Origin: an uncultured Rhodospirillales bacterium
GTDB taxonomy: Bacteria > Pseudomonadota > Alphaproteobacteria > Acetobacterales > Acetobacteraceae
Reading direction: 5' to 3'
NCBI GenBank assembly: GCA_903928895.1
Contig: CAIYSR010000117.1
Coordinates: 32,001 to 89,733, forward strand
DNA length: 57,733 nt
Positions 1 to 57,733 of the stretch are shown one piece after another (position 1 is the stretch's first letter; the number at the start of each line of letters is the position of its first letter). The notes under the pieces are model-generated. The model did no database searches. It worked only from the letters and a program-made list of their open reading frames with translations, and had not been told where the DNA came from. Made by a program: the position numbers and the translations under genes.

Positions 1-833
1 TCGCAATCCTGCTCGGCCTGACCGTCGGCGCGGCCGCCCCTGCCGTCGCCGGGCAGGACCGGTTTTTCGAGACCTCCGACCATGTCCGCCTGCACTACAT
101 CGAGGCGGGGCGCGGGCGGCCGATCGTGCTGGTCCCGGGCTGGACCATGCCGGCCTGGATCTGGCAGCAGCAGATCGACGACCTCGCGCGCAGCTATCGG
201 GTGATCGCGCTCGACCCGCGCGGCCAGGGCGACAGCGCGATCCCGGCCGCCGGTTACGAGCCGCATCGGCGCGGCGCCGATATCGGCGAATTGCTCGCCC
301 AGCTCGGCCCGGAGAAACCCCTGGTCGTCGCCTGGTCGTTGGGCGTGCTCGATACGCTGGCCCATGTCCATGACAAGGGTGACGCGGCCATTGCCGGGCT
401 GGTGCTGGTGGACAACTCCATCGGCGAGGACCCGCCCCCCGTCGCCGCTCCGCTCCGCCCCGGCCCCAAACCGCCGCGCGAAGTGGCGATGCGCGCGTTC
501 GTGCATTCGATGTTCGCCCACCGCCAGCCGCAATCCTGGCTCGACCGGCTGACCGCGACCACGCTGCGCACCCCATCGGCCGCCGCCGCCGCCCTGCTGG
601 CGTACCCGGTGCCGCGCACGTTCTGGAAGGAGGCGGTCTACGCCACCGCCAAGCCGGTACTCTATATTGTGCGCCCGAAATTCGAGGGACAGGCCGCCAA
701 CCTTGCCGCCCATCATCCCGCCGCCGAGACGGCAGTGGTGCGCGATCTTGGCCATGCCCTGTTCGTCGACGACGCGCCCCGTTTCAACACCATGCTGCGG
801 GGCTTCATCGCCCGCCGGATCTGGCCCAAGTGA
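1..833 (+). CDS. alpha/beta-hydrolase, exported, 5'-truncated by the window edge
   Basis: The frame is open from base 3 to the window edge, so the true start lies outside. The first visible residues form the hydrophobic end of a signal peptide finishing in an Ala-x-Ala-type site (VAGQ), pointing to export. The fold is alpha/beta hydrolase: a VLVPGW oxyanion strand, a DPRGQGDS loop, a nucleophile elbow AWSLG with Ser at 336-338, and a C-terminal LGHALFVDD supplying the catalytic His. The elbow has Ala in place of the first Gly of GxSxG, which is common in this superfamily. The substrate cannot be told from sequence; such proteins include esterases and haloperoxidase-like enzymes. An A/T hairpin repeat follows the stop. 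Confidence 0.85.
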   Translation, partial: AILLGLTVGAAAPAVAGQDRFFETSDHVRLHYIEAGRGRPIVLVPGWTMPAWIWQQQIDDLARSYRVIALDPRGQGDSAIPAAGYEPHRRGADIGELLAQLGPEKPLVVAWSLGVLDTLAHVHDKGDAAIAGLVLVDNSIGEDPPPVAAPLRPGPKPPREVAMRAFVHSMFAHRQPQSWLDRLTATTLRTPSAAAAALLAYPVPRTFWKEAVYATAKPVLYIVRPKFEGQAANLAAHHPAAETAVVRDLGHALFVDDAPRFNTMLRGFIARRIWPK

Positions 834-842
834 CAACGAGCA

Positions 843-914
843 GAAGTTTTTTGCTTCTTTTTTTCAAAAAAGAAGGGCTTTCTTTTTTTGAAAAAAAAGA
901 AACAAAAAAACTTC
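843..914. repeat. A/T-only nested hairpin repeat, probably a terminator
   Basis: Alternating T and A runs separated by GAAG/CTTC form nested inverted repeats, with outer arms GAAGTTTTTTG and CAAAAAAACTTC. It follows the hydrolase stop by a few bases and precedes the gene at 952. Related copies, sharing the trailing motif ATCCGTTG, lie at 5643-5765. Its position after a gene and its hairpin with U-run suit a rho-independent terminator. Recurrence of the same words also suggests a dispersed repeat family. Confidence 0.7.
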
Positions 915-951
915 ATCCGTTGACTGTGCAGACCCCTGAGGGGACTGCGCG

Positions 952-3426
952 ATGACGGGGCGGCCGACGTTGCGGTCTTTGCTGCCGCTGTTCCTGGTCT
1001 CGTTTGCCACCGTGGGCTTCGAGATTGCGCTGACGCGGTATTTCGCCGTCGCGAAGTGGTCGGAATACGGTTACTGGGTGATTTCGATCGTGCTGGCGGG
1101 GTTCGCGCTGTCCGGCGTGGTGATGGCACTGGCGCGGGATGGATTCGCGCGACACGGCGTGACGCTGCTGCGCTGGCTGCCGCCGGTGCTGATCCTCGCC
1201 GCCGCGCTCGGCTATCGCGGGGTCACCGTGATCGCGTTCAACCCGCTGCAATTGCAGAACCAGGCGACGCTGTGGCCGCAACTGGCCAATATCGGATTGT
1301 ATTACCTCGCCCTGCTGCCGTTCTTTTTTCTCGGCGGTCTGTACATCAGCCTCACCTTCGTGCTGAACCCGACCGCCATCGGCCGAGTCTATGGATTCGA
1401 CCTCGTCGGCGCCGGGCTCGGGGCCTTGGCGGCACTTGCGCTGATGTTCGTGGTCCACCCCTTCGCCCTGGTGCCCTGCCTGCTGGTGCCGTTGGCGCTG
1501 GCGGCCTGCGTGAACGGTCGGATGCCGGTCCTCCTCGTCACCGTCCTGGCGCTGGCGGCCAGCGAGGCGGTGCTGATCCTCGACGACCAAGCCGGGTTCA
1601 ACGACTACAAGCCGATCTATGCCCCGCTGCACGTGCCGGACAGTCAGACGGTGGCGAGCCTGCGCTCGCCGCGCGGGCTCTACATGCTGCTCGATGACTT
1701 CACCGAGCGGGTCGATACCGATGTCTCCAACAATGCCGGGCTGCTCGGGCTGCCGGGTCCGCCGACCTCGTTCGGGCTGTACCGCGACGGCAACCGGCTG
1801 GCGGCGCTGCCACGCGCGGCGATCGACGCGCGCTATGCCGGCGCCACGCTGGCTGCCCTGCCCTACATGCTGCGGACCAAGGCGCGGGTGCTGCTCGGCG
1901 GGACCTCGGGGGGGTTCCGGATCGCCGAGCTTGCGGCGCTCGGGGTGAAGTCGATCGATGCGGTCGAATCCGAGCCCATCATCCGCGCCGCGCTGGAAAG
2001 CGGGCTTGGTCCCTCGCCCGCGCTCGGGGGTGCCGCCCGCATCCTGGCGGACAGCCCGATCGCCGCCGCCCGGCCGGGCCGCTACGACGTGATCGACCTG
2101 TCCGCGGACTTCCTCGACAGCGCCGAGACCAATGCGAGCGCCTTCGCCACCGAGGCGATCGCGACCTATCTCGCCGCCCTGCCGGCGGACGGGCTGCTGT
2201 CCATCCCGGTGTCGATCCGCGAATTCCCGGCCTATGCGGTGCGCATGCTCGCCACCACGCGGGCGGCACTGCTGGCGCGCGGCGTCGTCGATCCGCCCGC
2301 CCATGTGCTGGTGATCCGCTCGGCCTGGAACGTGCGCATCCTGGTCTCGCCCGGCGCGATCCGGCCGGAGGCGATCGCTGCGGCACAGGCATTCGCCGCG
2401 GCAAGGTCGTTCGACCTGTCCTATTTCCCCGGCATCGACGTCGAGGCGGCGCGGGCATCGATTTTCAACGACCTGCCCGCGGTGTCCTTCGCCTCGGGCT
2501 CGGTCACCTCGGGCGAGGGCGCGCATGATGCCATCGCCGAAGAGGCCGAGGCGGTGCTGCGGGGCGAAGCAACCGAGAGCGCGGCCGAGTTCGACCTCGC
2601 GCCGATCACCTATGACCGCCCGGCCTTCTATGCGGTGCTGCGGCTGGACCGGCTGGGCCTGTTGCTGCGGCGGCTCGAACTGCTGCCGCAGCAGGAGATC
2701 GGGCCGCTCATCAATCTCGCCGTGCTGGCGCAGGCGATCCTGATCGCGGCGCTGGTGCTGGCGGTGCCGGCGCTTGGCGGGCGGCGGCTGCGCGCGAGCG
2801 CGCAACCGAGGGGCGGCGTGATGAGCGGCGTGATCGGCGGCGTGCGGGGCACGGGCGTCGGGCGGGCGATCCTGTATTTCTCCGGGCTCGGGCTGGGCTT
2901 CCTGTTCCTCGAGATTTTCCTGATCGAGCGCGCGAGCTTCTACCTCAACGACCGGACCTCGGGCTTCGCCCTGGTGCTGACCGGGATGCTGATTTTCTCG
3001 GGTCTCGGCTCGATGCTGGAGAGCAGGTTCGAGCGCCGGGGGCATTGTGCGGTGGCGGTGGCGGTGGCGTTCGTGCTGCTGTGGGGCGCGGCGATGGCGA
3101 TGTGGTTGCAGGATTTCATGCTGGCCACGCTCGACCTGCCCTGGGCGCTGCGTGCGGCGCTGGTGCTGCTGGCGGTGGCGCCGCCCTCGGTGGCGCTGGG
3201 GCTGCCCTTCCCGCTCGGACTCTCGCGCATGGGCGATGGCGGGTTCCTGCCTTGGGCCTGGGGCCTCAACGGCGCGTTCTCGGTGGTCTCGACGCCGCTG
3301 GCGAACCTGATCGCGCTGCAATTCGGCTTCGACAGGGTTCTTTTGAGCGCCCTGCTGCTGTATGTGCTCTGCGTCGTTTTCTTCCCCCACCCGAAAGACC
3401 CCAAAGCGTGGCCGACACCAGCCTGA
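952..3426 (+). CDS. membrane-embedded spermidine-synthase-like protein (MFS/spermidine synthase fusion type)
   Basis: An 824-residue protein. About six N-terminal membrane helices occupy residues 8-210. A soluble central domain follows, with a degenerate aminopropyltransferase/methyltransferase nucleotide loop (VLLGGTSGGF, residues 313-322) and a following acidic strand (DAVESEP, 336-342). Further helices lie from about 575 to 820. This is the layout of fused MFS transporter/spermidine synthase proteins, whose substrate is unknown. The ATG at 952 is preceded by GAGGGGA at good spacing. Its last 19 bases overlap the next gene, so the two are probably cotranslated. True polyamine synthesis is doubtful because the loop differs from the usual GGGDGG. 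Confidence 0.75.
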   Translation: MTGRPTLRSLLPLFLVSFATVGFEIALTRYFAVAKWSEYGYWVISIVLAGFALSGVVMALARDGFARHGVTLLRWLPPVLILAAALGYRGVTVIAFNPLQLQNQATLWPQLANIGLYYLALLPFFFLGGLYISLTFVLNPTAIGRVYGFDLVGAGLGALAALALMFVVHPFALVPCLLVPLALAACVNGRMPVLLVTVLALAASEAVLILDDQAGFNDYKPIYAPLHVPDSQTVASLRSPRGLYMLLDDFTERVDTDVSNNAGLLGLPGPPTSFGLYRDGNRLAALPRAAIDARYAGATLAALPYMLRTKARVLLGGTSGGFRIAELAALGVKSIDAVESEPIIRAALESGLGPSPALGGAARILADSPIAAARPGRYDVIDLSADFLDSAETNASAFATEAIATYLAALPADGLLSIPVSIREFPAYAVRMLATTRAALLARGVVDPPAHVLVIRSAWNVRILVSPGAIRPEAIAAAQAFAAARSFDLSYFPGIDVEAARASIFNDLPAVSFASGSVTSGEGAHDAIAEEAEAVLRGEATESAAEFDLAPITYDRPAFYAVLRLDRLGLLLRRLELLPQQEIGPLINLAVLAQAILIAALVLAVPALGGRRLRASAQPRGGVMSGVIGGVRGTGVGRAILYFSGLGLGFLFLEIFLIERASFYLNDRTSGFALVLTGMLIFSGLGSMLESRFERRGHCAVAVAVAFVLLWGAAMAMWLQDFMLATLDLPWALRAALVLLAVAPPSVALGLPFPLGLSRMGDGGFLPWAWGLNGAFSVVSTPLANLIALQFGFDRVLLSALLLYVLCVVFFPHPKDPKAWPTPA

Positions 3427-4292
3427 CCCTGACCCGCCGCTCCCTGCTTGCCGCCGCGCCGGCCCTGACCATGGGGCTGCTCGCTGCCGCCCCGAGCCGC
3501 GCCGCGACCGCCTGGAGCCGCGAGGCGTTCCAGGACGCGATGGCAAAATCCGGCCGCCCCGTCTCGCTCACCGATGCGCAGTTCAACGCCATCCAGGCGC
3601 GCAAGCCGGCGGCGCTGAAGCGGATCGAGAGCTATCTCAAGGAGCGTCTCGGCGCGGCCGATCCGGCGGTGATGAAGGCCTTCGCCGAGGTGCCGCGCGA
3701 GTACTACCATTATATGTATGAAGGCCGCCACGCGACGCCGGGCGAGGCCTATGAGGACAATCCCAAGCCCTGGGCGCTGGGCTACGGCTCGGCGCTGTCG
3801 GATTATCTCGGCCAAGCCTACATGACCCAGGTGGCAAAGCCGCAGCAAGGCGACGTGACGCTCGAGATCGGCACCGGCAGCGGCTTCCAGTCCTCGCTGC
3901 TGTCGCGCATCGTGGCGCGCTCCTACTCGATCGAGATCATCGAGCCGCTGGGCAAGGCGGTGGGCAAGATTTTCGCGCCGCTGGGCTACGACAATGTCGA
4001 AAGCCGGGTGGGCGACGGGTATTTCGGCTGGCCCGAGGTGAAGGACGGGTTCGACATCATCATCGTCACCTGCGCGGCCCAATACGCGCCGCCGGAGCTG
4101 TTCAAGCAGCTCAAGCCGGGCGGGCGGATGCTGATCCCGATCGGCCAGCCGTTCAAGCGCGGCCAGTTCCTCTACGTCTATACCAAGGACGCCGAGGGCA
4201 AGGTGCATTCGAAGAAGGATGTCGGCGTGTTCTTCATCCCGATGACCGGCACGATGATGAAAACGCCGGCGCCCAAGGGCAGCGAAGGTTGA
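3408..4292 (+). CDS. protein-L-isoaspartate O-methyltransferase-like protein with Tat-type signal
   Basis: I chose the GTG at 3408, which overlaps the upstream gene by 19 bases, because the 294-residue product then opens with a twin-arginine signal: TRRSLLAA, a hydrophobic stretch and an Ala-rich cleavage region near residue 33. The mature part matches the PCMT family, with SAM motif I LEIGTGSGFQSS (152-163) and a later DGYFGW segment. PCMT normally repairs isoaspartate in the cytosol using SAM, so an exported form is odd. Either it uses another donor or substrate, or it is a repurposed Rossmann fold. An RPE-type start further upstream would bury the signal inside the previous gene and is unlikely. 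Confidence 0.75.
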   Translation: MADTSLTLTRRSLLAAAPALTMGLLAAAPSRAATAWSREAFQDAMAKSGRPVSLTDAQFNAIQARKPAALKRIESYLKERLGAADPAVMKAFAEVPREYYHYMYEGRHATPGEAYEDNPKPWALGYGSALSDYLGQAYMTQVAKPQQGDVTLEIGTGSGFQSSLLSRIVARSYSIEIIEPLGKAVGKIFAPLGYDNVESRVGDGYFGWPEVKDGFDIIIVTCAAQYAPPELFKQLKPGGRMLIPIGQPFKRGQFLYVYTKDAEGKVHSKKDVGVFFIPMTGTMMKTPAPKGSEG

Positions 4293-4305
4293 CGGCTCGG
4301 GCGGC

Positions 4306-5622
4306 GTGCGCCTCCTTCTGATCGCCTTCCTGGTGCTCACCGCCCCCGCACTGGCGTGGGGGCAGGCGCAATCCAATGCGTCCGTGATCGACGCGGCCAT
4401 CCATAGCATCCTGGAGGGCGAGGACGAGCCGACCGCGGCGGCGCTCAAGACGCTGCGCGCGCTTGGCGACCGGGGCGCGGTGGCGCCGCTGATCCAGATG
4501 CTGTTCTGGACCGATACCGCGCCGCCGATCGTGGAGACCCTGGAGGCACTCACCGGGGCGCGGCCGGGGGGGCGGTTTTTCGACTGGATGGTGTGGCAGG
4601 AGGATCATCCGCAGCCTTCTTATGAGGGTTACACGGCGCTGCTGGTGGAACTCCTGACCGGGCTCGACCGCAACTACGACCGCTTCCTGCGGCCTGGGAT
4701 CGCCCACACGATCCGGCTGGAGGAGCTGGCCTGGGGTGGGGTGAAGGTCAACGCGATCCCGCCGCTCGACGCTCCGCGCATGGTGGCGGCGGCGGAGGCG
4801 GCCTATCTGAACGCGGACGACCGGGTGTTCGGGGTCAGCCTGAACGGCGACAGCCGGGCCTATCCGCTGCGGATCATGAACTGGCACGAGATGGCCAACG
4901 ACGTCGTCGGGGGCATTCCGGTGAGTCTCGCCTATTGCACGCTGTGCGGCGCCGGGATCCTGTATGACGGGCGGGTCGAGGGCGCGCCCGCGGCGGTGAC
5001 CTTCGCCACCTCGGGGCTGCTCTACCGATCGAACAAGCTGATGTTCGACCGGATTTCGGAATCGCTGTGGAACCAGTTCACCGGCCGGCCGGTGATCGGG
5101 CAGCTCGCCGGGCTGCCGCTGCGGCTGAAGCAGCTGCCGATGGTGATCGAAAGTTGGGAGCATTGGCGCGCGACCCATCCGGACACGCGGGTTCTCGCGC
5201 AGGAGACCGGCTACAGCCGCGACTACGCCCCCGGCACCGCCTATCGCGCCTATTTCGCCAGCCCCGACCTCGCTTTTCCGGCCGCAGTCCATGACCGCAG
5301 CCTCAAGCCGAAGGAGAAGGTGTTCGGCATCGAGGTGCCGGGTGGGCGCAAATCATGGCCGCTCGCAAGCATCGAGCTGATCCAGGAGCGGGTCGGCCTG
5401 CTCGACGTGGTGCTGATCGGCACGCCCGGCACCGACACCGTGCGGGCCTACGAGGCCACCGGCCACCGCTTTGTCCGGACCGGCGCGGATCGGCTCGGTT
5501 CGGAAGACGGCGACTGGACGGTTACCGAGGCGGCGCTGGTCGGGCCGGGTGGCCGGTCGCTGCCCCGCTTGCCCGGCCATGTCGCCTATTGGTTCGCGTG
5601 GAGCGGCTTTCTGGGGGATTGA
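4306..5622 (+). CDS. secreted DUF3179 domain protein
   Basis: GTG start 13 bases after the previous stop. The 438-residue product has a signal peptide (1-19), a short helical repeat region resembling a HEAT unit (about 45-85), and then the DUF3179 domain with its hallmark YCTLCGAG (210-217), which holds two conserved cysteines. The family's biochemical role is unknown to me. The two cysteines could bind metal or form a disulfide. The tight spacing to the two upstream genes suggests one operon of envelope proteins: membrane spermidine-synthase-like, exported PCMT-like, DUF3179. An A/T hairpin pair follows the stop and probably ends the transcript. Confidence 0.85.
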   Translation: MRLLLIAFLVLTAPALAWGQAQSNASVIDAAIHSILEGEDEPTAAALKTLRALGDRGAVAPLIQMLFWTDTAPPIVETLEALTGARPGGRFFDWMVWQEDHPQPSYEGYTALLVELLTGLDRNYDRFLRPGIAHTIRLEELAWGGVKVNAIPPLDAPRMVAAAEAAYLNADDRVFGVSLNGDSRAYPLRIMNWHEMANDVVGGIPVSLAYCTLCGAGILYDGRVEGAPAAVTFATSGLLYRSNKLMFDRISESLWNQFTGRPVIGQLAGLPLRLKQLPMVIESWEHWRATHPDTRVLAQETGYSRDYAPGTAYRAYFASPDLAFPAAVHDRSLKPKEKVFGIEVPGGRKSWPLASIELIQERVGLLDVVLIGTPGTDTVRAYEATGHRFVRTGADRLGSEDGDWTVTEAALVGPGGRSLPRLPGHVAYWFAWSGFLGD

Positions 5623-5642
5623 GGCTGGGGGATGGCAGGAAG

Positions 5643-5765
5643 GAAGTGCTTCTTTTTTGAAAAAAAGAAGCAAAAAACTTTTATCCGTTGTCGTGCTTTG
5701 CCATGTACGTCGGGCTGCCATGGACAAAGTTTTTTTGCTTCTTTTTTTTCAAAAAAAGAAGCGCT
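5643..5765. repeat. two facing A/T-only hairpin repeats
   Basis: The first unit (5643-5690) and second unit (about 5724-5765) are inverted relative to each other. Both are built from the same T-run/GAAG/A-run words as the repeat at 843-914; the first ends in the shared ATCCGTTG. They sit between convergent genes ending at 5622 and 5804, where a bidirectional terminator is expected. Confidence 0.7.
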
Positions 5766-5803
5766 TTTGTCTTTTGTTTTCTTCTAACTTCCCGCCGGAT
5801 TAC

Positions 5804-6301
5804 TCAATACTTCACGTATTCGACAGAAAAACTGTTGTAGGACGTCGCCGCGGCGACGCGCAGGAAGTCGGCGAGGTCGATTTTGAGGCGCGACGCCGGG
5901 GTGTCCAGCACCCAGGTTGTCTCGCTGCCCTTGATCCGCGCGGTATCGATCGGGCGGACCTGACGGGCGTACTTGGCGCCGTCGGGCAGGCTGGCCAGGC
6001 AGGCATCGATTTCGTGCCGCGTGGTCTCGTAGAACGCGGTGACCCGTGCGGGGGCTGCCTCGTCGTTGGCGACGCAGCGCACAGTGTGGGCCGCCGCCGC
6101 CAGCCCGGCCCAGACCGTGCAGGATGCCCCCGCCAGGAAGGGCTTGCTGTGCCAGTACTGCGGTTCGTCGGGGGCGCCGCGCAGGGCGACGAATCCGGAG
6201 GGCGGATCGGCCAGCACCCGGGTCAGCGCCGGACAGATATCGGCCGCCGCCGCGCCGGGCAGCGCCAGCAGGGCCAGGGCGCAGGCCAACAGGCGGTTCA
6301 C
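5804..6301 (-). CDS. secreted protein of unknown function
   Basis: A 165-residue protein with a clean signal peptide (about 1-19, ending AAAAD) and three cysteines in the mature part that could form disulfides. I do not recognise a domain. The start is GTG at 6301, overlapping the stop of the upstream CpXC gene as GTGA, so the pair is translationally coupled. Part of a minus-strand set with the CpXC protein and, 32 bases before that, the HELGH peptidase-like protein. Function unknown. Confidence 0.7.
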   Translation of the reverse strand: MNRLLACALALLALPGAAAADICPALTRVLADPPSGFVALRGAPDEPQYWHSKPFLAGASCTVWAGLAAAAHTVRCVANDEAAPARVTAFYETTRHEIDACLASLPDGAKYARQVRPIDTARIKGSETTWVLDTPASRLKIDLADFLRVAAATSYNSFSVEYVKY

Positions 6302-7005
6302 GCCTCGACCTCGCTGTCGGCGGGCGCATCCATCAGCAGGCGCTGCATGTCGACGTAGAGACCGGTGTCGAGCGCGGCGCGCAGTGCCTCCCGGCTCGCC
6401 ATGTCGTCCTCGACATCGTCGTAGATCTCGCGATCCAGCGGCAGGTCGGCGATCCCCTTCTCGGTCGCCGAGTCAACCCAGCGCAGGGTGATCTCCTCAT
6501 CGGCGGCGTGGATCAGGCGCAGTTCGGTGCGGCCATCGAACGGGGGCGCCGGGACGTGGCGCAGGACGCTGACTTTCATCACCTCCAGCACAACATCGTT
6601 GATCTCGGCCTCATGGGCGATCAGCTTTTCCCGCAGCGCGGTCCAGCCGAAGACCAGCCGTGGGGTCAGCCCCTCGCCCATTTCCTGCTGTACCGCGGGG
6701 GCGGAGGCGCCGAACGATGCTTCGTAGAGCTCGGTCGCTTCGGCCTCGACCTCGCGCCAGCGGTCGATCTCGGTCATGTCCTCGACCAGGATCCACTGGC
6801 CGCGCGCCATGTCGATGTAGGTGAGGTGCGCGGGCAGGCGCATGCGCGCGCCGCAGCCGGGGCAGGCCATCGCCTGGAAGGTGCCGTCGAGGATTTCGGC
6901 GCGCAGATCGGGTCGCCGGTCGGCGTTGACACTGGCGGCGAGGCGGGTTTCGACCTCCATCCCGCAGCCCGTGCAGGTCGCCTTGGCCGGAATGAAGATC
7001 GACAT
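6298..7005 (-). CDS. CpXC domain protein
   Basis: A 235-residue protein beginning with two CxxC-type pairs (C11/C14 and C48/C51) in the arrangement of the CpXC domain, a zinc-ribbon-like module found in many bacterial proteins of unknown role. The rest is acidic with no recognised motif. The ATG at 7005 is preceded by CGGAGG at 7-base spacing; a longer in-frame reading upstream lacks such a site. It overlaps the secreted unknown by four bases and follows the peptidase-like gene by 32 bases, implying shared transcription. Confidence 0.75.
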   Translation of the reverse strand: MSIFIPAKATCTGCGMEVETRLAASVNADRRPDLRAEILDGTFQAMACPGCGARMRLPAHLTYIDMARGQWILVEDMTEIDRWREVEAEATELYEASFGASAPAVQQEMGEGLTPRLVFGWTALREKLIAHEAEINDVVLEVMKVSVLRHVPAPPFDGRTELRLIHAADEEITLRWVDSATEKGIADLPLDREIYDDVEDDMASREALRAALDTGLYVDMQRLLMDAPADSEVEA

Positions 7006-7037
7006 CGCTAGCCTCCGGTGGGTTGTTTCGAGATCGC

Positions 7038-8693
7038 CTAGTGCTTGGCCGGGGCGCCTTTGTCGGCGGCCTTGCCCCCGAACATGTAGGCGGCCAGCCC
7101 GGCATCGATCCCGTTGGGCGGCGGTTTGGATTTGAAGTAGCTGAAGGCGTAGAGCTCGGCGAAATATTCGCCCGGGGCACGCCACTGGTAGTCGCGGACT
7201 GTGTTCGAATTGGAGCGCGACGCGACCGCGTAGCTCACCCACTCATTGGCGTAGGCCTCGTGGTAGCTGCGTCCGCCGATGTCGTGGGCCTTGCCCCAGG
7301 GCCATTCGGTGTTGCGGCGGGAGAAGCAGAGGTCGAGGAACGTCTCGATCACGTGCCAGTCCGCATCGGACATCGTGCCGGGCTTGCCCTGCTTGGGCTC
7401 CTTGTTCCAGTCATCCTCGCTCATTTTCGGCGGGCGCTTGGTCCTGGCGCCGGCCAGGGCCTTGGTGACCATACTCATCAGTTCGGTGGCATCGATGGTG
7501 AGCGCCTTGCCCTCGCCCGCGGTGAACGCGCCGATCAGGGCGGTGGCGACCGATTTGCGGTCCTCCGCCTTCCAGCCGCCGGCGCCGGGCTTGCCCTGGC
7601 CGGCGTTCATGATGCCGAAGCGATCGTCGACGGAATGGCCGAGCTCGTGCAGGGTGGAGATGCTGAAGCCGTTGGCCTTCACCGGCTTGCCGGTGTCGGG
7701 GTCGACGTAGTTCCATTTCTCCTTGCCGTAGTCGCCCATGGTGATTTCGGCGCCGCCGTAGGCGGCGCCGGTGTTCTTGGTGCCGTCATCGTCGAGCGGC
7801 TGGTAGGAGAGTTTCTGCATCCGGCCCTGCACCACGTCGGTCTCGGGTACCTTGTCGAACATCTCGTAGACCTGCTCGAGATGGGTGTTCTTCATCCCGC
7901 TCGGATTGTCGATTTCGAAGCCGTAGCGCTCCTTCAGCGCCTTGGCGTAGACCTCCTGGACGATGGCCTTGTCCTTGGCGGCCTTGGCCGCGTCGTTGAA
8001 CAGCGATTCGGCGGACGCGTTGACCAGCTTGAGCTTTTTTGCCCGCTCGGCCCGATCGGTCAGCTTGCCGACCTCGGCGATCAGATCGTCGAGATCCGAC
8101 AGGCGCAGCGACAATTCGGCCTTCTTTTTGTGTTTCTCGGGGAGCTTGTCCATCGATTGCTGTGCGCCGTCGCGCATCGCCGTCACCGCCGAGGTCACGC
8201 CTTCGACGGCGGATTTGGAGACGCGGGCGATGTCGGCCTGGGCGTTGCCGGCGGCCTGCTTGGCGCGCGCCACCAGGGCGCTGACCGCAGTCACCCGCTC
8301 GTCGTTGCCGGGCAGTTTGGTTGCGGCGGTGAAGTCGTCGCGCAGGCTCTTGGCCTGGGCCTTGTAGTGGCCGTCATTGAGCCCGGCCTCGGCGACCTTG
8401 GCGATTTGCTCGTCGAGCGCGGTCATGGCCGCCTCGAACTTCTTGGTGTCGCTGGCGACCAGGCGGTCGGCGATCGCCTTGTTGAGGGTGTCGCCGACCT
8501 TCTGGACCCCGGAGGTGACCTTGTTCTTGACCGTATTGAACCCGTCGGTGACGGTTTTTTTGAGTTTGCGCAGCCCGTCGCCGAGATTCTCGTGGACGCC
8601 CTGTCCATTCCCCGCCGCTTCGTCGGCGGGTTGCGGCAGATCGACGCCGAGAACGGCCTTGACCCAGAGTATTCTCGCCGTGTTCTCGGACAT
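7038..8693 (-). CDS. HELGH zinc metallopeptidase-like protein with long helical N-terminus
   Basis: A 551-residue protein; the ATG at 8693 has GGGAGG just upstream. The N-terminal 240 residues are charged, alpha-helical and coiled-coil-like. The C-terminal half holds THELGHSVDD-type zinc site HELGH (349-353) and, about 160 residues later, EYFAELYAF (508-516), which could give the third glutamate ligand as in gluzincins. There is no signal peptide, so export would need a specialised machine. The layout resembles toxin-type metalloproteases more than housekeeping ones, but I cannot name the family. Neighbours (CpXC protein, secreted unknown) do not settle its role. Confidence 0.6.
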   Translation of the reverse strand: MSENTARILWVKAVLGVDLPQPADEAAGNGQGVHENLGDGLRKLKKTVTDGFNTVKNKVTSGVQKVGDTLNKAIADRLVASDTKKFEAAMTALDEQIAKVAEAGLNDGHYKAQAKSLRDDFTAATKLPGNDERVTAVSALVARAKQAAGNAQADIARVSKSAVEGVTSAVTAMRDGAQQSMDKLPEKHKKKAELSLRLSDLDDLIAEVGKLTDRAERAKKLKLVNASAESLFNDAAKAAKDKAIVQEVYAKALKERYGFEIDNPSGMKNTHLEQVYEMFDKVPETDVVQGRMQKLSYQPLDDDGTKNTGAAYGGAEITMGDYGKEKWNYVDPDTGKPVKANGFSISTLHELGHSVDDRFGIMNAGQGKPGAGGWKAEDRKSVATALIGAFTAGEGKALTIDATELMSMVTKALAGARTKRPPKMSEDDWNKEPKQGKPGTMSDADWHVIETFLDLCFSRRNTEWPWGKAHDIGGRSYHEAYANEWVSYAVASRSNSNTVRDYQWRAPGEYFAELYAFSYFKSKPPPNGIDAGLAAYMFGGKAADKGAPAKH

Positions 8694-8804
8694 GTGACCT
8701 CCCGCCTCTGTGGCCCGCACCGTAGGATCATTCTCCAACCGGCAGGTGAAAGCAACGCAGTTTCGTCCGGGCCACCGCGCCGGAGCGGCGGCCCGGGCGA
8801 GCCT

Positions 8805-10064
8805 TCAGCGCGGCAGCAGCTTCTGCACCTCGGACGCCATGGTCTTGAGCGTCTCTTCCGGCGTCGCCTTCTGCTCGACCAGCAGGGCCAGGTTGTCGAC
8901 CATGGTCTGCGTCACCTTGACACCGTTGTTTCCAGGGAACGAATACCAAGGGATCATCTTGTCCATCTGGTTGAGCCCGGCGCGGAACAGCGGGTTCTCA
9001 GCGTAGAATTTGCCGAGGTAGCGGTCGTCCTTGGGCGCGAGGGCGTTGTTGGGGACGTAGCCGGTGCCGGGGACGACGACCGAGGCGCCGTAAGGGCCGG
9101 CGGCGAATTTGACGAACTCGTAAACCGCCTGCTGGCGCTTGGGGTCGGTGGTGAACATCACGGCGGCGTTGCCGCCGGTCGGCAGGCGGCCCTTCTGGGC
9201 GTCGATCACCGGCATCGCGGTGGTGCGCAGCTCGAACTTGGTGCCGACGCCGTTGATGGTGGAGCGCAGCGCGCCGGTGGTCCAGAAGGTCAGGCCGATC
9301 TTGCCGGCGGTGAAGCCCTGGAGGGCGGCATCCGACGAGAGCGCCGGCATCTTGCCTTCCTTGACCATGCGGTCGAGCAGCTTGAGCGCGGCGAGGCCTT
9401 CGGGGCCGTTGAAGGCGACCTTCTTCTCGTCCGGCGTCAGCATGGTGCCGCCGTGGCCGAAGAGGAGGGCGGAGAACATCCAGTCATCGCCCTGCCAGCG
9501 GAAGGACATTCCGGTGACGCCATCGCCGAGGGCCTGGATCTTGGCGGAGAGCTTGAACACCTCGTCCCAGGTCTTGGGCATGTTCTCGGGGTCACCGCCG
9601 GCTTTGCGGACCAGATCGGCGTTGTAATAGAAGATCGGGTTGGAGGTGGCGAAGGCGAGGCCCATCTGCTTGCCGCCGAAGCGGGCGAGGTTGAGCAGCC
9701 CTTCGGAGAAGCCGAGGGCGTCGAGGCTGGCTTCCTTTTTCAGGAAGGGGGTCAGGTCGGTGCCGATGTTGCGTTCGGCCAGGACGCGCAGGCGGTTGAG
9801 GCCGATGAAGCTGACGTCGGGCATTTCGGCGGTGCCGGCCTGGCGCAGCATCAGTTGCAGGCCGTCCTCGTAGGTCGGCGAGGGCGAGGTGAAGGTGATC
9901 TTCACGTCGGGGTGCAGGCGCATGTATTCGCCTGAGATCTGGTCCATCACCGACTTGAAGAAGCCGGGCATGGGGTAATGCACCATGATCTCGGTGGTTT
10001 CGGCGCGCGCGGGGGCGGCGAGGCCGGCGAGCAGCGCGGCGGCGAGGAGGAGGCGGCGTTTCAT
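8805..10064 (-). CDS. ABC transporter sugar-type solute-binding protein (family 1, UgpB-like)
   Basis: A 419-residue periplasmic binding protein with signal peptide 1-21 (ending ARAE) and the family-1 opening TTEIMVHYPMPGFF. AAGGAG lies before the ATG. It is the last gene of a run ATPase, permease, permease, binding protein, the usual composition of a carbohydrate or glycerol-3-phosphate importer. With a metallophosphoesterase and sugar isomerase in the same run, glycerophosphodiesters or sugar phosphates are plausible ligands, but this is inference. No paralogue-specific motif fixes the substrate. Confidence 0.85.
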   Translation of the reverse strand: MKRRLLLAAALLAGLAAPARAETTEIMVHYPMPGFFKSVMDQISGEYMRLHPDVKITFTSPSPTYEDGLQLMLRQAGTAEMPDVSFIGLNRLRVLAERNIGTDLTPFLKKEASLDALGFSEGLLNLARFGGKQMGLAFATSNPIFYYNADLVRKAGGDPENMPKTWDEVFKLSAKIQALGDGVTGMSFRWQGDDWMFSALLFGHGGTMLTPDEKKVAFNGPEGLAALKLLDRMVKEGKMPALSSDAALQGFTAGKIGLTFWTTGALRSTINGVGTKFELRTTAMPVIDAQKGRLPTGGNAAVMFTTDPKRQQAVYEFVKFAAGPYGASVVVPGTGYVPNNALAPKDDRYLGKFYAENPLFRAGLNQMDKMIPWYSFPGNNGVKVTQTMVDNLALLVEQKATPEETLKTMASEVQKLLPR

Positions 10065-10090
10065 GGCGGAGGCTCCTTGTTGGGGAAGGG

Positions 10091-10906
10091 TCAGCCCTTG
10101 AGCCCGGTCATCGTCATGCCTTCGATGAACAGGCGCTGGGCGAAGAGGAAAAACAGGACGAGGGGCGCGGTGATGACGACGGTGGCGGCCATCAGGGCGC
10201 CGTAGTCGTCGCCGGCCTCGGCGGCGCGAAAGAACAGCAGGCCGAGCGGCGGGGTGGCGAGCTGGGTTTTCGAGATGGCGATCAGCGGCCAGTAGAGGTC
10301 GTTCCAGTGGGCGACGACCGAGAAGATGGCGAAGGCCGAGGCGGCGGGCCAGGCGTTGGGCAGGATGATGCGCCAGACGATGGCGGCCTCGGACAACCCA
10401 TCGCTGCGGGCGGCGAGGATCAGGTCGTCCGGGATCGCCTTGATGAACTGGCGGAACAGGAAAATCGCGAACACCGAGAGGGTGAAGGGCACGATCAGCA
10501 CGGCGAGCGTGTTGAGCAGGCCGAGGGTGCGGGCGGCGGCGTAGAGCGGGATGGAGATGGCGTGGATCGGCACCAGCAGCCCGAGCAGGACGATCCCGAA
10601 CAGGAGTTCGCGCCCGCGAAACCGCAGCTTCGCCAGGGCGTAGGCCGCGGGCAGGGCGAAGACGATCTGGAAGGCGACGATGGCGGCGCAGACGATCAGG
10701 CCGTTCAGCAGGATGCGGCCCATGGGGATGCGGGTGAAGGCCTTGGTGTAGTTCTCCCAGCCCGACCAGTGCGTGGGGATCATCGACAGCCCCGCCGAGA
10801 AGACCTCCGCCTGGGGCTTCAGCGAGGTCGAGATCATGAACAGGAAGGGGAACAGCACCAGTACGGCGCCGGCCGCCAGCACCACGAGGCGAAGGGCGCG
10901 CATCAT
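10091..10906 (-). CDS. ABC transporter permease, carbohydrate type (MalG/UgpE-like)
   Basis: A 271-residue inner-membrane permease with about six helices and the EAA-type loop around AARSDGLSEAAIVWRIILP (residues 166-184), which docks on the ATPase. The start at 10906 overlaps the end of the partner permease by four bases; the second in-frame ATG at 10903 is an alternative. It pairs with the permease at 10903-11832 and the binding protein downstream. The long frame extending upstream of this start is only an overlap with the neighbouring gene. Confidence 0.88.
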   Translation of the reverse strand: MMRALRLVVLAAGAVLVLFPFLFMISTSLKPQAEVFSAGLSMIPTHWSGWENYTKAFTRIPMGRILLNGLIVCAAIVAFQIVFALPAAYALAKLRFRGRELLFGIVLLGLLVPIHAISIPLYAAARTLGLLNTLAVLIVPFTLSVFAIFLFRQFIKAIPDDLILAARSDGLSEAAIVWRIILPNAWPAASAFAIFSVVAHWNDLYWPLIAISKTQLATPPLGLLFFRAAEAGDDYGALMAATVVITAPLVLFFLFAQRLFIEGMTMTGLKG

Positions 10907-11832
10907 CCGTAATGCACCTGCTTGTCCAGCACCCGGGTCTGGATCACCAGCACGAACAGGCACAGCGCGATGAACACCACGGCCATTGCCGAGGCGCTGC
11001 CGACGTGGAGATAGACGAAGCCCTCCTGGTAGATCACCCAGAGCAGCGTCTCCGATGCCTTGGCCGGCCCGCCCTGGGTCAGCGTCGCCACCGTCTCGAA
11101 GGCCTTGACCGCGTTGATCACCGAGATGGTGATCACGAACAAGGTGGTCGGCCCCAGCATCGGCCAGGTGACGATCCGGAAGCGGTCCCACGCCGAGCGC
11201 ACGCCGTCCATTTCGGCGGCCGCGTACAGCGTGCGGTCGATCGCGGTCAGTCCCGCCAGGAACAGCACCATGTTGAAGCCGAGCGCCTGCCACACCCCGA
11301 TCACCGCGAGGGCCAGCAGCACGTTGTCGCTGGAGCCGAGCCAGTTGACGCCGGCGAAGCCGGCCAGCCGCAGCACCAGGTTGATCGGACCGATGCTGGG
11401 ATGCATCAGGTACTGCCACACGCTCGCCATCGCAACGACCAGCGAAACCACCGGCAGGAAGTAGACCGAGCGGAAGAACGCCCGCCCCGCCACCTCCGCC
11501 TCGATCAGCAGCGCCAGACCGAGCCCGAGCAACACCGAAGCGGGCGCCACCATGGCGACATAGAGCGCGGTGTTGCGCAGCGCGCCGCGGAAGGTCCGGT
11601 CGGTCAACAGGTCGGCATAGGCGTCGAGCCCGAGGAAATTGATCTCGGGCACACCGAGTTCCGCGTCTGTCAGCGACAGCGCCAGCACGGCCAGCGTCGG
11701 CAGCACCAGCAGCACCAGCATCAGCGCCGCCGTGGGCCCCACCAGCCGCCACGCCGCTCGCGCCTCGAGCGCTCGGGCGATGGCACCGGGACTGGCCGGT
11801 TTGGGCCTAGCTCGCATGGGGCTGACCGGCAT
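10903..11832 (-). CDS. ABC transporter permease, carbohydrate type (MalF/UgpA-like)
   Basis: About 309 residues, six or more helices, with an EAA-type loop AAEMDGVRSAWDRFRIVTWP. The start is uncertain: ATG at 11832 or 11817, both overlapping the ATPase gene end (stop at 11807) and neither with a clear ribosome site, consistent with translation coupled to the ATPase gene. It forms the channel with the downstream permease. Its order after the ATPase and before the second permease is typical of Ugp-like importers. Confidence 0.85.
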   Translation of the reverse strand: MPVSPMRARPKPASPGAIARALEARAAWRLVGPTAALMLVLLVLPTLAVLALSLTDAELGVPEINFLGLDAYADLLTDRTFRGALRNTALYVAMVAPASVLLGLGLALLIEAEVAGRAFFRSVYFLPVVSLVVAMASVWQYLMHPSIGPINLVLRLAGFAGVNWLGSSDNVLLALAVIGVWQALGFNMVLFLAGLTAIDRTLYAAAEMDGVRSAWDRFRIVTWPMLGPTTLFVITISVINAVKAFETVATLTQGGPAKASETLLWVIYQEGFVYLHVGSASAMAVVFIALCLFVLVIQTRVLDKQVHYG

Positions 11833-12994
11833 GGGCCGGCTCTCGCGCAGCGGCGCCCGCCGGGTGGCGCGCGACCCGTGCGCCCATGGCATCGAACACC
11901 AGCAGCGCTTCGTCGTCGGCCGCTGCGTGCAGCTCCGCATGGAAGCGCAAGGGCTCGGCGGCCGTCGGCGGCATTTTCGCGATCAGCCCCTCCGCCAGCC
12001 CGTCGGCGGTGCAATGGACCAGCGCCTCGGCGCCGAGAAACTCGATCCGCTCGAGCCGCACCGGCAGCCTCCCCGGCCCCGCCTGGGGGTCAAGCCGCAG
12101 ATGTTCCGGCCGGATGCCGAGGCGGACCTGGCTTCCCACGGGTGCGGCGATGCGCGCGGCCATCACCTGGCCCCCGACCTCGGCGCCGCCGCCGGCATTG
12201 ACCATCGCCGGCAGCAGGTTGATGCGCGGGCTGCCGATGAAGCGGGCAACCTCGACATGCGCGGGATCGCGATAAATCGTGTCCGGCGCCGCCACCTGCA
12301 GGATCCGTCCGCCCAGCATCACCGCGATGCGGTCGGCCATGCCCAGCGCCTCCTCCTGGTCATGGGTGACATAGAGCGTGACCACCCCGGCGCGGCGGTG
12401 CAGGTCGACGATCTCGCTGCGCATGTGCACGCGCAGGGCGGCATCGAGGTTCGACAGCGGCTCATCCATCAGGAACGCGCGGGGATGACGCACCAGGGCG
12501 CGCCCGAGCGCCACCCGCTGGCGCTGGCCGCCCGACATCTGGGCCGGCTTGCGCTCCAGCAGGGGCGCGATTTTCAGCATCTCCGCCGCGGCCCGGACCT
12601 CGGCGCCGATCGCGGCAAGCTTCGTCCGCACTCGCGGCAGCAGTCTGGCAAAGGGCAGGCGTTCCGCGCCGCCGAGCCGACGCATCACCAGCGGCAGGGC
12701 CATGTTCTGCCGCGCCGTCAAATGCGGGTAGAGTGCGTAGGATTGGAACACCATCGCCATGTCGCGGTCCGCTGCCCGTAGGGCGGTCACATCGCGGCCG
12801 TCGAGCAGCACCCGCCCCGCATCGGGCGGCTCCAGCCCGGCGGCGATCCGCAGCAGGGTGGACTTGCCGCAGCCGGATGGCCCGACCAGCGCGATGAACT
12901 CGCCGGGCGCCACCGCGAGATCGATCCCCTCCAGCACCCGCGTCGCCCCGAACGCCTTGGCAATGCCGTGCAGGTGGATGGCAACCTCGCTCAT
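11807..12994 (-). CDS. ABC transporter ATP-binding protein (MalK/UgpC-like)
   Basis: A 395-residue ATPase: Walker A GPSGCGKST (38-46), Q-loop Gln84, signature MSGGQ (153-157), Walker B AFLMDEP (173-179), switch His211, and a C-terminal OB-type TOBE domain (about 240-375). Residues 104-135 carry about 20 extra residues compared with typical MalK proteins. It starts inside the stop of the metallophosphoesterase gene (four-base overlap). It is the only ABC ATPase gene in a region with three sets of permeases and binding proteins, so it may energise more than one of the sugar-type sets. Confidence 0.92.
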   Translation of the reverse strand: MSEVAIHLHGIAKAFGATRVLEGIDLAVAPGEFIALVGPSGCGKSTLLRIAAGLEPPDAGRVLLDGRDVTALRAADRDMAMVFQSYALYPHLTARQNMALPLVMRRLGGAERLPFARLLPRVRTKLAAIGAEVRAAAEMLKIAPLLERKPAQMSGGQRQRVALGRALVRHPRAFLMDEPLSNLDAALRVHMRSEIVDLHRRAGVVTLYVTHDQEEALGMADRIAVMLGGRILQVAAPDTIYRDPAHVEVARFIGSPRINLLPAMVNAGGGAEVGGQVMAARIAAPVGSQVRLGIRPEHLRLDPQAGPGRLPVRLERIEFLGAEALVHCTADGLAEGLIAKMPPTAAEPLRFHAELHAAADDEALLVFDAMGARVARHPAGAAAREPAHAGQPHAS

Positions 12995-13842
12995 GCGCCC
13001 TGATCGGACTGCGGCGCGGCGGGAAGAACGCGGTCGGCGCGCGGATAGATCACGTCGATCACCGGCTCGATGGTGAAGTCGTCGAGCCCGGTGGGCCGGA
13101 TGAACCGGCTGGTCACGCGCTCGGCGCCGAACTCGTGCACCACCGCGCCGAGCAGCCGCGCGCCGCCGAGATCCTCCTGGCTGGCGCCGCAGACGAAGGA
13201 CGCGGCGGGGCCCCAGACATGGTCGATCCCGTCCAGGTGCAAGCTGCGCTGGATATGCAGGTGGCCACTCGCGACCAGGCGCACGCGCGCGCGGTCCATC
13301 AGCGCGAGCAGCCGCCGCCGTGGCTCCGGTGTCACCGTCCAGTAGCCGCGCGGCCCTTCGTCGGGGCCGTCGATGAACAGAGGCTTGTGCAGGAACAGCG
13401 CCACCGGATGGTCGGTCGCAAGGGCGGTGGTGAGCCAGGCGAACTGGGCCTCCTCCTCCTCGTGCCCGCTGCCCAGCAGCATCGCGTTGAGCCCGACCAG
13501 CCGCCAGCCGGCGCGGTCGAGCAGCCAGCGGTCGGGGCCGTGATGTTTGCGCCAGGCCGCCAGCCGGACGGCGTCGACGGTCTGGTCCGGGCGGATGGCG
13601 GCGACGTCGCCGACGTCATGATTGCCGGGCACGCTTAGCACCGGCGCCCTGAACCCGCTGTTCCAGGTCGCGGCGATCGCATGATCGGCCTCATCGGCCG
13701 CCCCGTCCATCGCCAGATCGCCGGTATGGACGATCAGGTCGGGCTGCTCGGCCGCCAGCCAGGTCCGGATCGCCTCGTTGTTGGCGGCGAAATGGGGGTG
13801 CGCGGCGGACAAATGGGTGTCCGAAATCTGGATGATCCGCAT
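12991..13842 (-). CDS. metallophosphoesterase (class III cyclic nucleotide phosphodiesterase / GpdQ type)
   Basis: A 283-residue cytosolic enzyme with the full dimetal site: DTH (D8, H10), GD (D42), GNHD (73-76), H152 and GHLH (193-196). This pattern is shared by CpdA cAMP phosphodiesterases and GpdQ-like glycerophosphodiesterases. It sits between a sugar isomerase gene (6 bases upstream) and the Ugp-like ATPase gene (4-base overlap). In that setting, hydrolysis of an imported phosphodiester fits better than cAMP turnover, but sequence alone does not decide. Confidence 0.88.
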   Translation of the reverse strand: MRIIQISDTHLSAAHPHFAANNEAIRTWLAAEQPDLIVHTGDLAMDGAADEADHAIAATWNSGFRAPVLSVPGNHDVGDVAAIRPDQTVDAVRLAAWRKHHGPDRWLLDRAGWRLVGLNAMLLGSGHEEEEAQFAWLTTALATDHPVALFLHKPLFIDGPDEGPRGYWTVTPEPRRRLLALMDRARVRLVASGHLHIQRSLHLDGIDHVWGPAASFVCGASQEDLGGARLLGAVVHEFGAERVTSRFIRPTGLDDFTIEPVIDVIYPRADRVLPAAPQSDQGA

Positions 13843-13847
13843 CGTTT

Positions 13848-14747
13848 TCAACCGATCTGACGCAGCGCGCCGGCGAAGGCGCGGGTAAGGCGGATGGTCT
13901 GCGGCAGTTCGGACCAGAACCGCGCCTGCAACTCGATATCGACCACCACCTCGGCCGGGAACGCGGCCTCGGCTGCGATCCGGTCGAACGGCAGGTCGCC
14001 CCACCCCAGCGGCAGATGCAGGTCGCCGGCGCCGAAGGCGAGGTCCTCGGTCAGGGAATAGGTCCAGAAATCCTTCGGTCGGCCGAAGCTGTCATGGACG
14101 TGCAGATGTTTGGCGAAGGGGGCCAGGGCCTTGGCTTCGGTCACGAAATCCACCCCGTGCAGGGCGCAATTGATATAGCCGTGACTGAAATCGAAGGTCG
14201 CCCTGATCGCCGGATCGGCGATCAGGGCCAATTCGGCCGCCAGCCGCGACGGCAGCGCGGTGTGCCGCGAATGGTCGTAGGTGAAGATGTTCTCGACACA
14301 GATCACCACATCGGCATCCCGCGCCATGCCGGCGACCGAGGCGAGCGCCTCGCGCTGGCGCTCATAGGCCCGTTCCAGGGCCGCGCCCTGCTGCGGCCGG
14401 GCGAACCCCGAATGGATCACCAGATGGACCGAGCCCAGGGCGTGGGCGATCTCAATATTGGCCCTGAGCACGTCGAGATGCAGCGGCAGGAGGTGGGGGT
14501 CCTCCATCAGGTTGATGCCGAGATGGCCGTGCAGCGTATTGGGCCGTCCGGCCACGGTTGCCACCACCTCGTCCAGCCGCGGGCGCATGATCCGGGTGCC
14601 GGCGACGAGATCGAGCTTGTGCAGGGGCAGCTCCACATAGCCCACGCCGGCGGCATAGGCGGCGTCGATCTGGGCGCCGAGATCGGCGTATTTTGGGTGC
14701 TCGCAAGGAATCGAGAGCCCGACGCCCAGGATCATGTTGTCGCTCAT
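13848..14747 (-). CDS. sugar phosphate isomerase/epimerase, TIM-barrel (xylose isomerase-like)
   Basis: A 299-residue AP-endonuclease-2-fold protein. Metal-site residues are recognisable along the barrel: HGHLGIN, HLVIHSGF, CVENIF, DFSHG, HLHVHDSFG and VVDIEL. Members isomerise or epimerise keto-sugars. No clear ribosome site precedes the ATG at 14747; the gene lies 123 bases after the peptide-type binding protein gene and directly before the metallophosphoesterase gene. It probably processes the sugar moiety delivered by the neighbouring importers. Confidence 0.85.
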   Translation of the reverse strand: MSDNMILGVGLSIPCEHPKYADLGAQIDAAYAAGVGYVELPLHKLDLVAGTRIMRPRLDEVVATVAGRPNTLHGHLGINLMEDPHLLPLHLDVLRANIEIAHALGSVHLVIHSGFARPQQGAALERAYERQREALASVAGMARDADVVICVENIFTYDHSRHTALPSRLAAELALIADPAIRATFDFSHGYINCALHGVDFVTEAKALAPFAKHLHVHDSFGRPKDFWTYSLTEDLAFGAGDLHLPLGWGDLPFDRIAAEAAFPAEVVVDIELQARFWSELPQTIRLTRAFAGALRQIG

Positions 14748-14760
14748 GGATGCAATCCGT

Positions 14761-14871
14761 TCAGGAGTTGAGTGCCCGATGAAGGGCGCCGCGAAGGGAC
14801 CCGCTTTCGGCCAGAGTTTGGAATTCGGGCAGCGGGGCGATCCGCACCGGATGCGCCGGCGCCGGAGGCAT
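14761..14871 (-). CDS. possible 36-residue coupled small ORF
   Basis: An ATG overlaps the stop codon of the binding-protein gene as ATGA, and a 36-codon frame ends just before the isomerase gene. The product is Pro/Ala-rich at its start and I recognise nothing in it. Translational coupling is the only support; it may be chance or the tail of a lost gene. Confidence 0.2.
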   Translation of the reverse strand: MPPAPAHPVRIAPLPEFQTLAESGSLRGALHRALNS

Positions 14872-16427
14872 CAGCGCGCCACCAGCGCGATCCGCCCGGC
14901 ACGGAAATCGAGCACATAGGGGATATGGCCCGGCAGCGGCCGCCAGGCCAGGTTGGCGCGCATGGCGAAGGACTCGAAGGGCTGATACAGCGGCAGCACC
15001 GGCGGATCGTTGCGGATCAGCTCCATCAGTTCGGTATAGGCCTGCTTGCGCGCGCCGAGATCGGTCGAGAAGCGGAACCGCTCCCACACCGCGTTGTATT
15101 CGGCCGTGGGCTTGAAGCGGCCCTCGATGGCGGAATTGCCGGTCGGCGCCCACATGATGCCGAAGCTGCCGGTGGGATCGGGGAAATACATTGGGTTGGA
15201 CCAGTTGCGCGCCATCATCGTCGGGTCCTGGCCAGTCCATTTGTCGTCGACCTGGAGCTGCGCCTTGACGCCGACCTCGGCCCACATCTCCTGGATCGCC
15301 TGCGCCGCGAGCAGCCCGTTGGTGTAGTAGGCGGCCGCGGTATCGAAACGCACGGTGAAGCCGTCATAGCCGGCCTCCTTGAGCAGGCGCCTGGCTTCGG
15401 TCGGGTTGTACTCGAAGGTCTTGAGCTCCGGCATGTAGAGCGGGCCGAACTGCGGGTAGGTGTGGCTCGACGGCACCACGGCCTTGCCCTGCCACAGCGC
15501 CTCGTTCAGCGTCTTGCGGTCGATCGCCAGCGACAGCGCGCGACGGATGCGGGCATCGGCCATTTTGGGATGCTGGGTGTTGAAAATCACGACATGGAAC
15601 AGCGGCGTCACCATGCCTTCGACCTTCAGCGCCTTGTCGCCCTCGATCACCGCGAGCTGGTCGGGCGGCACGTTGGTGATGAGGTCGACCTCGCCGTTTT
15701 TCAGCGCGGTGATGCGGCCGGAAAGCTCCGGAATGCGCGTCACGGTGACTTTGGCGAAGGGGGCCTTCTCGCCCCAGTAGCCGTCGAACCGCTCCCACAC
15801 CAGGCGCTGGTTGGGCACGAACTCGGCGACGCGATACGGGCCGGTTCCCATCGGCTTGAGCGAGAACGCCTCGTAGTCGGCATCGCCGAGCACGCCGGGC
15901 TTGCCCGCGAGCCCGGTGATGTAGCGCTTGGAGACGATCATCGTCTGCTGCGTGTTCATCAGCGTTTCGAACAGCGGCTCGGGCTTGCGCGCGATCACGC
16001 GCAGGGTCTGCGCATCGACGATCTCGACGGCGGCGAGGTTGGGCAGGGTGTCGCGCTGGCGCACGGTGTAGGGCGGGAAGGTGGCGTGGATGATGCGGTC
16101 GAGGGAGAAGGCGACGTCCTCGGCGGTCACCGGGTCGCCGTTCTGGAAGTGCACGCCGGGGCGCAGCTTCAGCTCCATCACGGTCGGCGAGACCACGGTC
16201 CAGGCGGTGGCGAGGCCGGGCTGCCAGACGCTCTCCGCCTTGGTGTGATCCTTGCCGACGAGGGGCTCGAACGTGTTGACGTAGAACTGGGAGCCGACAT
16301 TGGAGAAGTCGCGCCCGGGATCGAGCCAGGGGGCCATGTTCTGCACGCCAACCTTGAGTTCCTGCGCCAATGCGCCACTCGATCCGGCGGCGAGCAGGGC
16401 GGCGGCCAGCACATGTTTCATCCGCAT
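14871..16427 (-). CDS. ABC transporter peptide-type solute-binding protein (family 5)
   Basis: A 518-residue periplasmic protein with signal peptide ending ALAQE and the SBP_bac_5 body, including the GTGPYRVAEF segment typical of DppA/OppA-like proteins. I chose the ATG at 16427 because GGAGA lies six bases before it; the in-frame ATG at 16433 directly abuts that site. It follows the two Dpp-type permease genes. Ligands of this family include peptides, opines, glutathione and some oligosaccharides. No Dpp-type ATPase genes are present nearby. Confidence 0.88.
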   Translation of the reverse strand: MRMKHVLAAALLAAGSSGALAQELKVGVQNMAPWLDPGRDFSNVGSQFYVNTFEPLVGKDHTKAESVWQPGLATAWTVVSPTVMELKLRPGVHFQNGDPVTAEDVAFSLDRIIHATFPPYTVRQRDTLPNLAAVEIVDAQTLRVIARKPEPLFETLMNTQQTMIVSKRYITGLAGKPGVLGDADYEAFSLKPMGTGPYRVAEFVPNQRLVWERFDGYWGEKAPFAKVTVTRIPELSGRITALKNGEVDLITNVPPDQLAVIEGDKALKVEGMVTPLFHVVIFNTQHPKMADARIRRALSLAIDRKTLNEALWQGKAVVPSSHTYPQFGPLYMPELKTFEYNPTEARRLLKEAGYDGFTVRFDTAAAYYTNGLLAAQAIQEMWAEVGVKAQLQVDDKWTGQDPTMMARNWSNPMYFPDPTGSFGIMWAPTGNSAIEGRFKPTAEYNAVWERFRFSTDLGARKQAYTELMELIRNDPPVLPLYQPFESFAMRANLAWRPLPGHIPYVLDFRAGRIALVAR

Positions 16428-16458
16428 CGACATTCTCCGTTGATCGTGATCGAAAAAA

Positions 16459-17361
16459 TCATCGCCCGCGCAGCCCCGCATCCATGCGGTCGCGCAGCAC
16501 ATCGCCGAGCAGCATCGCGCCGAGCGAAACCAGCGCGATCAGCAGCGCTGGCGAGGCCACCACCCAGGGGGCGGAGGCGAGGTAGTCGCGGCCCTGGCCG
16601 ACCATGCTGCCCAGCGTCGCGGTCGGCGGCTGCACGCCGATGCCGATGAACGAGAGCGCCGATTCCAGCAGGATGAGATTGGAGAAATTGAGCGTGGCCA
16701 TCACCACCACGGGGCCGACCAGATTGGGCAGCATGTGCCGGGTGGCGACCCGCCACGGCGCCGCTCCCACCGCCCGCGCGGCCTCGACATAGGGCAGTTC
16801 GCGCAGCATCAGCACCTGCCCGCGCACCAGGCGGGCAAACTGCGCCCAATAGGCCAGCCCGAGCACGGTGATCAGCACGCCGATACCGGAGCCGGCGATG
16901 GCGATCACCAGCAGCGCCACCAGGGTGAACGGCATGGAGAGCTTCACATCGGCCAGCCCCATCACCAGCGCATCCACCACGCCGCCGGCCAGGCCCGCGA
17001 GGAGGCCGAGCGACACCCCGATGGCCAGCCCCAGAACGGTGCCGAACAGGGCCAGCGCGAGCGAAAGGCGCAACCCGAACAGGCAGCGCGACAGCAGATC
17101 GCGGCCGAGTTGGTCGGTGCCGAGCCAGTAGCGCGGGTCCGCCCGCTCGAACCCCAGCGGCGGTCTGAGCCGGGCCAGCAGTTTCTGGCCGTTGGGATCG
17201 AACGGAGCGATCTCCGGGGCCAGCAGCGCCAGCAGCACGAAAAGCACCCCGAGCACGGCGCCCACAACCAGCGGCGTTCTGACCCGTCGCAGCAGCGCCG
17301 GCCAGGCCGGTCCTGGCAGGGTGGGGAGCACCGTCAAGCCGGGCCGCGCCAGGTCGCTCAT
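16459..17361 (-). CDS. ABC transporter permease, DppC-like
   Basis: A 300-residue permease with an N-terminal OppC-type segment, a FDPNGQ... GTDQLGRDLLSRCLFGLR block (near residue 83) characteristic of DppC/OppC, and an EAARAVGAAPWRVATRHMLP loop for ATPase contact. The ATG at 17361 overlaps the stop of the DppB-like gene by four bases. Works with the DppB-like protein as a heterodimeric channel. Confidence 0.9.
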   Translation of the reverse strand: MSDLARPGLTVLPTLPGPAWPALLRRVRTPLVVGAVLGVLFVLLALLAPEIAPFDPNGQKLLARLRPPLGFERADPRYWLGTDQLGRDLLSRCLFGLRLSLALALFGTVLGLAIGVSLGLLAGLAGGVVDALVMGLADVKLSMPFTLVALLVIAIAGSGIGVLITVLGLAYWAQFARLVRGQVLMLRELPYVEAARAVGAAPWRVATRHMLPNLVGPVVVMATLNFSNLILLESALSFIGIGVQPPTATLGSMVGQGRDYLASAPWVVASPALLIALVSLGAMLLGDVLRDRMDAGLRGR

Positions 17362-18275
17362 GCCAGCCGCACCCGCGGATCGATCGCCGCATAGGCGAAA
17401 TCGACCAGGACATTGACCAGGATCACCGCCCCGGCGACCGTCAGCACGCCGAACTGCAACACCGGATAGTCCCGCCGCAGCGTGGCACCGACCAGCAGGT
17501 CGCCCACCCCGTTCCAGGCGAACACCGTCTCGATCACCACCGCGCCCGAGACCAGCGTCGCCACTTGCAGGCCGATGACGGTCACCACCGGGATCAGCGC
17601 GTTGCGCAGCCCGTGCCGCACCAGCACCAGCCATGGCGCCAGCCCTTTGGCGTGGGCGGTCCGCATGTAGTCCTGCCCGAGCACATCGAGCATGGCGTTG
17701 CGGGTGTAGCGCACCAGCGCGGCGACGAAATAGGCCGACAGCGTCACCGTTGGCATCACATAGTGCAGCCAGGTCGTCGCCCCGGCGCTGGGCAGCCAGT
17801 GCAGGGTGAACGAGAACAGCAGCAGCAACAGGATGGCGAGGACGAAATTGGGGACCGCGTAGCCGAGGAAGGCCACGAACAGCACCCAGGTGCCGATCCG
17901 GTGGCGCCGCCACACCGCTGCGACGACGCCGAGCGGCACGCCGACGGCGATGGTCAGCAGCAGGGTCAGCAGCAGCAGCGCGAGGCTGCGGCCGACCCGC
18001 TCGCCGAAAATGATGGTGACCGGCCGGCGCTCCATCAGCCCGAGCCCGAACTGGCCCTCGAACAGCGACCGCCAGTAGAGAACATACTGGTCCGCCGCGC
18101 CCTGATCGAGTCCCCAATAGGCGATCATCGCCGTCCGCCCCTCGGCGTCGAGCCCTTCGGGCATGAGGAAGTCGATCGGATCGCCGGTCAGCCGTGTCGC
18201 CACGAACACCGCGGTGACGATGACCCACAGCGTGACGGCCATCCGCAACAGGCGACGGGCGATGAAGACGGACAT
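17358..18275 (-). CDS. ABC transporter permease, DppB-like
   Basis: A 305-residue permease starting MSVFIARRLL, the standard DppB N-terminus, with six helices and a conserved TAHAKGLAPWLVLVRHGLRN loop. AGGA lies six bases before the ATG at 18275. First gene of a long minus-strand run that may extend to 8805. It is transcribed divergently from the binding-protein gene at 18565, sharing a 289-base intergenic region that holds a perfect palindrome. Confidence 0.9.
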   Translation of the reverse strand: MSVFIARRLLRMAVTLWVIVTAVFVATRLTGDPIDFLMPEGLDAEGRTAMIAYWGLDQGAADQYVLYWRSLFEGQFGLGLMERRPVTIIFGERVGRSLALLLLTLLLTIAVGVPLGVVAAVWRRHRIGTWVLFVAFLGYAVPNFVLAILLLLLFSFTLHWLPSAGATTWLHYVMPTVTLSAYFVAALVRYTRNAMLDVLGQDYMRTAHAKGLAPWLVLVRHGLRNALIPVVTVIGLQVATLVSGAVVIETVFAWNGVGDLLVGATLRRDYPVLQFGVLTVAGAVILVNVLVDFAYAAIDPRVRLA

Positions 18276-18460
18276 GAGATTCCTGGTACGACGGCCCCGG
18301 CTTCTAATGCGTCTCGGTTGCGGTTTGATGACGCTTCGGTGATGGGTTGGGGAAGTGTCCGGCGCGCGCGTGAGGATCGGCAGCACGTGACAATTGGTGT
18401 CGGTATCAACAGTTTTTCGTGATCGTGGAACCCCGCGCCCCCGGCTGGCGCACCTCGTCT

Positions 18461-18476
18461 ATATTCTATAGAATAT
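18461..18476. promoter_or_regulatory. perfect 16-bp palindrome, likely GntR operator
   Basis: ATATTCTATAGAATAT reads identically on both strands. It lies in the divergent region between the Dpp-type operon (starting 18275) and the sugar-type operon (starting 18565) whose last gene is a GntR/FCD regulator. FCD-type GntR proteins bind short A/T-rich palindromes of this kind, so autoregulation of the operon is the natural reading. It is AT-only apart from one C and one G in GC-rich DNA. Confidence 0.65.
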
Positions 18477-18564
18477 GTCCGCAGACGCCGAGAAGGCGCA
18501 GCCCGCAGCTTCCCAGGCAGGGACGCCGCGGGTCCCAGGGAAGGCCACGTTCGGAGAAGCCGCC

Positions 18565-19911
18565 ATGTCGCACCTAACCCCCGTCACCCGCCGTACTGCG
18601 CTTGCCGCCGCTGCGGCGCTCAGTGTCCCGGCCGCCGCCCGTGCCGCGGTCGCGCCGACCGACGGTGGCGGGCTCGGCACCGCCGAGGCGCCGATCGCGC
18701 TGCGGATGAACGCCAACGACGCCTTCGCCAAGATGTGGCAGACCGTGCTGATCCCCGAGTTCAACAAGAAGTTCCCTCATATCCACGTCACCATCGATGG
18801 CCTGCCGTACTCCGAGCATCTCACCAAGACCCTGCTCGACCTCACCGGCGCCACTCCGGCCTATGATCTGATTTGCAACGATGACCCCTGGACGCCGCAG
18901 ATTGCCCAGACCGGAGCCCTGCTCGACCTGAAGAAGGACTGCGCCGCCTGGACGGACGCGGATTTCGACTGGAATGATTTCTACGCCGCCCCGCTGGCCG
19001 CTTCGGAGTGGAAGGGCGTCCAGTACGGCGTGCCGCTGCGCTCCAACATGCTGCTGATGTTCTACAACCGCACCCACTACAAGAAGGCCGGCCTGCCCGA
19101 GCCCACGCCCCAGCTCACCTGGGCCGAATACATGGCGCAGGCGCCCAAGCTGGTCCAGGACGTCAAGGGCGAAGGCAAGGTCAACGCCTGGGCGGTCAGC
19201 ACCTATTTCGCCCGCGACCAGCTGACCCCCACGATCTGGCAGGCCATTCTCAACGCCAACGGCGGCCGGCTGCTCGACAAGGACGGCAAAGCGGCGTTCA
19301 ACACGCCGGTCGGCGTCGCCACCCTGCAGACCTTCGTCGACCTGCTCAAATACGCCCCGCCGGGGGCCAAGAGCCACGTCTTCAACGAGGAACTGACCGC
19401 GTTCCGCCAGGGCCAACTCGCCACCATGTTCATGTGGGGCAGCGTCTTCCGCGGCACCGCGATCGATCCGGCCTCGACCACGCTGAAGCCCGACGAGGTC
19501 GGGGTCCAGGTCATGCCCGTCGGCAGCGCCAGCGCCGGCACCCATCGTGGCATCTGGAGCGGGGAGATCAGCCGCAAAACCAAATACCCCCGCGCCGCCT
19601 GGACGCTGCTCCAGTGGATGTCCTCCAAGGACGGCGAACGCTTCGCCTCGGCCAACGTCGGCAGCTTCCCTGCCCGGCGTTCCACCCTGGCCTCCAAGCC
19701 CGAGTTCCCCTGGCTCGCTCCCGTCTTCGCCACGCTGGCTCAATCCTACGAGGTCGCGCAGAAGGGCGAGATGTGGCGCCCGCGTCTGGCCAAGTCGGAC
19801 GCGGTGCAGCAGGTCCTGGCCGACGAGGTGGCGCGGGCGACGTCCGGCGAGATCAGCCCCGCCGATGCCCTGAAGAACGCCGCCGGGCGGATCGACAAGC
19901 TGCGCCTCTGA
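18565..19911 (+). CDS. ABC transporter sugar-type solute-binding protein (family 1), Tat-type signal
   Basis: A 448-residue binding protein. I prefer the ATG at 18565, with GGAGAA seven bases upstream, over the in-frame ATG at 18475, which lies inside the palindromic operator. The N-terminus carries TRRTALAAAAALS, a twin-arginine-like signal, then a family-1 extracellular binding domain. It heads an operon binding protein, permease, permease, GntR with no ATPase, so it presumably borrows an ATPase, perhaps the one at 11807-12994. Confidence 0.88.
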   Translation: MSHLTPVTRRTALAAAAALSVPAAARAAVAPTDGGGLGTAEAPIALRMNANDAFAKMWQTVLIPEFNKKFPHIHVTIDGLPYSEHLTKTLLDLTGATPAYDLICNDDPWTPQIAQTGALLDLKKDCAAWTDADFDWNDFYAAPLAASEWKGVQYGVPLRSNMLLMFYNRTHYKKAGLPEPTPQLTWAEYMAQAPKLVQDVKGEGKVNAWAVSTYFARDQLTPTIWQAILNANGGRLLDKDGKAAFNTPVGVATLQTFVDLLKYAPPGAKSHVFNEELTAFRQGQLATMFMWGSVFRGTAIDPASTTLKPDEVGVQVMPVGSASAGTHRGIWSGEISRKTKYPRAAWTLLQWMSSKDGERFASANVGSFPARRSTLASKPEFPWLAPVFATLAQSYEVAQKGEMWRPRLAKSDAVQQVLADEVARATSGEISPADALKNAAGRIDKLRL

Positions 19912-19918
19912 TCATTTG

Positions 19919-20845
19919 ATGCGCGCCTCGAACAGCAGAACGCCGAGACCTCACCGGTCTCGGCGGCTGACCCGGCTGGCCGATACCATCAGCCGCTGGG
20001 GCTTCATGGCCCCCGCCTTCCTCATCCTCCTCGCCGTGCTCGCCTATCCCATCCTCTACACCGTCGAGATCAGCTTCTCCGAGCTCGACCTTGCCACCTT
20101 CCTGCCCTCGGAATGGGTGGGCTGGGACAACTACGAAACCGTGCTCACCGACGAGCGCTTCTGGCATTCCCTGAAGGTCACCGGCATCTACCTCGCCTTC
20201 GCCATGCCGCTGCAAATGGTGCTCGGCTTCGCCATCGCCTTCCTCGTCAACGCCGAATGGCGCGGCCGCGGCCTGATCCGCGCCCTTTTCCTTATTCCCA
20301 TGGTGGTTGCCCCGGTCGTCGCCGGCGGGCTCTGGCGGATGATGCTCGACCCGCTCTGGGGCATCACCAACTATCTCCTCGGCCTCCTCGGCGTCGGCCC
20401 GCTCGATTGGTTCGGCGATGCCACCCTGGCCATGGCCACCATCGTCCTCATCGACACCTGGCGCTGGACCCCCTTCGTCACTCTCATCGCCACCGCGGGC
20501 CTGCTCTCGCTGCCCCAGGACGTGTTTGAAGCCGCCGAAATCGACGGTGCCAACTGGTGGGTCATGCTCCGCCACATCACCCTGCCCCTCCTCGTCCCCA
20601 TCATCGCCGCCGCCTTCGTCGTGCGCTGGCTCGGTGCGGTCAAGATGTTCGACATCGTGCTGGCCTCCACCCTCGGAGGGCCCGGCCGCGCCACCAACGT
20701 CATCAACCTCTTCATCTACCAGGAAGCTTTCCGCGGCCTGAAATTCGCCGAATCGGCGGCGATGTCGGTCGTCGTCCTCATCATCACCATGGTCCTCACC
20801 GCGATCTTTCTGCGTGCCAGCCGCCAGCTGGAGGCGCGGTATTGA
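19919..20845 (+). CDS. ABC transporter permease, carbohydrate type (MalF-like)
   Basis: A 308-residue permease with six helices and the loop AAEIDGANWWVMLRHITLP. I use the ATG at 19919, seven bases after the preceding stop; a TTG directly before it is a weaker option. It pairs with the next permease, whose start overlaps its stop. Third carbohydrate-type channel subunit in the region, more similar in style to MalF/LacF than to the Ugp-like pair at 10-12 kb. Confidence 0.9.
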   Translation: MRASNSRTPRPHRSRRLTRLADTISRWGFMAPAFLILLAVLAYPILYTVEISFSELDLATFLPSEWVGWDNYETVLTDERFWHSLKVTGIYLAFAMPLQMVLGFAIAFLVNAEWRGRGLIRALFLIPMVVAPVVAGGLWRMMLDPLWGITNYLLGLLGVGPLDWFGDATLAMATIVLIDTWRWTPFVTLIATAGLLSLPQDVFEAAEIDGANWWVMLRHITLPLLVPIIAAAFVVRWLGAVKMFDIVLASTLGGPGRATNVINLFIYQEAFRGLKFAESAAMSVVVLIITMVLTAIFLRASRQLEARY

Positions 20846-21681
20846 GCCCCGCCATGCTCCGCCACCTCCTTCACCGCCTCCGCATCGCCGGCTCGATCGC
20901 CGCCTGCGCAGTCTTCCTGTTCCCGGTCTTCTGGATGGCGCTCACGTCGTTCAAGCAGCAGCGCGACGTCTTCACCTCGCCGCCCAAACTCTTCTTCACC
21001 CCCACCATCGAGACCTACACCACTTATCTCCGCTTCGCCGACGTGCCGGGCCGGATGCTCAACACCGTCATCGTTGCCGTCGGCGCGGGCCTCGTCTCCA
21101 TCATCGCCGGCTCGATGGCCGGCTATGCCCTGGCCCGGATCCCGCTGCGCGGCGCCCGCACCATTGGCACGCTCATCCTGCTCTCCCGTGGAGTTCCCCC
21201 CATCGCGCTGGCGGTGCCGATGTTTCTGGTCGCCCGCAACCTCGACATCACCGACAAGCACATCACCCTCATCCTCGCCTACTGCACCTTCCTCATCCCC
21301 TACGTGATGTGGCTGATGCGGGGCTTCTTCAAATCCCTCCCGAAGGAGCTGGAAGAATCCGCGATCATCGACGGCTGCTCCCGCTTCGGCGCCTTCTTCC
21401 GCATCATCGTCCCCATCTCGCTTCCCGGCATCCTCTCCACCTTCATCTTCTCCATCATCCTGGCCTGGGAAGAACTCCTCTTCGCCCTCGTGCTGACCAA
21501 CCGCAATGCCGTCACCGCCCCGGTCGCCGTCGCCGGCATCGCCGCCGACATGCTCAACGGCGTGAACTGGGGCGCGCTGACCGCCGTTGGCACGATCACC
21601 GTCCTGCCCGTCGTCTTCTTCGCCCTCCTCGTCCAGAAATGGCTGATCAAAGGACTTGCCGATGGCGCCACGAAGGGTTGA
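20842..21681 (+). CDS. ABC transporter permease, carbohydrate type (MalG-like)
   Basis: A 279-residue permease with six helices and the loop SAIIDGCSRFGAFFRIIVP. The start is most likely the TTG at 20842, overlapping the preceding stop as TTGA with GGAGG about seven bases upstream; the ATG at 20854 is 19 bases from that site. Its 3' end overlaps the GntR gene by 20 bases, tying regulator and transporter into one transcript. Confidence 0.88.
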   Translation: MSPAMLRHLLHRLRIAGSIAACAVFLFPVFWMALTSFKQQRDVFTSPPKLFFTPTIETYTTYLRFADVPGRMLNTVIVAVGAGLVSIIAGSMAGYALARIPLRGARTIGTLILLSRGVPPIALAVPMFLVARNLDITDKHITLILAYCTFLIPYVMWLMRGFFKSLPKELEESAIIDGCSRFGAFFRIIVPISLPGILSTFIFSIILAWEELLFALVLTNRNAVTAPVAVAGIAADMLNGVNWGALTAVGTITVLPVVFFALLVQKWLIKGLADGATKG

Positions 21682-22387
21682 TCCCCCTGCCCTGCCGGCC
21701 ACCTCCGGCGGCAGCTTCGGGACGTCCGCCGTGGGCCTCTACCGAACCAAGTCCGACCTCGCCCGCGGCCACATCGAGGAGCTCATCCTCTCCGGCACCG
21801 TCCGCGCCGGGGACCGCCTGACCACCCGCCAAGTCGCCGAGGCGCTCGGCATCAGCGAAACTCCGATCCGCGAAGCCATCCGCCTGCTCGCCGCCGAAGG
21901 GTGGCTCACCCTCTCGCCGCACCACGGCGTCGTCATCGCCTCAATCAACGCCGGCCAGATCACCGAAGTCTATGCGATCCGCGGTGCCCTTGGGGCGCTG
22001 GCGATCGAGCGCGGCGCCGCCGCCTACACCGCGGCGCAGCTCGCCGCCCTCGACCGCAACCTCGCCGCCTCTGCCGCCGCCGTCGCTGCTGCCGACATTC
22101 CCGCCTATGTCCGCCTCAACCGGGAATTCCACGCCGTGCTCTCCGACACCCCGCACACCCAATGGACGCTGCGCCTGCTCGACAACATCTGGGCCCAGAC
22201 CGCCGCGGCCGGGCGTGGCTTCGAGGCAGTGCCCGACCGCCTCAAAGCCTCGCTGGCCGAGCATCGGGCCATCCGCGCGGCCATCGCCGCCGGCGATCAC
22301 GTCGGCGCCGCCGACCTGCTGCGGGAGCACGAACGCATCGCCGGCGCCGCCCTGGTCGCCGCGCTCAATGCCACCCCGGCTGAATAA
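21662..22387 (+). CDS. GntR family transcriptional regulator, FCD domain
   Basis: A 241-residue regulator: N-terminal winged helix (helix-turn-helix around TRQVAEALGISETPIREA, about residues 55-72) and a helical FCD ligand domain (about 95-230) with its metal-site residues (HRAIRAAI-type third helix). ATG at 21662 follows AAGGA by eight bases, inside the end of the permease gene. FCD regulators sense carboxylates such as sugar acids. Its probable operator is the palindrome at 18461-18476 upstream of its own operon, which would control both divergent transport operons. Confidence 0.9.
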   Translation: MAPRRVDPPALPATSGGSFGTSAVGLYRTKSDLARGHIEELILSGTVRAGDRLTTRQVAEALGISETPIREAIRLLAAEGWLTLSPHHGVVIASINAGQITEVYAIRGALGALAIERGAAAYTAAQLAALDRNLAASAAAVAAADIPAYVRLNREFHAVLSDTPHTQWTLRLLDNIWAQTAAAGRGFEAVPDRLKASLAEHRAIRAAIAAGDHVGAADLLREHERIAGAALVAALNATPAE

Positions 22388-22399
22388 GGAGAGGGCGCA

Positions 22400-22750
22400 T
22401 CAGGCGATCGGCACGAAGATCGAGTGGCGGAACTTGCCGTCCACCGCCTGCGAGATATGTCCCTTGCCGTGGGTGTCCTCGACCAGAAACACCTCACCCG
22501 GACCGATCACGCGGGTCTCGCCGTCGCTCACCGTGATCTTCACCGCCCCGTCCAGATTGATGATGTACTGGCGCCGCGGCGCCGGATGCCAGGCGTAGTC
22601 ATAGGTCCCCGGGGTGGCACGAAAGATGATCCCGGTCGCCGGAATCATCGCCGACATTTTGCCCCCGGGCCCTTCTGTCACCCATTCCACCTCGATATCG
22701 CGGAAATGGGTCTCGCCGTGCTCGTCGACGTAGAGGTTGTGAATGCGCAT
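22400..22750 (-). CDS. small cupin-domain protein
   Basis: A 116-residue single-domain cupin. The conserved beta-barrel pieces are visible (HPAPRRQYIINLDG and GPGEVFLVEDTHGKGH), with a histidine pair able to hold a metal. The ATG at 22750 is preceded by GGGAGG at about nine bases. Convergent with the GntR gene (13 bases apart) and divergent from the M20 deacylase. Small cupins beside catabolic genes often act as isomerases or ligand-binding proteins; the reaction is not readable here. Confidence 0.8.
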   Translation of the reverse strand: MRIHNLYVDEHGETHFRDIEVEWVTEGPGGKMSAMIPATGIIFRATPGTYDYAWHPAPRRQYIINLDGAVKITVSDGETRVIGPGEVFLVEDTHGKGHISQAVDGKFRHSIFVPIA

Positions 22751-22869
22751 GAAAGAAGCCTCCCTGATTTTATGCGATGCCCCGACTACACCACCTTGCG
22801 CGCCTTCCCACCATCGCGTCCCGGGGGTAGCCTTGCGTGTCCACCCCATGCGCCGAAAGTCCCCCTCCC

Positions 22870-24144
22870 ATGACCGACCTCGCCAAACTCACCGCCGCCG
22901 TCGACAGCATTTTCGACGCCCAGGTCGCCTGGCTCCAGGACATCGTCCGCTTCCCCTCCCGCCGCGGCGAGGAAGCGCCGTTGCAGGACTGGATCGCGCG
23001 GGACTTTGCCAAGCGCGGCTACAGCGTTGACCGCTACACCCTCGCCGATGTCGGGCTTCCCGCCCATGAGAAGGCCGCCCCTATGGTGGGGGTCGATCCC
23101 GCCGGTTCGATCCAGGTCGTTGCAAGCCACCGCGCCGCGACGGCGACGGGGCGCAGCCTCATCATCCAGGGCCATATCGACGTCGTCCCCGAGGGACCCG
23201 TGGAGATGTGGACCCACCCGCCGTTCGCCGCCACCATCCGCGACGGCTGGCTCTATGGCCGCGGCGCCAACGACATGAAGGCCGGTGTTTCCTGCATGGT
23301 TTTCGCCATGGAGGCGCTGCGGGCGGCAGGCTTGCAGCCGGCGGCCGATGTCTATCTGCAAACCGTGACGGAGGAGGAAAGCACCGGCAACGGCGCCCTT
23401 TCCACCCTGCTGCGTGGCTACCGCGCCGAGGCCGTGATCATCCCCGAGCCCACCCACCACACCATCACCCGGACCCATACCGGCACCATCTGGTTCCGTC
23501 TGCGGGTCCAGGGGGTCCCCGTCCATGTCGCTGTTGCCCAGGACGGTTCCAACGCCATCATGTCCGCCTACCACCTCATCAACGCGCTGAATGCCCACAC
23601 CAAAGCCCTCAACGAGGCCGCGAAGACCGATAAATGGTATTCGGTGATCCGCGACCCCATCAAATTCAATCCCGGCATCATTCGCGGCGGTGACTGGGCC
23701 AGTTCGACCCCCTCCTGGTGCGAGGTGGACTGCCGCATTGGCCTCCTGCCGTCCACCGACGTGAAGGATGCGATGGCGGCAGTTGAAGCCGCCGTCAAAG
23801 CCGCCACCGCCGGCGACAACTTCCTCGCCAACAACCCGCCCGAAATCATCTGGCACGGATTCCAGGCCGACGGCTTCATCCTCGAACCAGGCTCCACCGC
23901 CGAAGCGGTGCTTGCCGCGGCGCATGTTCAGGTGCACGGCAAGCCGATGGAGGATCGCCGCACCACTGCGGTGAACGACACGCGCTACTACGGCCGCTAT
24001 TTCAACATCCCTGCGCTCTGCTATGGCCCCGCGGGAGAAGGCAACCACGGCTTCGACGAGCGTACATCGCTGGCCGACCTGCGCCGATGCACCCTGACGA
24101 TGGCCAAGTTCATCGCCGACTGGTGCGGCACCGCGCCAGTGTGA
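22870..24144 (+). CDS. M20 family ArgE/DapE-type deacylase
   Basis: A 424-residue zinc hydrolase with all family marks: GHIDVVP (H102, D104), GRGANDMKAG (D135 bridging metal), the general base TEEES (E168-E169), and a dimerisation domain around residues 190-310. ArgE/DapE relatives remove acyl groups from amino acids or similar substrates. The start codon is not well supported by a ribosome site; GTG at 22837 is an alternative adding 11 residues. With the upstream importers it may deacylate a transported compound. Confidence 0.88.
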   Translation: MTDLAKLTAAVDSIFDAQVAWLQDIVRFPSRRGEEAPLQDWIARDFAKRGYSVDRYTLADVGLPAHEKAAPMVGVDPAGSIQVVASHRAATATGRSLIIQGHIDVVPEGPVEMWTHPPFAATIRDGWLYGRGANDMKAGVSCMVFAMEALRAAGLQPAADVYLQTVTEEESTGNGALSTLLRGYRAEAVIIPEPTHHTITRTHTGTIWFRLRVQGVPVHVAVAQDGSNAIMSAYHLINALNAHTKALNEAAKTDKWYSVIRDPIKFNPGIIRGGDWASSTPSWCEVDCRIGLLPSTDVKDAMAAVEAAVKAATAGDNFLANNPPEIIWHGFQADGFILEPGSTAEAVLAAAHVQVHGKPMEDRRTTAVNDTRYYGRYFNIPALCYGPAGEGNHGFDERTSLADLRRCTLTMAKFIADWCGTAPV

Positions 24145-24359
24145 CATCGGGCGGTCCGGGAGACGGCGGGATAGGCGGGACTGCCGCTGCCTTTTTGGGA
24201 AAGGACACAGGGATTTCTTTCCCTCTCGGGCGCTGTGGCCCTGGCGACGGGACGGTTGGTTTTGTCGAGCATGTCGATCACGGATTCGTGAATATTGTTA
24301 CCCACCGTGGGTTTGCCGTTTCTGTCCTGTGAATAACTCTGTCCACAGGGTGTTGACAA

Positions 24360-24483
24360 ATCGATTTCGTATCGTGATCGCGGTAGCGGATTTCTCTGGC
24401 CCGCGATCGCTCAACAGAATTAAAGCTGTTAAATTATCCTCAATTTGATACGAAATTGATGAAATTCCCATGGATGTCGTATC
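24360..24483. promoter_or_regulatory. three copies of an ATTTCGTATC-type motif in an AT-rich leader
   Basis: ATTTCGTATC (24364-24373) recurs exactly on the opposite strand (24447-24456) and with one change at 24474-24483. The first pair extends to 14 bases with one mismatch; the last two face each other as a 7-bp exact inverted repeat. A TTGACA (24353-24358) sits just before. Repeated sites upstream of a gene suggest regulator binding, possibly by an unlinked protein. The whole stretch 24150-24620 contains no convincing gene. Confidence 0.45.
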
Positions 24484-24498
24484 TGTAAAGAAGTGTTG

Positions 24499-24527
24499 AC
24501 TCCCATGACCTAACGGGGGAGTTTTTT
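24499..24527 (+). terminator. intrinsic terminator-like hairpin upstream of an unknown gene
   Basis: ACTCCC and GGGAGT form a 6-bp stem with a 12-base loop, followed by six T residues. It lies about 95 bases before the gene at 24621, downstream of the repeated motifs and of a TTGACA element. It could end a short leader transcript or act as an attenuator. Confidence 0.5.
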
Positions 24528-24620
24528 GTGAAACATTGATCGATCCACGATCTCCCAGGTCCAAAATGCCCGAAATTCATGGTCGATCGCCGTGCGTATT
24601 GCGATGAGAGGAATGTTTGC

Positions 24621-25253
24621 ATGACCAGTGTCCGTTCACTGGATGACCTGGTTCGCATCCGGCTCAGACAATGGCCACAGCGACCGCCCGGGATTCGGCA
24701 GCAGCGCAACGGAACCTGGCGCTGGCTGCGCGGGCGTCCAGCTGAAGATTCAAATATCAATCACCCGTTCCTCAAGTTCCCCGGCAGTTCGCGGCTGCGC
24801 ACGCTGCCGGATGGGTTGTGGCTCAATTTCGGCGGCACGCCGGCCGAGCCTTTTGTGGATATCTTCGCGATCGAGGCCTGTGCTTCGATCTCCAACCTGC
24901 TTGATAAACGCTCGCGCTTTGCGCCCTCCACCCATTCGCTCATGGCGGTCTGCCCGGTGCCATGGCTGCTGGCGCCGGTCACCACCGGGGACCCGACGGC
25001 GCGCTGGGTGGCCACCGGCGTACTGCGGATAGCGCCGCTGACGCCGCTCGTGTTGCCGGTGCGCGATATCAGGGTGATGTATGCTCTCAAAACCGAGCAT
25101 TATCGAGGTTTTGCGGAAGGCCAGATCCCCCATGCGCATGAGTATTTCGTGCCGATGGAACGGCTGACACGAACCGACGCGCATCGCGATCCGCAGATCC
25201 AGGCCTTGGTGGCGCGGGCTTCGGTATCGGCGAATTTCTTCGATATCGGATAA
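24621..25253 (+). CDS. protein of unknown function
   Basis: A 210-residue soluble protein; I chose the ATG at 24621 because GAGGA lies eight bases before it (an in-frame start at 24579 has none). I recognise no domain. It is basic at the N-terminus, with a central LWLNFGGTPAEPF segment and a His/Glu-containing C-terminal part (HAHEYFVPMERL). The AT-rich leader unlike the surrounding DNA suggests acquisition by transfer. Convergent with the DenD-like gene, 17 bases apart. Confidence 0.6.
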   Translation: MTSVRSLDDLVRIRLRQWPQRPPGIRQQRNGTWRWLRGRPAEDSNINHPFLKFPGSSRLRTLPDGLWLNFGGTPAEPFVDIFAIEACASISNLLDKRSRFAPSTHSLMAVCPVPWLLAPVTTGDPTARWVATGVLRIAPLTPLVLPVRDIRVMYALKTEHYRGFAEGQIPHAHEYFVPMERLTRTDAHRDPQIQALVARASVSANFFDIG

Positions 25254-25270
25254 TTCGCGGTCGGCTACGG

Positions 25271-26263
25271 CTACGCCATACCGCGATCCGCTCGGGTCGC
25301 GGCGAGGTCGTCGGCGACGAAGGCGCGGATGACATCGATCAGCGGCTCGTGACGGCTGAAGCCATGGCGCGGGGCACGCTCGGCGTTGAAGCCCGCAGGC
25401 CAGCCGCCGACGATGCCGGCGATCACGGGATCGGGCACCCGTTTCACCAGTCCGGTCGCGCCCTGGCGCACGATGTCCAACGCGGCGAGAATGTCGCCGA
25501 CCTTCACGCTCATGCCGGGTGGGTTCAGGCTGCGGTCGAGGCCGAGGGGGGCGGTGTCCATCGCGGCGGCGTGGATCAACCATTCCGTGGCGCGGCGCGG
25601 GCTGGCGACCCAGACGGCGAAATCGTCGGGCACCGGCAGTTCGGTTTCGAGACCGAGCAGGGGCTCGCGGACGATGGCGGAGAAGAACGAGCTGGCGGCC
25701 TTGTTGGGGCGGCCGGGGCGCACGATGATGGTGGGCAGGCGCAGGCAGACGGCATCCATGAAGCCACGGCGGGTGGCATCGGCCAGGAGCATCTCCGCGG
25801 CGGCCTTCTGGGTGCCGTAGGAATTGGCCGGCACCTGACGGGCGTCGTCGTCGAGGAATTTGCCCTGGCCGCCGGAGAAGCTGGCGATCGAACTGGTGAA
25901 GACGACGCGCGGCGGCCGCGCCGCACCGGCGGCGATGAGGCCGCGGCAGGCGTCGATCACCGCGTCGGTGCCACGCAGGTTGACGCGGCGGCCGAGGTCG
26001 TAGTCCGCCTCGGCCGCCGCGCTGACCACGGCGGCGAGGTGGAAGACGACGTCGGTGCCGGGGGGGATCGCGGCCACGGGCAGCTCGGCAATGTCACCGC
26101 CGATGCAGGTCACCGGAAACGGGGCCGCCAGGCCGGGAGGGGCGGCGAGGTCGAACAAGCTGAGACTGTCGATCTTTGTGCCGCCGATTGTGCCGGTCTC
26201 GGCGAGTTTGGCGGCGACCTTGCGCCCGAGGAAGCCGCCGCCGCCGAGAATGCTGATGTTCAT
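25271..26263 (-). CDS. denD: NAD-dependent epimerase/dehydrogenase, D-erythronate dehydrogenase (DenD)-like
   Basis: A 330-residue extended short-chain dehydrogenase: GGGGFLG nucleotide loop (7-13), catalytic TSS (S124/S125) and YGTQK (Y149, K153). The overall pattern, including FTSSIASFSGG and RLPTIIVRPG, matches DenD, which oxidises D-erythronate in a four-carbon sugar-acid pathway. The later pathway genes (isomerase, kinase, decarboxylase) are not adjacent, so the symbol is tentative. FCD-type regulation of sugar-acid catabolism in the preceding region is consistent. Confidence 0.75.
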   Translation of the reverse strand: MNISILGGGGFLGRKVAAKLAETGTIGGTKIDSLSLFDLAAPPGLAAPFPVTCIGGDIAELPVAAIPPGTDVVFHLAAVVSAAAEADYDLGRRVNLRGTDAVIDACRGLIAAGAARPPRVVFTSSIASFSGGQGKFLDDDARQVPANSYGTQKAAAEMLLADATRRGFMDAVCLRLPTIIVRPGRPNKAASSFFSAIVREPLLGLETELPVPDDFAVWVASPRRATEWLIHAAAMDTAPLGLDRSLNPPGMSVKVGDILAALDIVRQGATGLVKRVPDPVIAGIVGGWPAGFNAERAPRHGFSRHEPLIDVIRAFVADDLAATRADRGMA

Positions 26264-26344
26264 CTGCCCGCTCCGCCCGATACCTGTCGCGGCAAGGCAT
26301 AAGCACGGAGCGGCGTCGGAGGAAAGGGGCGCAGCGAAATGCGG

Positions 26345-26503
26345 TCAGGCGTGGGCGTGATGCGCTGCGGCGGCAGCTTTTTCGCTGGGCTTGTGGGTGG
26401 CCTTGGCCCGCTCGTAAGCGGCCACCTGGACGGCGAGGGTCACGCTGAAGATGATGAAGGCGCCGACCACGACGGCCAAGAAGAGGATTTCCCCCGTATG
26501 CAT
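26345..26503 (-). CDS. 52-residue single-helix membrane protein with His-rich tail
   Basis: A short gene with GGAAGGA ten bases before its ATG. The product opens MHTGEILFLAVVVGAF and has one membrane helix (about 6-28), then a charged, alanine-rich tail ending HHAHA. I do not recognise the family. Small one-helix proteins of this kind serve as accessory subunits of respiratory complexes. A perfect FNR-type box about 65 bases upstream supports a role under low oxygen. The gene is too short for many gene finders but has sound coding structure. Confidence 0.65.
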   Translation of the reverse strand: MHTGEILFLAVVVGAFIIFSVTLAVQVAAYERAKATHKPSEKAAAAAHHAHA

Positions 26504-26565
26504 TTTCTGGTGTTCCTTCCCGTTGCAAACGGCGCAATGGAATCCTCGGCGCTTCGGGCGCTACA

Positions 26566-26579
26566 TTGATATGGATCAA
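26566..26579. promoter_or_regulatory. perfect FNR/FixK-type box
   Basis: TTGATATGGATCAA matches the consensus TTGAT-N4-ATCAA exactly. It lies 63-76 bases upstream of the start of the 52-residue membrane protein gene on the minus strand. A TATAAT (26586-26591) on the plus strand is adjacent. The rest of 26504-26799 shows no gene. Confidence 0.65.
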
Positions 26580-26799
26580 TTGCTATATAATCGTAATAAA
26601 TACCGGGCGATGCTCGTGCCAGCACGCATTGTGCCGGCGGGTGCATCCGTCATGGCCAATGCCAGTTCGGCGACGCCATGCCCACTGTCGGAAAGGCGTA
26701 CACGGGCCGACAAAGTCCGACGACCCGGCCGGCAGCGACGACGCGAGGAGACTCAGATCATGGAACGGGCGGAGCATCGACCCGATTAACCCCAGTATG

Positions 26800-26985
26800 T
26801 GTCCATCCGGAAACAGCGTGAATCTGTGGAATCAACGGTGACTCCTTCTCTGCAGGGCAGATTCGCAGGAGCGCAACGAGGTGGACGACCGAGGACCACG
26901 GCCGCTGTGACTGCACCAGGCAGCGCTATCCGAGCGATCTGACGGACGGGGAGTGGGGCTTGATGAACCGCCTGCTGCAACCCTA
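26800..26985 (+). mobile_element. remnant of the left end of an IS5-type element
   Basis: From TGTCCATCCGGAAACAG onward this stretch is a diverged copy of the element starting at about 57563. It includes the leader and the first 30 or so transposase codons (RYPSDLTDGEWGLM in one frame). The start codon is lost (an extra AG before GTGG) and the reading fuses in frame with recombinase debris. Only the left end survives. Confidence 0.75.
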
Positions 26986-27336
26986 TGAAGCCATCGTGAT
27001 GGAGATCGACGATCCGAAGTTCCGTGAACGCCTGACCGGCGCCAAGGACGCACGGCGCGCCGCACAGGAGAAACTGGAATCGGCCAAAGCCGCCAAATGC
27101 ACGGGAAGCCCTTCCATCACCCCGGCCAGGATCAGAAAACTCGCCGAGGCCATGAATGCCGCCATGCGCAACGCAGAGCCTGCCCTGAGAAAGGCCTACT
27201 TGCGACTCTTCGTCGACAGGATCGTCATCGCTGACAAGGATATAGGTATCACAGGACCAACGGCGGGAATCGAACGGACTGCCGCCCAGCAGGGGCAAGA
27301 CGCCTCGCCTGCCATGGTGCCCAGTTTTGTTCGTGA
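26986..27336 (+). pseudogene. C-terminal fragment of a large serine recombinase
   Basis: The open frame encodes a charged coiled-coil stretch (RLTGAKDARRAAQEKLE) followed by ITPARIRKLAEAMNAAMRN and AYLRLFVDRIVIADKDI. I recognise this as the C-terminus of site-specific recombinases of the large serine type. No N-terminal catalytic domain is present; the frame instead continues from IS5-type transposase codons upstream. It ends at the tRNA-derived repeat at 27337, showing that this site has hosted more than one element. Confidence 0.6.
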
Positions 27337-27384
27337 TTGGTATCCCGTACGAGATTCGAACTCGTGTTACCGCCGTGAGAGGGC
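27337..27384 (+). repeat. distal attachment-site copy (tRNA-Glu 3' half)
   Basis: Begins TTGGTATCCCGTACGAG and is identical over 48 bases to 35542-35589. It has only the 3' half of the tRNA (from position 30), so it is not functional as a tRNA and marks the far end of the island. Confidence 0.92.
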
Positions 27385-27490
27385 CATAGCACGGCCCATA
27401 TCCGGGCACATACGGACGGTGAAAACTATTTTATGCCAATGATATATGGGAAAATCATCACGCTTGAACATGCGCGGACAGATGCGTATT

Positions 27491-27510
27491 CTTGGTAAGG
27501 TTCTTGGTAA
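27491..27510 (+). repeat. integrase arm-type repeat pair, left
   Basis: CTTGGTAA occurs at 27491-27498 and 27503-27510, a 12-nt period, just upstream of the integrase gene. The same pair with the same period is found at 35465-35484 near the other end, the pattern expected for tyrosine-integrase arm sites. Confidence 0.65.
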
Positions 27511-27525
27511 ATATGGAGCGTCCCA

Positions 27526-28884
27526 ATGCCCCGCGCCGTCAACGATGCCCCCCTTACAACCCGTGCCGCGCGTGACCGGCTTGCCGTCCGTCACCAGCCA
27601 TACTGGCGTGCCATCGAAGCAGGTGCCGCGCTGGGCTACCGGAAGGGCACGACGGGCGGGGTGTGGCTTGTCCGGGTTGGCGATCCGACGGCCGGTGGTG
27701 GATACCGGCAGAACACGCTGGGTCGAGCCGACGATGCAGTGACCGCCGACGGGGAGAAGGTTTTGGACTTTCGGCAGGCCGACGCGGCGGCGCGGAACTG
27801 GTTAACCGCGCATAATCGAGTTGCCGCAGGGCTGGAACCCAGAGCCCCAAAGGGGCCTGTGAAGCCCTACTCCGTTGCCGATGCCATGGCCGACTACGTG
27901 GCCGACTACGTCGCGCGGGGCGGCAAGTCAGTCGGGACGACACAGCAAGCGGTGGATGCCCATATTCTCCCTGACCTTGGTGCAGTGGCTGTCGGGCGCC
28001 TGACGCGCGACAAGTTGAAGACTTGGCATCGGGCGCTTGCGACCGCCCCAGCACGGGTTCGGTCGAAAGACGGGGAGACGCGCCACCGGGACGTTGCCAA
28101 TGACCCGGAGGCGCCGCGCCGTCGTCGTGCGACCGCTAACCGCATCCTCACAATCCTGAAGGCTGCTCTGAACCATGCGCGGGCGGAGGGCAAGACGACA
28201 TGCCAGCCCGACGCATGGACCGCCGTCAAGCCGTTCCGCGAGGCCGACAAGGCGCGTGTGCGCTACCTGCTGGATGACGAGATTACACGGCTGGTGAACG
28301 CCTGCCCGCCGGACTTCCGGCAACTGGTGACTGGCGCGCTGCTGACCGGATGCCGCTACGGTGAGTTGTCGGCCATGACGGCGCGTGACTTCGACGCACG
28401 ATCCGGCACCGTCACCATTGGACGCAGCAAGAGCGGCAAGCCCCGCCACGTTGCGTTGACCGACGAGGGGACGCAGTTCTTCAAGCTGGTGTCGGCCGGG
28501 AAGGTGGGGACCGCCCGACTGTTCGAACGCGACAAGCTGGTGAAGCAGGCAACGCGCGATGCCAAGGCCGAGACAACCCGTTCGGGGTGGAGCAAGTCCG
28601 ATCAATTCCGCCTGATACGCGCCGCATGTGTCGCCGCGAAGATTGCCCCGGCTGTCTCGTTCCATGAACTGCGGCACACCTACGGTTCCCGGCTGGCGAT
28701 GCGTGGCGTGGGTATGGGCGTGATAGCGGCCCAACTCGGGCACACCGACACGCGCATGACGGAACGCCACTATGCCCACCTGTCGCCGTCGTACGTGGCC
28801 GACACCGTGCGCCAGTCATTTGGGTCACTGGGGATCGTGACCGGGACGCACGTTACCCCGATGCAACTGCGGGGAGCGGCATGA
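27526..28884 (+). CDS. tyrosine-type site-specific integrase
   Basis: A 452-residue integrase. The catalytic set is complete: R277 (GCRYGE), K302 or K304 (SKSGKPRHV), H380 and R383 (HELRHTYGS), H406 (LGHTDTR) and nucleophile Y416. An N-terminal arm-binding domain (about 10-100) and a core-binding domain (115-240) precede it. Its gene is next to the distal repeat rather than beside the tRNA. It overlaps the next gene by four bases. It should catalyse recombination at the tRNA-Glu(CTC) 3' end. Confidence 0.93.
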   Translation: MPRAVNDAPLTTRAARDRLAVRHQPYWRAIEAGAALGYRKGTTGGVWLVRVGDPTAGGGYRQNTLGRADDAVTADGEKVLDFRQADAAARNWLTAHNRVAAGLEPRAPKGPVKPYSVADAMADYVADYVARGGKSVGTTQQAVDAHILPDLGAVAVGRLTRDKLKTWHRALATAPARVRSKDGETRHRDVANDPEAPRRRRATANRILTILKAALNHARAEGKTTCQPDAWTAVKPFREADKARVRYLLDDEITRLVNACPPDFRQLVTGALLTGCRYGELSAMTARDFDARSGTVTIGRSKSGKPRHVALTDEGTQFFKLVSAGKVGTARLFERDKLVKQATRDAKAETTRSGWSKSDQFRLIRAACVAAKIAPAVSFHELRHTYGSRLAMRGVGMGVIAAQLGHTDTRMTERHYAHLSPSYVADTVRQSFGSLGIVTGTHVTPMQLRGAA

Positions 28885-29402
28885 CGACTTCCTACCGTGA
28901 TCTCTGGATGCAGGGGCCGGAGGTGATCAATCGGATCACCGAGGCGACAGGATGCGATCACGCGCAAGCATTGGTCCGCCTCGTCCATGAATGCAGGGAA
29001 GGCAGTATCGAGGGTCGCGATTTCGGTTCTCGCTCAGAGCAGACGAACTCTTGGGCGGTGCAACGCGGTTTTGTCCCTGCGCCCGACTGGTGGGATGCCT
29101 TACTATCTGACGGTGAAGCTATAAGCGCTTGTGAGTTCCCCCGGGAGGTTGTGTTGCGCCTATGGCCGGTTGCGGCACATACGGGGATCGCCGGCGCGGC
29201 TCAGCCGAAGAACAGCCCCGGGCCACAGCCTAAGAAGCGAGATGCAACCATCCAGGCGATGCTCCGGGATTACGCAGGCGCACCCGATAGGCTTGCCGTT
29301 GAGAAGCAGGTAGTTCTGCGGAACAAATACAAAGTTTCAGCAGAGACTGCGATAAAAGCCCGGATTTCCGCGCTCGAACAACTCCGACCGAACACCGATT
29401 AG
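28881..29402 (+). CDS. unknown protein coupled to the integrase gene
   Basis: A 173-residue soluble protein whose ATG overlaps the integrase stop (ATGA). It has an N-terminal helical part, a central Pro-rich linker (PKNSPGPQPKKRD) and a basic C-terminal segment with a possible DNA-binding helix pair. I recognise no domain. Base composition is slightly lower in GC than the core genome. Coupling to the integrase suggests a function in transfer or maintenance of the island. Confidence 0.6.
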   Translation: MTTSYRDLWMQGPEVINRITEATGCDHAQALVRLVHECREGSIEGRDFGSRSEQTNSWAVQRGFVPAPDWWDALLSDGEAISACEFPREVVLRLWPVAAHTGIAGAAQPKNSPGPQPKKRDATIQAMLRDYAGAPDRLAVEKQVVLRNKYKVSAETAIKARISALEQLRPNTD

Positions 29403-29457
29403 ACTTCGATCGAACGCCGATCACCGAGGAATATCGGCGACGGCGACTTCTGCGGAA

Positions 29458-29492
29458 GGTCTCGTCCGTCCAATCCCGGACGAGGAGAGACC
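29458..29492 (+). promoter_or_regulatory. hairpin enclosing the ribosome site of the excisionase-like gene
   Basis: CGTCCG (29463-29468) pairs with CGGACG (29477-29482), and GGTCTC (29458-29463) can pair with GAGACC (29487-29492) around a bulge. The ribosome site AGGAG (29483-29487) lies in the 3' arm, four bases plus spacer before the ATG at 29496. The structure should hide it. Confidence 0.5.
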
Positions 29493-29495
29493 GAC

Positions 29496-29735
29496 ATGAA
29501 CAGCGCCGTACCCTTCGGCCAGAGCGCGCCGGCTGAACGCCGCGCCCGCCGCCGCCCCGCCCCCGTGGTGCACGCCTACGCCTTCACCATCCCCGACGCG
29601 CAGGCGATGGGCGGCCCCGGCCGAACAAAAATCTATGAACTGGCCAAGGGCGGAAAGCTGAAACTGGTTCGCGTGGCGGGCCGAACCATGGTCGACGGTG
29701 CCAGCCTCCGCGCGCTGCTTGGTATCACGATATAA
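29496..29735 (+). CDS. excisionase/AlpA-like helix-turn-helix protein
   Basis: A 79-residue basic protein. The C-terminal half (about 28-79) has the winged-helix excisionase pattern: a helix recognising GRTKIYELAKGGKLKLVRV and then a short wing, as in MerR-type Xis/AlpA proteins. The N-terminus is Arg/Pro-rich. A strong AGGAG precedes the ATG but is inside a hairpin. Its place near the integrase supports a directionality role. Confidence 0.75.
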   Translation: MNSAVPFGQSAPAERRARRRPAPVVHAYAFTIPDAQAMGGPGRTKIYELAKGGKLKLVRVAGRTMVDGASLRALLGITI

Positions 29736-29852
29736 CGAAACCGCCGGCCCAGCGCATAGCGCGAAGACCGGCGGGGAGGGCTTGGGAAAGTTGCTGGCTA
29801 CACCTGCAATATACCGATTCAACCCCGCCCGTTCAAGCATCGTCGCCCGGCC

Positions 29853-29870
29853 GGTATCCCTGAGGATACC
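29853..29870 (+). promoter_or_regulatory. hairpin covering the ribosome site of the gene at 29874
   Basis: GGTATCC and GGATACC form a perfect 7-bp stem with a CTGA loop, ending three bases before the ATG at 29874. The only ribosome-like site, GAGG, spans the loop and 3' arm. The 5' arm also repeats the GGTATCCC found at the att core. Confidence 0.5.
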
Positions 29871-29873
29871 TTG

Positions 29874-30209
29874 ATGAGCAATTATCCCGAATACATGTTC
29901 CTGGCGCCCAACGGTGCCGACCTGCCGCTTCGCTTCCCCGGCTTCCCGTATCGGCTTGCCCTAGTGCCGAACGAATACAGCCTTGCCGTGCTTCGCGCGT
30001 CCCCGCGCTGCTGGGCGATGTTCCTGATTGAGCCAAGTTGCGCCGCCGAGGTGCTGAACGGCGTGGCGCTGGGCGAGTATCTGACGGGTGGTGTTCCGGT
30101 GGTGCTTCATGCTCGTCGCGCCCGTGATCTGCGCCCGTTCCTGCGTCGCGCCGGGGCGTTCAAACGGCGGGGCTATTCCGCTCAAGTGATGGAAGGGGGT
30201 GCGGCATGA
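29874..30209 (+). CDS. unknown island protein
   Basis: A 111-residue basic protein with no domain I recognise. I use the ATG at 29874; TTG directly before it is possible. It contains hydrophobic patches but no membrane helix, and an Arg-rich C-terminus (RARDLRPFLRRAGAFKRRG). It overlaps the following zinc-finger fragment by four bases, so it belongs to the island's replication operon. Confidence 0.6.
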   Translation: MSNYPEYMFLAPNGADLPLRFPGFPYRLALVPNEYSLAVLRASPRCWAMFLIEPSCAAEVLNGVALGEYLTGGVPVVLHARRARDLRPFLRRAGAFKRRGYSAQVMEGGAA

Positions 30210-30367
30210 AAACCGTACCGGAACTTGCCGAGCGCTTTGACCTCCACACCGTGCAACTTGGCTGCAAGTGGCGCGGGGACTGTCCGGCTTTTGGCTACAG
30301 GGCCGCATCTGTGCCGACGCAAGGCCAGGGCCGTGTGCCGGCCGTTGTTGGGGGGTTCCTGAAATGA
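30206..30367 (+). CDS. short fragment of a zinc-finger primase-type protein
   Basis: A 53-codon frame beginning MKTVPELAERFDL with WRGDCPAFGY. This resembles the N-terminal CHC2-type zinc finger of primases found next to DUF927 or DUF3987 genes, but the second cysteine of the first pair is replaced by Phe and no later zinc pair is present. Starts and ends are four-base overlaps with neighbours, so it is still translated in the operon. Probably a decayed or minimised finger. Confidence 0.5.
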   Translation: MKTVPELAERFDLHTVQLGCKWRGDCPAFGYRAASVPTQGQGRVPAVVGGFLK

Positions 30368-32391
30368 CCGGTAGTGCAATGCCGCCCGACGCCAACAACG
30401 ACGAACTCCCACCCAAGAAAGCCATTTCTATGGGTTCCGGGGGTTCCACGGGTTCCTATACTGGAAAAGGTGCGGATTTCCGTGATTTTTCATCCGTTGA
30501 TACGGGAACCCATGGTGAAGAAGCTAAGGGTTCCACGGGTTGCGCCGCTGACAATCCTGCAACGCCGCTCGCGCCATTGGACGATGCGCCGGCCGATGTC
30601 CCATGGCAAATGCCGAATGGCTTCCGCATGACAGCGAAGGGATTATTCTTCGACCCTAAGCCGACCAAACCGGACACGGAACGCGACCCCTCTTTCGTCT
30701 CTGCGCCGTTCCGCGTCCTGGGAGAAACTCGAAGCGATACGGGCGAGGCATGGGGGCTGCTCCTGTGCTGGCGGGATCGTGAAGGCCGAGCGCATCAATG
30801 GGCAATGCCGCGCCGGCTTATCCATCGGCCGGGTAATGAGATTGCCGAGGAACTCGAAAATGCCGGACTGTCCTGTGGCCCCGATGGCCGGGCGCATGAC
30901 CTGTTGAAGCGGTTCCTTGCCGGCGTTCGTGTGTCCCGACTGCTGCGCTGCGTGACGCGCACGGGCTGGCATCATTCCGGCGGTGCGGCGGTGTTCGTGC
31001 TTCCGGGCGGCGAAGCATTTGGCCGCGGTTCGGCCAATATCATCCTACAAGCTGAGCATGCCGGCGCAGATGCAACATATAGCCTCGCTGGCACGCTAGC
31101 TGGTTGGCAATCCAGTGTGGCGGCGCTGGCCGTGGGCAACGATCGGTTCGTGCTGTTTGTCTCTGCGGCGTTCGCTGGGCCATTGCTGGACGTGCTGGCC
31201 GAGCCGTCCGGCGGGATCAACCTTGTGGGTGGCTCTCGCACTGGAAAAAGCGCGACAGCGGGGGCAGCGGCAAGTGTATGGGGCAAGCCGACCTCTGAGG
31301 CGCAGCTTCGCCAGTGGCGCGGCACCGCGAACGGGTTGGAGGGCACTGCGGCCGATACCTCCGATACGCTACTCATTTTGGATGAGATGGGGCAGGCCGA
31401 CGCGCGTGAGGTGGGTGACGTGGTTTACATGCTTGCCAATGAGGCCGGCAAGCAACGGGCATCCCGCACGGGGGCTGCTCGGCAGCGGCAGACATGGCGC
31501 ACGCTATTCCTCAGTACAGGCGAAGTCACGCTGGCGCAGAAGATGGGCGAGGCCGGCAAGAAAGCGATGGCCGGGTTAGGGGTGCGGTTGCCGGACCTTC
31601 CGGCTGATGCCGGCGCGGGCATGGGGGTATTCCAGGCGTTGCACGGTCGGGCCGGTCCTGCGGAACTGGCCGAGGAATTGCGCGATGCCGGACGGGCTCA
31701 CCATGGGACCGCAGCACGCGCGTTTCTCTCCCGGTTGGCGCACGACCGAGGTACGAACGAGGCCGCGCTCCGGGCCGCGCTGGATGCATTGCGAGCGCGG
31801 TTCTTGGCCGAGTATCTGCCGGCCGGTGCCGCCGGTCAGGTTCGCAGCGTGGCCGGTCGGTTTTCACTGATTGGCGCGGCGGGTGAACTGGCGCGGGAGT
31901 ATGGCGTGCTGCCGTGGCCGGAGGGCGAGGCCATTCGGGCGGCGGGCGCGTGTTTCTCGGCGTGGCTCGATGATCGGGGCGGCGCAGGAACGGGCGAGGA
32001 TGCTGCCGCGCTGGCACAGGTTCGCGCGTTCCTCGAAGCACACGGGGAAAGCCGGTTCACGCCGCTGATTCCGCTAGTGGTCGGCGCCGAGCCTGCTGCA
32101 CCCGAATTGGCGCGGACGGTGAACCGGGCCGGGTTCCGACGGCGCATGGCGGGCGGCGCCGCCGAACGGTGGGAGTATCTGGTGTTGCCTGAGGCTTGGA
32201 AGGCCGAAGTGTGTAAGGGGTTGGACCCCAAGCGGACGGCGAAGCTTCTGGCGGACCGGGGGTGGCTGTTGCGCAGCACGTCCCGCCACCGTGCGGCCAA
32301 CGAGACAATCCCCGGCGAAGGCAAGCGGCGCGTTTACGTCGTGTCCGGCGCAATCCTAGAAGGCGACGGGGGCGACGATGGCGCTAATTGA
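30364..32391 (+). CDS. DUF927 family superfamily-3-like helicase/primase-type protein
   Basis: A 675-residue protein: N-terminal low-complexity GS-rich part (about 20-70, including GSGGSTGS encoded by a DNA repeat), then the DUF927 domain with Walker A GGSRTGKS (289-296) and Walker B LLILDEMG (D340). The family is found in plasmid and phage-like elements, where it acts with a primase in replication. The start at 30364 overlaps the preceding stop. It overlaps the next gene by 14 bases. Likely the island's replication ATPase. Confidence 0.88.
   Translation: MTGSAMPPDANNDELPPKKAISMGSGGSTGSYTGKGADFRDFSSVDTGTHGEEAKGSTGCAADNPATPLAPLDDAPADVPWQMPNGFRMTAKGLFFDPKPTKPDTERDPSFVSAPFRVLGETRSDTGEAWGLLLCWRDREGRAHQWAMPRRLIHRPGNEIAEELENAGLSCGPDGRAHDLLKRFLAGVRVSRLLRCVTRTGWHHSGGAAVFVLPGGEAFGRGSANIILQAEHAGADATYSLAGTLAGWQSSVAALAVGNDRFVLFVSAAFAGPLLDVLAEPSGGINLVGGSRTGKSATAGAAASVWGKPTSEAQLRQWRGTANGLEGTAADTSDTLLILDEMGQADAREVGDVVYMLANEAGKQRASRTGAARQRQTWRTLFLSTGEVTLAQKMGEAGKKAMAGLGVRLPDLPADAGAGMGVFQALHGRAGPAELAEELRDAGRAHHGTAARAFLSRLAHDRGTNEAALRAALDALRARFLAEYLPAGAAGQVRSVAGRFSLIGAAGELAREYGVLPWPEGEAIRAAGACFSAWLDDRGGAGTGEDAAALAQVRAFLEAHGESRFTPLIPLVVGAEPAAPELARTVNRAGFRRRMAGGAAERWEYLVLPEAWKAEVCKGLDPKRTAKLLADRGWLLRSTSRHRAANETIPGEGKRRVYVVSGAILEGDGGDDGAN
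30433..30456 (+). repeat. GGTTCC x3 array, 9-nt period
   Basis: GGTTCC at 30433, 30442 and 30451, exactly nine bases apart, with a further copy at 30529 and a degenerate one at 30538. It lies within the start of the DUF927 gene and encodes GS-x repeats. Its reverse-complement partner is at 32501-32524. Confidence 0.8.
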
Positions 32392-32812
32392 TCTTGTGGC
32401 CCTGGCCGGCCGGTTTCGGCCTGGAACCCCTGGCCCCACAAAAAGGGGTTCCGGGCCGGATGGAGCGAAACCCGAGGCTAACTGCGCCTTTGATAGCGCT
32501 GGAACCCCAAGAACCCCTGGAACCCCTCAATATGGTATTCTTGGGAGCAATGGGGATGATTGGCAGAGCGGCGCGACGGGACCGAACCCTTTCGCCCGCC
32601 TTTCGTTAGCAATGCGGCTGATGCAGGCCGGGGCGGTATTCGTCTTGGATGTGAATGGCGTGCGGGTGACGGGTGAGAAGCCGTTGCCTGCGGACATGTT
32701 GGCGGACCTGGCGGCAAATGAGGCCGAGATGATGCGGCTGCTGCGCGGCGATGACCCGCGCGGATTGTCGGATGAACATTCTGATTATTGTTGGATTCGG
32801 GTAGCCGGGTAG
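32378..32812 (+). CDS. unknown protein with GTP/RTP repeats
   Basis: A 144-residue protein overlapping the DUF927 gene end by 14 bases. The N-terminal third is Gly/Pro/Thr-rich (GTPRTPGTP) because the DNA carries GGAACC repeats. The C-terminal part has a short alpha/beta unit (RLMQAGAVFVLDVNGVRVTG) reminiscent of TubC-like docking modules, only as a shape. Function unknown; may be a small partner of the DUF927 protein. Confidence 0.6.
   Translation: MALIDLVALAGRFRPGTPGPTKRGSGPDGAKPEANCAFDSAGTPRTPGTPQYGILGSNGDDWQSGATGPNPFARLSLAMRLMQAGAVFVLDVNGVRVTGEKPLPADMLADLAANEAEMMRLLRGDDPRGLSDEHSDYCWIRVAG
32501..32524 (-). repeat. GGAACC array, 9-nt period, inverted to the one at 30433
   Basis: GGAACC at 32501, AGAACC at 32510 and GGAACC at 32519. 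Further units are at 32423 (GGAACC) and 32447 (GGTTCC). Together with 30433-30456, these flank the DUF927 gene in opposite orientation. Confidence 0.75.
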
Positions 32813-32902
32813 GATCGGTGCGACACAGTTGATAGGCTATGAGACCCGCGCCCTGCCGGAGTCAACCTGACTGGGCGGCTGCGCTGCTAGAAGGATAACG
32901 AA

Positions 32903-33475
32903 ATGGAACCGGGAGTCCGTGGCGCTATTCGATGGAAGCGGGGTGCCATCCGTCTTTGGGTGGTTCTGTCTGGCATCTGGTGCGTAGGTGTCGTCTCAAT
33001 TATGACGGCAACAACGCCGATTGAATGGCCGTCGCTTGGCGAGGCACATCTGAACCTAGCCCAAGCCCCGGGCAACATGGGGTCAGCGGATACGCCCCCC
33101 CTTTCGGGTGGCAAGCAACCCGCCGCCGCCAAGCGCAAGACTGTGATTCAGTGGGAAGATGCTCCGGACGTGCCGCCGACGCCGGCAACGAAAGCCGACC
33201 CGAAACAGACGGTTGATGAAATCCTCGGCCCTGAAAAGCCGAAAGGCGGCAAATCGACGTTTTCCGTCGATGAGTTTCTTGGCCCGGCGCCGGCGGCAAG
33301 AACGACCACACTTACCCCCGTTGATTACGATCCGTTCACCCAGAAAGGCAGTGTCAAAATGCCTTTCGGGCGTGCCGTCGTTACCGCTCTCGCGATAGCC
33401 GGGGGGCCGCCGCTGTTTGTGCTTCTGATTGGCGTGGCGTTCTCATGGGTGCTGGCTGGATTCAGGCGAGCCTGA
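32903..33475 (+). CDS. membrane protein of unknown function
   Basis: A 190-residue protein with AAGGA before its ATG. Helix 1 spans about residues 16-35 and helix 2 about 158-185; the region between is hydrophilic and Pro/Lys-rich, with two short similar peptides (VDEILGPEKP and VDEFLGPAP). Probably a two-helix inner-membrane protein with a long loop. No family recognised. Island cargo, before the Sel1-like gene. Confidence 0.6.
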   Translation: MEPGVRGAIRWKRGAIRLWVVLSGIWCVGVVSIMTATTPIEWPSLGEAHLNLAQAPGNMGSADTPPLSGGKQPAAAKRKTVIQWEDAPDVPPTPATKADPKQTVDEILGPEKPKGGKSTFSVDEFLGPAPAARTTTLTPVDYDPFTQKGSVKMPFGRAVVTALAIAGGPPLFVLLIGVAFSWVLAGFRRA

Positions 33476-33586
33476 CGGGGTAGGAACTAGATGCAAGAGT
33501 GGGCGCATTAAGCGTATTTGCGATGTGCAGCGCTTCCTTGGCCCCACCGGCGAAAAATCGGGCGAGGAACTTGGGTTAATGGGCAA

Positions 33587-34393
33587 ATGGGTACTTTCTG
33601 GCTTGTGGGGCAACTGGCGGGTTGGGTGTTCGGCATATTGCTTGCGGCCGGGCTGATCATCGCGTTCGTTGCGTGGCGCTTTGTGAAGTTGCTGAAGCGT
33701 GATGTGGACTTGAACCTTCCTGATTGGGATGTGATCCCGTGTCCGTCGACGGAGAGTTTGCAATCCGTCGCGACGGCAACGCCGGGTCAATTTGGGCTAA
33801 TCGGGTCACTGATCGGAAATTGGTTTTTTCGCCGACATCTGCCGAAACTTCTCGCCAAAAATCGGAATGATCTGTCGGCGTGGGAGTTGAATACGCTGGG
33901 CGAAGCCTTTGACAACGGGGGGGCCGGCTTTCCGAGGAATCCTGCGGAAGCATTCCGTCTCTTTGTTGAGGCTGACTCACGGCAAAGCCAACCCCATCCG
34001 TGGGCGACGATGCGGGCGGGAGAAATGCTTGAGGATGGAGAGGGAACGCCGCGTGATCCAGATGGTGCGCTAAGATATTATGTTCGCAGACCGGCGAGCG
34101 TTTCAGCCATCCTGCATGTTGCACGTCGGTTTTTCGAGGGTGACGGCGTTCCTCGCAATCTTGTCAAAGCATATGAACTGCTTTTGGTGGCTGAAAAATT
34201 CGCAGATCATATGTTCGACCGAGCGAAGGTAGAGCGAGAGCACGTCAGAGCTGCACGGCGGCACCTAGTTGTTCGTAGATTGCTAATACAAGTCGGAAGC
34301 GAGATGAGTCCGGAACAGCGGAACGCAGCTTTGACAAGTGCCGTCGCAATGTGGGGCAACGGAAACATCGAACTGGGAGTGAACACAAAGTAG
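33587..34393 (+). CDS. membrane-anchored Sel1-repeat-like protein
   Basis: A 268-residue protein: one N-terminal membrane helix (about 4-28), then helical repeats of the Sel1 type (LGEAFDNGGAGFPRNPAEA, AGEMLEDGEGTPRDPDGAL, ARRFFEGDGVPRNLVKAYE). Sel1 repeats mediate protein contacts. I chose the ATG at 33587 because the membrane helix then begins the protein; the upstream open frame starts at TTG with no support. GC is lower than in flanking core DNA. Function as island cargo unknown. Confidence 0.65.
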   Translation: MGTFWLVGQLAGWVFGILLAAGLIIAFVAWRFVKLLKRDVDLNLPDWDVIPCPSTESLQSVATATPGQFGLIGSLIGNWFFRRHLPKLLAKNRNDLSAWELNTLGEAFDNGGAGFPRNPAEAFRLFVEADSRQSQPHPWATMRAGEMLEDGEGTPRDPDGALRYYVRRPASVSAILHVARRFFEGDGVPRNLVKAYELLLVAEKFADHMFDRAKVEREHVRAARRHLVVRRLLIQVGSEMSPEQRNAALTSAVAMWGNGNIELGVNTK

Positions 34394-34410
34394 AGCGAAC
34401 CAACACAACC

Positions 34411-34938
34411 TCAACGTCGGCCCGTGTCGATGAGCCGCCCCCCACGGCCGGGGCTTCCCGTAACTTTCACCTCGCAGATAGCGGCCTGTCGCTGCACCCG
34501 TGAAGCCTCCATAAGCCGAAGGCTCCATGGAATATCCAGTCTAGGGGCGGCATCGGCGAGAATAGGCATATCGGCTACCTGCGGCAGTGCGGGACGCACC
34601 TTCCGGCCGTGCCGAACTTGCGCGGCATGGGATGCGGCAGCACGGCGCCGAGAGGCCGCACGCCGTCCCTTAGCGTAATCCATGGCGAGCGACGGCAGCA
34701 ACTCATCCAGTGCGTCGCGAACCTGATGCCGAACGCGGCGCCACTGGTAGGCGCTACACCGCGCCAGAGGGGCAAGCGCCGCGCCGTCGTCGTCGGGGAG
34801 GGCGGCGCATCCAGAGCTCCACCACGCGGTCAGGATGGCCGTGGTAGCGCCCCACACCGTCGCGTCAGCCAGAGCAAGCGCGCGGGAGGTGCCGAGTACG
34901 CTGATCGGGAAAAGAACGTCAGGGCGTTTTGGCGGCAT
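34411..34938 (-). CDS. DUF1376/YdaU-like phage replication protein (tentative)
   Basis: A 175-residue basic protein. The segment ILTAWWSSGCAALPDDDGAA followed by YQWRRVRHQV matches the pattern of DUF1376 proteins, winged-helix proteins near phage replication genes. The C-terminal half is very Arg/Ala-rich. ATG at 34938 with AAGG upstream. Transcribed opposite to the other island genes and overlapped by the 3' part of the next minus-strand frame, so one of the two may be frameshifted. Confidence 0.45.
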   Translation of the reverse strand: MPPKRPDVLFPISVLGTSRALALADATVWGATTAILTAWWSSGCAALPDDDGAALAPLARCSAYQWRRVRHQVRDALDELLPSLAMDYAKGRRAASRRRAAASHAAQVRHGRKVRPALPQVADMPILADAAPRLDIPWSLRLMEASRVQRQAAICEVKVTGSPGRGGRLIDTGRR

Positions 34939-35351
34939 GTGGGAGCCTTTGTCACACCGACGCGAATCATATCATAATGGCAGGAACACTGTCCGAAAAT
35001 TTTCCCCGGCGGGATGGGCGGGTGGCGCATGTCCGTCAACCCGTCGGGACCAACATGCGCCACCCGTGCGATAGATGCGTTGCTGATGGGTGTATCGGTG
35101 ACGATGTGTGCTTCGACGGCGGCTTCGTATGTATCCTCGGGGATGGCGGCGAGTGCCTGGTAGCGCGAGGATTGGTCCTTGCTGATGCCGATCTCAGCGA
35201 GGGTAGGCGCGCGTGGTGCGGGTTTTGGCTCGGTAATTGGTAGGGCAGGCCGACTAATTGCCGCTTTCACGCCGGGCTTCAACTCGGCCCGCGCCAGTTC
35301 CTCCCCCATTCGCCGCTCGGCCCGGCTCTTGAGCGTTGCGGCTGCGTTCAT
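34830..35351 (-). CDS. truncated phage-type protein (RAERR...ISKDQSSRYQ family)
   Basis: The useful part (first 100 residues from the ATG at 35351) holds LKSRAERRMGEELARAEL and, after a Pro-rich linker, LAEIGISKDQSSRYQALA. I know this pair of motifs from phage and island proteins of unknown function in which they sit further inside a longer protein. The N-terminus therefore seems lost. The last third reads across the DUF1376-like gene and does not look coding, suggesting a frameshift near 35000. Confidence 0.45.
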   Translation of the reverse strand: MNAAATLKSRAERRMGEELARAELKPGVKAAISRPALPITEPKPAPRAPTLAEIGISKDQSSRYQALAAIPEDTYEAAVEAHIVTDTPISNASIARVAHVGPDGLTDMRHPPIPPGKIFGQCSCHYDMIRVGVTKAPTCRQNALTFFSRSAYSAPPARLLWLTRRCGALPRPS

Positions 35352-35464
35352 GGCGTTGGCTGATGCGCTGTTGGGGATTGGGTGGGAAGGCGGTTTTGAC
35401 AACAGCGGATGTCGTGCGCTTGCGCCGCACCCGGCGCTGTCCGCGCCTGTTCACAACCGGCTTT

Positions 35465-35484
35465 CTTGGTAAGGAGCTTGGTAA
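35465..35484 (+). repeat. integrase arm-type repeat pair, right
   Basis: CTTGGTAA at 35465-35472 and 35477-35484, the same motif and 12-nt period as at 27491-27510. It lies 57 bases inside the right att copy. Confidence 0.65.
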
Positions 35485-35541
35485 ATCACCCATTTGGGCC
35501 AGCGGCGGGGATGCTTTTCGGCGCTAACCCCTTGAGAAATC

Positions 35542-35589
35542 TTGGTATCCCGTACGAGATTCGAACTCGTGTTACCGCCGTGAGAGGGC
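35542..35589 (+). repeat. proximal attachment-site copy within tRNA-Glu(CTC)
   Basis: Identical to 27337-27384 over 48 bases. It spans the anticodon loop to CCA of the intact tRNA gene, plus one base downstream, so integration preserves tRNA function. Confidence 0.92.
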
Positions 35590-35618
35590 GGTGTCCTAGG
35601 CCTCTAGACGAACGGGAC
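35543..35618 (-). tRNA. tRNA-Glu (anticodon CTC)
   Basis: A 76-nt cloverleaf with encoded CCA. Acceptor GTCCCGT pairs with ACGGGAT (first pair G-U), the anticodon stem CCGCC/GGCGG holds loop CTCTCAC with anticodon CTC, and the T-arm is ACGAG-TTCGAAT-CTCGT. It is the integration site of the 8.25-kb island; its 3' half is island-supplied. A second isoacceptor (TTC) is at 51810. Confidence 0.95.
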
Positions 35619-35761
35619 CCGAGGAGCGGCTGATTACCCGCCGTACGCTGGGCGGTCAAGCCGGTTTGGTGAAAATAGTGTGACGCCCCTCGTTCGGCGA
35701 CGGATCGAAGACACCCGTGAGCTGCTGGCCACATGGCCCGGTCCCGTGGTTTGCTCCGGCT

Positions 35762-36715
35762 ATGTCGAATCCATCCAATCCCTACGATCCAGCCTCGACC
35801 GATTACCCGCGCGATCTGGTCGGCTACGGCCGCAATCCGCCCGATCCGCGCTGGCCCGGCGGTGCGCGCCTGGCGCTCAATATCGTCGTCAATTACGAGG
35901 AGGGGGGCGAAAGCAATGTGCTGCACGGCGATCCCGCGTCGGTTGCATTCCTCACCGAGCACATCACCACGCCGCGCGTGGGCGAGCGCAACTTGACCGC
36001 GGATAGCCTCTGGGAGTTCGGGAGCCGCGTCGGCTTCTGGCGGCTATGGCGGCTGCTGGCCGGACGAGGTCTGCCGGTCACATGCTTCGGGGTCGGCATG
36101 GCAATGGGCCGCAACCCCGAGGCCGTGGCGGCGATGCGCGAGGCCGGTTGGGAAATCGCCTCACACGGCTTGCGCTGGAACATCGATCCGCCAGCGGACC
36201 CGGAGGGTGAGCGGGCCGAAATTCTCGAAACCTTGCGCCTGCACGAGGCGCTCTGCGGTGCTCCCGCGTTGGGCTGGTACAACCGCTCCTCGGCCACCAC
36301 CTATCGACTGCTCAGCGAAATCGGTGGGCTGCTCTATTTCGCCGACAACTATGCCGATGAACTCCCCTACTGGGCCGCTGTGGCGGGCAAGCCGGAGTTG
36401 TTCGTGCCCTACACGCTGGAGGCCAATGACATGCGCTTTGCCACGGCAATGGGCTTCGGCGATGGCGACCAGTTCTTCACCTATCTGCGCGATACCTTCG
36501 ATGTGCTGTATCGCGATGGGCTGGAGGGCCGGCCGCGGATGATGAGCGTCGGCCTGCACGGGCGCATTGCAGGCCGTCCGGGGCGCACGGCGGGACTGGA
36601 GCGGTTTCTGGATCATGTCGCGCGCCATGACAGCGTCTGGGTGGCGACGCGCGCCGATATCGCACGACACTGGCGGACGCATTTTCCGCCGGGTAACTTG
36701 CGCGCGCGCTGGTAG
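35762..36715 (+). CDS. puuE: polysaccharide-deacetylase-family allantoinase (PuuE-like)
   Basis: A 317-residue NodB-fold protein. The opening YPRDLVGYG and the NYEEGGESNVLHGD segment are hallmarks of the PuuE group, which hydrolyses allantoin in urate breakdown; ASHGLRW and GWYNRSSATTYRLL supply further conserved positions. I take the ATG at 35762; upstream codons read through tRNA-proximal DNA. No other purine genes are adjacent, so the metabolic role rests on the family. The next gene starts one base after its stop. Confidence 0.8.
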   Translation: MSNPSNPYDPASTDYPRDLVGYGRNPPDPRWPGGARLALNIVVNYEEGGESNVLHGDPASVAFLTEHITTPRVGERNLTADSLWEFGSRVGFWRLWRLLAGRGLPVTCFGVGMAMGRNPEAVAAMREAGWEIASHGLRWNIDPPADPEGERAEILETLRLHEALCGAPALGWYNRSSATTYRLLSEIGGLLYFADNYADELPYWAAVAGKPELFVPYTLEANDMRFATAMGFGDGDQFFTYLRDTFDVLYRDGLEGRPRMMSVGLHGRIAGRPGRTAGLERFLDHVARHDSVWVATRADIARHWRTHFPPGNLRARW

Positions 36716-36716
36716 C

Positions 36717-38351
36717 TTGGCCCGCCGCCTCCTGTTCGGCGCGCTGCTGCTCGCCACCGTCGGTTTGCTCACGACGCTGCTGATGCAGGCGCTGGAGCAA
36801 GGCGGCTGGACCTTGCTGAAACTCGCTCTTCTGCTCGCATTCATACCGGTGGCGGTCTGGCTCGGCATCTGCGTCGGCAATGCCGTGCCCGGCTTCATCG
36901 TGCTCGTGGCCAGCCGGCGGGCTGCCCTTGCCGTGCTGCCGGTGCAAGATACCTTCGACCGGGCTCCCATTGCGCTGCGCACAGCGATCGTGGTGACAGT
37001 GCGCAATGAGGACATGGGCGCTGTCTTGCCGCCGCTCCGTCTCTTGATGGCCGCCCTCGATGATCCCGCGCATTTCCAGGCCTGGGTGCTGTCGGATACA
37101 CAGGAGCCCGCGCTGGCCGAGGCGGAGGCAACTGCGATCGCCGCGGCCGGGTTTGCGCTGTCATACCGGCGTCGGACGAACAATGCCGGCTACAAGGCGG
37201 GCAACGTGATGGACTTCCTCGACCATCACGCCGCCGAGGTCGAACTCGTGGTGATGCTCGATGCAGACAGCACCATGGCCGCCGCCGCGGTCCGCCGCCT
37301 CGTACGCATCATGCAGGCCGACCCCAGCCTCGGCCTGGTGCAGCATCTCACCGCCGGACGCCCCGCCGCGGCGGCCTTTCCCCGACTCTTCCAGTTCGGC
37401 ATGCGCGCGGGCATGCGCGTTTGGTCCGTTGGGCAGGCACTCTGGCAGGGCCGGGCCGGGCCGTACTGGGGTCATAACGCGATTTTCCGGGCGACCGCGT
37501 TCCGGACACATTGCCGCCTGCCCCCGTTGGCCGATGGCAGCATCATTCTCTCGCACGATCAGGTCGAGGCGGCACGGCTGAGTGCGGCCGGATGGGGTGT
37601 GGTGGTCTGGGCCGAGGATGACGGTTCCTACGAGGCCAACCCGCCGGCGATGCCCGAATTTCTGCATCGCGATCGTCGCTGGCTCGCCGGCAACATGCAG
37701 TATCGTCATCTCCTGACAGCGCCTGGGTTCTTGCCGATGGGGCGCTGGCAACTCGTTCAGGCCATGCTCCTGTTCGCCGGGGCGCCGCTCTATGTCGCGA
37801 TCTATCTGATGGCGGTCGGATTGGCCGCGGCGGCGTCTGCCGCCGGACCGGGGCCGGCCACCCTCGCAGTGGCGATCGCCTGGCCGCTCGCCCTCTACGC
37901 TCCAAAGCTCCTCGGCTACACTGAGATATTGCTGTTTCCGGCACGCCGTGCGGCCTATGGCGGCGCTGACCGTTTCGTCGTGGGCGCGCTGATCGAAATC
38001 GTCTTCACTCTGCTGCTCGATGCGCCCGCCTATGTGAGCAAGACGCTCGCGCTGCTGCGGCTGCTGCTCGGCGGGCAGCCCGGCTGGCTGCCGCAGAACC
38101 GAAGCGACCGCGGTGTCGCTTGGCACGAGGCGCTCAGGCTCTTCTGGCCGCATACGCTGCTCGGCATGATGACGTTTTCAGTGCTGCTGCACGCCGGTGC
38201 GGCCTATGCGCTGCTGGCGCTGCCTTTTGCCGGCGGGCTGCTGACGGTGGTCCCCTTCTGTGTGTTGACCTCAGGGCCGACCGTATCGAGATGGCTTGCC
38301 TCCCGGCGGATCGCCGCCATGCCCGAGGAACTCACGCCACCTGCGGCTTGA
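36717..38351 (+). CDS. glucan glucosyltransferase H-like membrane protein (OpgH/MdoH type)
   Basis: About 544 residues, GT2 family. Two N-terminal helices precede the catalytic domain: IVVTVRNED, DADS (in VVMLDADSTM), GHNAIFR, SHDQVEA and the RRWLAGNMQY (QxxRW-type) acceptor motif. Four or more helices follow. OpgH makes the beta-glucan backbone of periplasmic glucans. This protein is much shorter than E. coli OpgH (about 850 residues) and no opgG gene is adjacent. The start is uncertain (TTG at 36717, just after the puuE stop). Its end overlaps the convergent VOC gene by 20 bases. Confidence 0.8.
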   Translation: MARRLLFGALLLATVGLLTTLLMQALEQGGWTLLKLALLLAFIPVAVWLGICVGNAVPGFIVLVASRRAALAVLPVQDTFDRAPIALRTAIVVTVRNEDMGAVLPPLRLLMAALDDPAHFQAWVLSDTQEPALAEAEATAIAAAGFALSYRRRTNNAGYKAGNVMDFLDHHAAEVELVVMLDADSTMAAAAVRRLVRIMQADPSLGLVQHLTAGRPAAAAFPRLFQFGMRAGMRVWSVGQALWQGRAGPYWGHNAIFRATAFRTHCRLPPLADGSIILSHDQVEAARLSAAGWGVVVWAEDDGSYEANPPAMPEFLHRDRRWLAGNMQYRHLLTAPGFLPMGRWQLVQAMLLFAGAPLYVAIYLMAVGLAAAASAAGPGPATLAVAIAWPLALYAPKLLGYTEILLFPARRAAYGGADRFVVGALIEIVFTLLLDAPAYVSKTLALLRLLLGGQPGWLPQNRSDRGVAWHEALRLFWPHTLLGMMTFSVLLHAGAAYALLALPFAGGLLTVVPFCVLTSGPTVSRWLASRRIAAMPEELTPPAA

Positions 38352-39144
38352 ACAGAATGGCCGCGCCCGCCGCCTTGGCAAGGTACCCGCCCGCCACCTT
38401 CCGGCCGATCGCCATCATGCTGACTGCTGTGTTGTTGTCGCTGGTGCCGACAACCAGCCCGGCGATGCAGGGGAGAGGCGGAATCACGATGCCGGGCAGG
38501 TCTGTCCGCAGCGCATCAGGCGGCAAAATGCGCACTTCCCCCTCGGGCAGGGCCAGCACGAACCCGCCGGCCGGTGCCGGGCGAACCGGTCGGCCGGCCA
38601 CGCGCGACAGCAGCGCTGCCAAGTCCGCCGGCTGGTCGGAGACAATCAGCACCCCCTCGAGCGCAGCCGCGCGGTTTGGATGCACCATATCCTCCGCCCG
38701 CCACACCAGCTCCGGCGTCAACTGCCGGACCAGCTGCAATCGCGGCACCGCGCTCGTGACGGGCAGCCGCTCGAACCGCGCCTCACCACCCTCGGTGGTT
38801 CGTGTGGTCGCGGTTGGGGTGATATCGAACCCGGCCTGCCGGAGCCGCGCCTCGGCCGCCGCGGCGTCGTCGATCGCGAGGCTCAGGATGTGGGCGCCCT
38901 CGTGGCGCGCGATGAACCCGGCCAGGGTCCGGCTCGGCCGCGCCGGGTCGATGACCGCGATGAGTTCGATATAGCCGTGCCGCAGCATCGCGCAGCGGTT
39001 GCCGGTTCCGGTGGGAACCCCCGCGCCGTCCGCATGGACGGCTGTGGGCGTGAGCGAAAAGCCCAGCGCCTGCCATGCTGCTGCGCCGGCGTCGAGGTCG
39101 CGCACCGCGAGCGCGACATGGTCGAGCCCGATCGCCGCGCTCAT
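38332..39144 (-). CDS. VOC-family glyoxalase-like protein
   Basis: A 270-residue protein with an N-terminal glyoxalase-like fold: GLDHVALAVRDLDAG start, a HGYIELIAVID strand and HEGAHILSLAID. These give the His/Glu positions of a vicinal-oxygen-chelate site. The C-terminal half is a second, weaker repeat. ATG at 39144 overlaps the stop of the GST gene. Substrate unknown; many such proteins act on small reactive metabolites, in keeping with the coupled GST. Confidence 0.8.
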   Translation of the reverse strand: MSAAIGLDHVALAVRDLDAGAAAWQALGFSLTPTAVHADGAGVPTGTGNRCAMLRHGYIELIAVIDPARPSRTLAGFIARHEGAHILSLAIDDAAAAEARLRQAGFDITPTATTRTTEGGEARFERLPVTSAVPRLQLVRQLTPELVWRAEDMVHPNRAAALEGVLIVSDQPADLAALLSRVAGRPVRPAPAGGFVLALPEGEVRILPPDALRTDLPGIVIPPLPCIAGLVVGTSDNNTAVSMMAIGRKVAGGYLAKAAGAAILFKPQVA

Positions 39145-39815
39145 GCAGCGTCGGGCGGAGCGGTCTCGTAGCGCGCGATACACCATTCCGGCGGCTCCAG
39201 CGCCGCCGCATCATACCATTCGGTTACCAGCGGATGGCTTCGCACCGCCATGCAATAGGCGCGCGCCGCCTCCGACAAGGGCGGCGCATAGGTCAACAGC
39301 CGTGCCACCACGGGCGCATACATCGCGTCGGCCAGGGTGAAGGCCGTACCGAACAGGAACGTCCCGCCTGCGGCGAACCGTGCCCGCGTCTCCGCCCAGA
39401 TCGCCTCGATCCGTGCGACATCAGCGGCTACAGCCGGCGAGCAGCATGTGCCCGCCGCGCCGGGCCGGAACAAGCTCATGGGCATCGCGATCCGCAACTC
39501 GCGGAAACTGGAATGCATCTCCGCCGCGATGACTCTTGCATGCGCCCGCGCGGCAGGACTGTCCGGCCACAAGCCGGGCGCCTGCTCGGCACAGTATTCG
39601 GCGATGGCAAGGCTGTCCCAAACCTTGTTGCCGGCATGCTCGAGATACGGCACCGTCCCGCCGGGCGTCACCGCGCGAACCGCCGCCGTCACGCCCCCGG
39701 CCAGCGGGATGACGATCTCATCCACTCTGAGCCGCGCCATCCGCACGGCCAACCAACCGCGCAGCGACCAGGACGAATAGCGACGGGTACCAATATAAAG
39801 ACGGTCTTCCACCAT
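39141..39815 (-). CDS. glutathione S-transferase family protein
   Basis: A 224-residue protein: thioredoxin-like N-domain beginning LYIGTRRYSSWSLRGW with the serine cluster that could activate glutathione, the cis-Pro strand GGTVPYLE, and an all-helical C-domain with LADAMYAPV. A very strong AAGGAGGG lies five bases before the ATG at 39815. Coupled to the VOC gene, suggesting a shared detoxification job. Confidence 0.88.
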   Translation of the reverse strand: MVEDRLYIGTRRYSSWSLRGWLAVRMARLRVDEIVIPLAGGVTAAVRAVTPGGTVPYLEHAGNKVWDSLAIAEYCAEQAPGLWPDSPAARAHARVIAAEMHSSFRELRIAMPMSLFRPGAAGTCCSPAVAADVARIEAIWAETRARFAAGGTFLFGTAFTLADAMYAPVVARLLTYAPPLSEAARAYCMAVRSHPLVTEWYDAAALEPPEWCIARYETAPPDAA

Positions 39816-39944
39816 CGAGCCCTCCTTCGATCCGGCCGGCACAACCTGCGCCCGGGAAGTGGCGAGAATCGCCGCCCCGTCGATGTGCCGTCAACCCGTG
39901 CCGACCACAGATATTCGGCATCCGGGGTCGTACGGCATGGCGCC

Positions 39945-40460
39945 CTAACGCAATGTCCCGCCGAAAAACGATGCCGGCGCCAGCAGCACCCAGGCCCACA
40001 GGAAGGCTGACAGCCAGTTCGCCAGCTGGAAAACGAGCGGCGGCATTTCGAAAATTCCGCACAGCAGAGGGATTGTTGCACGCAGCGGGCTGAAGAACCG
40101 GCACAGCACGACGCTCATGGCGCCAAAACGGCGAAAGAATCGCTCGCCGCGCGGCAACAGTTCCGGATGTCGGTTCAGCGGCCAGACATGGCGGACCTTG
40201 TGTTTGAGATGAAAGCCGATCGAGTACGACACCCAGTCGCCCAGCCCCGAACCCAGGCTCACCGCGAACCAGACCGGCCAGAACTCGATCCCGCTGACCC
40301 CGATCAGCGTCCCCATCGCCAGCATGATGGTGATGCCCGGCACCACCATGGTGACGAACGCCAAGGCCTTGAGAAAGCCGAGCGTAAACGCGATCGGCAC
40401 CGCGTACGCCGCGTGATCCTGGATGAAGCCGATGATCGCGGCGGCGGCGTCCTGGAACAC
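39945..40460 (-). CDS. DedA family membrane protein
   Basis: A 171-residue protein with four to five helices and the DedA hallmark FRRFGAMSVVLCRFFSPLRA plus an upstream VPG segment and GDWVSYSIG. DedA proteins are envelope proteins linked to lipid-carrier transport. The start is taken as GTG at 40460, one base after the acylphosphatase stop; TTG at 40475 is possible. Last gene of the rarA-to-dedA run. Confidence 0.85.
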   Translation of the reverse strand: MFQDAAAAIIGFIQDHAAYAVPIAFTLGFLKALAFVTMVVPGITIMLAMGTLIGVSGIEFWPVWFAVSLGSGLGDWVSYSIGFHLKHKVRHVWPLNRHPELLPRGERFFRRFGAMSVVLCRFFSPLRATIPLLCGIFEMPPLVFQLANWLSAFLWAWVLLAPASFFGGTLR

Positions 40461-40461
40461 G

Positions 40462-40749
40462 TCAGGCGTCGGCAATACGGACGAAGCCAGGGCCCTCAAG
40501 CCCGGGGCTCTCGGGCGGCGGCGCTCCGACTTCAATGCCGCTCACGCGGGCCCGCTCTGGCCCGCGATGGCAGGCCGCGACGAGCGCATCGACTGCCTCC
40601 GCCTCGCCCGCCACCAGGGCCTCCACCCGTCCATCGGCCCGGTTGCGGACCCACCCGCTGATGCCGCGAGCCACCGCCTCCGCGACCATCCAGTCGCGAT
40701 ACCAGACCCGCTGGACCCGGCCGGAGATCATCAGATGCAGGGTCTTCAC
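40462..40749 (-). CDS. acyP: acylphosphatase
   Basis: A 95-residue enzyme with the family signature GRVQRVWYRDW (catalytic Arg in this loop) and GWVRNRADGRVEAL (catalytic Asn). It hydrolyses acyl phosphates. GTG start overlapping the ATP12 gene stop as GTGA. Length is normal for the family. Confidence 0.93.
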   Translation of the reverse strand: MKTLHLMISGRVQRVWYRDWMVAEAVARGISGWVRNRADGRVEALVAGEAEAVDALVAACHRGPERARVSGIEVGAPPPESPGLEGPGFVRIADA

Positions 40750-41456
40750 GGCTGGCTGGACAGGGTGAGAAACCGCCAGGCATGGCCGATATCGGCACGA
40801 ACGTTGGCACGGCGTGCCGCCGCCTCAGCATCGGCCCCCCACAGCGCCTCCTGGAACAACTCGTCCACCATCGCTGCCTCGCAGGCCGCGTCGGCGTCGA
40901 GCGCACCATCGGCCAGCGCCAACCCGAGCACCAGGCTGCCCAGCGCGGGGACCGCGATGCCAAGCGCCGCCAGCCGCATTGCTCCCTGCTCCGCCACCGC
41001 CCCGGCCAGGGCCGCGAGCGCCGCCGAGTCCTGGGCCACATGCACAATTCCCGCGGTTACCCTCAGGCGTGCGCCGTGGCGCTGCCGGGCCCAGTCGAGC
41101 CAGGGTTGCCATAGCAGCGCCTGCCGCTTCACCAGCGAGTCCGGCGCATCGGCGCGGTAGCACAGCAGGTCGGTTTCGCCGTAGCGAGCGATCTCCAGGA
41201 TCACCGGCTCCGGATCCGGCGCGATCCGCTCCTGCGCGGTGCCCGCCAGCCGGGTCAGCGGCAGTTCGGCATAGGACATTTCGCCGCCTTTTTCGCCGCC
41301 CGCCGCTTGCCATTCCGCCGCGATGGCGCCGGCCAGCGCATGCGAAGGCACCACCAGCGGACTCCCCCCCGGCAGCCGCACCGGCCGGTCATCAAGCCTG
41401 ACCCCCCAGCCCGTATCCTCGCGCGCCGTCGTTGCCATGTCCCAGAACCGCTTCAT
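40746..41456 (-). CDS. ATP12 family F1-ATPase assembly chaperone
   Basis: A 236-residue protein of the alphaproteobacterial/mitochondrial ATP12 family, which binds the F1 alpha subunit during assembly. Typical pieces are MKRFWD..., LDDRPVRLPGGSPLVVPS, AIAAEW and the long helical part with TDLLCYRA. The ATG at 41456 lies eight bases after the AsmA stop. A family limited mostly to Alphaproteobacteria and eukaryotes, which supports the taxonomic reading. Confidence 0.9.
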   Translation of the reverse strand: MKRFWDMATTAREDTGWGVRLDDRPVRLPGGSPLVVPSHALAGAIAAEWQAAGGEKGGEMSYAELPLTRLAGTAQERIAPDPEPVILEIARYGETDLLCYRADAPDSLVKRQALLWQPWLDWARQRHGARLRVTAGIVHVAQDSAALAALAGAVAEQGAMRLAALGIAVPALGSLVLGLALADGALDADAACEAAMVDELFQEALWGADAEAAARRANVRADIGHAWRFLTLSSQP

Positions 41457-41463
41457 CAGCGCT

Positions 41464-43845
41464 CTATGGCACACGCCGCAGGAATGGCGAAGCGGTGCAG
41501 GCATCGGCGGCAACAGTGGGTGCGGCGCGCCCGCCCGGCGTCAGTACCGGTTGCATCCAGGGGCCCTCGAGGCGCAGCGGGACAGGCACCGTCGAGGCCC
41601 GCACCCGCAGCACTGGGCGCAACTGCAACGCCATGCTCTCCCCGCCCAGATCCAACGTCCCGCTCGCGGTGCCGAAAAAGCGGGCGCTGTCGAGGCCTGC
41701 CTCATCGACACTGACCTTGCCCCCGGCGACGCCAAGCCCCAGGCTGAGGCAGCGCAGTGCCAGACGGGCCGCCTCGATCCGATCATCGCCGGCACGGATG
41801 CCGCGCAGTACATCGGCAATCGTGCCGCGTGCGAGCCGCGTATCCAGCACACCCTCGCCCAGCATCAGTGCCACGTGCCCGTCAAGCCGCCCGGCGAGAT
41901 CGTGCCAGGTGGCACCGGCACCGCTCAACTCGGCGTCAAGATCCATTCGACCGACCGCGAGCGGCACCACCCCCCAACCCACAAGATAGGGCCGGAGGTC
42001 GACACTTTGCGCTTTTGCTGCCAGCGCAACCCGCGCCTCCGGCCCCCGCGCATCGACACTCAACCGCAGTTCCGCCCGCCCACCCCCAACCTCGGCGGTC
42101 ACCGGTCCGGCAACCAGTCGCGAGTCGCTGAGCACGACGGAAGCCGCGATATCGCGGTAGATCGCGCCGTACAAGCGCATCTGGTCGATCGTCGCGCGGA
42201 TATCGCTGTCGAACAGATGCAACTCCTCCAAGGGAAGCGCGCTGTCGGCGATCGCCGTCTCGCCCCGGCGCGGCACCGGCGGAGGCACAATGACGTCGCT
42301 GGCGCGGGCCGAACGGGTCGTACGCCGTGGGCCTGCGCCATCGCCCGGCCGAGCCTCCTCCCATGCCGCGAGCAGGCCGTCGAGGTCGAGCAGGCCGGAC
42401 TTCACCACGCCGCGCAGCCGCGGGCGATCCTGTAGCGCCAAAGCGAGTTCGCCGGCCAAATCACCCTGCGGCAGGGTCAACACGATATTGCGCAGCGCCA
42501 CCTCTTGCCGGTACCCGCCCGGCCCATCGGCAAGAACGCCGGCGAAGGCAATCGTCTTGAGTTGCGGCAGGCGCAACCCGGTCAGCGTGCCGAGCAATCC
42601 GAGATCGGGGATGCGGGCGCCGAGCGCAATATCCATGCCTTTGCCCTGAACCGGATCGGCGATCGCCCCCCGCGCTGCCAAGGTCGCCCCGGCTGCCTCC
42701 ATTGCGATATCGACGTTGTAGCCCACGCCGGCAGGCGCATCGGGCAACAGCAATGAAGGGGCGCCGAGCGAGGCGGCCACACGGAGCGGCGAGGAGGCGT
42801 AGGCTCCCTCGATGGAGACCACCACCGGCTCGCTCATGCGCGGCATCTCGATCCGCAGCGTTTCGAGCGTCAGGCCCGGCGCAAGCTTGTCGAGATTGCT
42901 GAACCCGGACTGCACGAGAACGGACGCGATGTCCGGGATCACCCCGCCGGTATCGAGCACGCGCGCGCTCGCCGTAACACCACGCAGCGGCGGCACGCGG
43001 ATCGGCAGCAGCCATCCGAGTGCACCGAGATCGGCAGCGGCGGCATCGAGGCGCAACGAGTAGCCCTTCAACTCAAGCGGCCGGGTCAGGCTCCCGGCGA
43101 CGGTGAACTTGGCACCGCCGCTTTCGAGGTTGACGAACAGACCCCAGGGCGTCTTCGCTGCCGTGTCGAACAGGCGCGCCAGTGGCCCGGTCTGGGCCGA
43201 CAGCGCAATCCGCTGGCGACCATAGGCGAGTTCCGCCGTGACGATGAGCGGTGCATCGACGGAGGCCGACGTGAGCGCCAGCCGCCGAACTTCCGTCGTC
43301 ACTGCGGTGCCGGTCACGCCATCACGCCAGGTGATGCGGCCATCGCGGACATGGACCGTCAGCAGAGAGCGGTTGCCGATCCCTTTCGCCGGCGGCGCCG
43401 CCCCGGCTTCCGACTGGCCGCGCCAGTTCGCACGCCCGGACGCATCGGTCTCGAACAGGACATCGGGCTTGACCAGTGCGATGCGCTCCACTGCCAGCGC
43501 GCCGGTGAACAGCGACCAGGTGGCCAGTTCGACCGTCATGTGCTCGATGCGCACCATATCAGCACGCGAGCCACCGCTCATGTTGGGCAGGGTAATGTCG
43601 TTGACCTCGATTTTGGGGGGCAGCGAGGCGGTGACCGAGAGCTGACCGCGGATGCGCAAGTCGCGGCCAATCACGCCGCGCAGCGCGGTCTCGAGCTGGG
43701 ACCGATAGGCATTGGCATCGACCATCGCGATCAGCACCAGGATCGCGGCGAGCGGGATCAGGACCGTCGCGGCGGTACCCGCACCAATCCAGATCAATAC
43801 CTTGCGACTGACGAGACGACGGCGGCGGCGGCGGCGAGAAGACAT
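41464..43845 (-). CDS. AsmA family protein
   Basis: A 793-residue envelope protein with a very basic N-terminus (six arginines), one inner-membrane helix (about 15-41) and then AsmA-type beta-rich repeats (YRSQLETALRGVIGRDLRI start, a C-terminal VSVDEAGLDSARFFGTASG segment). AsmA-like proteins bridge inner and outer membranes in phospholipid transport. Genes on both sides are tightly spaced, making it part of the rarA-rluC operon. Confidence 0.88.
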   Translation of the reverse strand: MSSRRRRRRRLVSRKVLIWIGAGTAATVLIPLAAILVLIAMVDANAYRSQLETALRGVIGRDLRIRGQLSVTASLPPKIEVNDITLPNMSGGSRADMVRIEHMTVELATWSLFTGALAVERIALVKPDVLFETDASGRANWRGQSEAGAAPPAKGIGNRSLLTVHVRDGRITWRDGVTGTAVTTEVRRLALTSASVDAPLIVTAELAYGRQRIALSAQTGPLARLFDTAAKTPWGLFVNLESGGAKFTVAGSLTRPLELKGYSLRLDAAAADLGALGWLLPIRVPPLRGVTASARVLDTGGVIPDIASVLVQSGFSNLDKLAPGLTLETLRIEMPRMSEPVVVSIEGAYASSPLRVAASLGAPSLLLPDAPAGVGYNVDIAMEAAGATLAARGAIADPVQGKGMDIALGARIPDLGLLGTLTGLRLPQLKTIAFAGVLADGPGGYRQEVALRNIVLTLPQGDLAGELALALQDRPRLRGVVKSGLLDLDGLLAAWEEARPGDGAGPRRTTRSARASDVIVPPPVPRRGETAIADSALPLEELHLFDSDIRATIDQMRLYGAIYRDIAASVVLSDSRLVAGPVTAEVGGGRAELRLSVDARGPEARVALAAKAQSVDLRPYLVGWGVVPLAVGRMDLDAELSGAGATWHDLAGRLDGHVALMLGEGVLDTRLARGTIADVLRGIRAGDDRIEAARLALRCLSLGLGVAGGKVSVDEAGLDSARFFGTASGTLDLGGESMALQLRPVLRVRASTVPVPLRLEGPWMQPVLTPGGRAAPTVAADACTASPFLRRVP

Positions 43846-43896
43846 TGCGAGCTCGTGGCGATTTGGCGACAGTCTAGCGCGGGCTGTGGCCGGCCG

Positions 43897-44901
43897 TCAC
43901 GCCCGCACGGCCGCCGCAGTGGCTGGGATGGTGAAGCCGAGATCACGAAACGTGGCGGCCATATGGGGCGGCAGCTTCGCTTCCAGTGTCAGCTTGCCGC
44001 CGGCCGGATGCGGCAGCACCAGCCGGCGCGCATGCAGATGCAACTGCTCCGAAAATCCGTCCACCAGTGCGGAATTGCGCCCATCAACCTCCTTGCCATA
44101 CGGCGTATCGCCCAGAATTGGCGAGCCGATCGAGGCGCAGCTCACGCGCAACTGGTGGGTCCGTCCGGTAAGCGGTGACAGCTCCAGCCAGGACATCTTC
44201 TTGCTCGCGTGATCCACGGTCACGTAGTCGGTGATGGCATGCGCAATGTCCTTGTCGTAAGCCCCGGCCACCGCCACCCGTTCGCCACGGAACCCGTCGA
44301 CACGCACCAGGTCGAGTTCCATGCGCCCATTGGGTGGGATCGGCCGGCCAACCACCACGGCCCAGTAGGTCTTGTGCACCACCCGGGTGCGAAACGCCGC
44401 CGCCAGCTTCGCCGCCACCCCGGGCGTCCGCGCCAGCAGCAGCAGCCCCGAGGTGTCCTTGTCCAGCCGATGGACCAGGCGCGGCCGATGCTCGGAACCG
44501 AATCGCAACGCATCGAGCATCCCATCGATGTGCTTAACGATCCCCGGCCCTCCCTGCGTCGGCAGCCCCGAGGGCTTGTCGATCACCATGACCTGCTCGT
44601 CCCGGTAGATCACCATCCGCTCCGCTTCCTTGCGGCTGCGCTCGTCAATCACAGGGGCCACCTTCACCGGGGCGGCGACCGCAAGGTTGAGCGGCGGGAT
44701 CCGCAGCGTCTCGCCGGGCATCAGCCGCGTCGCCGCCTCCGCCCGTTTCCCGTCAATCCGGATCTGACCGGTCCGGCACAACTTCTGCAACGCGCCCTGG
44801 GTCACGCCCGGAAAATGCCGGCGGAACCAGCGATCGAGCCGGATCTCCGCCTCGTCCTCGGCAACGACGCGGGTGGTGACCTGGGAGGTGACAACGCTCA
44901 T
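43897..44901 (-). CDS. rluC: 23S rRNA pseudouridine synthase, RluC/RluD type
   Basis: A 334-residue enzyme: N-terminal S4 domain (RLDRWFRRHFPGVTQGALQKL, about 21-75) and the RluA-type catalytic domain with HRLDKDTSG (catalytic D147) and LTGRTHQLRVSCA. It isomerises uridines of large-subunit rRNA. Its ATG overlaps the rarA stop by four bases. RluC versus RluD cannot be fully separated by eye. Confidence 0.9.
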   Translation of the reverse strand: MSVVTSQVTTRVVAEDEAEIRLDRWFRRHFPGVTQGALQKLCRTGQIRIDGKRAEAATRLMPGETLRIPPLNLAVAAPVKVAPVIDERSRKEAERMVIYRDEQVMVIDKPSGLPTQGGPGIVKHIDGMLDALRFGSEHRPRLVHRLDKDTSGLLLLARTPGVAAKLAAAFRTRVVHKTYWAVVVGRPIPPNGRMELDLVRVDGFRGERVAVAGAYDKDIAHAITDYVTVDHASKKMSWLELSPLTGRTHQLRVSCASIGSPILGDTPYGKEVDGRNSALVDGFSEQLHLHARRLVLPHPAGGKLTLEAKLPPHMAATFRDLGFTIPATAAAVRA

Positions 44902-46217
44902 GGATTCCGCTCCACCCGCAGCTTCGCCCAGTACGCCAGTCGCTTCACCACCTCGCGCTCGAAACCGCGCTCGCGTGGCCGGTAGAACTGGGCACGGTCC
45001 ATGCCGTCGGGAAAATAGTTCTGGCCGGAGAAACCGTCCTCGGCCTCGTGATCATAGGCGTAGCCGGACCCGTAGCCGAGGTCCTTCATCAATTTGGTCG
45101 GCGCATTCAGGATATGCTTCGGTGGCGCGAGACTGCCGGTCTTGCGCGCCGCCCGGCTGGCCTCGCCGATGGCGACATACAGCGCATTGGATTTCGGCGC
45201 GGTGGCCAGATAAACCACCGCCTGGGCAATGGCGAGCTCGCCCTCCGGGCTGCCGAGCCGCTCATAGGCCTCCCACGCCGCCAACGCTTGCGGCAAGGCG
45301 GCCGGATCGGCGAGCCCGACATCCTCGCTGGCAAACCGCACCACCCGGCGCGCGATGAACCGTGGGTCCTCGCCGCCCGCCAGCATCCGCGCCAGCCAGT
45401 ACAACGCCCCATCCGCATCCGAGCCGCGCATCGACTTGTGCAGCGCCGAAATCAGATTGTAGTGCTCCTCGCGATCCTTGTCGTACAGCGCCGCGCGGCG
45501 CGCAAGCAATTCCGCCAACGCCGCCCCATCCATCAAGGGCGTATCCGCCGGCAGCGCCGCCAATTGCTCCACCATGTTGAGCACATAGCGTCCATCGCCG
45601 TCGGCCATCGCCCGCAGCGAGGCCCGCGCCTCGGCATCAAGCGGCAAGGCCCGCCCCGCCTCCGCCTCGGCTCGGGCCAGCAATTTCTCCAGCGCGTCGT
45701 CATCGAGCCGGCGCAACACCAGCACCTGGCACCGCGACAACATCGCCCCATTCAGCGCAAACGAAGGGTTCTCGGTCGTCGCCCCCACCAGCGTGATCGT
45801 CCCATCCTCTACCACAGGCAGGAACCCGTCCTGCTGCGCCCGGTTGAACCGATGGATCTCGTCGACGAACAACATCGTCCCGCGCCCGTCGTGGCGTCGG
45901 ACCCGCGCGTCCTCGAACGCCTTCTTGAGATCGGCGACCCCCGAAAAAACCGCCGACAACTGGGTGAACTCCAGCCCTGCCTGATCCGCCAACAGCCTTG
46001 CGATCGTGGTTTTGCCGACGCCCGGCGGCCCCCACAGGATCAGAGAAGCGAGGGACCCCCGCTCCAGCATCCGCGTCAGCGTACCCTGCGGCCCAACCAA
46101 ATGATCCTGCCCCACCACATCCGCGAGCGCGCCCGGTCGCAACCTCTCGGCCAGCGGCCGCGGGGCATCCGCATGCAACAGGGAGGGGGAGGGCGCGCGC
46201 GTCGGCGGCTTTGCCAT
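44898..46217 (-). CDS. rarA: replication-associated recombination protein A (MgsA)
   Basis: A 439-residue AAA+ ATPase: Walker A GPPGVGKTT (63-71), Walker B LFVDEIHR (116-123), sensor region TTENPSFALN, and the C-terminal RarA domain (LYVAIGEASRAARKTG). It acts at stalled replication forks and is homologous to the clamp-loader. First gene of the operon reaching dedA, 90 bases after rplQ. Confidence 0.94.
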   Translation of the reverse strand: MAKPPTRAPSPSLLHADAPRPLAERLRPGALADVVGQDHLVGPQGTLTRMLERGSLASLILWGPPGVGKTTIARLLADQAGLEFTQLSAVFSGVADLKKAFEDARVRRHDGRGTMLFVDEIHRFNRAQQDGFLPVVEDGTITLVGATTENPSFALNGAMLSRCQVLVLRRLDDDALEKLLARAEAEAGRALPLDAEARASLRAMADGDGRYVLNMVEQLAALPADTPLMDGAALAELLARRAALYDKDREEHYNLISALHKSMRGSDADGALYWLARMLAGGEDPRFIARRVVRFASEDVGLADPAALPQALAAWEAYERLGSPEGELAIAQAVVYLATAPKSNALYVAIGEASRAARKTGSLAPPKHILNAPTKLMKDLGYGSGYAYDHEAEDGFSGQNYFPDGMDRAQFYRPRERGFEREVVKRLAYWAKLRVERNP

Positions 46218-46306
46218 GGCACAAAAACATAAGACCGGTCCAAGGACCGGTCCATGTTCAGTTCATCCAGGCAGGCGCGCGTGGCAGGATGGAACGGGTG
46301 GCGCGA

Positions 46307-46732
46307 TCACTCGCTCTCGCTGTCCTCGGCCATCACTTCCTGCTTCGGGCCGCTATCGAGGCCTTTGGCCGACGGGTCGCGCTCGACCAGCTCGATCACC
46401 GCCATGTCGGCCGCATCGCCATGGCGAATGCCGGCCTTCAGAACGCGGGTGTAGCCACCCTTGCGGTCCTTGTAGCGCTCGGCGATCACGCCAAACAGCT
46501 TGGCGACGATCACGTCGTCGCGCAGCTGCGCATAGGCCTGACGCCGCGCGTGCAGATCGCCGCGCTTGCCGAGCGTGATGAGCTTCTCGGCCACCGGCCG
46601 CAGCTCCTTCGCCTTGGGCAGCGTGGTGGTGATCTGCTCATGCTTGATCAGTGCATGGGCCAAGTTGCGGAACATCGCGAAGCGATGAGTATCAGTCACG
46701 CCGAGCTTCCGGCCGGCTACCCCGTGTCGCAT
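46307..46732 (-). CDS. rplQ: 50S ribosomal protein L17
   Basis: A 141-residue L17 starting [17 protein letters not shown], with the conserved [23 protein letters not shown]. Length is that of alphaproteobacterial L17 with a short acidic tail. GGGAGA precedes the ATG. Last gene of the rpsM-rpsK-rpoA-rplQ cluster. Confidence 0.97.
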
Positions 46733-46751
46733 CTTATTTTCTCCCGGCTAC

Positions 46752-47783
46752 TCAGAACGGCTCTTCGAGACGCTTGGCGAGGTCTTCGACATTCTCAGGC
46801 GGCCAGCCCGAAACCGTCATGCCCAGCACCAGGCCCATCGAGGACAACACTTCCTTGATTTCATTCAGCGACTTGCGCCCGAAATTCGGCGTGCGCAGCA
46901 TCTCCTGCTCGCTTTTCTGAACGAGGTCGCCGATATAGACGATGTTGTCGTTCTTCAGGCAGTTCGCGCTGCGGACGGAGAGTTCGAGCTCATCGACCTT
47001 GCGCAGCAGGTTGCGGTTGAACGGCAGATCGTCCTGCGGCTCCTCGGTGCGCAACTGCTGCGGTTCATCGAAGTTGATGAACAGCTGGAGCTGGTCCTGC
47101 AGGATGCGGGCGGCCAGTGCCACCGAATCCTCAGGCGACACCGTCCCGTTGGTTTCCACCTGCAACAGCAGCTTGTCGTAGTCGGTGACCTGACCTACCC
47201 GGGTCGGCTCCACCTTGTAGGACACGCGGCGCACGGGCGAGTAGATTGCATCGACCGGAATGAGCCCGATCGGGGCATCCTCCGGCCGGTTCATTGCCGC
47301 TGGCACATAGCCCTTGCCGGCATTCACGGTGAATTCCATGCCGAGCTTCACGCCGTCATCGAGCGTGCAAATCACCAGATCGGGGTTCAACACGTCGATG
47401 TCGTGCCCGGTCTGGATCTGGCCCGCGCGCACTTCACCGGGGCCAGTGGCCGTCAGCATCATGCGCTTCGGCCCATCACCGTGCATGCGCAGCGCCAACT
47501 GCTTGATGTTGAGCACGATGTCGGTCACGTCCTCGCGGACGCCGGGCACCGAGCTGAACTCATGCAGCACGCCGTCGATCTGCACCGCCGTCACCGCCGC
47601 GCCCTGCAACGAGGACAGCAGCACGCGCCGGATCGCATTGCCCAGCGTCATCCCGAAGCCGCGCTCCAGCGGCTCCGCGACCACGGTGGCGACCCGCGCC
47701 GGGTCGGAACCGCCTTCGACACCAAGCTTTTCCGGCTTGATGAGCGACTGCCAGTTCTTCTGCATCACTGCGGAAAGTCTCAT
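46752..47783 (-). CDS. rpoA: DNA-directed RNA polymerase subunit alpha
   Basis: A 343-residue protein with the N-terminal dimerisation domain ([33 protein letters not shown]) and the C-terminal alpha-CTD ([28 protein letters not shown]). The ATG at 47783 lies four bases after the rpsK stop; an in-frame ATG at 47765 would remove six residues and gives the N-terminus more usual for the family. Confidence 0.97.
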
Positions 47784-47787
47784 GGGA

Positions 47788-48183
47788 TCACACCCGCCGC
47801 CGCTTGCGCGGCCGGCAGCCGTTGTGCGGAATCGGGGTCATGTCGCGGATCGCGGTGATCGAGAAGCCGACCGCCTGAAGCGCCCGCAACGCGCTCTCGC
47901 GGCCCGAACCCGGCCCGCTCACCTCGATTTCGAGGGTCTCCATGCCGTGTTCGCGGGCCTTCTTGCCGGCGTCCTCGGCCGCAACCTGAGCGGCATAGGG
48001 GGTCGACTTGCGCGAGCCCTTGAAGCCCTGCATGCCGGCGGACGACCAGGCAATGGTATTGCCCTGCGCGTCAGTGATGGTCACCATCGTGTTGTTGAAC
48101 GTCGCGGCCACATGGGCAACGCCGGACGTAATATTCTTGCGCTCCTTTTTACGGGTGCGCGCAGCGGCGGCAGGCTTCGCCAT
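47788..48183 (-). CDS. rpsK: 30S ribosomal protein S11
   Basis: A 130-residue S11 with [29 protein letters not shown] and the terminal [19 protein letters not shown] use the ATG at 48183 (AGGA upstream), which gives [13 protein letters not shown]; a start ten codons earlier is in frame but unusual. Confidence 0.97.
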
Positions 48184-48264
48184 GAATTTCGGTCCTGTCC
48201 ATTCAAACGCCAACGCCCAGCGGACGTTGGCAATGTGTCAAAGACGCAAGCAATCCGGGAAGGA

Positions 48265-48642
48265 TTACTTCGTCACCTTCTTCTTGCCGGCAATCGCCAC
48301 GGCCTTGCCCTTGCGGGTACGGGCATTGGTGTGGGTGCGCTGGCCACGAACCGGCAGCCCGCGGCGATGGCGCAGGCCGCGATAGCAGCCCAGGTCCATC
48401 AGACGCTTGATGTTCATGGCAACTTCACGCCGCAGGTCGCCCTCGACGCGGTAGTCACGGTCGATCATCTCGCGGATACGCAACACTTCCTCGTCGGAGA
48501 GCTGGTTGACCCGGCGCTCCTCAGGGATGCCAAGCTTCGTGCAAATGGTCTGCGCCTTTGCAGGGCCGATGCCATAGATATAGCGAAGGCTGATCTTCAC
48601 CCGCTTGTTGGTCGGGATGTTCACGCCGGCAATACGCGCCAC
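48265..48642 (-). CDS. rpsM: 30S ribosomal protein S13
   Basis: A 125-residue S13 with [16 protein letters not shown], the SLRYIYGIG-type helix-two-turn-helix and the C-terminal [18 protein letters not shown] start at 48642 with AGGAG nine bases upstream. First gene of its transcript here: adk and secY, which usually precede it, are absent. Confidence 0.97.
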
Positions 48643-48734
48643 GCCGCTTCACTCCTAAATGGCCTCAGACGTCGCTGTCGGAGGGCCTAAAAACGTAAGG
48701 CGGCGGAACCACTAGGGCACCGCCGAGGGAGCGC

Positions 48735-48762
48735 ACTATAGCTGCGGCCCCCCCTCTGTCAA
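48735..48762 (-). promoter_or_regulatory. sigma-70 promoter for the rpsM-rplQ cluster
   Basis: On the minus strand, TTGACA (48757-48762) is followed after 16 bases by TATAGT (48735-48740). It faces rpsM, about 95 bases upstream of its start. The -35 is a perfect consensus and the -10 differs by one base, as expected of a strong housekeeping promoter. Confidence 0.75.
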
Positions 48763-48850
48763 CGCGCCGACTCGACTGGCACGCGAACGACGATCAGCCA
48801 TGCGCAAAAAGAACGGCCCGCACGCCGCTGTCGCCGCCGCCGCGCCTCTC

Positions 48851-49486
48851 TTATTTCATCGACGAATATGATGTCGGCACCAGCAGCGTCGACTGCATCT
48901 CCACCACACGCCCGTCCTGCCGTTTGAGATAGGCTAGCCACTCCTGATCCTGGAACAGCGCCGCCCGCGCTTTCGCCCGCGCATCGGCGTTCGCGTAGTT
49001 CCACATATGCAACACTTCATTGGGCTGGGGGCTCTCCCCCACCCACAGACCGACATTGCGCGAATACCTCTCCCGTACCGGCATGATCCCGAGATAGGCT
49101 TCCGCATATGGCCGTGCCGTGCCGATCGTCGTGCGGTAGATCCGCATCTCATAGATGCCGCCGTCGGCGACTGGTGGCGTGATATCCTTGATCGGATGCA
49201 TGAAGCGAATATCCTGCCGTTCCAGCAGCGGCCTGATGCGCGGGATGTATTCCTCGGTCCACGCCTTGTTCTGCCCCAGCGCCCCGCGCAGCCGTGCCCG
49301 CTCGTCAAGGCTGGCGTAGCTCCAGATGTGCCAGACCTGATTGAGCGTTCCGATTTCCGGCGTCCAATAGCCGTGGTTCACGCCATAGTCATTGCCGCGC
49401 GCGGGTCGGCCGATGGTCCTGGCATAGTCGAGATATTCGGGCAGTTTGCCCGGCTTGAGCGTGTATTGCCGCAATTCGTGGATCAT
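48851..49486 (-). CDS. NIPSNAP family protein
   Basis: A 211-residue protein made of two ferredoxin-like NIPSNAP repeats: IHELRQYTLKPGKL... and YEMRIYRTTIGTA..., each followed by a WxxxxEVLHMWNYAN-type strand. The family's molecular role is unsettled. It sits upstream of the ribosomal promoter and is transcribed in the same direction, but with its own context. Confidence 0.88.
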   Translation of the reverse strand: MIHELRQYTLKPGKLPEYLDYARTIGRPARGNDYGVNHGYWTPEIGTLNQVWHIWSYASLDERARLRGALGQNKAWTEEYIPRIRPLLERQDIRFMHPIKDITPPVADGGIYEMRIYRTTIGTARPYAEAYLGIMPVRERYSRNVGLWVGESPQPNEVLHMWNYANADARAKARAALFQDQEWLAYLKRQDGRVVEMQSTLLVPTSYSSMK

Positions 49487-49592
49487 CCGTCATTTCCCTG
49501 CTCTTGCCCGGCCGCGCCGCCGCCGCGCCCAGCATGGCAGGACCGAATGCCGCTGGCCAGCGGGCAGCATGGCGCCCGCCGGCCCTCCTTCT

Positions 49593-50621
49593 TCAGCCCC
49601 GATCCGGTCCGATACGCACCAGCATCTTGCCGAAATTGCCGCCTCTGAGCACCATCTGCAACGCCATCGGGGCATTCTCGAGCCCGTCGACCACAGTTTC
49701 GCGGTAGTGCAGGCTGCCCTCCTTGACCCAGGGACTCGCCACCCTGCGCCACTCCGCCGCACGCTCCGGCTTGTCTGTGACGATCAGCCCTTCGATGCGG
49801 ATGCGCTTGCCAACGACCGAACCCAGGTTGGGGCCGGGCGGTGGCGCGGCGTCGTTGTACTGGGCGATCATGCCGCACATTACCACCCGGGCGAAAGGGT
49901 TCAGCAGCGGGAAGACAGCCTGCTGCACGGCGCCGCCGACGTTCTCGAAATAGACGTCGATCCCCTTGGGGCACGCCGCTTCCAGGGCCTGCGGGAGATG
50001 CGGCACCCGGTGGTCGACGCAATCGTCGAAGCGCAGCGTCTCCTGCACCCATAAGCACTTGTCCGGCCCGCCGGCGATGCCGACGACCCGCGCCCCCGCC
50101 CGCTTCGCCAACTGCCCCGCAACCGAGCCGACCGCACCGGATGCCGCCGAGATCACCACCGTTTCGCCTGGCTTGACCTGACCAATATCCGTCATGCCTG
50201 AGTACGCAGTGGTCCCGGGCATGCCGAGAACACCGAGGAAGGCCTGCAAGGGGGCTGCGTCCCGCTCGAGCTTCACCAGACTCGCCGCTGGGCTGAGGCA
50301 ATGGGTCTGCCAGCCCCGGGCGCCCAGCACGATGTCGCCAGGGGTGAAGGCAGGATCGGCGGATGCGACAACCTCGCCCACCGTCTCCCCCGTCATCGCT
50401 TCTCCGATCTGCACCGGCGCGGCGTAGGACGCACGATCCCACAGCCGACCGCGCATGTAGGGGTCGATCGAGAGCCAGATCGTCCGGGTGACCACCTCGC
50501 CGGGGCCGGGGGGCGGCACCAAGGACTCAAGTATTTCGAAGTCCTCGGGGCCCGGTTCCCCCACCGGCCGGCGGCGCAAAACGACGGAGCGCCGCATTGT
50601 TGTCGCCAGCGCTACCGGCAT
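49593..50621 (-). CDS. NADP-dependent oxidoreductase of the MDR superfamily (CurA / prostaglandin-reductase type)
   Basis: A 342-residue zinc-free medium-chain reductase: WLSIDPYMRGRL and GMPGTTAYSG are marks of the leukotriene B4 dehydrogenase/CurA group, and the Rossmann segment is SAASGAVGSVAGQLAK. It reduces the double bond of enones. The ATG overlaps the stop of the alcohol dehydrogenase gene by one base, so the two oxidoreductases form a pair. Confidence 0.9.
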   Translation of the reverse strand: MPVALATTMRRSVVLRRRPVGEPGPEDFEILESLVPPPGPGEVVTRTIWLSIDPYMRGRLWDRASYAAPVQIGEAMTGETVGEVVASADPAFTPGDIVLGARGWQTHCLSPAASLVKLERDAAPLQAFLGVLGMPGTTAYSGMTDIGQVKPGETVVISAASGAVGSVAGQLAKRAGARVVGIAGGPDKCLWVQETLRFDDCVDHRVPHLPQALEAACPKGIDVYFENVGGAVQQAVFPLLNPFARVVMCGMIAQYNDAAPPPGPNLGSVVGKRIRIEGLIVTDKPERAAEWRRVASPWVKEGSLHYRETVVDGLENAPMALQMVLRGGNFGKMLVRIGPDRG

Positions 50622-51682
50622 CAGGCGACGTCCGACTTCAGCACCAGCCGGCCGGTGACCTTGCCGTCGCGCAGGCGCATCAGCGCCGCGTTGGCCTCGC
50701 GCTGCGGCACAGTGGTTACGGGCAGCGCCTGGAGGTCGCCGGCCTGGGCGATGGCGACGAGTTCGCGCAACTCCTTCACGTTGCCGACATAACTGCCCTG
50801 GATGGTAATCGCGCGGATCGGCATGAGCGGCAGCGGCAACGTCAATTCGCCACCGAACAGCCCGACCTGGATCAGCTTGCCACCCTTGCGCAGGGCCGCG
50901 AAGGCGAAGTTTGCCGTGGCGGTGCCATTGACCAGATCGATGATCGCCTCGGGTTGGCCGCCGCAGGCCTGGATGATTCGCTTGGTCACACCCTCGCCCG
51001 AGCCGTCAACGGTCAGGGTCGCGCCCGCGGCCTCGGCCGCAGCTCGCTTCTCGGCAGATATGTCGACCACGACAATGTTGCGGTGCTTCAGCGCCTTCAG
51101 CACCGCGATGGCATTGAGCCCCAACCCGCCGGCGCCGACCAGCACGATCGGCTCGTCGGCCGCCATCGGCATCACTTTCTTGATGGCCGAAAACACTGTG
51201 ATCCCGGAGCAGGCATATGTCGCGGCGACCGCGGGATCGAGCGAGCCGGGATCCACCAGATGCCGCGGATGCTGCGCGACAACATGGGTCGCATAGCCGC
51301 CATGCTGGTAGACGCCCAGGGACCGGCCGGTGAGGCACATGTTGTCTTCGTCGGCCAGGCACTTGGCGCAGGTGCCGCAACCGACCCAGGGGAAGACGAT
51401 GCGGATATCGCCCACCTTCACCCCGGTTGCATCCGATCCGAGTTTCACCACCCGGCCGATAATCTCGTGACCCAGGGCAATCGGCAGGCTGAGCCCACGA
51501 TCCACCAGATTCATCACCTTGCCTCCGCCGAGGTCATACCGCCCTTCCCAGATATGCAAATCGGAGTGGCAGACGCCGCAATAGGTCGTCTCCAGAAGGA
51601 CCTCGGTGCCGGTCGGCTCCGGAGTGGGCAGCTCGATCTCTTCGAGCGGAGCTTCATTTTTGACAACGGCCCAGGCGCGCAT
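50621..51682 (-). CDS. zinc-dependent alcohol dehydrogenase
   Basis: A 353-residue enzyme: catalytic zinc residues C35 (CGVCHSD) and H72-E73 (GHE), structural zinc set C102, C105, C108 and C116, and Rossmann motif GAGGLG. The insertion GGGKVMNLVDRGLSLP resembles ADHs acting on larger or aromatic alcohols. Substrate unknown. It is cotranslated with the CurA-type reductase. Confidence 0.92.
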   Translation of the reverse strand: MRAWAVVKNEAPLEEIELPTPEPTGTEVLLETTYCGVCHSDLHIWEGRYDLGGGKVMNLVDRGLSLPIALGHEIIGRVVKLGSDATGVKVGDIRIVFPWVGCGTCAKCLADEDNMCLTGRSLGVYQHGGYATHVVAQHPRHLVDPGSLDPAVAATYACSGITVFSAIKKVMPMAADEPIVLVGAGGLGLNAIAVLKALKHRNIVVVDISAEKRAAAEAAGATLTVDGSGEGVTKRIIQACGGQPEAIIDLVNGTATANFAFAALRKGGKLIQVGLFGGELTLPLPLMPIRAITIQGSYVGNVKELRELVAIAQAGDLQALPVTTVPQREANAALMRLRDGKVTGRLVLKSDVA

Positions 51683-51809
51683 GGGGGATCCTCCGATTGG
51701 CGTTTCGTATGGGGAGGTTTTGCGGGCGGCGGGGGGGTGCGGTCAAGAGTCGATGGAAAGGAGGCTTGATGTTCGTGCGGTGGAAGCTTATTAGCCGCGT
51801 CCTGTCAGG

Positions 51810-51885
51810 GTCCCGATCGTCTAGAGGCCTAGGACACCGCCCTTTCACGGCGGTAACACGGGTTCGAATCCCGTTCGGGATACCA
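51810..51885 (+). tRNA. tRNA-Glu (anticodon TTC)
   Basis: A 76-nt cloverleaf with encoded CCA: acceptor GTCCCGA/TCGGGAT (first pair G-U), anticodon stem CCGCC/GGCGG with loop CTTTCAC, T-arm ACGGG-TTCGAAT-CCCGT. Its 3' flank has paired 12-nt-period repeats like those of the other tRNA-Glu island, indicating another integration site. No second copy of its 3' end is visible in the window. Confidence 0.95.
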
Positions 51886-51920
51886 AGGATTTCAAAGAGT
51901 TAAAAAACTTGAACCCGCCA

Positions 51921-51941
51921 GGGTCTAATGTAGGGTCTAAT
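51921..51941 (+). repeat. GGGTCTAAT direct-repeat pair, 12-nt period, 3' of tRNA-Glu(TTC)
   Basis: GGGTCTAAT at 51921-51929 and 51933-51941, starting 36 bases after the tRNA CCA. Spacing matches the arm-type pairs of the island at 27-35 kb, so this looks like the arm sites of a different integrase now absent from view. Confidence 0.5.
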
Positions 51942-52307
51942 ATCGACTCTGGACTCCACGCGCGTCCAGATGCGTCCAGGTCAGCCCGAGCGATCCAAAG
52001 GCGTCATGCTGCGGAGAAGCGTATGCGCTTCCTGACCACCAGTAGACCGCACAAGCCTGCGCTTCTCCGAAACAAGATCGCGACGGGCGCCCGGCGCTGC
52101 CGCAGTTGCGAAGGGTGGTGACGAAAAGCGCGCGCGCGTTCGGTCCAAGCCATCCGACAACCAACCTCCTCAGACAGAATTTCGAGACGACGCATCGCAA
52201 GAGCGAGCCCTGAGCGTGATCCGAGCTGACATGCCATGATGCACAGGGCCAGGTTGTCTGGATCACCGCGGTGCCCCTGTCTGACGCATCCGCTCCGCCA
52301 TCGGCGC
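51942..52307. other. accessory stretch without a convincing gene
   Basis: No frame here has a start, ribosome site and composition that persuade me. A minus-strand reading across 52004-52360 has a locally protein-like piece (LALCIMACQLGSRSGLALAM) and could be the remains of a gene. Confidence 0.4.
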
Positions 52308-52336
52308 TTGCAACGCGCCCACTCGCGCCCTATTTT
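52308..52336 (+). promoter_or_regulatory. promoter candidate for the two-gene unit
   Basis: TTGCAA (52308-52313), a 17-base spacer, then TATTTT (52331-52336). The predicted +1 falls at or within a few bases of the ATG at 52343, suggesting a leaderless transcript; no ribosome site precedes that ATG. Confidence 0.4.
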
Positions 52337-52342
52337 TTCCTC

Positions 52343-52534
52343 ATGCCCGTATCCAACCACCCCGCTTCGGACACCAAGCCCGCCGCCTTCAAGGCTGCCT
52401 CGGTAAAGATTGGCCTGTCCCCGGTGCGCGTCCAGGTGCAGCCGCCGGCGACCTCGCCCAGTCTCGCGCGGCGCCGGGCGCTGGCCAAAGCCATCCGCGG
52501 TGTCACGATGGTGCCCGCCGTAGCCGGTGAGTGA
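52343..52534 (+). CDS. small partner protein of the 52527 gene
   Basis: A 63-residue basic protein. The C-terminal part (GLSPVRVQVQPPATSPSL, then RRRALAKAIRGVTMVPA) is a pattern I have seen directly upstream of homologues of the next gene, so the two are probably a conserved pair. No domain name is known to me. The last eight bases overlap the following gene. GTG at 52271 is a longer alternative start, without support. Confidence 0.55.
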   Translation: MPVSNHPASDTKPAAFKAASVKIGLSPVRVQVQPPATSPSLARRRALAKAIRGVTMVPAVAGE

Positions 52535-53171
52535 AGACGACGGCGCCAGCCCGGCCTACAATCTCGGCGTCTTCATCAACTGCCCGTTCGACCCCGCCTA
52601 CCGCCCGATGTTTGACGCCATCGTCTTCGCGGTGATGGCCTGCGGCCATGTTGCCCGCTCCGCCCTGGAATTCGACGATGCCGGCCGCACCCGCTTCACC
52701 AAGATCACCGACCTGATCGGCCAATGCCGCTTCGGCATCCATGACCTATCCCGCACCGACCTCAGCGCCCCCGGCGGACTGCCGCGCTTCAACATGTCAT
52801 TGGAACTGGGCCTGTTCCTTGGCGCAGTCCATTTCGGCGCCACGCCGCAGGGGCGCAAACAATGCCTGATCCTCGATTCCGAGCGCACTCGCTACCGCGA
52901 CTTCGCCTCCGACCTCGCCGGCCATGACATCAAGGCGCACGGCAACGACCCGGCGCGGACAATCACCGCCGTGCGTGACTTCCTACGCACGGCCAGCGGT
53001 ATGCGCCTGCCCGGCGGGGCGGCCGTGGCAGCCGACCATGGCCGCTTCACCGAAGCCGTCCCAGACATCCTGCGCAGGGCTCGGATCACGCCCGAGGAAA
53101 TGACCTTCGCCGACACCACGACCATGATCTTTGACTGGCTGACCCTGAGAGAGCCACGCGCCGGTGCCTGA
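52527..53171 (+). CDS. VFINCPFD-type protein, possible defence effector/sensor
   Basis: A 214-residue soluble protein, GTG start within the end of its small partner gene. Key blocks: VFINCPFDPAYRPMFDAIVF (15-34), ALEFDDAGRTRFTKI, CRFGIHDLSR and LPRFNMSLELGLFLGA. The Rossmann-like start with an acidic/asparagine-rich loop recalls TIR-like or nucleoside deoxyribosyltransferase-like folds, and the conserved LPRFNM-ELG helix could hold a catalytic Glu. I associate the family with defence islands but know of no settled function. Located in accessory DNA next to a tRNA and a transposase. Confidence 0.6.
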   Translation: MSEDDGASPAYNLGVFINCPFDPAYRPMFDAIVFAVMACGHVARSALEFDDAGRTRFTKITDLIGQCRFGIHDLSRTDLSAPGGLPRFNMSLELGLFLGAVHFGATPQGRKQCLILDSERTRYRDFASDLAGHDIKAHGNDPARTITAVRDFLRTASGMRLPGGAAVAADHGRFTEAVPDILRRARITPEEMTFADTTTMIFDWLTLREPRAGA

Positions 53172-53454
53172 CCGGGCTGCCCCGGCCCTTCAGCGACGCG
53201 CGACCCACGCCCGGCCATCTTGATGCTGCGCTGGACGCCTACCATAACGCGCAGCCAATCCCCCTGGCGTTGAACCCGGCGACCCAGGTACTGATCGCGA
53301 GCAGCGCCAGCGCGAGAGACTGGTGCAGACCGGAGTCCCGTTTCGAGTCTCACAGGCGCTTGCCGAAACCGTGCTGGAAATCCCCGTCCGGACCGTTCCG
53401 AATGATACCGAATTGGACCGCAAGAAAGCCGATGCACCGAAGAGCGGCGGATGA
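53172..53454 (+). pseudogene. decayed gene, frameshifted
   Basis: One frame reads LDAALDAYHNAQPIPLALNP then loses sense; another frame takes over with RERLVQTGVPFRVSQALAET and ends at a TGA at 53452-53454. The two halves look like one protein split by a frameshift near 53300. I do not recognise it. The stop overlaps the ATG of the small ORF at 53451. Confidence 0.35.
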
Positions 53455-53609
53455 CGGAAGAATTATACAGCACCATTTCAATGAATTACGATGCGATCTT
53501 CCGAAAAGAATTTAACCTCGATATTCTGGTAACCAGCGTCCTCGACGAAGGAGTAGAAAACTCTCAATGGCTCGAAATCGTCCCGTTTGAACCCGGATTT
53601 CCCGGATGA
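53451..53609 (+). CDS. 52-residue ORF of unknown function
   Basis: An acidic 52-codon frame beginning MTEELYSTISMNYDAIFRKE, coupled by ATGA to the preceding decayed frame. AT-rich compared with its surroundings, with coding-like composition (Asn, Glu, Ile-rich). No domain recognised; it may be the N-terminal part of a longer lost protein. Confidence 0.35.
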   Translation: MTEELYSTISMNYDAIFRKEFNLDILVTSVLDEGVENSQWLEIVPFEPGFPG

Positions 53610-53685
53610 GCGCGGATTTACTTATACAGGAGTGCCGAATCTGGCATGAATATCAGCGTGTTGTCGTCAACGAAGGCGCGCGCGA

Positions 53686-55034
53686 ATGGAACACCCAGCG
53701 GGCGAATCGGATGATGGGTCTCTGCGGGTCGATTTCGACCGGAGGCTGAAGCTGGAATTCCACGGCAGCCGGATCACCTCCGACGCCGGCTTGCTGGCCT
53801 ACCGGGAACTGGACGACGCGCTCGGCCTCTCCGATCTGGCCGGCGCGGCGCTGTCGGAATGCCGCCGTGGCAAGAACACCCGCCACCTGCTGACCGGCCT
53901 GTTGCGCCAGTCGGTGTTCGGCCGCCTCGCCGGGTATGAAGACGTTAACGACGCCGATCGTCTTGCCCATGATCCCGCGATGCGCGCCGTGGTGGATCGC
54001 ACCGGCCTGGATCGTCAGGCCGCCTCGACCAGCCAGATGGGCCGTTTCGAGACGGGATGGCTGACCAGCGAGGCCAATCTCGCGGCATTGGCCGATCTGT
54101 CCGGCGTCTCGATCGACCGGGTGCATGCGCGCCGCCCGCAAACGACCATCGTGCTGGACATGGACAGCAGCGTCAGTGAGACGCATGGCGCTCAGGAAGG
54201 CAGCGCCTACAATGGGAACTTCGGTTGCAGCTGCTACCACCCGCTGTTCGTGTTCAACCAGTTCGGCGATCTGGAACGGTGTAGCCTTCGCTCCGGCAAC
54301 GCCCACAGCGCCCCCGACTGGCGCGATGTGCTGGAACCGGTGGTGGCGCTTTACCGGGGCAAGATGAAGCGCCGCTACTTCCGCGGCGATGCTGGCTATG
54401 CCAACCCCGGCATCTAGTTCCTCGAAGGCGAGGGCTACAAATACACGATCAGGCTGCCGGCCAACGCGGTCCTGCAAGAGTGCATCGGGTGGTTGCTCAA
54501 GCGTCCGGTGGGACGGCCGCCGCATGATGTCCGCCGCTATTACGCCAGCTTCAGCTACCAGGCGGCGTCATGGACCAGGTCCCGCCGGGTGGTGGCGAAG
54601 GTCGAGCGGCACCCCGGTGAGTTATATCCGCGCGTCGGCTTCATTGTGACCAACATGGCCAGGCCGCCCGAACGGGGACGCTGTTCTACAATCAGCGAGG
54701 CACCGCCGAGCAGCACATCAAAGAAGGCAAGAACGCGATCATCTGGACCCGACTGTCCTGCCGCCGCTTCGACGCGAACGCGGTGCGGTTGCAACTGCAC
54801 GCCCTGGCCTACAGCCCCGCCAACTTCCTCCGCACCCTGACCTTGCCCGAGGCGGTCAGCCATTGGTCGATGACCTCCTTACGGGACCGGTTGGTCAAGA
54901 TCGTCGCGAAGATCGTCATGCACGGGCGATCGATCACGTTTCAGATGGCCGAGGCTATGATCTCGCGCGGCCTATTCCAGCAGATCCTCGACGCCAACGC
55001 GGCGTTGCGTCCGTCGCTACCGGCACGATGTTGA
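53686..55034 (+). pseudogene. IS1380-family transposase, disrupted
   Basis: Near full-length (about 449 codons). The first part (243 codons) has the family's FHGSRITSDAGLLAYREL opening and the DDE-type LDMDSSVSETHG block; a TAG at 54415-54417 interrupts it, the frame then continues (FLEGEGYKYTIRLPANAV), and a one-base loss near 54670 shifts to the frame holding FYNQRGTAEQHIKEGKNAI, the family's later catalytic block. Two lesions make it inactive. I could not place the terminal inverted repeats. Confidence 0.85.
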
Positions 55035-55264
55035 GGGACGGTGGCATGACCGGCCGGGCGGACCATCGACAGGAGGGGTGCGTCCTGGTGTCGGCCGGAA
55101 GCGCGGCAATCGCCTCGGAACCGCGAGCACAGTGCCGGTCACGTGGCAAAAGGCGGGATCACGGGACCGCCGGTATTGATCGCCGCCAGAGCCGAGGTTA
55201 TCGTTCACCCGAGATGCCCGCAGGGGGCGAGCACATGGGAAATGTTGGCCACAGGGAACGGCGC

Positions 55265-57472
55265 ATGATCCGCACCTCATCCGCCCTCGCCCTCGTGGCC
55301 GCCCTCTTGCACGCCGTCCCGCTCGCCGCCGAAACCCCGCCACTGAAACTCGCCGCCCCCTTCTCCGCCACCGGCCCCGCTGCCGCCGGCGGCGTGCCGG
55401 CGCTCAACGCCATCCGCCTCGGGGTCGACGAGGCCAACGCAGCCGGCGACGGCCCGCCGATCCTGCTCGACACCTATGACGACCGCAGCACCGATGACGG
55501 CGCCCGCGAAGCCGCCCGCCAAATCATCGCCGGCGACGCACTCGTCGTCGTCGGCCCCGGCACCACCACCTCCGGCCTTGCCGCCGGACCGGTCTACGGC
55601 GAGGCTGGCCTCGCCGCCATCGTCCCGTACGCCCACGGCGCCGGCGGCTCGACCAGCCCCACCACCTTCCGCCCGGTGTTCAGCAACGCCGACATGGGGG
55701 AGGCGCTCGCCCAGTATCTCCGCCAGGTCCTCGGCGCCGCCCAGGCGGTGGTGATCTACCGCGACAACGGCTACGGCCGCCCGATTGCCGCCGGGTTCGA
55801 GCGGGTCGGCGCACAACTCGGCCTCGCCACCGTGCGGCGTCCCTTCGCCACTCCTGCCGAGGCCGCCGACGCCGCCCGCCAGACCGCACTCGACCCGGCA
55901 CACCCGGCCATCGTGCTCGCCATGATCGACCCCGACGCCGCCCCGGTCGTCACCGCCCTGGCCCGCACGCGGACGAGACCACTCGTCCTCGGCACCAGCG
56001 CGATCGCTACCGACGCGTTCGCCGAAAATTTTGCCCGCGAGCCGGAAACCGCCGCCGATCCGGGCTTCTTCACCGACGGCATCTACGCGGTCTCGCCGCT
56101 GATGCTCGACAGCGCCGGCGCCGAGGCGCTCGGCTTCGCTGGCCGCTACCGTGCCCGCTTCGGCCGCGAGCCGCGCTGGGAGGCGGCGCAAGGCTACGAT
56201 GCGGCCCGCCTGGCGATCGCCGCAATGCGTGCGGCAGCCACAGCGGCGCCCGATCTGGCCGCTCGCCGCTCCGCGGTGCGGACCTGGCTCGCCGGGCGCG
56301 ACAGTCCGGCCCACGCGGTCGCGAGCCTCACCGGGCCGTTGTGGTTCGACCCCGAGCGCGGCCGCCAACAGCCCACGCGAATCGGCCGCTTCCACGGCAC
56401 CCTGTTCGAATCTGCCCCTGTGCAATTGATTCCGGCCGCAAACCCGTCGGCCGCCGAACGTGCCGCCGGCGGCCTCGTCGCCCTCGGTGACGGTCGCTTC
56501 GCGACCCGCCAGCAGGTCGTCGCCACCGGCATCTTCGTCAACGAGATCCCGCGCATCGACATCGCGCAGTCCACCTTCACCGCCGATTTCTATCTCTGGC
56601 TGCGTTTCGCCCGCGGCACCGCTGGCGCGGATCCCACCGAGCTCGATTTCCCCGATCTGCTGCGTGGCAGCTTCGATCCGCGCCGGCCGGCCGCACAGGG
56701 TGACCTCGATGACGGCACCACCTACCGGCTGTGGCGCACGCGCGGTGACTTCAAAAATGATTTCGACCTCCATCGTTACCCGCTGGACCGCCAGGTTTTA
56801 GCGGTGCGCATGTTCAACGCCCGCGCTGCGTCCGACCGGCTGGTCTATGTGCAGGACCGCCGCTCAATCGATCCCAGCCTCGGCGCGCTGCGGACTTCCG
56901 CCGCTCCGACCGAGAGCACCGGAATCGCGCCCGCCGCCTTCCGCAACCTCACCCAATGGGACCCGCTGCGTGCCGAGCAGTTGCGCGACGTGCTGGTGAC
57001 CCGCTCCGCCCTCGGCGACCCGCGGCTGGTCGGCGTCGAGCGGGTGCGCGAGCTTTCCGGCTACCGCGTCGAGATCGAGGTACGCCGCCGAACGCTGGCG
57101 ACGTTGGCGAAAACCTTGCTGCCGCTCGGCATTATGGCGCTGATCATGCTCGCCTCGCTGTGGTTCCCCCACGGACTGGTCAAGGAGAAGATCACGGTTG
57201 CGATTACCGGCGCGCTCTCCGGTGCGGTGCTGCTGGCCTCGGTGAATTCACAGCTGGGCGCCGTCGGCTACACCATGGCAGTGGAATACGTGTTCTACGT
57301 CTTCTTCACCCTCTGCCTGCTTTGCATCGTTGCCGTGCTGGCGGCCGAACAACTCCGCGTCGCCGGACACGCCAGGCGCGCGGTCACGACCGAACACCTG
57401 ACCCGCCTGATTTTCGCCGCCGCCATCCTCGCCACCCTTGCCGCCGCCGCACTGGCCACCACACGCTGGTAA
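55265..57472 (+). CDS. periplasmic-binding-domain / pentameric ligand-gated ion channel fusion
   Basis: A 735-residue protein. ATG at 55265 follows GGGAA by seven bases and begins a signal peptide (1-22). Residues 27-385 form a LivJ/ANF-type binding domain (LKLAAPFSATGPAA, VVGPGTTTSGLA, YRDNGYGRPIAAGF). Residues 417-608 match the extracellular domain of GLIC-type channels: ATGIFVNEIPRIDIAQSTF and the Pro-loop HRYPLDRQVL (503-512). Helices M1 612-634, M2 642-662, M3 670-694, M4 712-732 follow. M2 has E641 at -1', K642 at 0', T644 at 2', T648 at 6', L651 at 9' and V655 at 13', the pattern of cation-selective members. Flanked by an IS1380 remnant and an IS5-type element. Confidence 0.88.
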   Translation: MIRTSSALALVAALLHAVPLAAETPPLKLAAPFSATGPAAAGGVPALNAIRLGVDEANAAGDGPPILLDTYDDRSTDDGAREAARQIIAGDALVVVGPGTTTSGLAAGPVYGEAGLAAIVPYAHGAGGSTSPTTFRPVFSNADMGEALAQYLRQVLGAAQAVVIYRDNGYGRPIAAGFERVGAQLGLATVRRPFATPAEAADAARQTALDPAHPAIVLAMIDPDAAPVVTALARTRTRPLVLGTSAIATDAFAENFAREPETAADPGFFTDGIYAVSPLMLDSAGAEALGFAGRYRARFGREPRWEAAQGYDAARLAIAAMRAAATAAPDLAARRSAVRTWLAGRDSPAHAVASLTGPLWFDPERGRQQPTRIGRFHGTLFESAPVQLIPAANPSAAERAAGGLVALGDGRFATRQQVVATGIFVNEIPRIDIAQSTFTADFYLWLRFARGTAGADPTELDFPDLLRGSFDPRRPAAQGDLDDGTTYRLWRTRGDFKNDFDLHRYPLDRQVLAVRMFNARAASDRLVYVQDRRSIDPSLGALRTSAAPTESTGIAPAAFRNLTQWDPLRAEQLRDVLVTRSALGDPRLVGVERVRELSGYRVEIEVRRRTLATLAKTLLPLGIMALIMLASLWFPHGLVKEKITVAITGALSGAVLLASVNSQLGAVGYTMAVEYVFYVFFTLCLLCIVAVLAAEQLRVAGHARRAVTTEHLTRLIFAAAILATLAAAALATTRW

Positions 57473-57562
57473 CGGAACATGGCTTCGTTTGCGGCACACC
57501 GCGTCGGTGATCATTGCCGGGTGCTGGAAAAAGTCCGATCCGTTTTCATAATATGGGCCTTA

Positions 57563-57733
57563 GTGTCCATCCGGAAACAGCTTGAATCTCTAGAATCACA
57601 TGTGATTCCCTCTCTGTGGAACCGATTCGCAGGAGTGCAACGATGTGGACGACCGAGAACCGTGGCCGCTATGACCGCACCAGGCGGCGCTATCCGAGCG
57701 ATCTGACGGACGAGGAGTGGGGCTTAATCAAGC
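57563..57733 (+). mobile_element. left end of an IS5-type element, cut by the window edge
   Basis: Starts near TGTCCATCCGGAAACAG; the remnant at 26800 is a diverged copy of the same stretch. The leader contains a perfect 16-bp palindrome GAATCACATGTGATTC (57593-57608). The exact terminal inverted repeat cannot be fixed without the other end. Confidence 0.8.
57643..57733 (+). CDS. IS5-family transposase, N-terminal part
   Basis: ATG at 57643 with AGGAG seven bases upstream. The 30 visible residues include RYPSDLTDEEWGLIK, the usual N-terminus of IS5-family transposases with a DUF4096-type domain. It runs off the window in frame, so the copy may be intact. Confidence 0.85.
   Translation, partial: MWTTENRGRYDRTRRRYPSDLTDEEWGLIK

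Follow-up and report, generated by a model that had tools for sequence, protein, structure and literature searches.

A LivJ-type binding domain fused to a Pro-loop channel subunit in an uncultured Acetobacteraceae bacterium, and relatives that carry the same predicted sensor on an MscS pore

One gene of an uncultured Rhodospirillales bacterium joins a LivJ-type periplasmic binding (PBP-I) domain to the extracellular domain (ECD) and membrane helices of a Pro-loop receptor. It lies near the end of the window, by which we mean the whole stretch of 57,733 nucleotides that was analysed. We suggest, with moderate confidence, that its product is a Pro-loop channel subunit whose fused LivJ-type domain is the ligand sensor, so that the channel would be driven by the binding domain. 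Relatives of the protein carry the same two extracellular modules on an unrelated MscS pore. From their sequences, and with slightly greater confidence, we propose that the PBP domain and a shortened ECD form a sensor-transducer cassette used on two unrelated pores, and that the Pro-loop has decayed on MscS because its pentameric partner is gone. We regard these MscS-pore relatives as the most valuable outcome of the analysis.

Results

The fusion gene occupies positions 55265..57472 of the forward strand as an intact frame of 735 codons without a stop, and a possible ribosome-binding site, AGGGA (55253..55257, forward strand, read from the sequence), lies 7 nt ahead of the ATG. The signal peptide (residues 1-22, 55265..55330) contains a hydropathy peak at residues 4-22, and its end was placed by eye after ...LAA, following the cleavage rule. 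The PBP-I domain (residues 27-395, 55343..56449) is followed by the receptor ECD (residues 417-608, 56513..57088), located by the family alignment and by profile alignment to GLIC. Within this ECD lies the Pro-loop motif YPLD (residues 505-508, 56777..56788). In 19-residue hydropathy windows, two overlapping peaks, 611-629 and 621-639, were taken as M1 (residues 611-639, 57095..57181). The next peak, 643-661, together with the family M2 table, defines the M2 pore helix from E641 (-1') to residue 661 (57185..57247), and the last two are M3 (residues 676-694, 57290..57346) and M4 (residues 715-733, 57407..57463); a marginal peak at 215-233 falls within the PBP domain. The frame, the domain matches and the hydropathy bear out the initial annotation, which had described a signal peptide, a LivJ-type domain, a receptor ECD and four helices in a single frame. 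The gene is real and probably functional.

A search for related loci returned 27 from 99 candidate stretches. From 24 of the 27, 28 fusion proteins were taken; L040 has the PBP part only, L041 and L042 have the channel part only, and the second fusion copy in L026, cut by its contig, was left out. Together with the window protein these make the 29 rows of alignment A1, with 21-53% identity to the window protein. The phyla represented are Pseudomonadota (alpha and gamma classes), Chloroflexota, Cyanobacteriota and Thermodesulfobacteriota, with one record lacking a phylum. When the PBP halves (28 rows) and the channel halves (27 rows) are placed in separate quick trees, the same five clades emerge from each, with SH-aLRT values of 98-100 and 89-100, respectively. 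Thus, the two halves have long been inherited together. That an assembly or annotation artefact has joined two separate genes is a thought prompted by the draft assembly of 191 contigs, and a database search for the same two-domain order had been proposed as a check on the fusion reading. The order is common to those 28 further proteins from 24 loci in four phyla, and the trees of the two halves are congruent, so the family data refute a two-gene assembly error and we give it practically no credence.

The channel half of the window protein is nearest to that of L017 (64%), and its PBP half to that of L016 (51%); this mismatch may reflect small-scale recombination between the halves. At L037:6670-8981, two adjoining frames hold a PBP piece and a channel piece, respectively; this copy, beside an intact one, is either broken or genuinely split. 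The product of L062:1495-3705 (reverse strand) has a weak Cache-domain match, below the cut-off, ahead of a pLGIC-like C-terminus; Cache fusions have also been reported (PMC549065).

The LivJ-type assignment of the N-terminal half, also made in the initial annotation, is confirmed by Pfam, where Peripla_BP_6 matches residues 27-340 (E 2.7e-34; score 119.8 bits, cut-off 31.7), and by the profile of the PBP halves, which matches E. coli LivJ (2liv) with E 3.1e-37. The same profile also matches the ligand domains of metabotropic receptors. What is the ligand? In the window protein, the residues aligned with S79, T102, Y202 and E226 of LivJ, all four ligand contacts there, are T101, H124, I221 and S245, T101 being a conservative change. 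Of the set S/T79, T102 and D/E226, the window protein therefore keeps only the first. Docking results for LivJ have S79 and T102 making polar contacts and Y202 a hydrophobic one (PMC6983066). Among the 30 pentameric-pore fusions (the 29 of A1 plus L046 from genome G338), 27 have S/T at LivJ position 79, 18 have T at 102, and 14 have D/E at 226, with all three present in 13. For these 13, it is reasonable to suppose an amino acid as the ligand. This is less so for the window protein, which probably binds its ligand otherwise than in the classical amino-acid mode of LivJ. Since the contacts at T102, Y202 and E226 are replaced, the earlier description of the channel as amino-acid-gated is weakened, although the ligand-sensing design itself is supported. 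Residues D72, D73, G97, R335 and F361 are the same in all 28 PBP halves compared.

Single-sequence searches detect the channel half of the window protein faintly. Neur_chan_memb of Pfam matches with E 0.035, and the NCBIfam models LGIC_1 and LIC with 2e-6 and 2.6e-6, but none of the three reaches its curated cut-off. A PDB search matches the C-terminal part to GABA-rho (4.7e-5), GluCl (2.6e-4), one GLIC chimera (0.004) and, with E of 0.1 or more, GLIC itself, and the same search of the protein returns LivJ-type proteins as well. The profile of 27 family channel halves, by contrast with the single sequence, matches GLIC (3eam) with E 1.7e-21 over positions 16-319 of 322, from the ECD to M4. Chimeras of GLIC with animal receptors head its match list, and ELIC does not appear among the best 60 of 298 matches. 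The alignment pairs the family Pro-loop with RYPFD of GLIC and M2 with M2; failure of residues 417-735 to align at these two places had been named beforehand as an outcome that would speak against the channel assignment.

The Pro-loop proline and aspartate of the window protein are P506 and D508, and their counterparts are present in 30/30 and 24/30 of the pentameric-pore fusions. In the superfamily, no residue other than this proline is said to be absolutely conserved, and the aspartate is described as pairing with an arginine before M1 (PMC4795631). This arginine is R608 in the window protein and is kept in at least 90% of the rows of A1. The loop HRYPLDRQVL has no flanking cysteines, which leaves the window protein outside the strict Cys-loop group. 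The protein may work like a Cys-loop receptor without strict membership. In all four printed alignments to GLIC or its chimeras, one stretch of 20 target residues has no counterpart in the family profile. This gap lies after strand 2 and before the loop A region. The shortened ECD would thus seem to be more a transducer than a ligand site. An hWxP motif before strand 4 is said by Tasneem et al. to mark forms nearer to the animal receptors (PMC549065).

The M2 residues had been listed as Glu -1', Lys 0', Thr 2', Thr 6', Leu 9' and Val 13', a set familiar from animal receptors that select cations, and the family M2 table shows that this is right for the window protein. It does not hold as a family trait, since Glu -1' is found in only 7 of the 29 members of A1. 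Near relatives have Pro-Arg (L016, L018 and L019), Ala-Lys (L020, L022 and L046, the last from outside the 29 rows of the table) or Ser-Lys (L021) at -1' and 0'. By the rule known from animal receptors, Glu -1' predicts passage of cations for the window protein, and a cation-selective pore is plausible here, but not for the whole family; some close relatives might not pass cations. In GLIC, the charged residue before M2 is at -2', against -1' in the window protein.

The same sensor also occurs on a different pore. In a protein of 1006 residues from genome G036, which belongs to the same bacterial family, Peripla_BP_6 is followed by a part homologous to the ECD of the window protein and, after that, by an MscS domain. 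Nine such hybrids were scanned, and all nine have both PF13458 (Peripla_BP_6) and PF00924 (MS_channel_2nd). Seven have the plain PBP-ECD-MscS order, at L044:6422-9442 (-), L083:4859-8071 (-), L084:4879-8001 (-), L085:3970-7227 (+), L086:175-3183 (+), L087:541-3489 (-) and L095:1-3072 (+); a cNMP_binding domain is added in the other two, L081:1497-5072 (-) and L075:7824-11195 (+). Nine records of Azospirillum plasmids give matches that span the PBP and ECD and leave out the pore; the single copy scanned, that of Azospirillum sp. B510, has MscS and cNMP-binding domains in addition. Hybrids such as WP_042444963.1 of this strain, annotated as an ABC transporter substrate-binding protein, share with the window protein homologous PBP and ECD modules in the same order, and differ in having an MscS domain in place of the pentameric pore and in lacking [YF]P.

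With E up to 1e-8, the channel-half profile matches 15 of 385 class genomes and 10 of 249 family genomes, G000 being common to both. The class matches comprise PBP with a pentameric pore in G000 and G338, PBP-ECD-MscS in G109, G163, G335 and G436, and nine genomes in which the frames matched by the channel-half profile have no PBP-half match. The family matches are the window, PBP-ECD-MscS in G036, G483 and G620 (two), and six frames, 343-493 residues long, that the PBP-half profile does not match; two of these, L088 and L091, run off the end of their own stretch at the N-terminus and could be incomplete. When the ECD and MscS part of the G036 protein was searched against 289 class genomes, 16 were matched; among the matches listed, it is the MscS-side part of the query that aligns, and the search added little.

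The ECDs of the hybrids are matched by the channel-half profile, and in a profile-profile comparison a profile of five of them aligns with columns 3-179 of it, that is, with the ECD only (E 3.6e-32). The hybrid-ECD profile alone matches no solved pLGIC in the PDB, so the link of the hybrid ECD to pLGICs runs through the fusion family. Several ECD positions are kept in both groups (fusions, then hybrids): W445, F462 and F496, each 28/30 and 9/9, and D531, 29/30 and 9/9; R447 (29/30 and 7/9) and W565 (30/30 and 7/9) are less kept in the hybrids. The Pro-loop behaves differently. Its [YF]P is present in 30/30 fusions and 0/9 hybrids, the proline alone in 30/30 and 4/9, and an acidic residue (D/E) two positions on in 27/30 and 1/9, although the nine hybrids are not independent of each other and count as few events. 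Among the fusions, the acidic residue is lacking in the downstream copies of L034 and L038 and in L037:9206-11359. Loss of the Pro-loop without the pentameric pore is what would be expected if the Pro-loop couples the ECD to that pore.

In an unrooted tree of PBP plus ECD (36 rows, six of them hybrids; L086, L087 and L095, found later, are outside it), five hybrids form one clade (98/98) among the pentameric-pore fusions, with neighbouring branches at 83/99 and 91/83. The branches of L044 and L075 are long, that of L044 very much so, and L044 stands apart from the other five, so the hybrid label needs two changes on the tree. A single origin is nevertheless compatible with the starred branches. 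The swap was likely from the pentameric pore to MscS, a direction read from an unrooted tree.

The surroundings of the window gene say little about its partners. On its upstream side there are a broken transposase, a hypothetical gene and dehydrogenases. No operon partner is visible in the window, and in an all-against-all comparison of 26 loci (window from base 40001) the fusion is all that it shares with the others. The initial annotation placed the gene between two transposons, which is loosely right in that there are transposase pieces on both sides. The upstream piece (53686..54840, forward strand) is a frame-broken DDE_Tnp_1_4 remnant in which two separate pieces match PF13701, with five further, partial matches in its own genome. 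The downstream piece (57643..57733, forward strand) is only the first 30 codons of a second, different insertion sequence (IS) transposase, without a Pfam match and cut by the end of the contig, which is also the end of the window. This IS stretch, which we take to be IS5-like, has four further matches in its own genome. Being of different kinds, and one of them decayed, the two IS make no mobile unit. A composite transposon or other mobile element carrying the gene as cargo was considered and rejected; the genome matches of neither flank include the other flank, and the upstream one is broken.

Horizontal movement had been proposed from the transposons. The IS are no proof of it, but gain of the gene by horizontal transfer fits its patchy distribution. 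Four congeners have no match to the fusion, the search of 249 family genomes brought up no second PBP-pentameric fusion, and a contig search found one in a Rhodovastum record of the Acetobacteraceae (L023), which may belong to the same family as the window. None of 72,556 plasmid records has a place covering 80% of the fusion protein. The third-position G+C of the gene is 0.855, compared with 0.80-0.83 in four neighbours, which is likewise in keeping with acquisition. The hypothetical gene at 52527-53171, sought as a marker of the empty site, is absent from the four congeners.

Other loci have recurrent neighbours. Three related alphaproteobacterial loci, L021, L022 and L082, have an EF-G-like gene (Pfam on the L022 copy) next to the fusion; the two Chloroflexota loci have a BTAD regulator there (Pfam on the L024 copy), and several gamma- and deltaproteobacterial loci have binding-protein genes. 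In the gammaproteobacterial L028 (2782-4512) and L032 (6008-7657), Pfam identifies a gene for an oligopeptide-type SBP_bac_5 protein directly upstream, and homologues of the L028 gene are in the same position in L029 (63% identity) and L030 (53%); L035 has no SBP_bac_5 gene directly upstream. Double binding proteins of about 910-960 aa, Peripla_BP_6 plus SBP_bac_5, stand beside the fusions in L034, L036 and L038, and in L037 a double PBP-I/SBP_bac_5 protein lies some kilobases away. A Band_7 gene is near the fusions of L034 (by Pfam) and of L036, L037 and L038 (by homology). Fusion genes are paired in tandem in five loci (L026, L027, L034, L036 and L038); the pairs suggest heteromeric channels, for which their products are candidates.

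Discussion

The binding-protein/channel design is not new. Fusions of PBP-I with ART-LGICs were reported in 2004/5 from Magnetospirillum magnetotacticum and Bradyrhizobium japonicum by Tasneem et al., who proposed a chemotaxis-receptor role for them (PMC549065). By that description, these alphaproteobacterial proteins resemble the window protein, with PBP-I between the signal peptide and the ECD plus 4-TM core. The window gene is another example of this known architecture, of which we found no functional study in the literature searched. In that literature no description of the PBP-ECD-MscS design was found either; subscription papers are thinly covered in it, so absence is not proven.

How might such a channel work? 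The domain order and the GLIC alignment support the earlier claim that a PBP-I domain and a Pro-loop receptor in one gene make a ligand-sensing channel by design. In the mechanism that we propose, five identical subunits would assemble, and each PBP domain would close on a small periplasmic metabolite. Closure would move the shortened ECD, which would serve as a transducer more than as the principal site of ligand binding. From there the Pro-loop would carry the motion to the membrane part, where the M2 pore, with Glu -1', would open to cations. GLIC is homologous to the window protein end to end through ECD and TMD, Pro-loop included, but has no N-terminal PBP domain and an ECD about 20 residues longer. 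As in our proposal, animal glutamate receptors have their membrane signalling domain under the control of a PBP-type domain, although both the ionotropic pore and the metabotropic 7-TM domain are unrelated to the pore of the window protein. DeCLIC, from a Desulfofustis-related bacterium, also has a large periplasmic N-terminal domain (NTD) before its pLGIC core, roughly half of the mass, but consisting of two calcium-binding lobes, NTD1 and NTD2, instead of PBP-I; it was described in 2025 as the only pLGIC with a partly characterised NTD (PMC12664993).

The PBP domain could instead be an accessory that concentrates the ligand and hands it over, or that sets the speed of gating, with the true agonist site at the ECD interface. 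Known MscS pores are heptameric, so a five-fold ECD site would be out of place in the hybrids, where PBP and ECD recur, and the family ECD is short of the residues that GLIC has after strand 2. The ECD of the window protein may, however, still hold a ligand site of its own. Such a role agrees with the suggestion of Tasneem et al. that PBP helps in preliminary concentration or sensing, after which the ligand may bind the channel's own domain (PMC549065), and with DeCLIC, whose unrelated NTD appears to accelerate gating (PMC12664993). On balance we think it unlikely.

Slightly less likely again is a non-sensing structural cap, with gating by protons, divalent ions or the state of the lipid, as in other prokaryotic homologues; GLIC is proton-gated, and the calcium sensitivity of DeCLIC (PMC12664993) points the same way. 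The LivJ ligand contacts are indeed largely replaced in the window copy. Yet the PBP domain is under constraint, because the S/T79, T102, D/E226 set is kept in 13/30 fusions and five residues are invariant in the PBP halves. We prefer the PBP domain as the ligand sensor of the channel, and since relatives carry it, together with the ECD, on the unrelated MscS pore, the two modules would form an exchangeable sensor.

Conclusions

To our knowledge, most prokaryotic pLGICs have no known natural ligand. The fused binding domain gives a direct handle, in that the domain alone could lead to the ligand and from there to gating. The differences at -1' mean that ion selectivity may vary between close relatives, which is testable, and the Pro-loop comparison is a testable point on the coupling of ectodomain and pore. 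If the cassette proposal is true, ligand-gated MscS-type channels with an ectodomain like that of neurotransmitter receptors would be a real bacterial class, and the hybrids would be a natural domain-swap experiment on how the ectodomain of a pLGIC is coupled to its pore.
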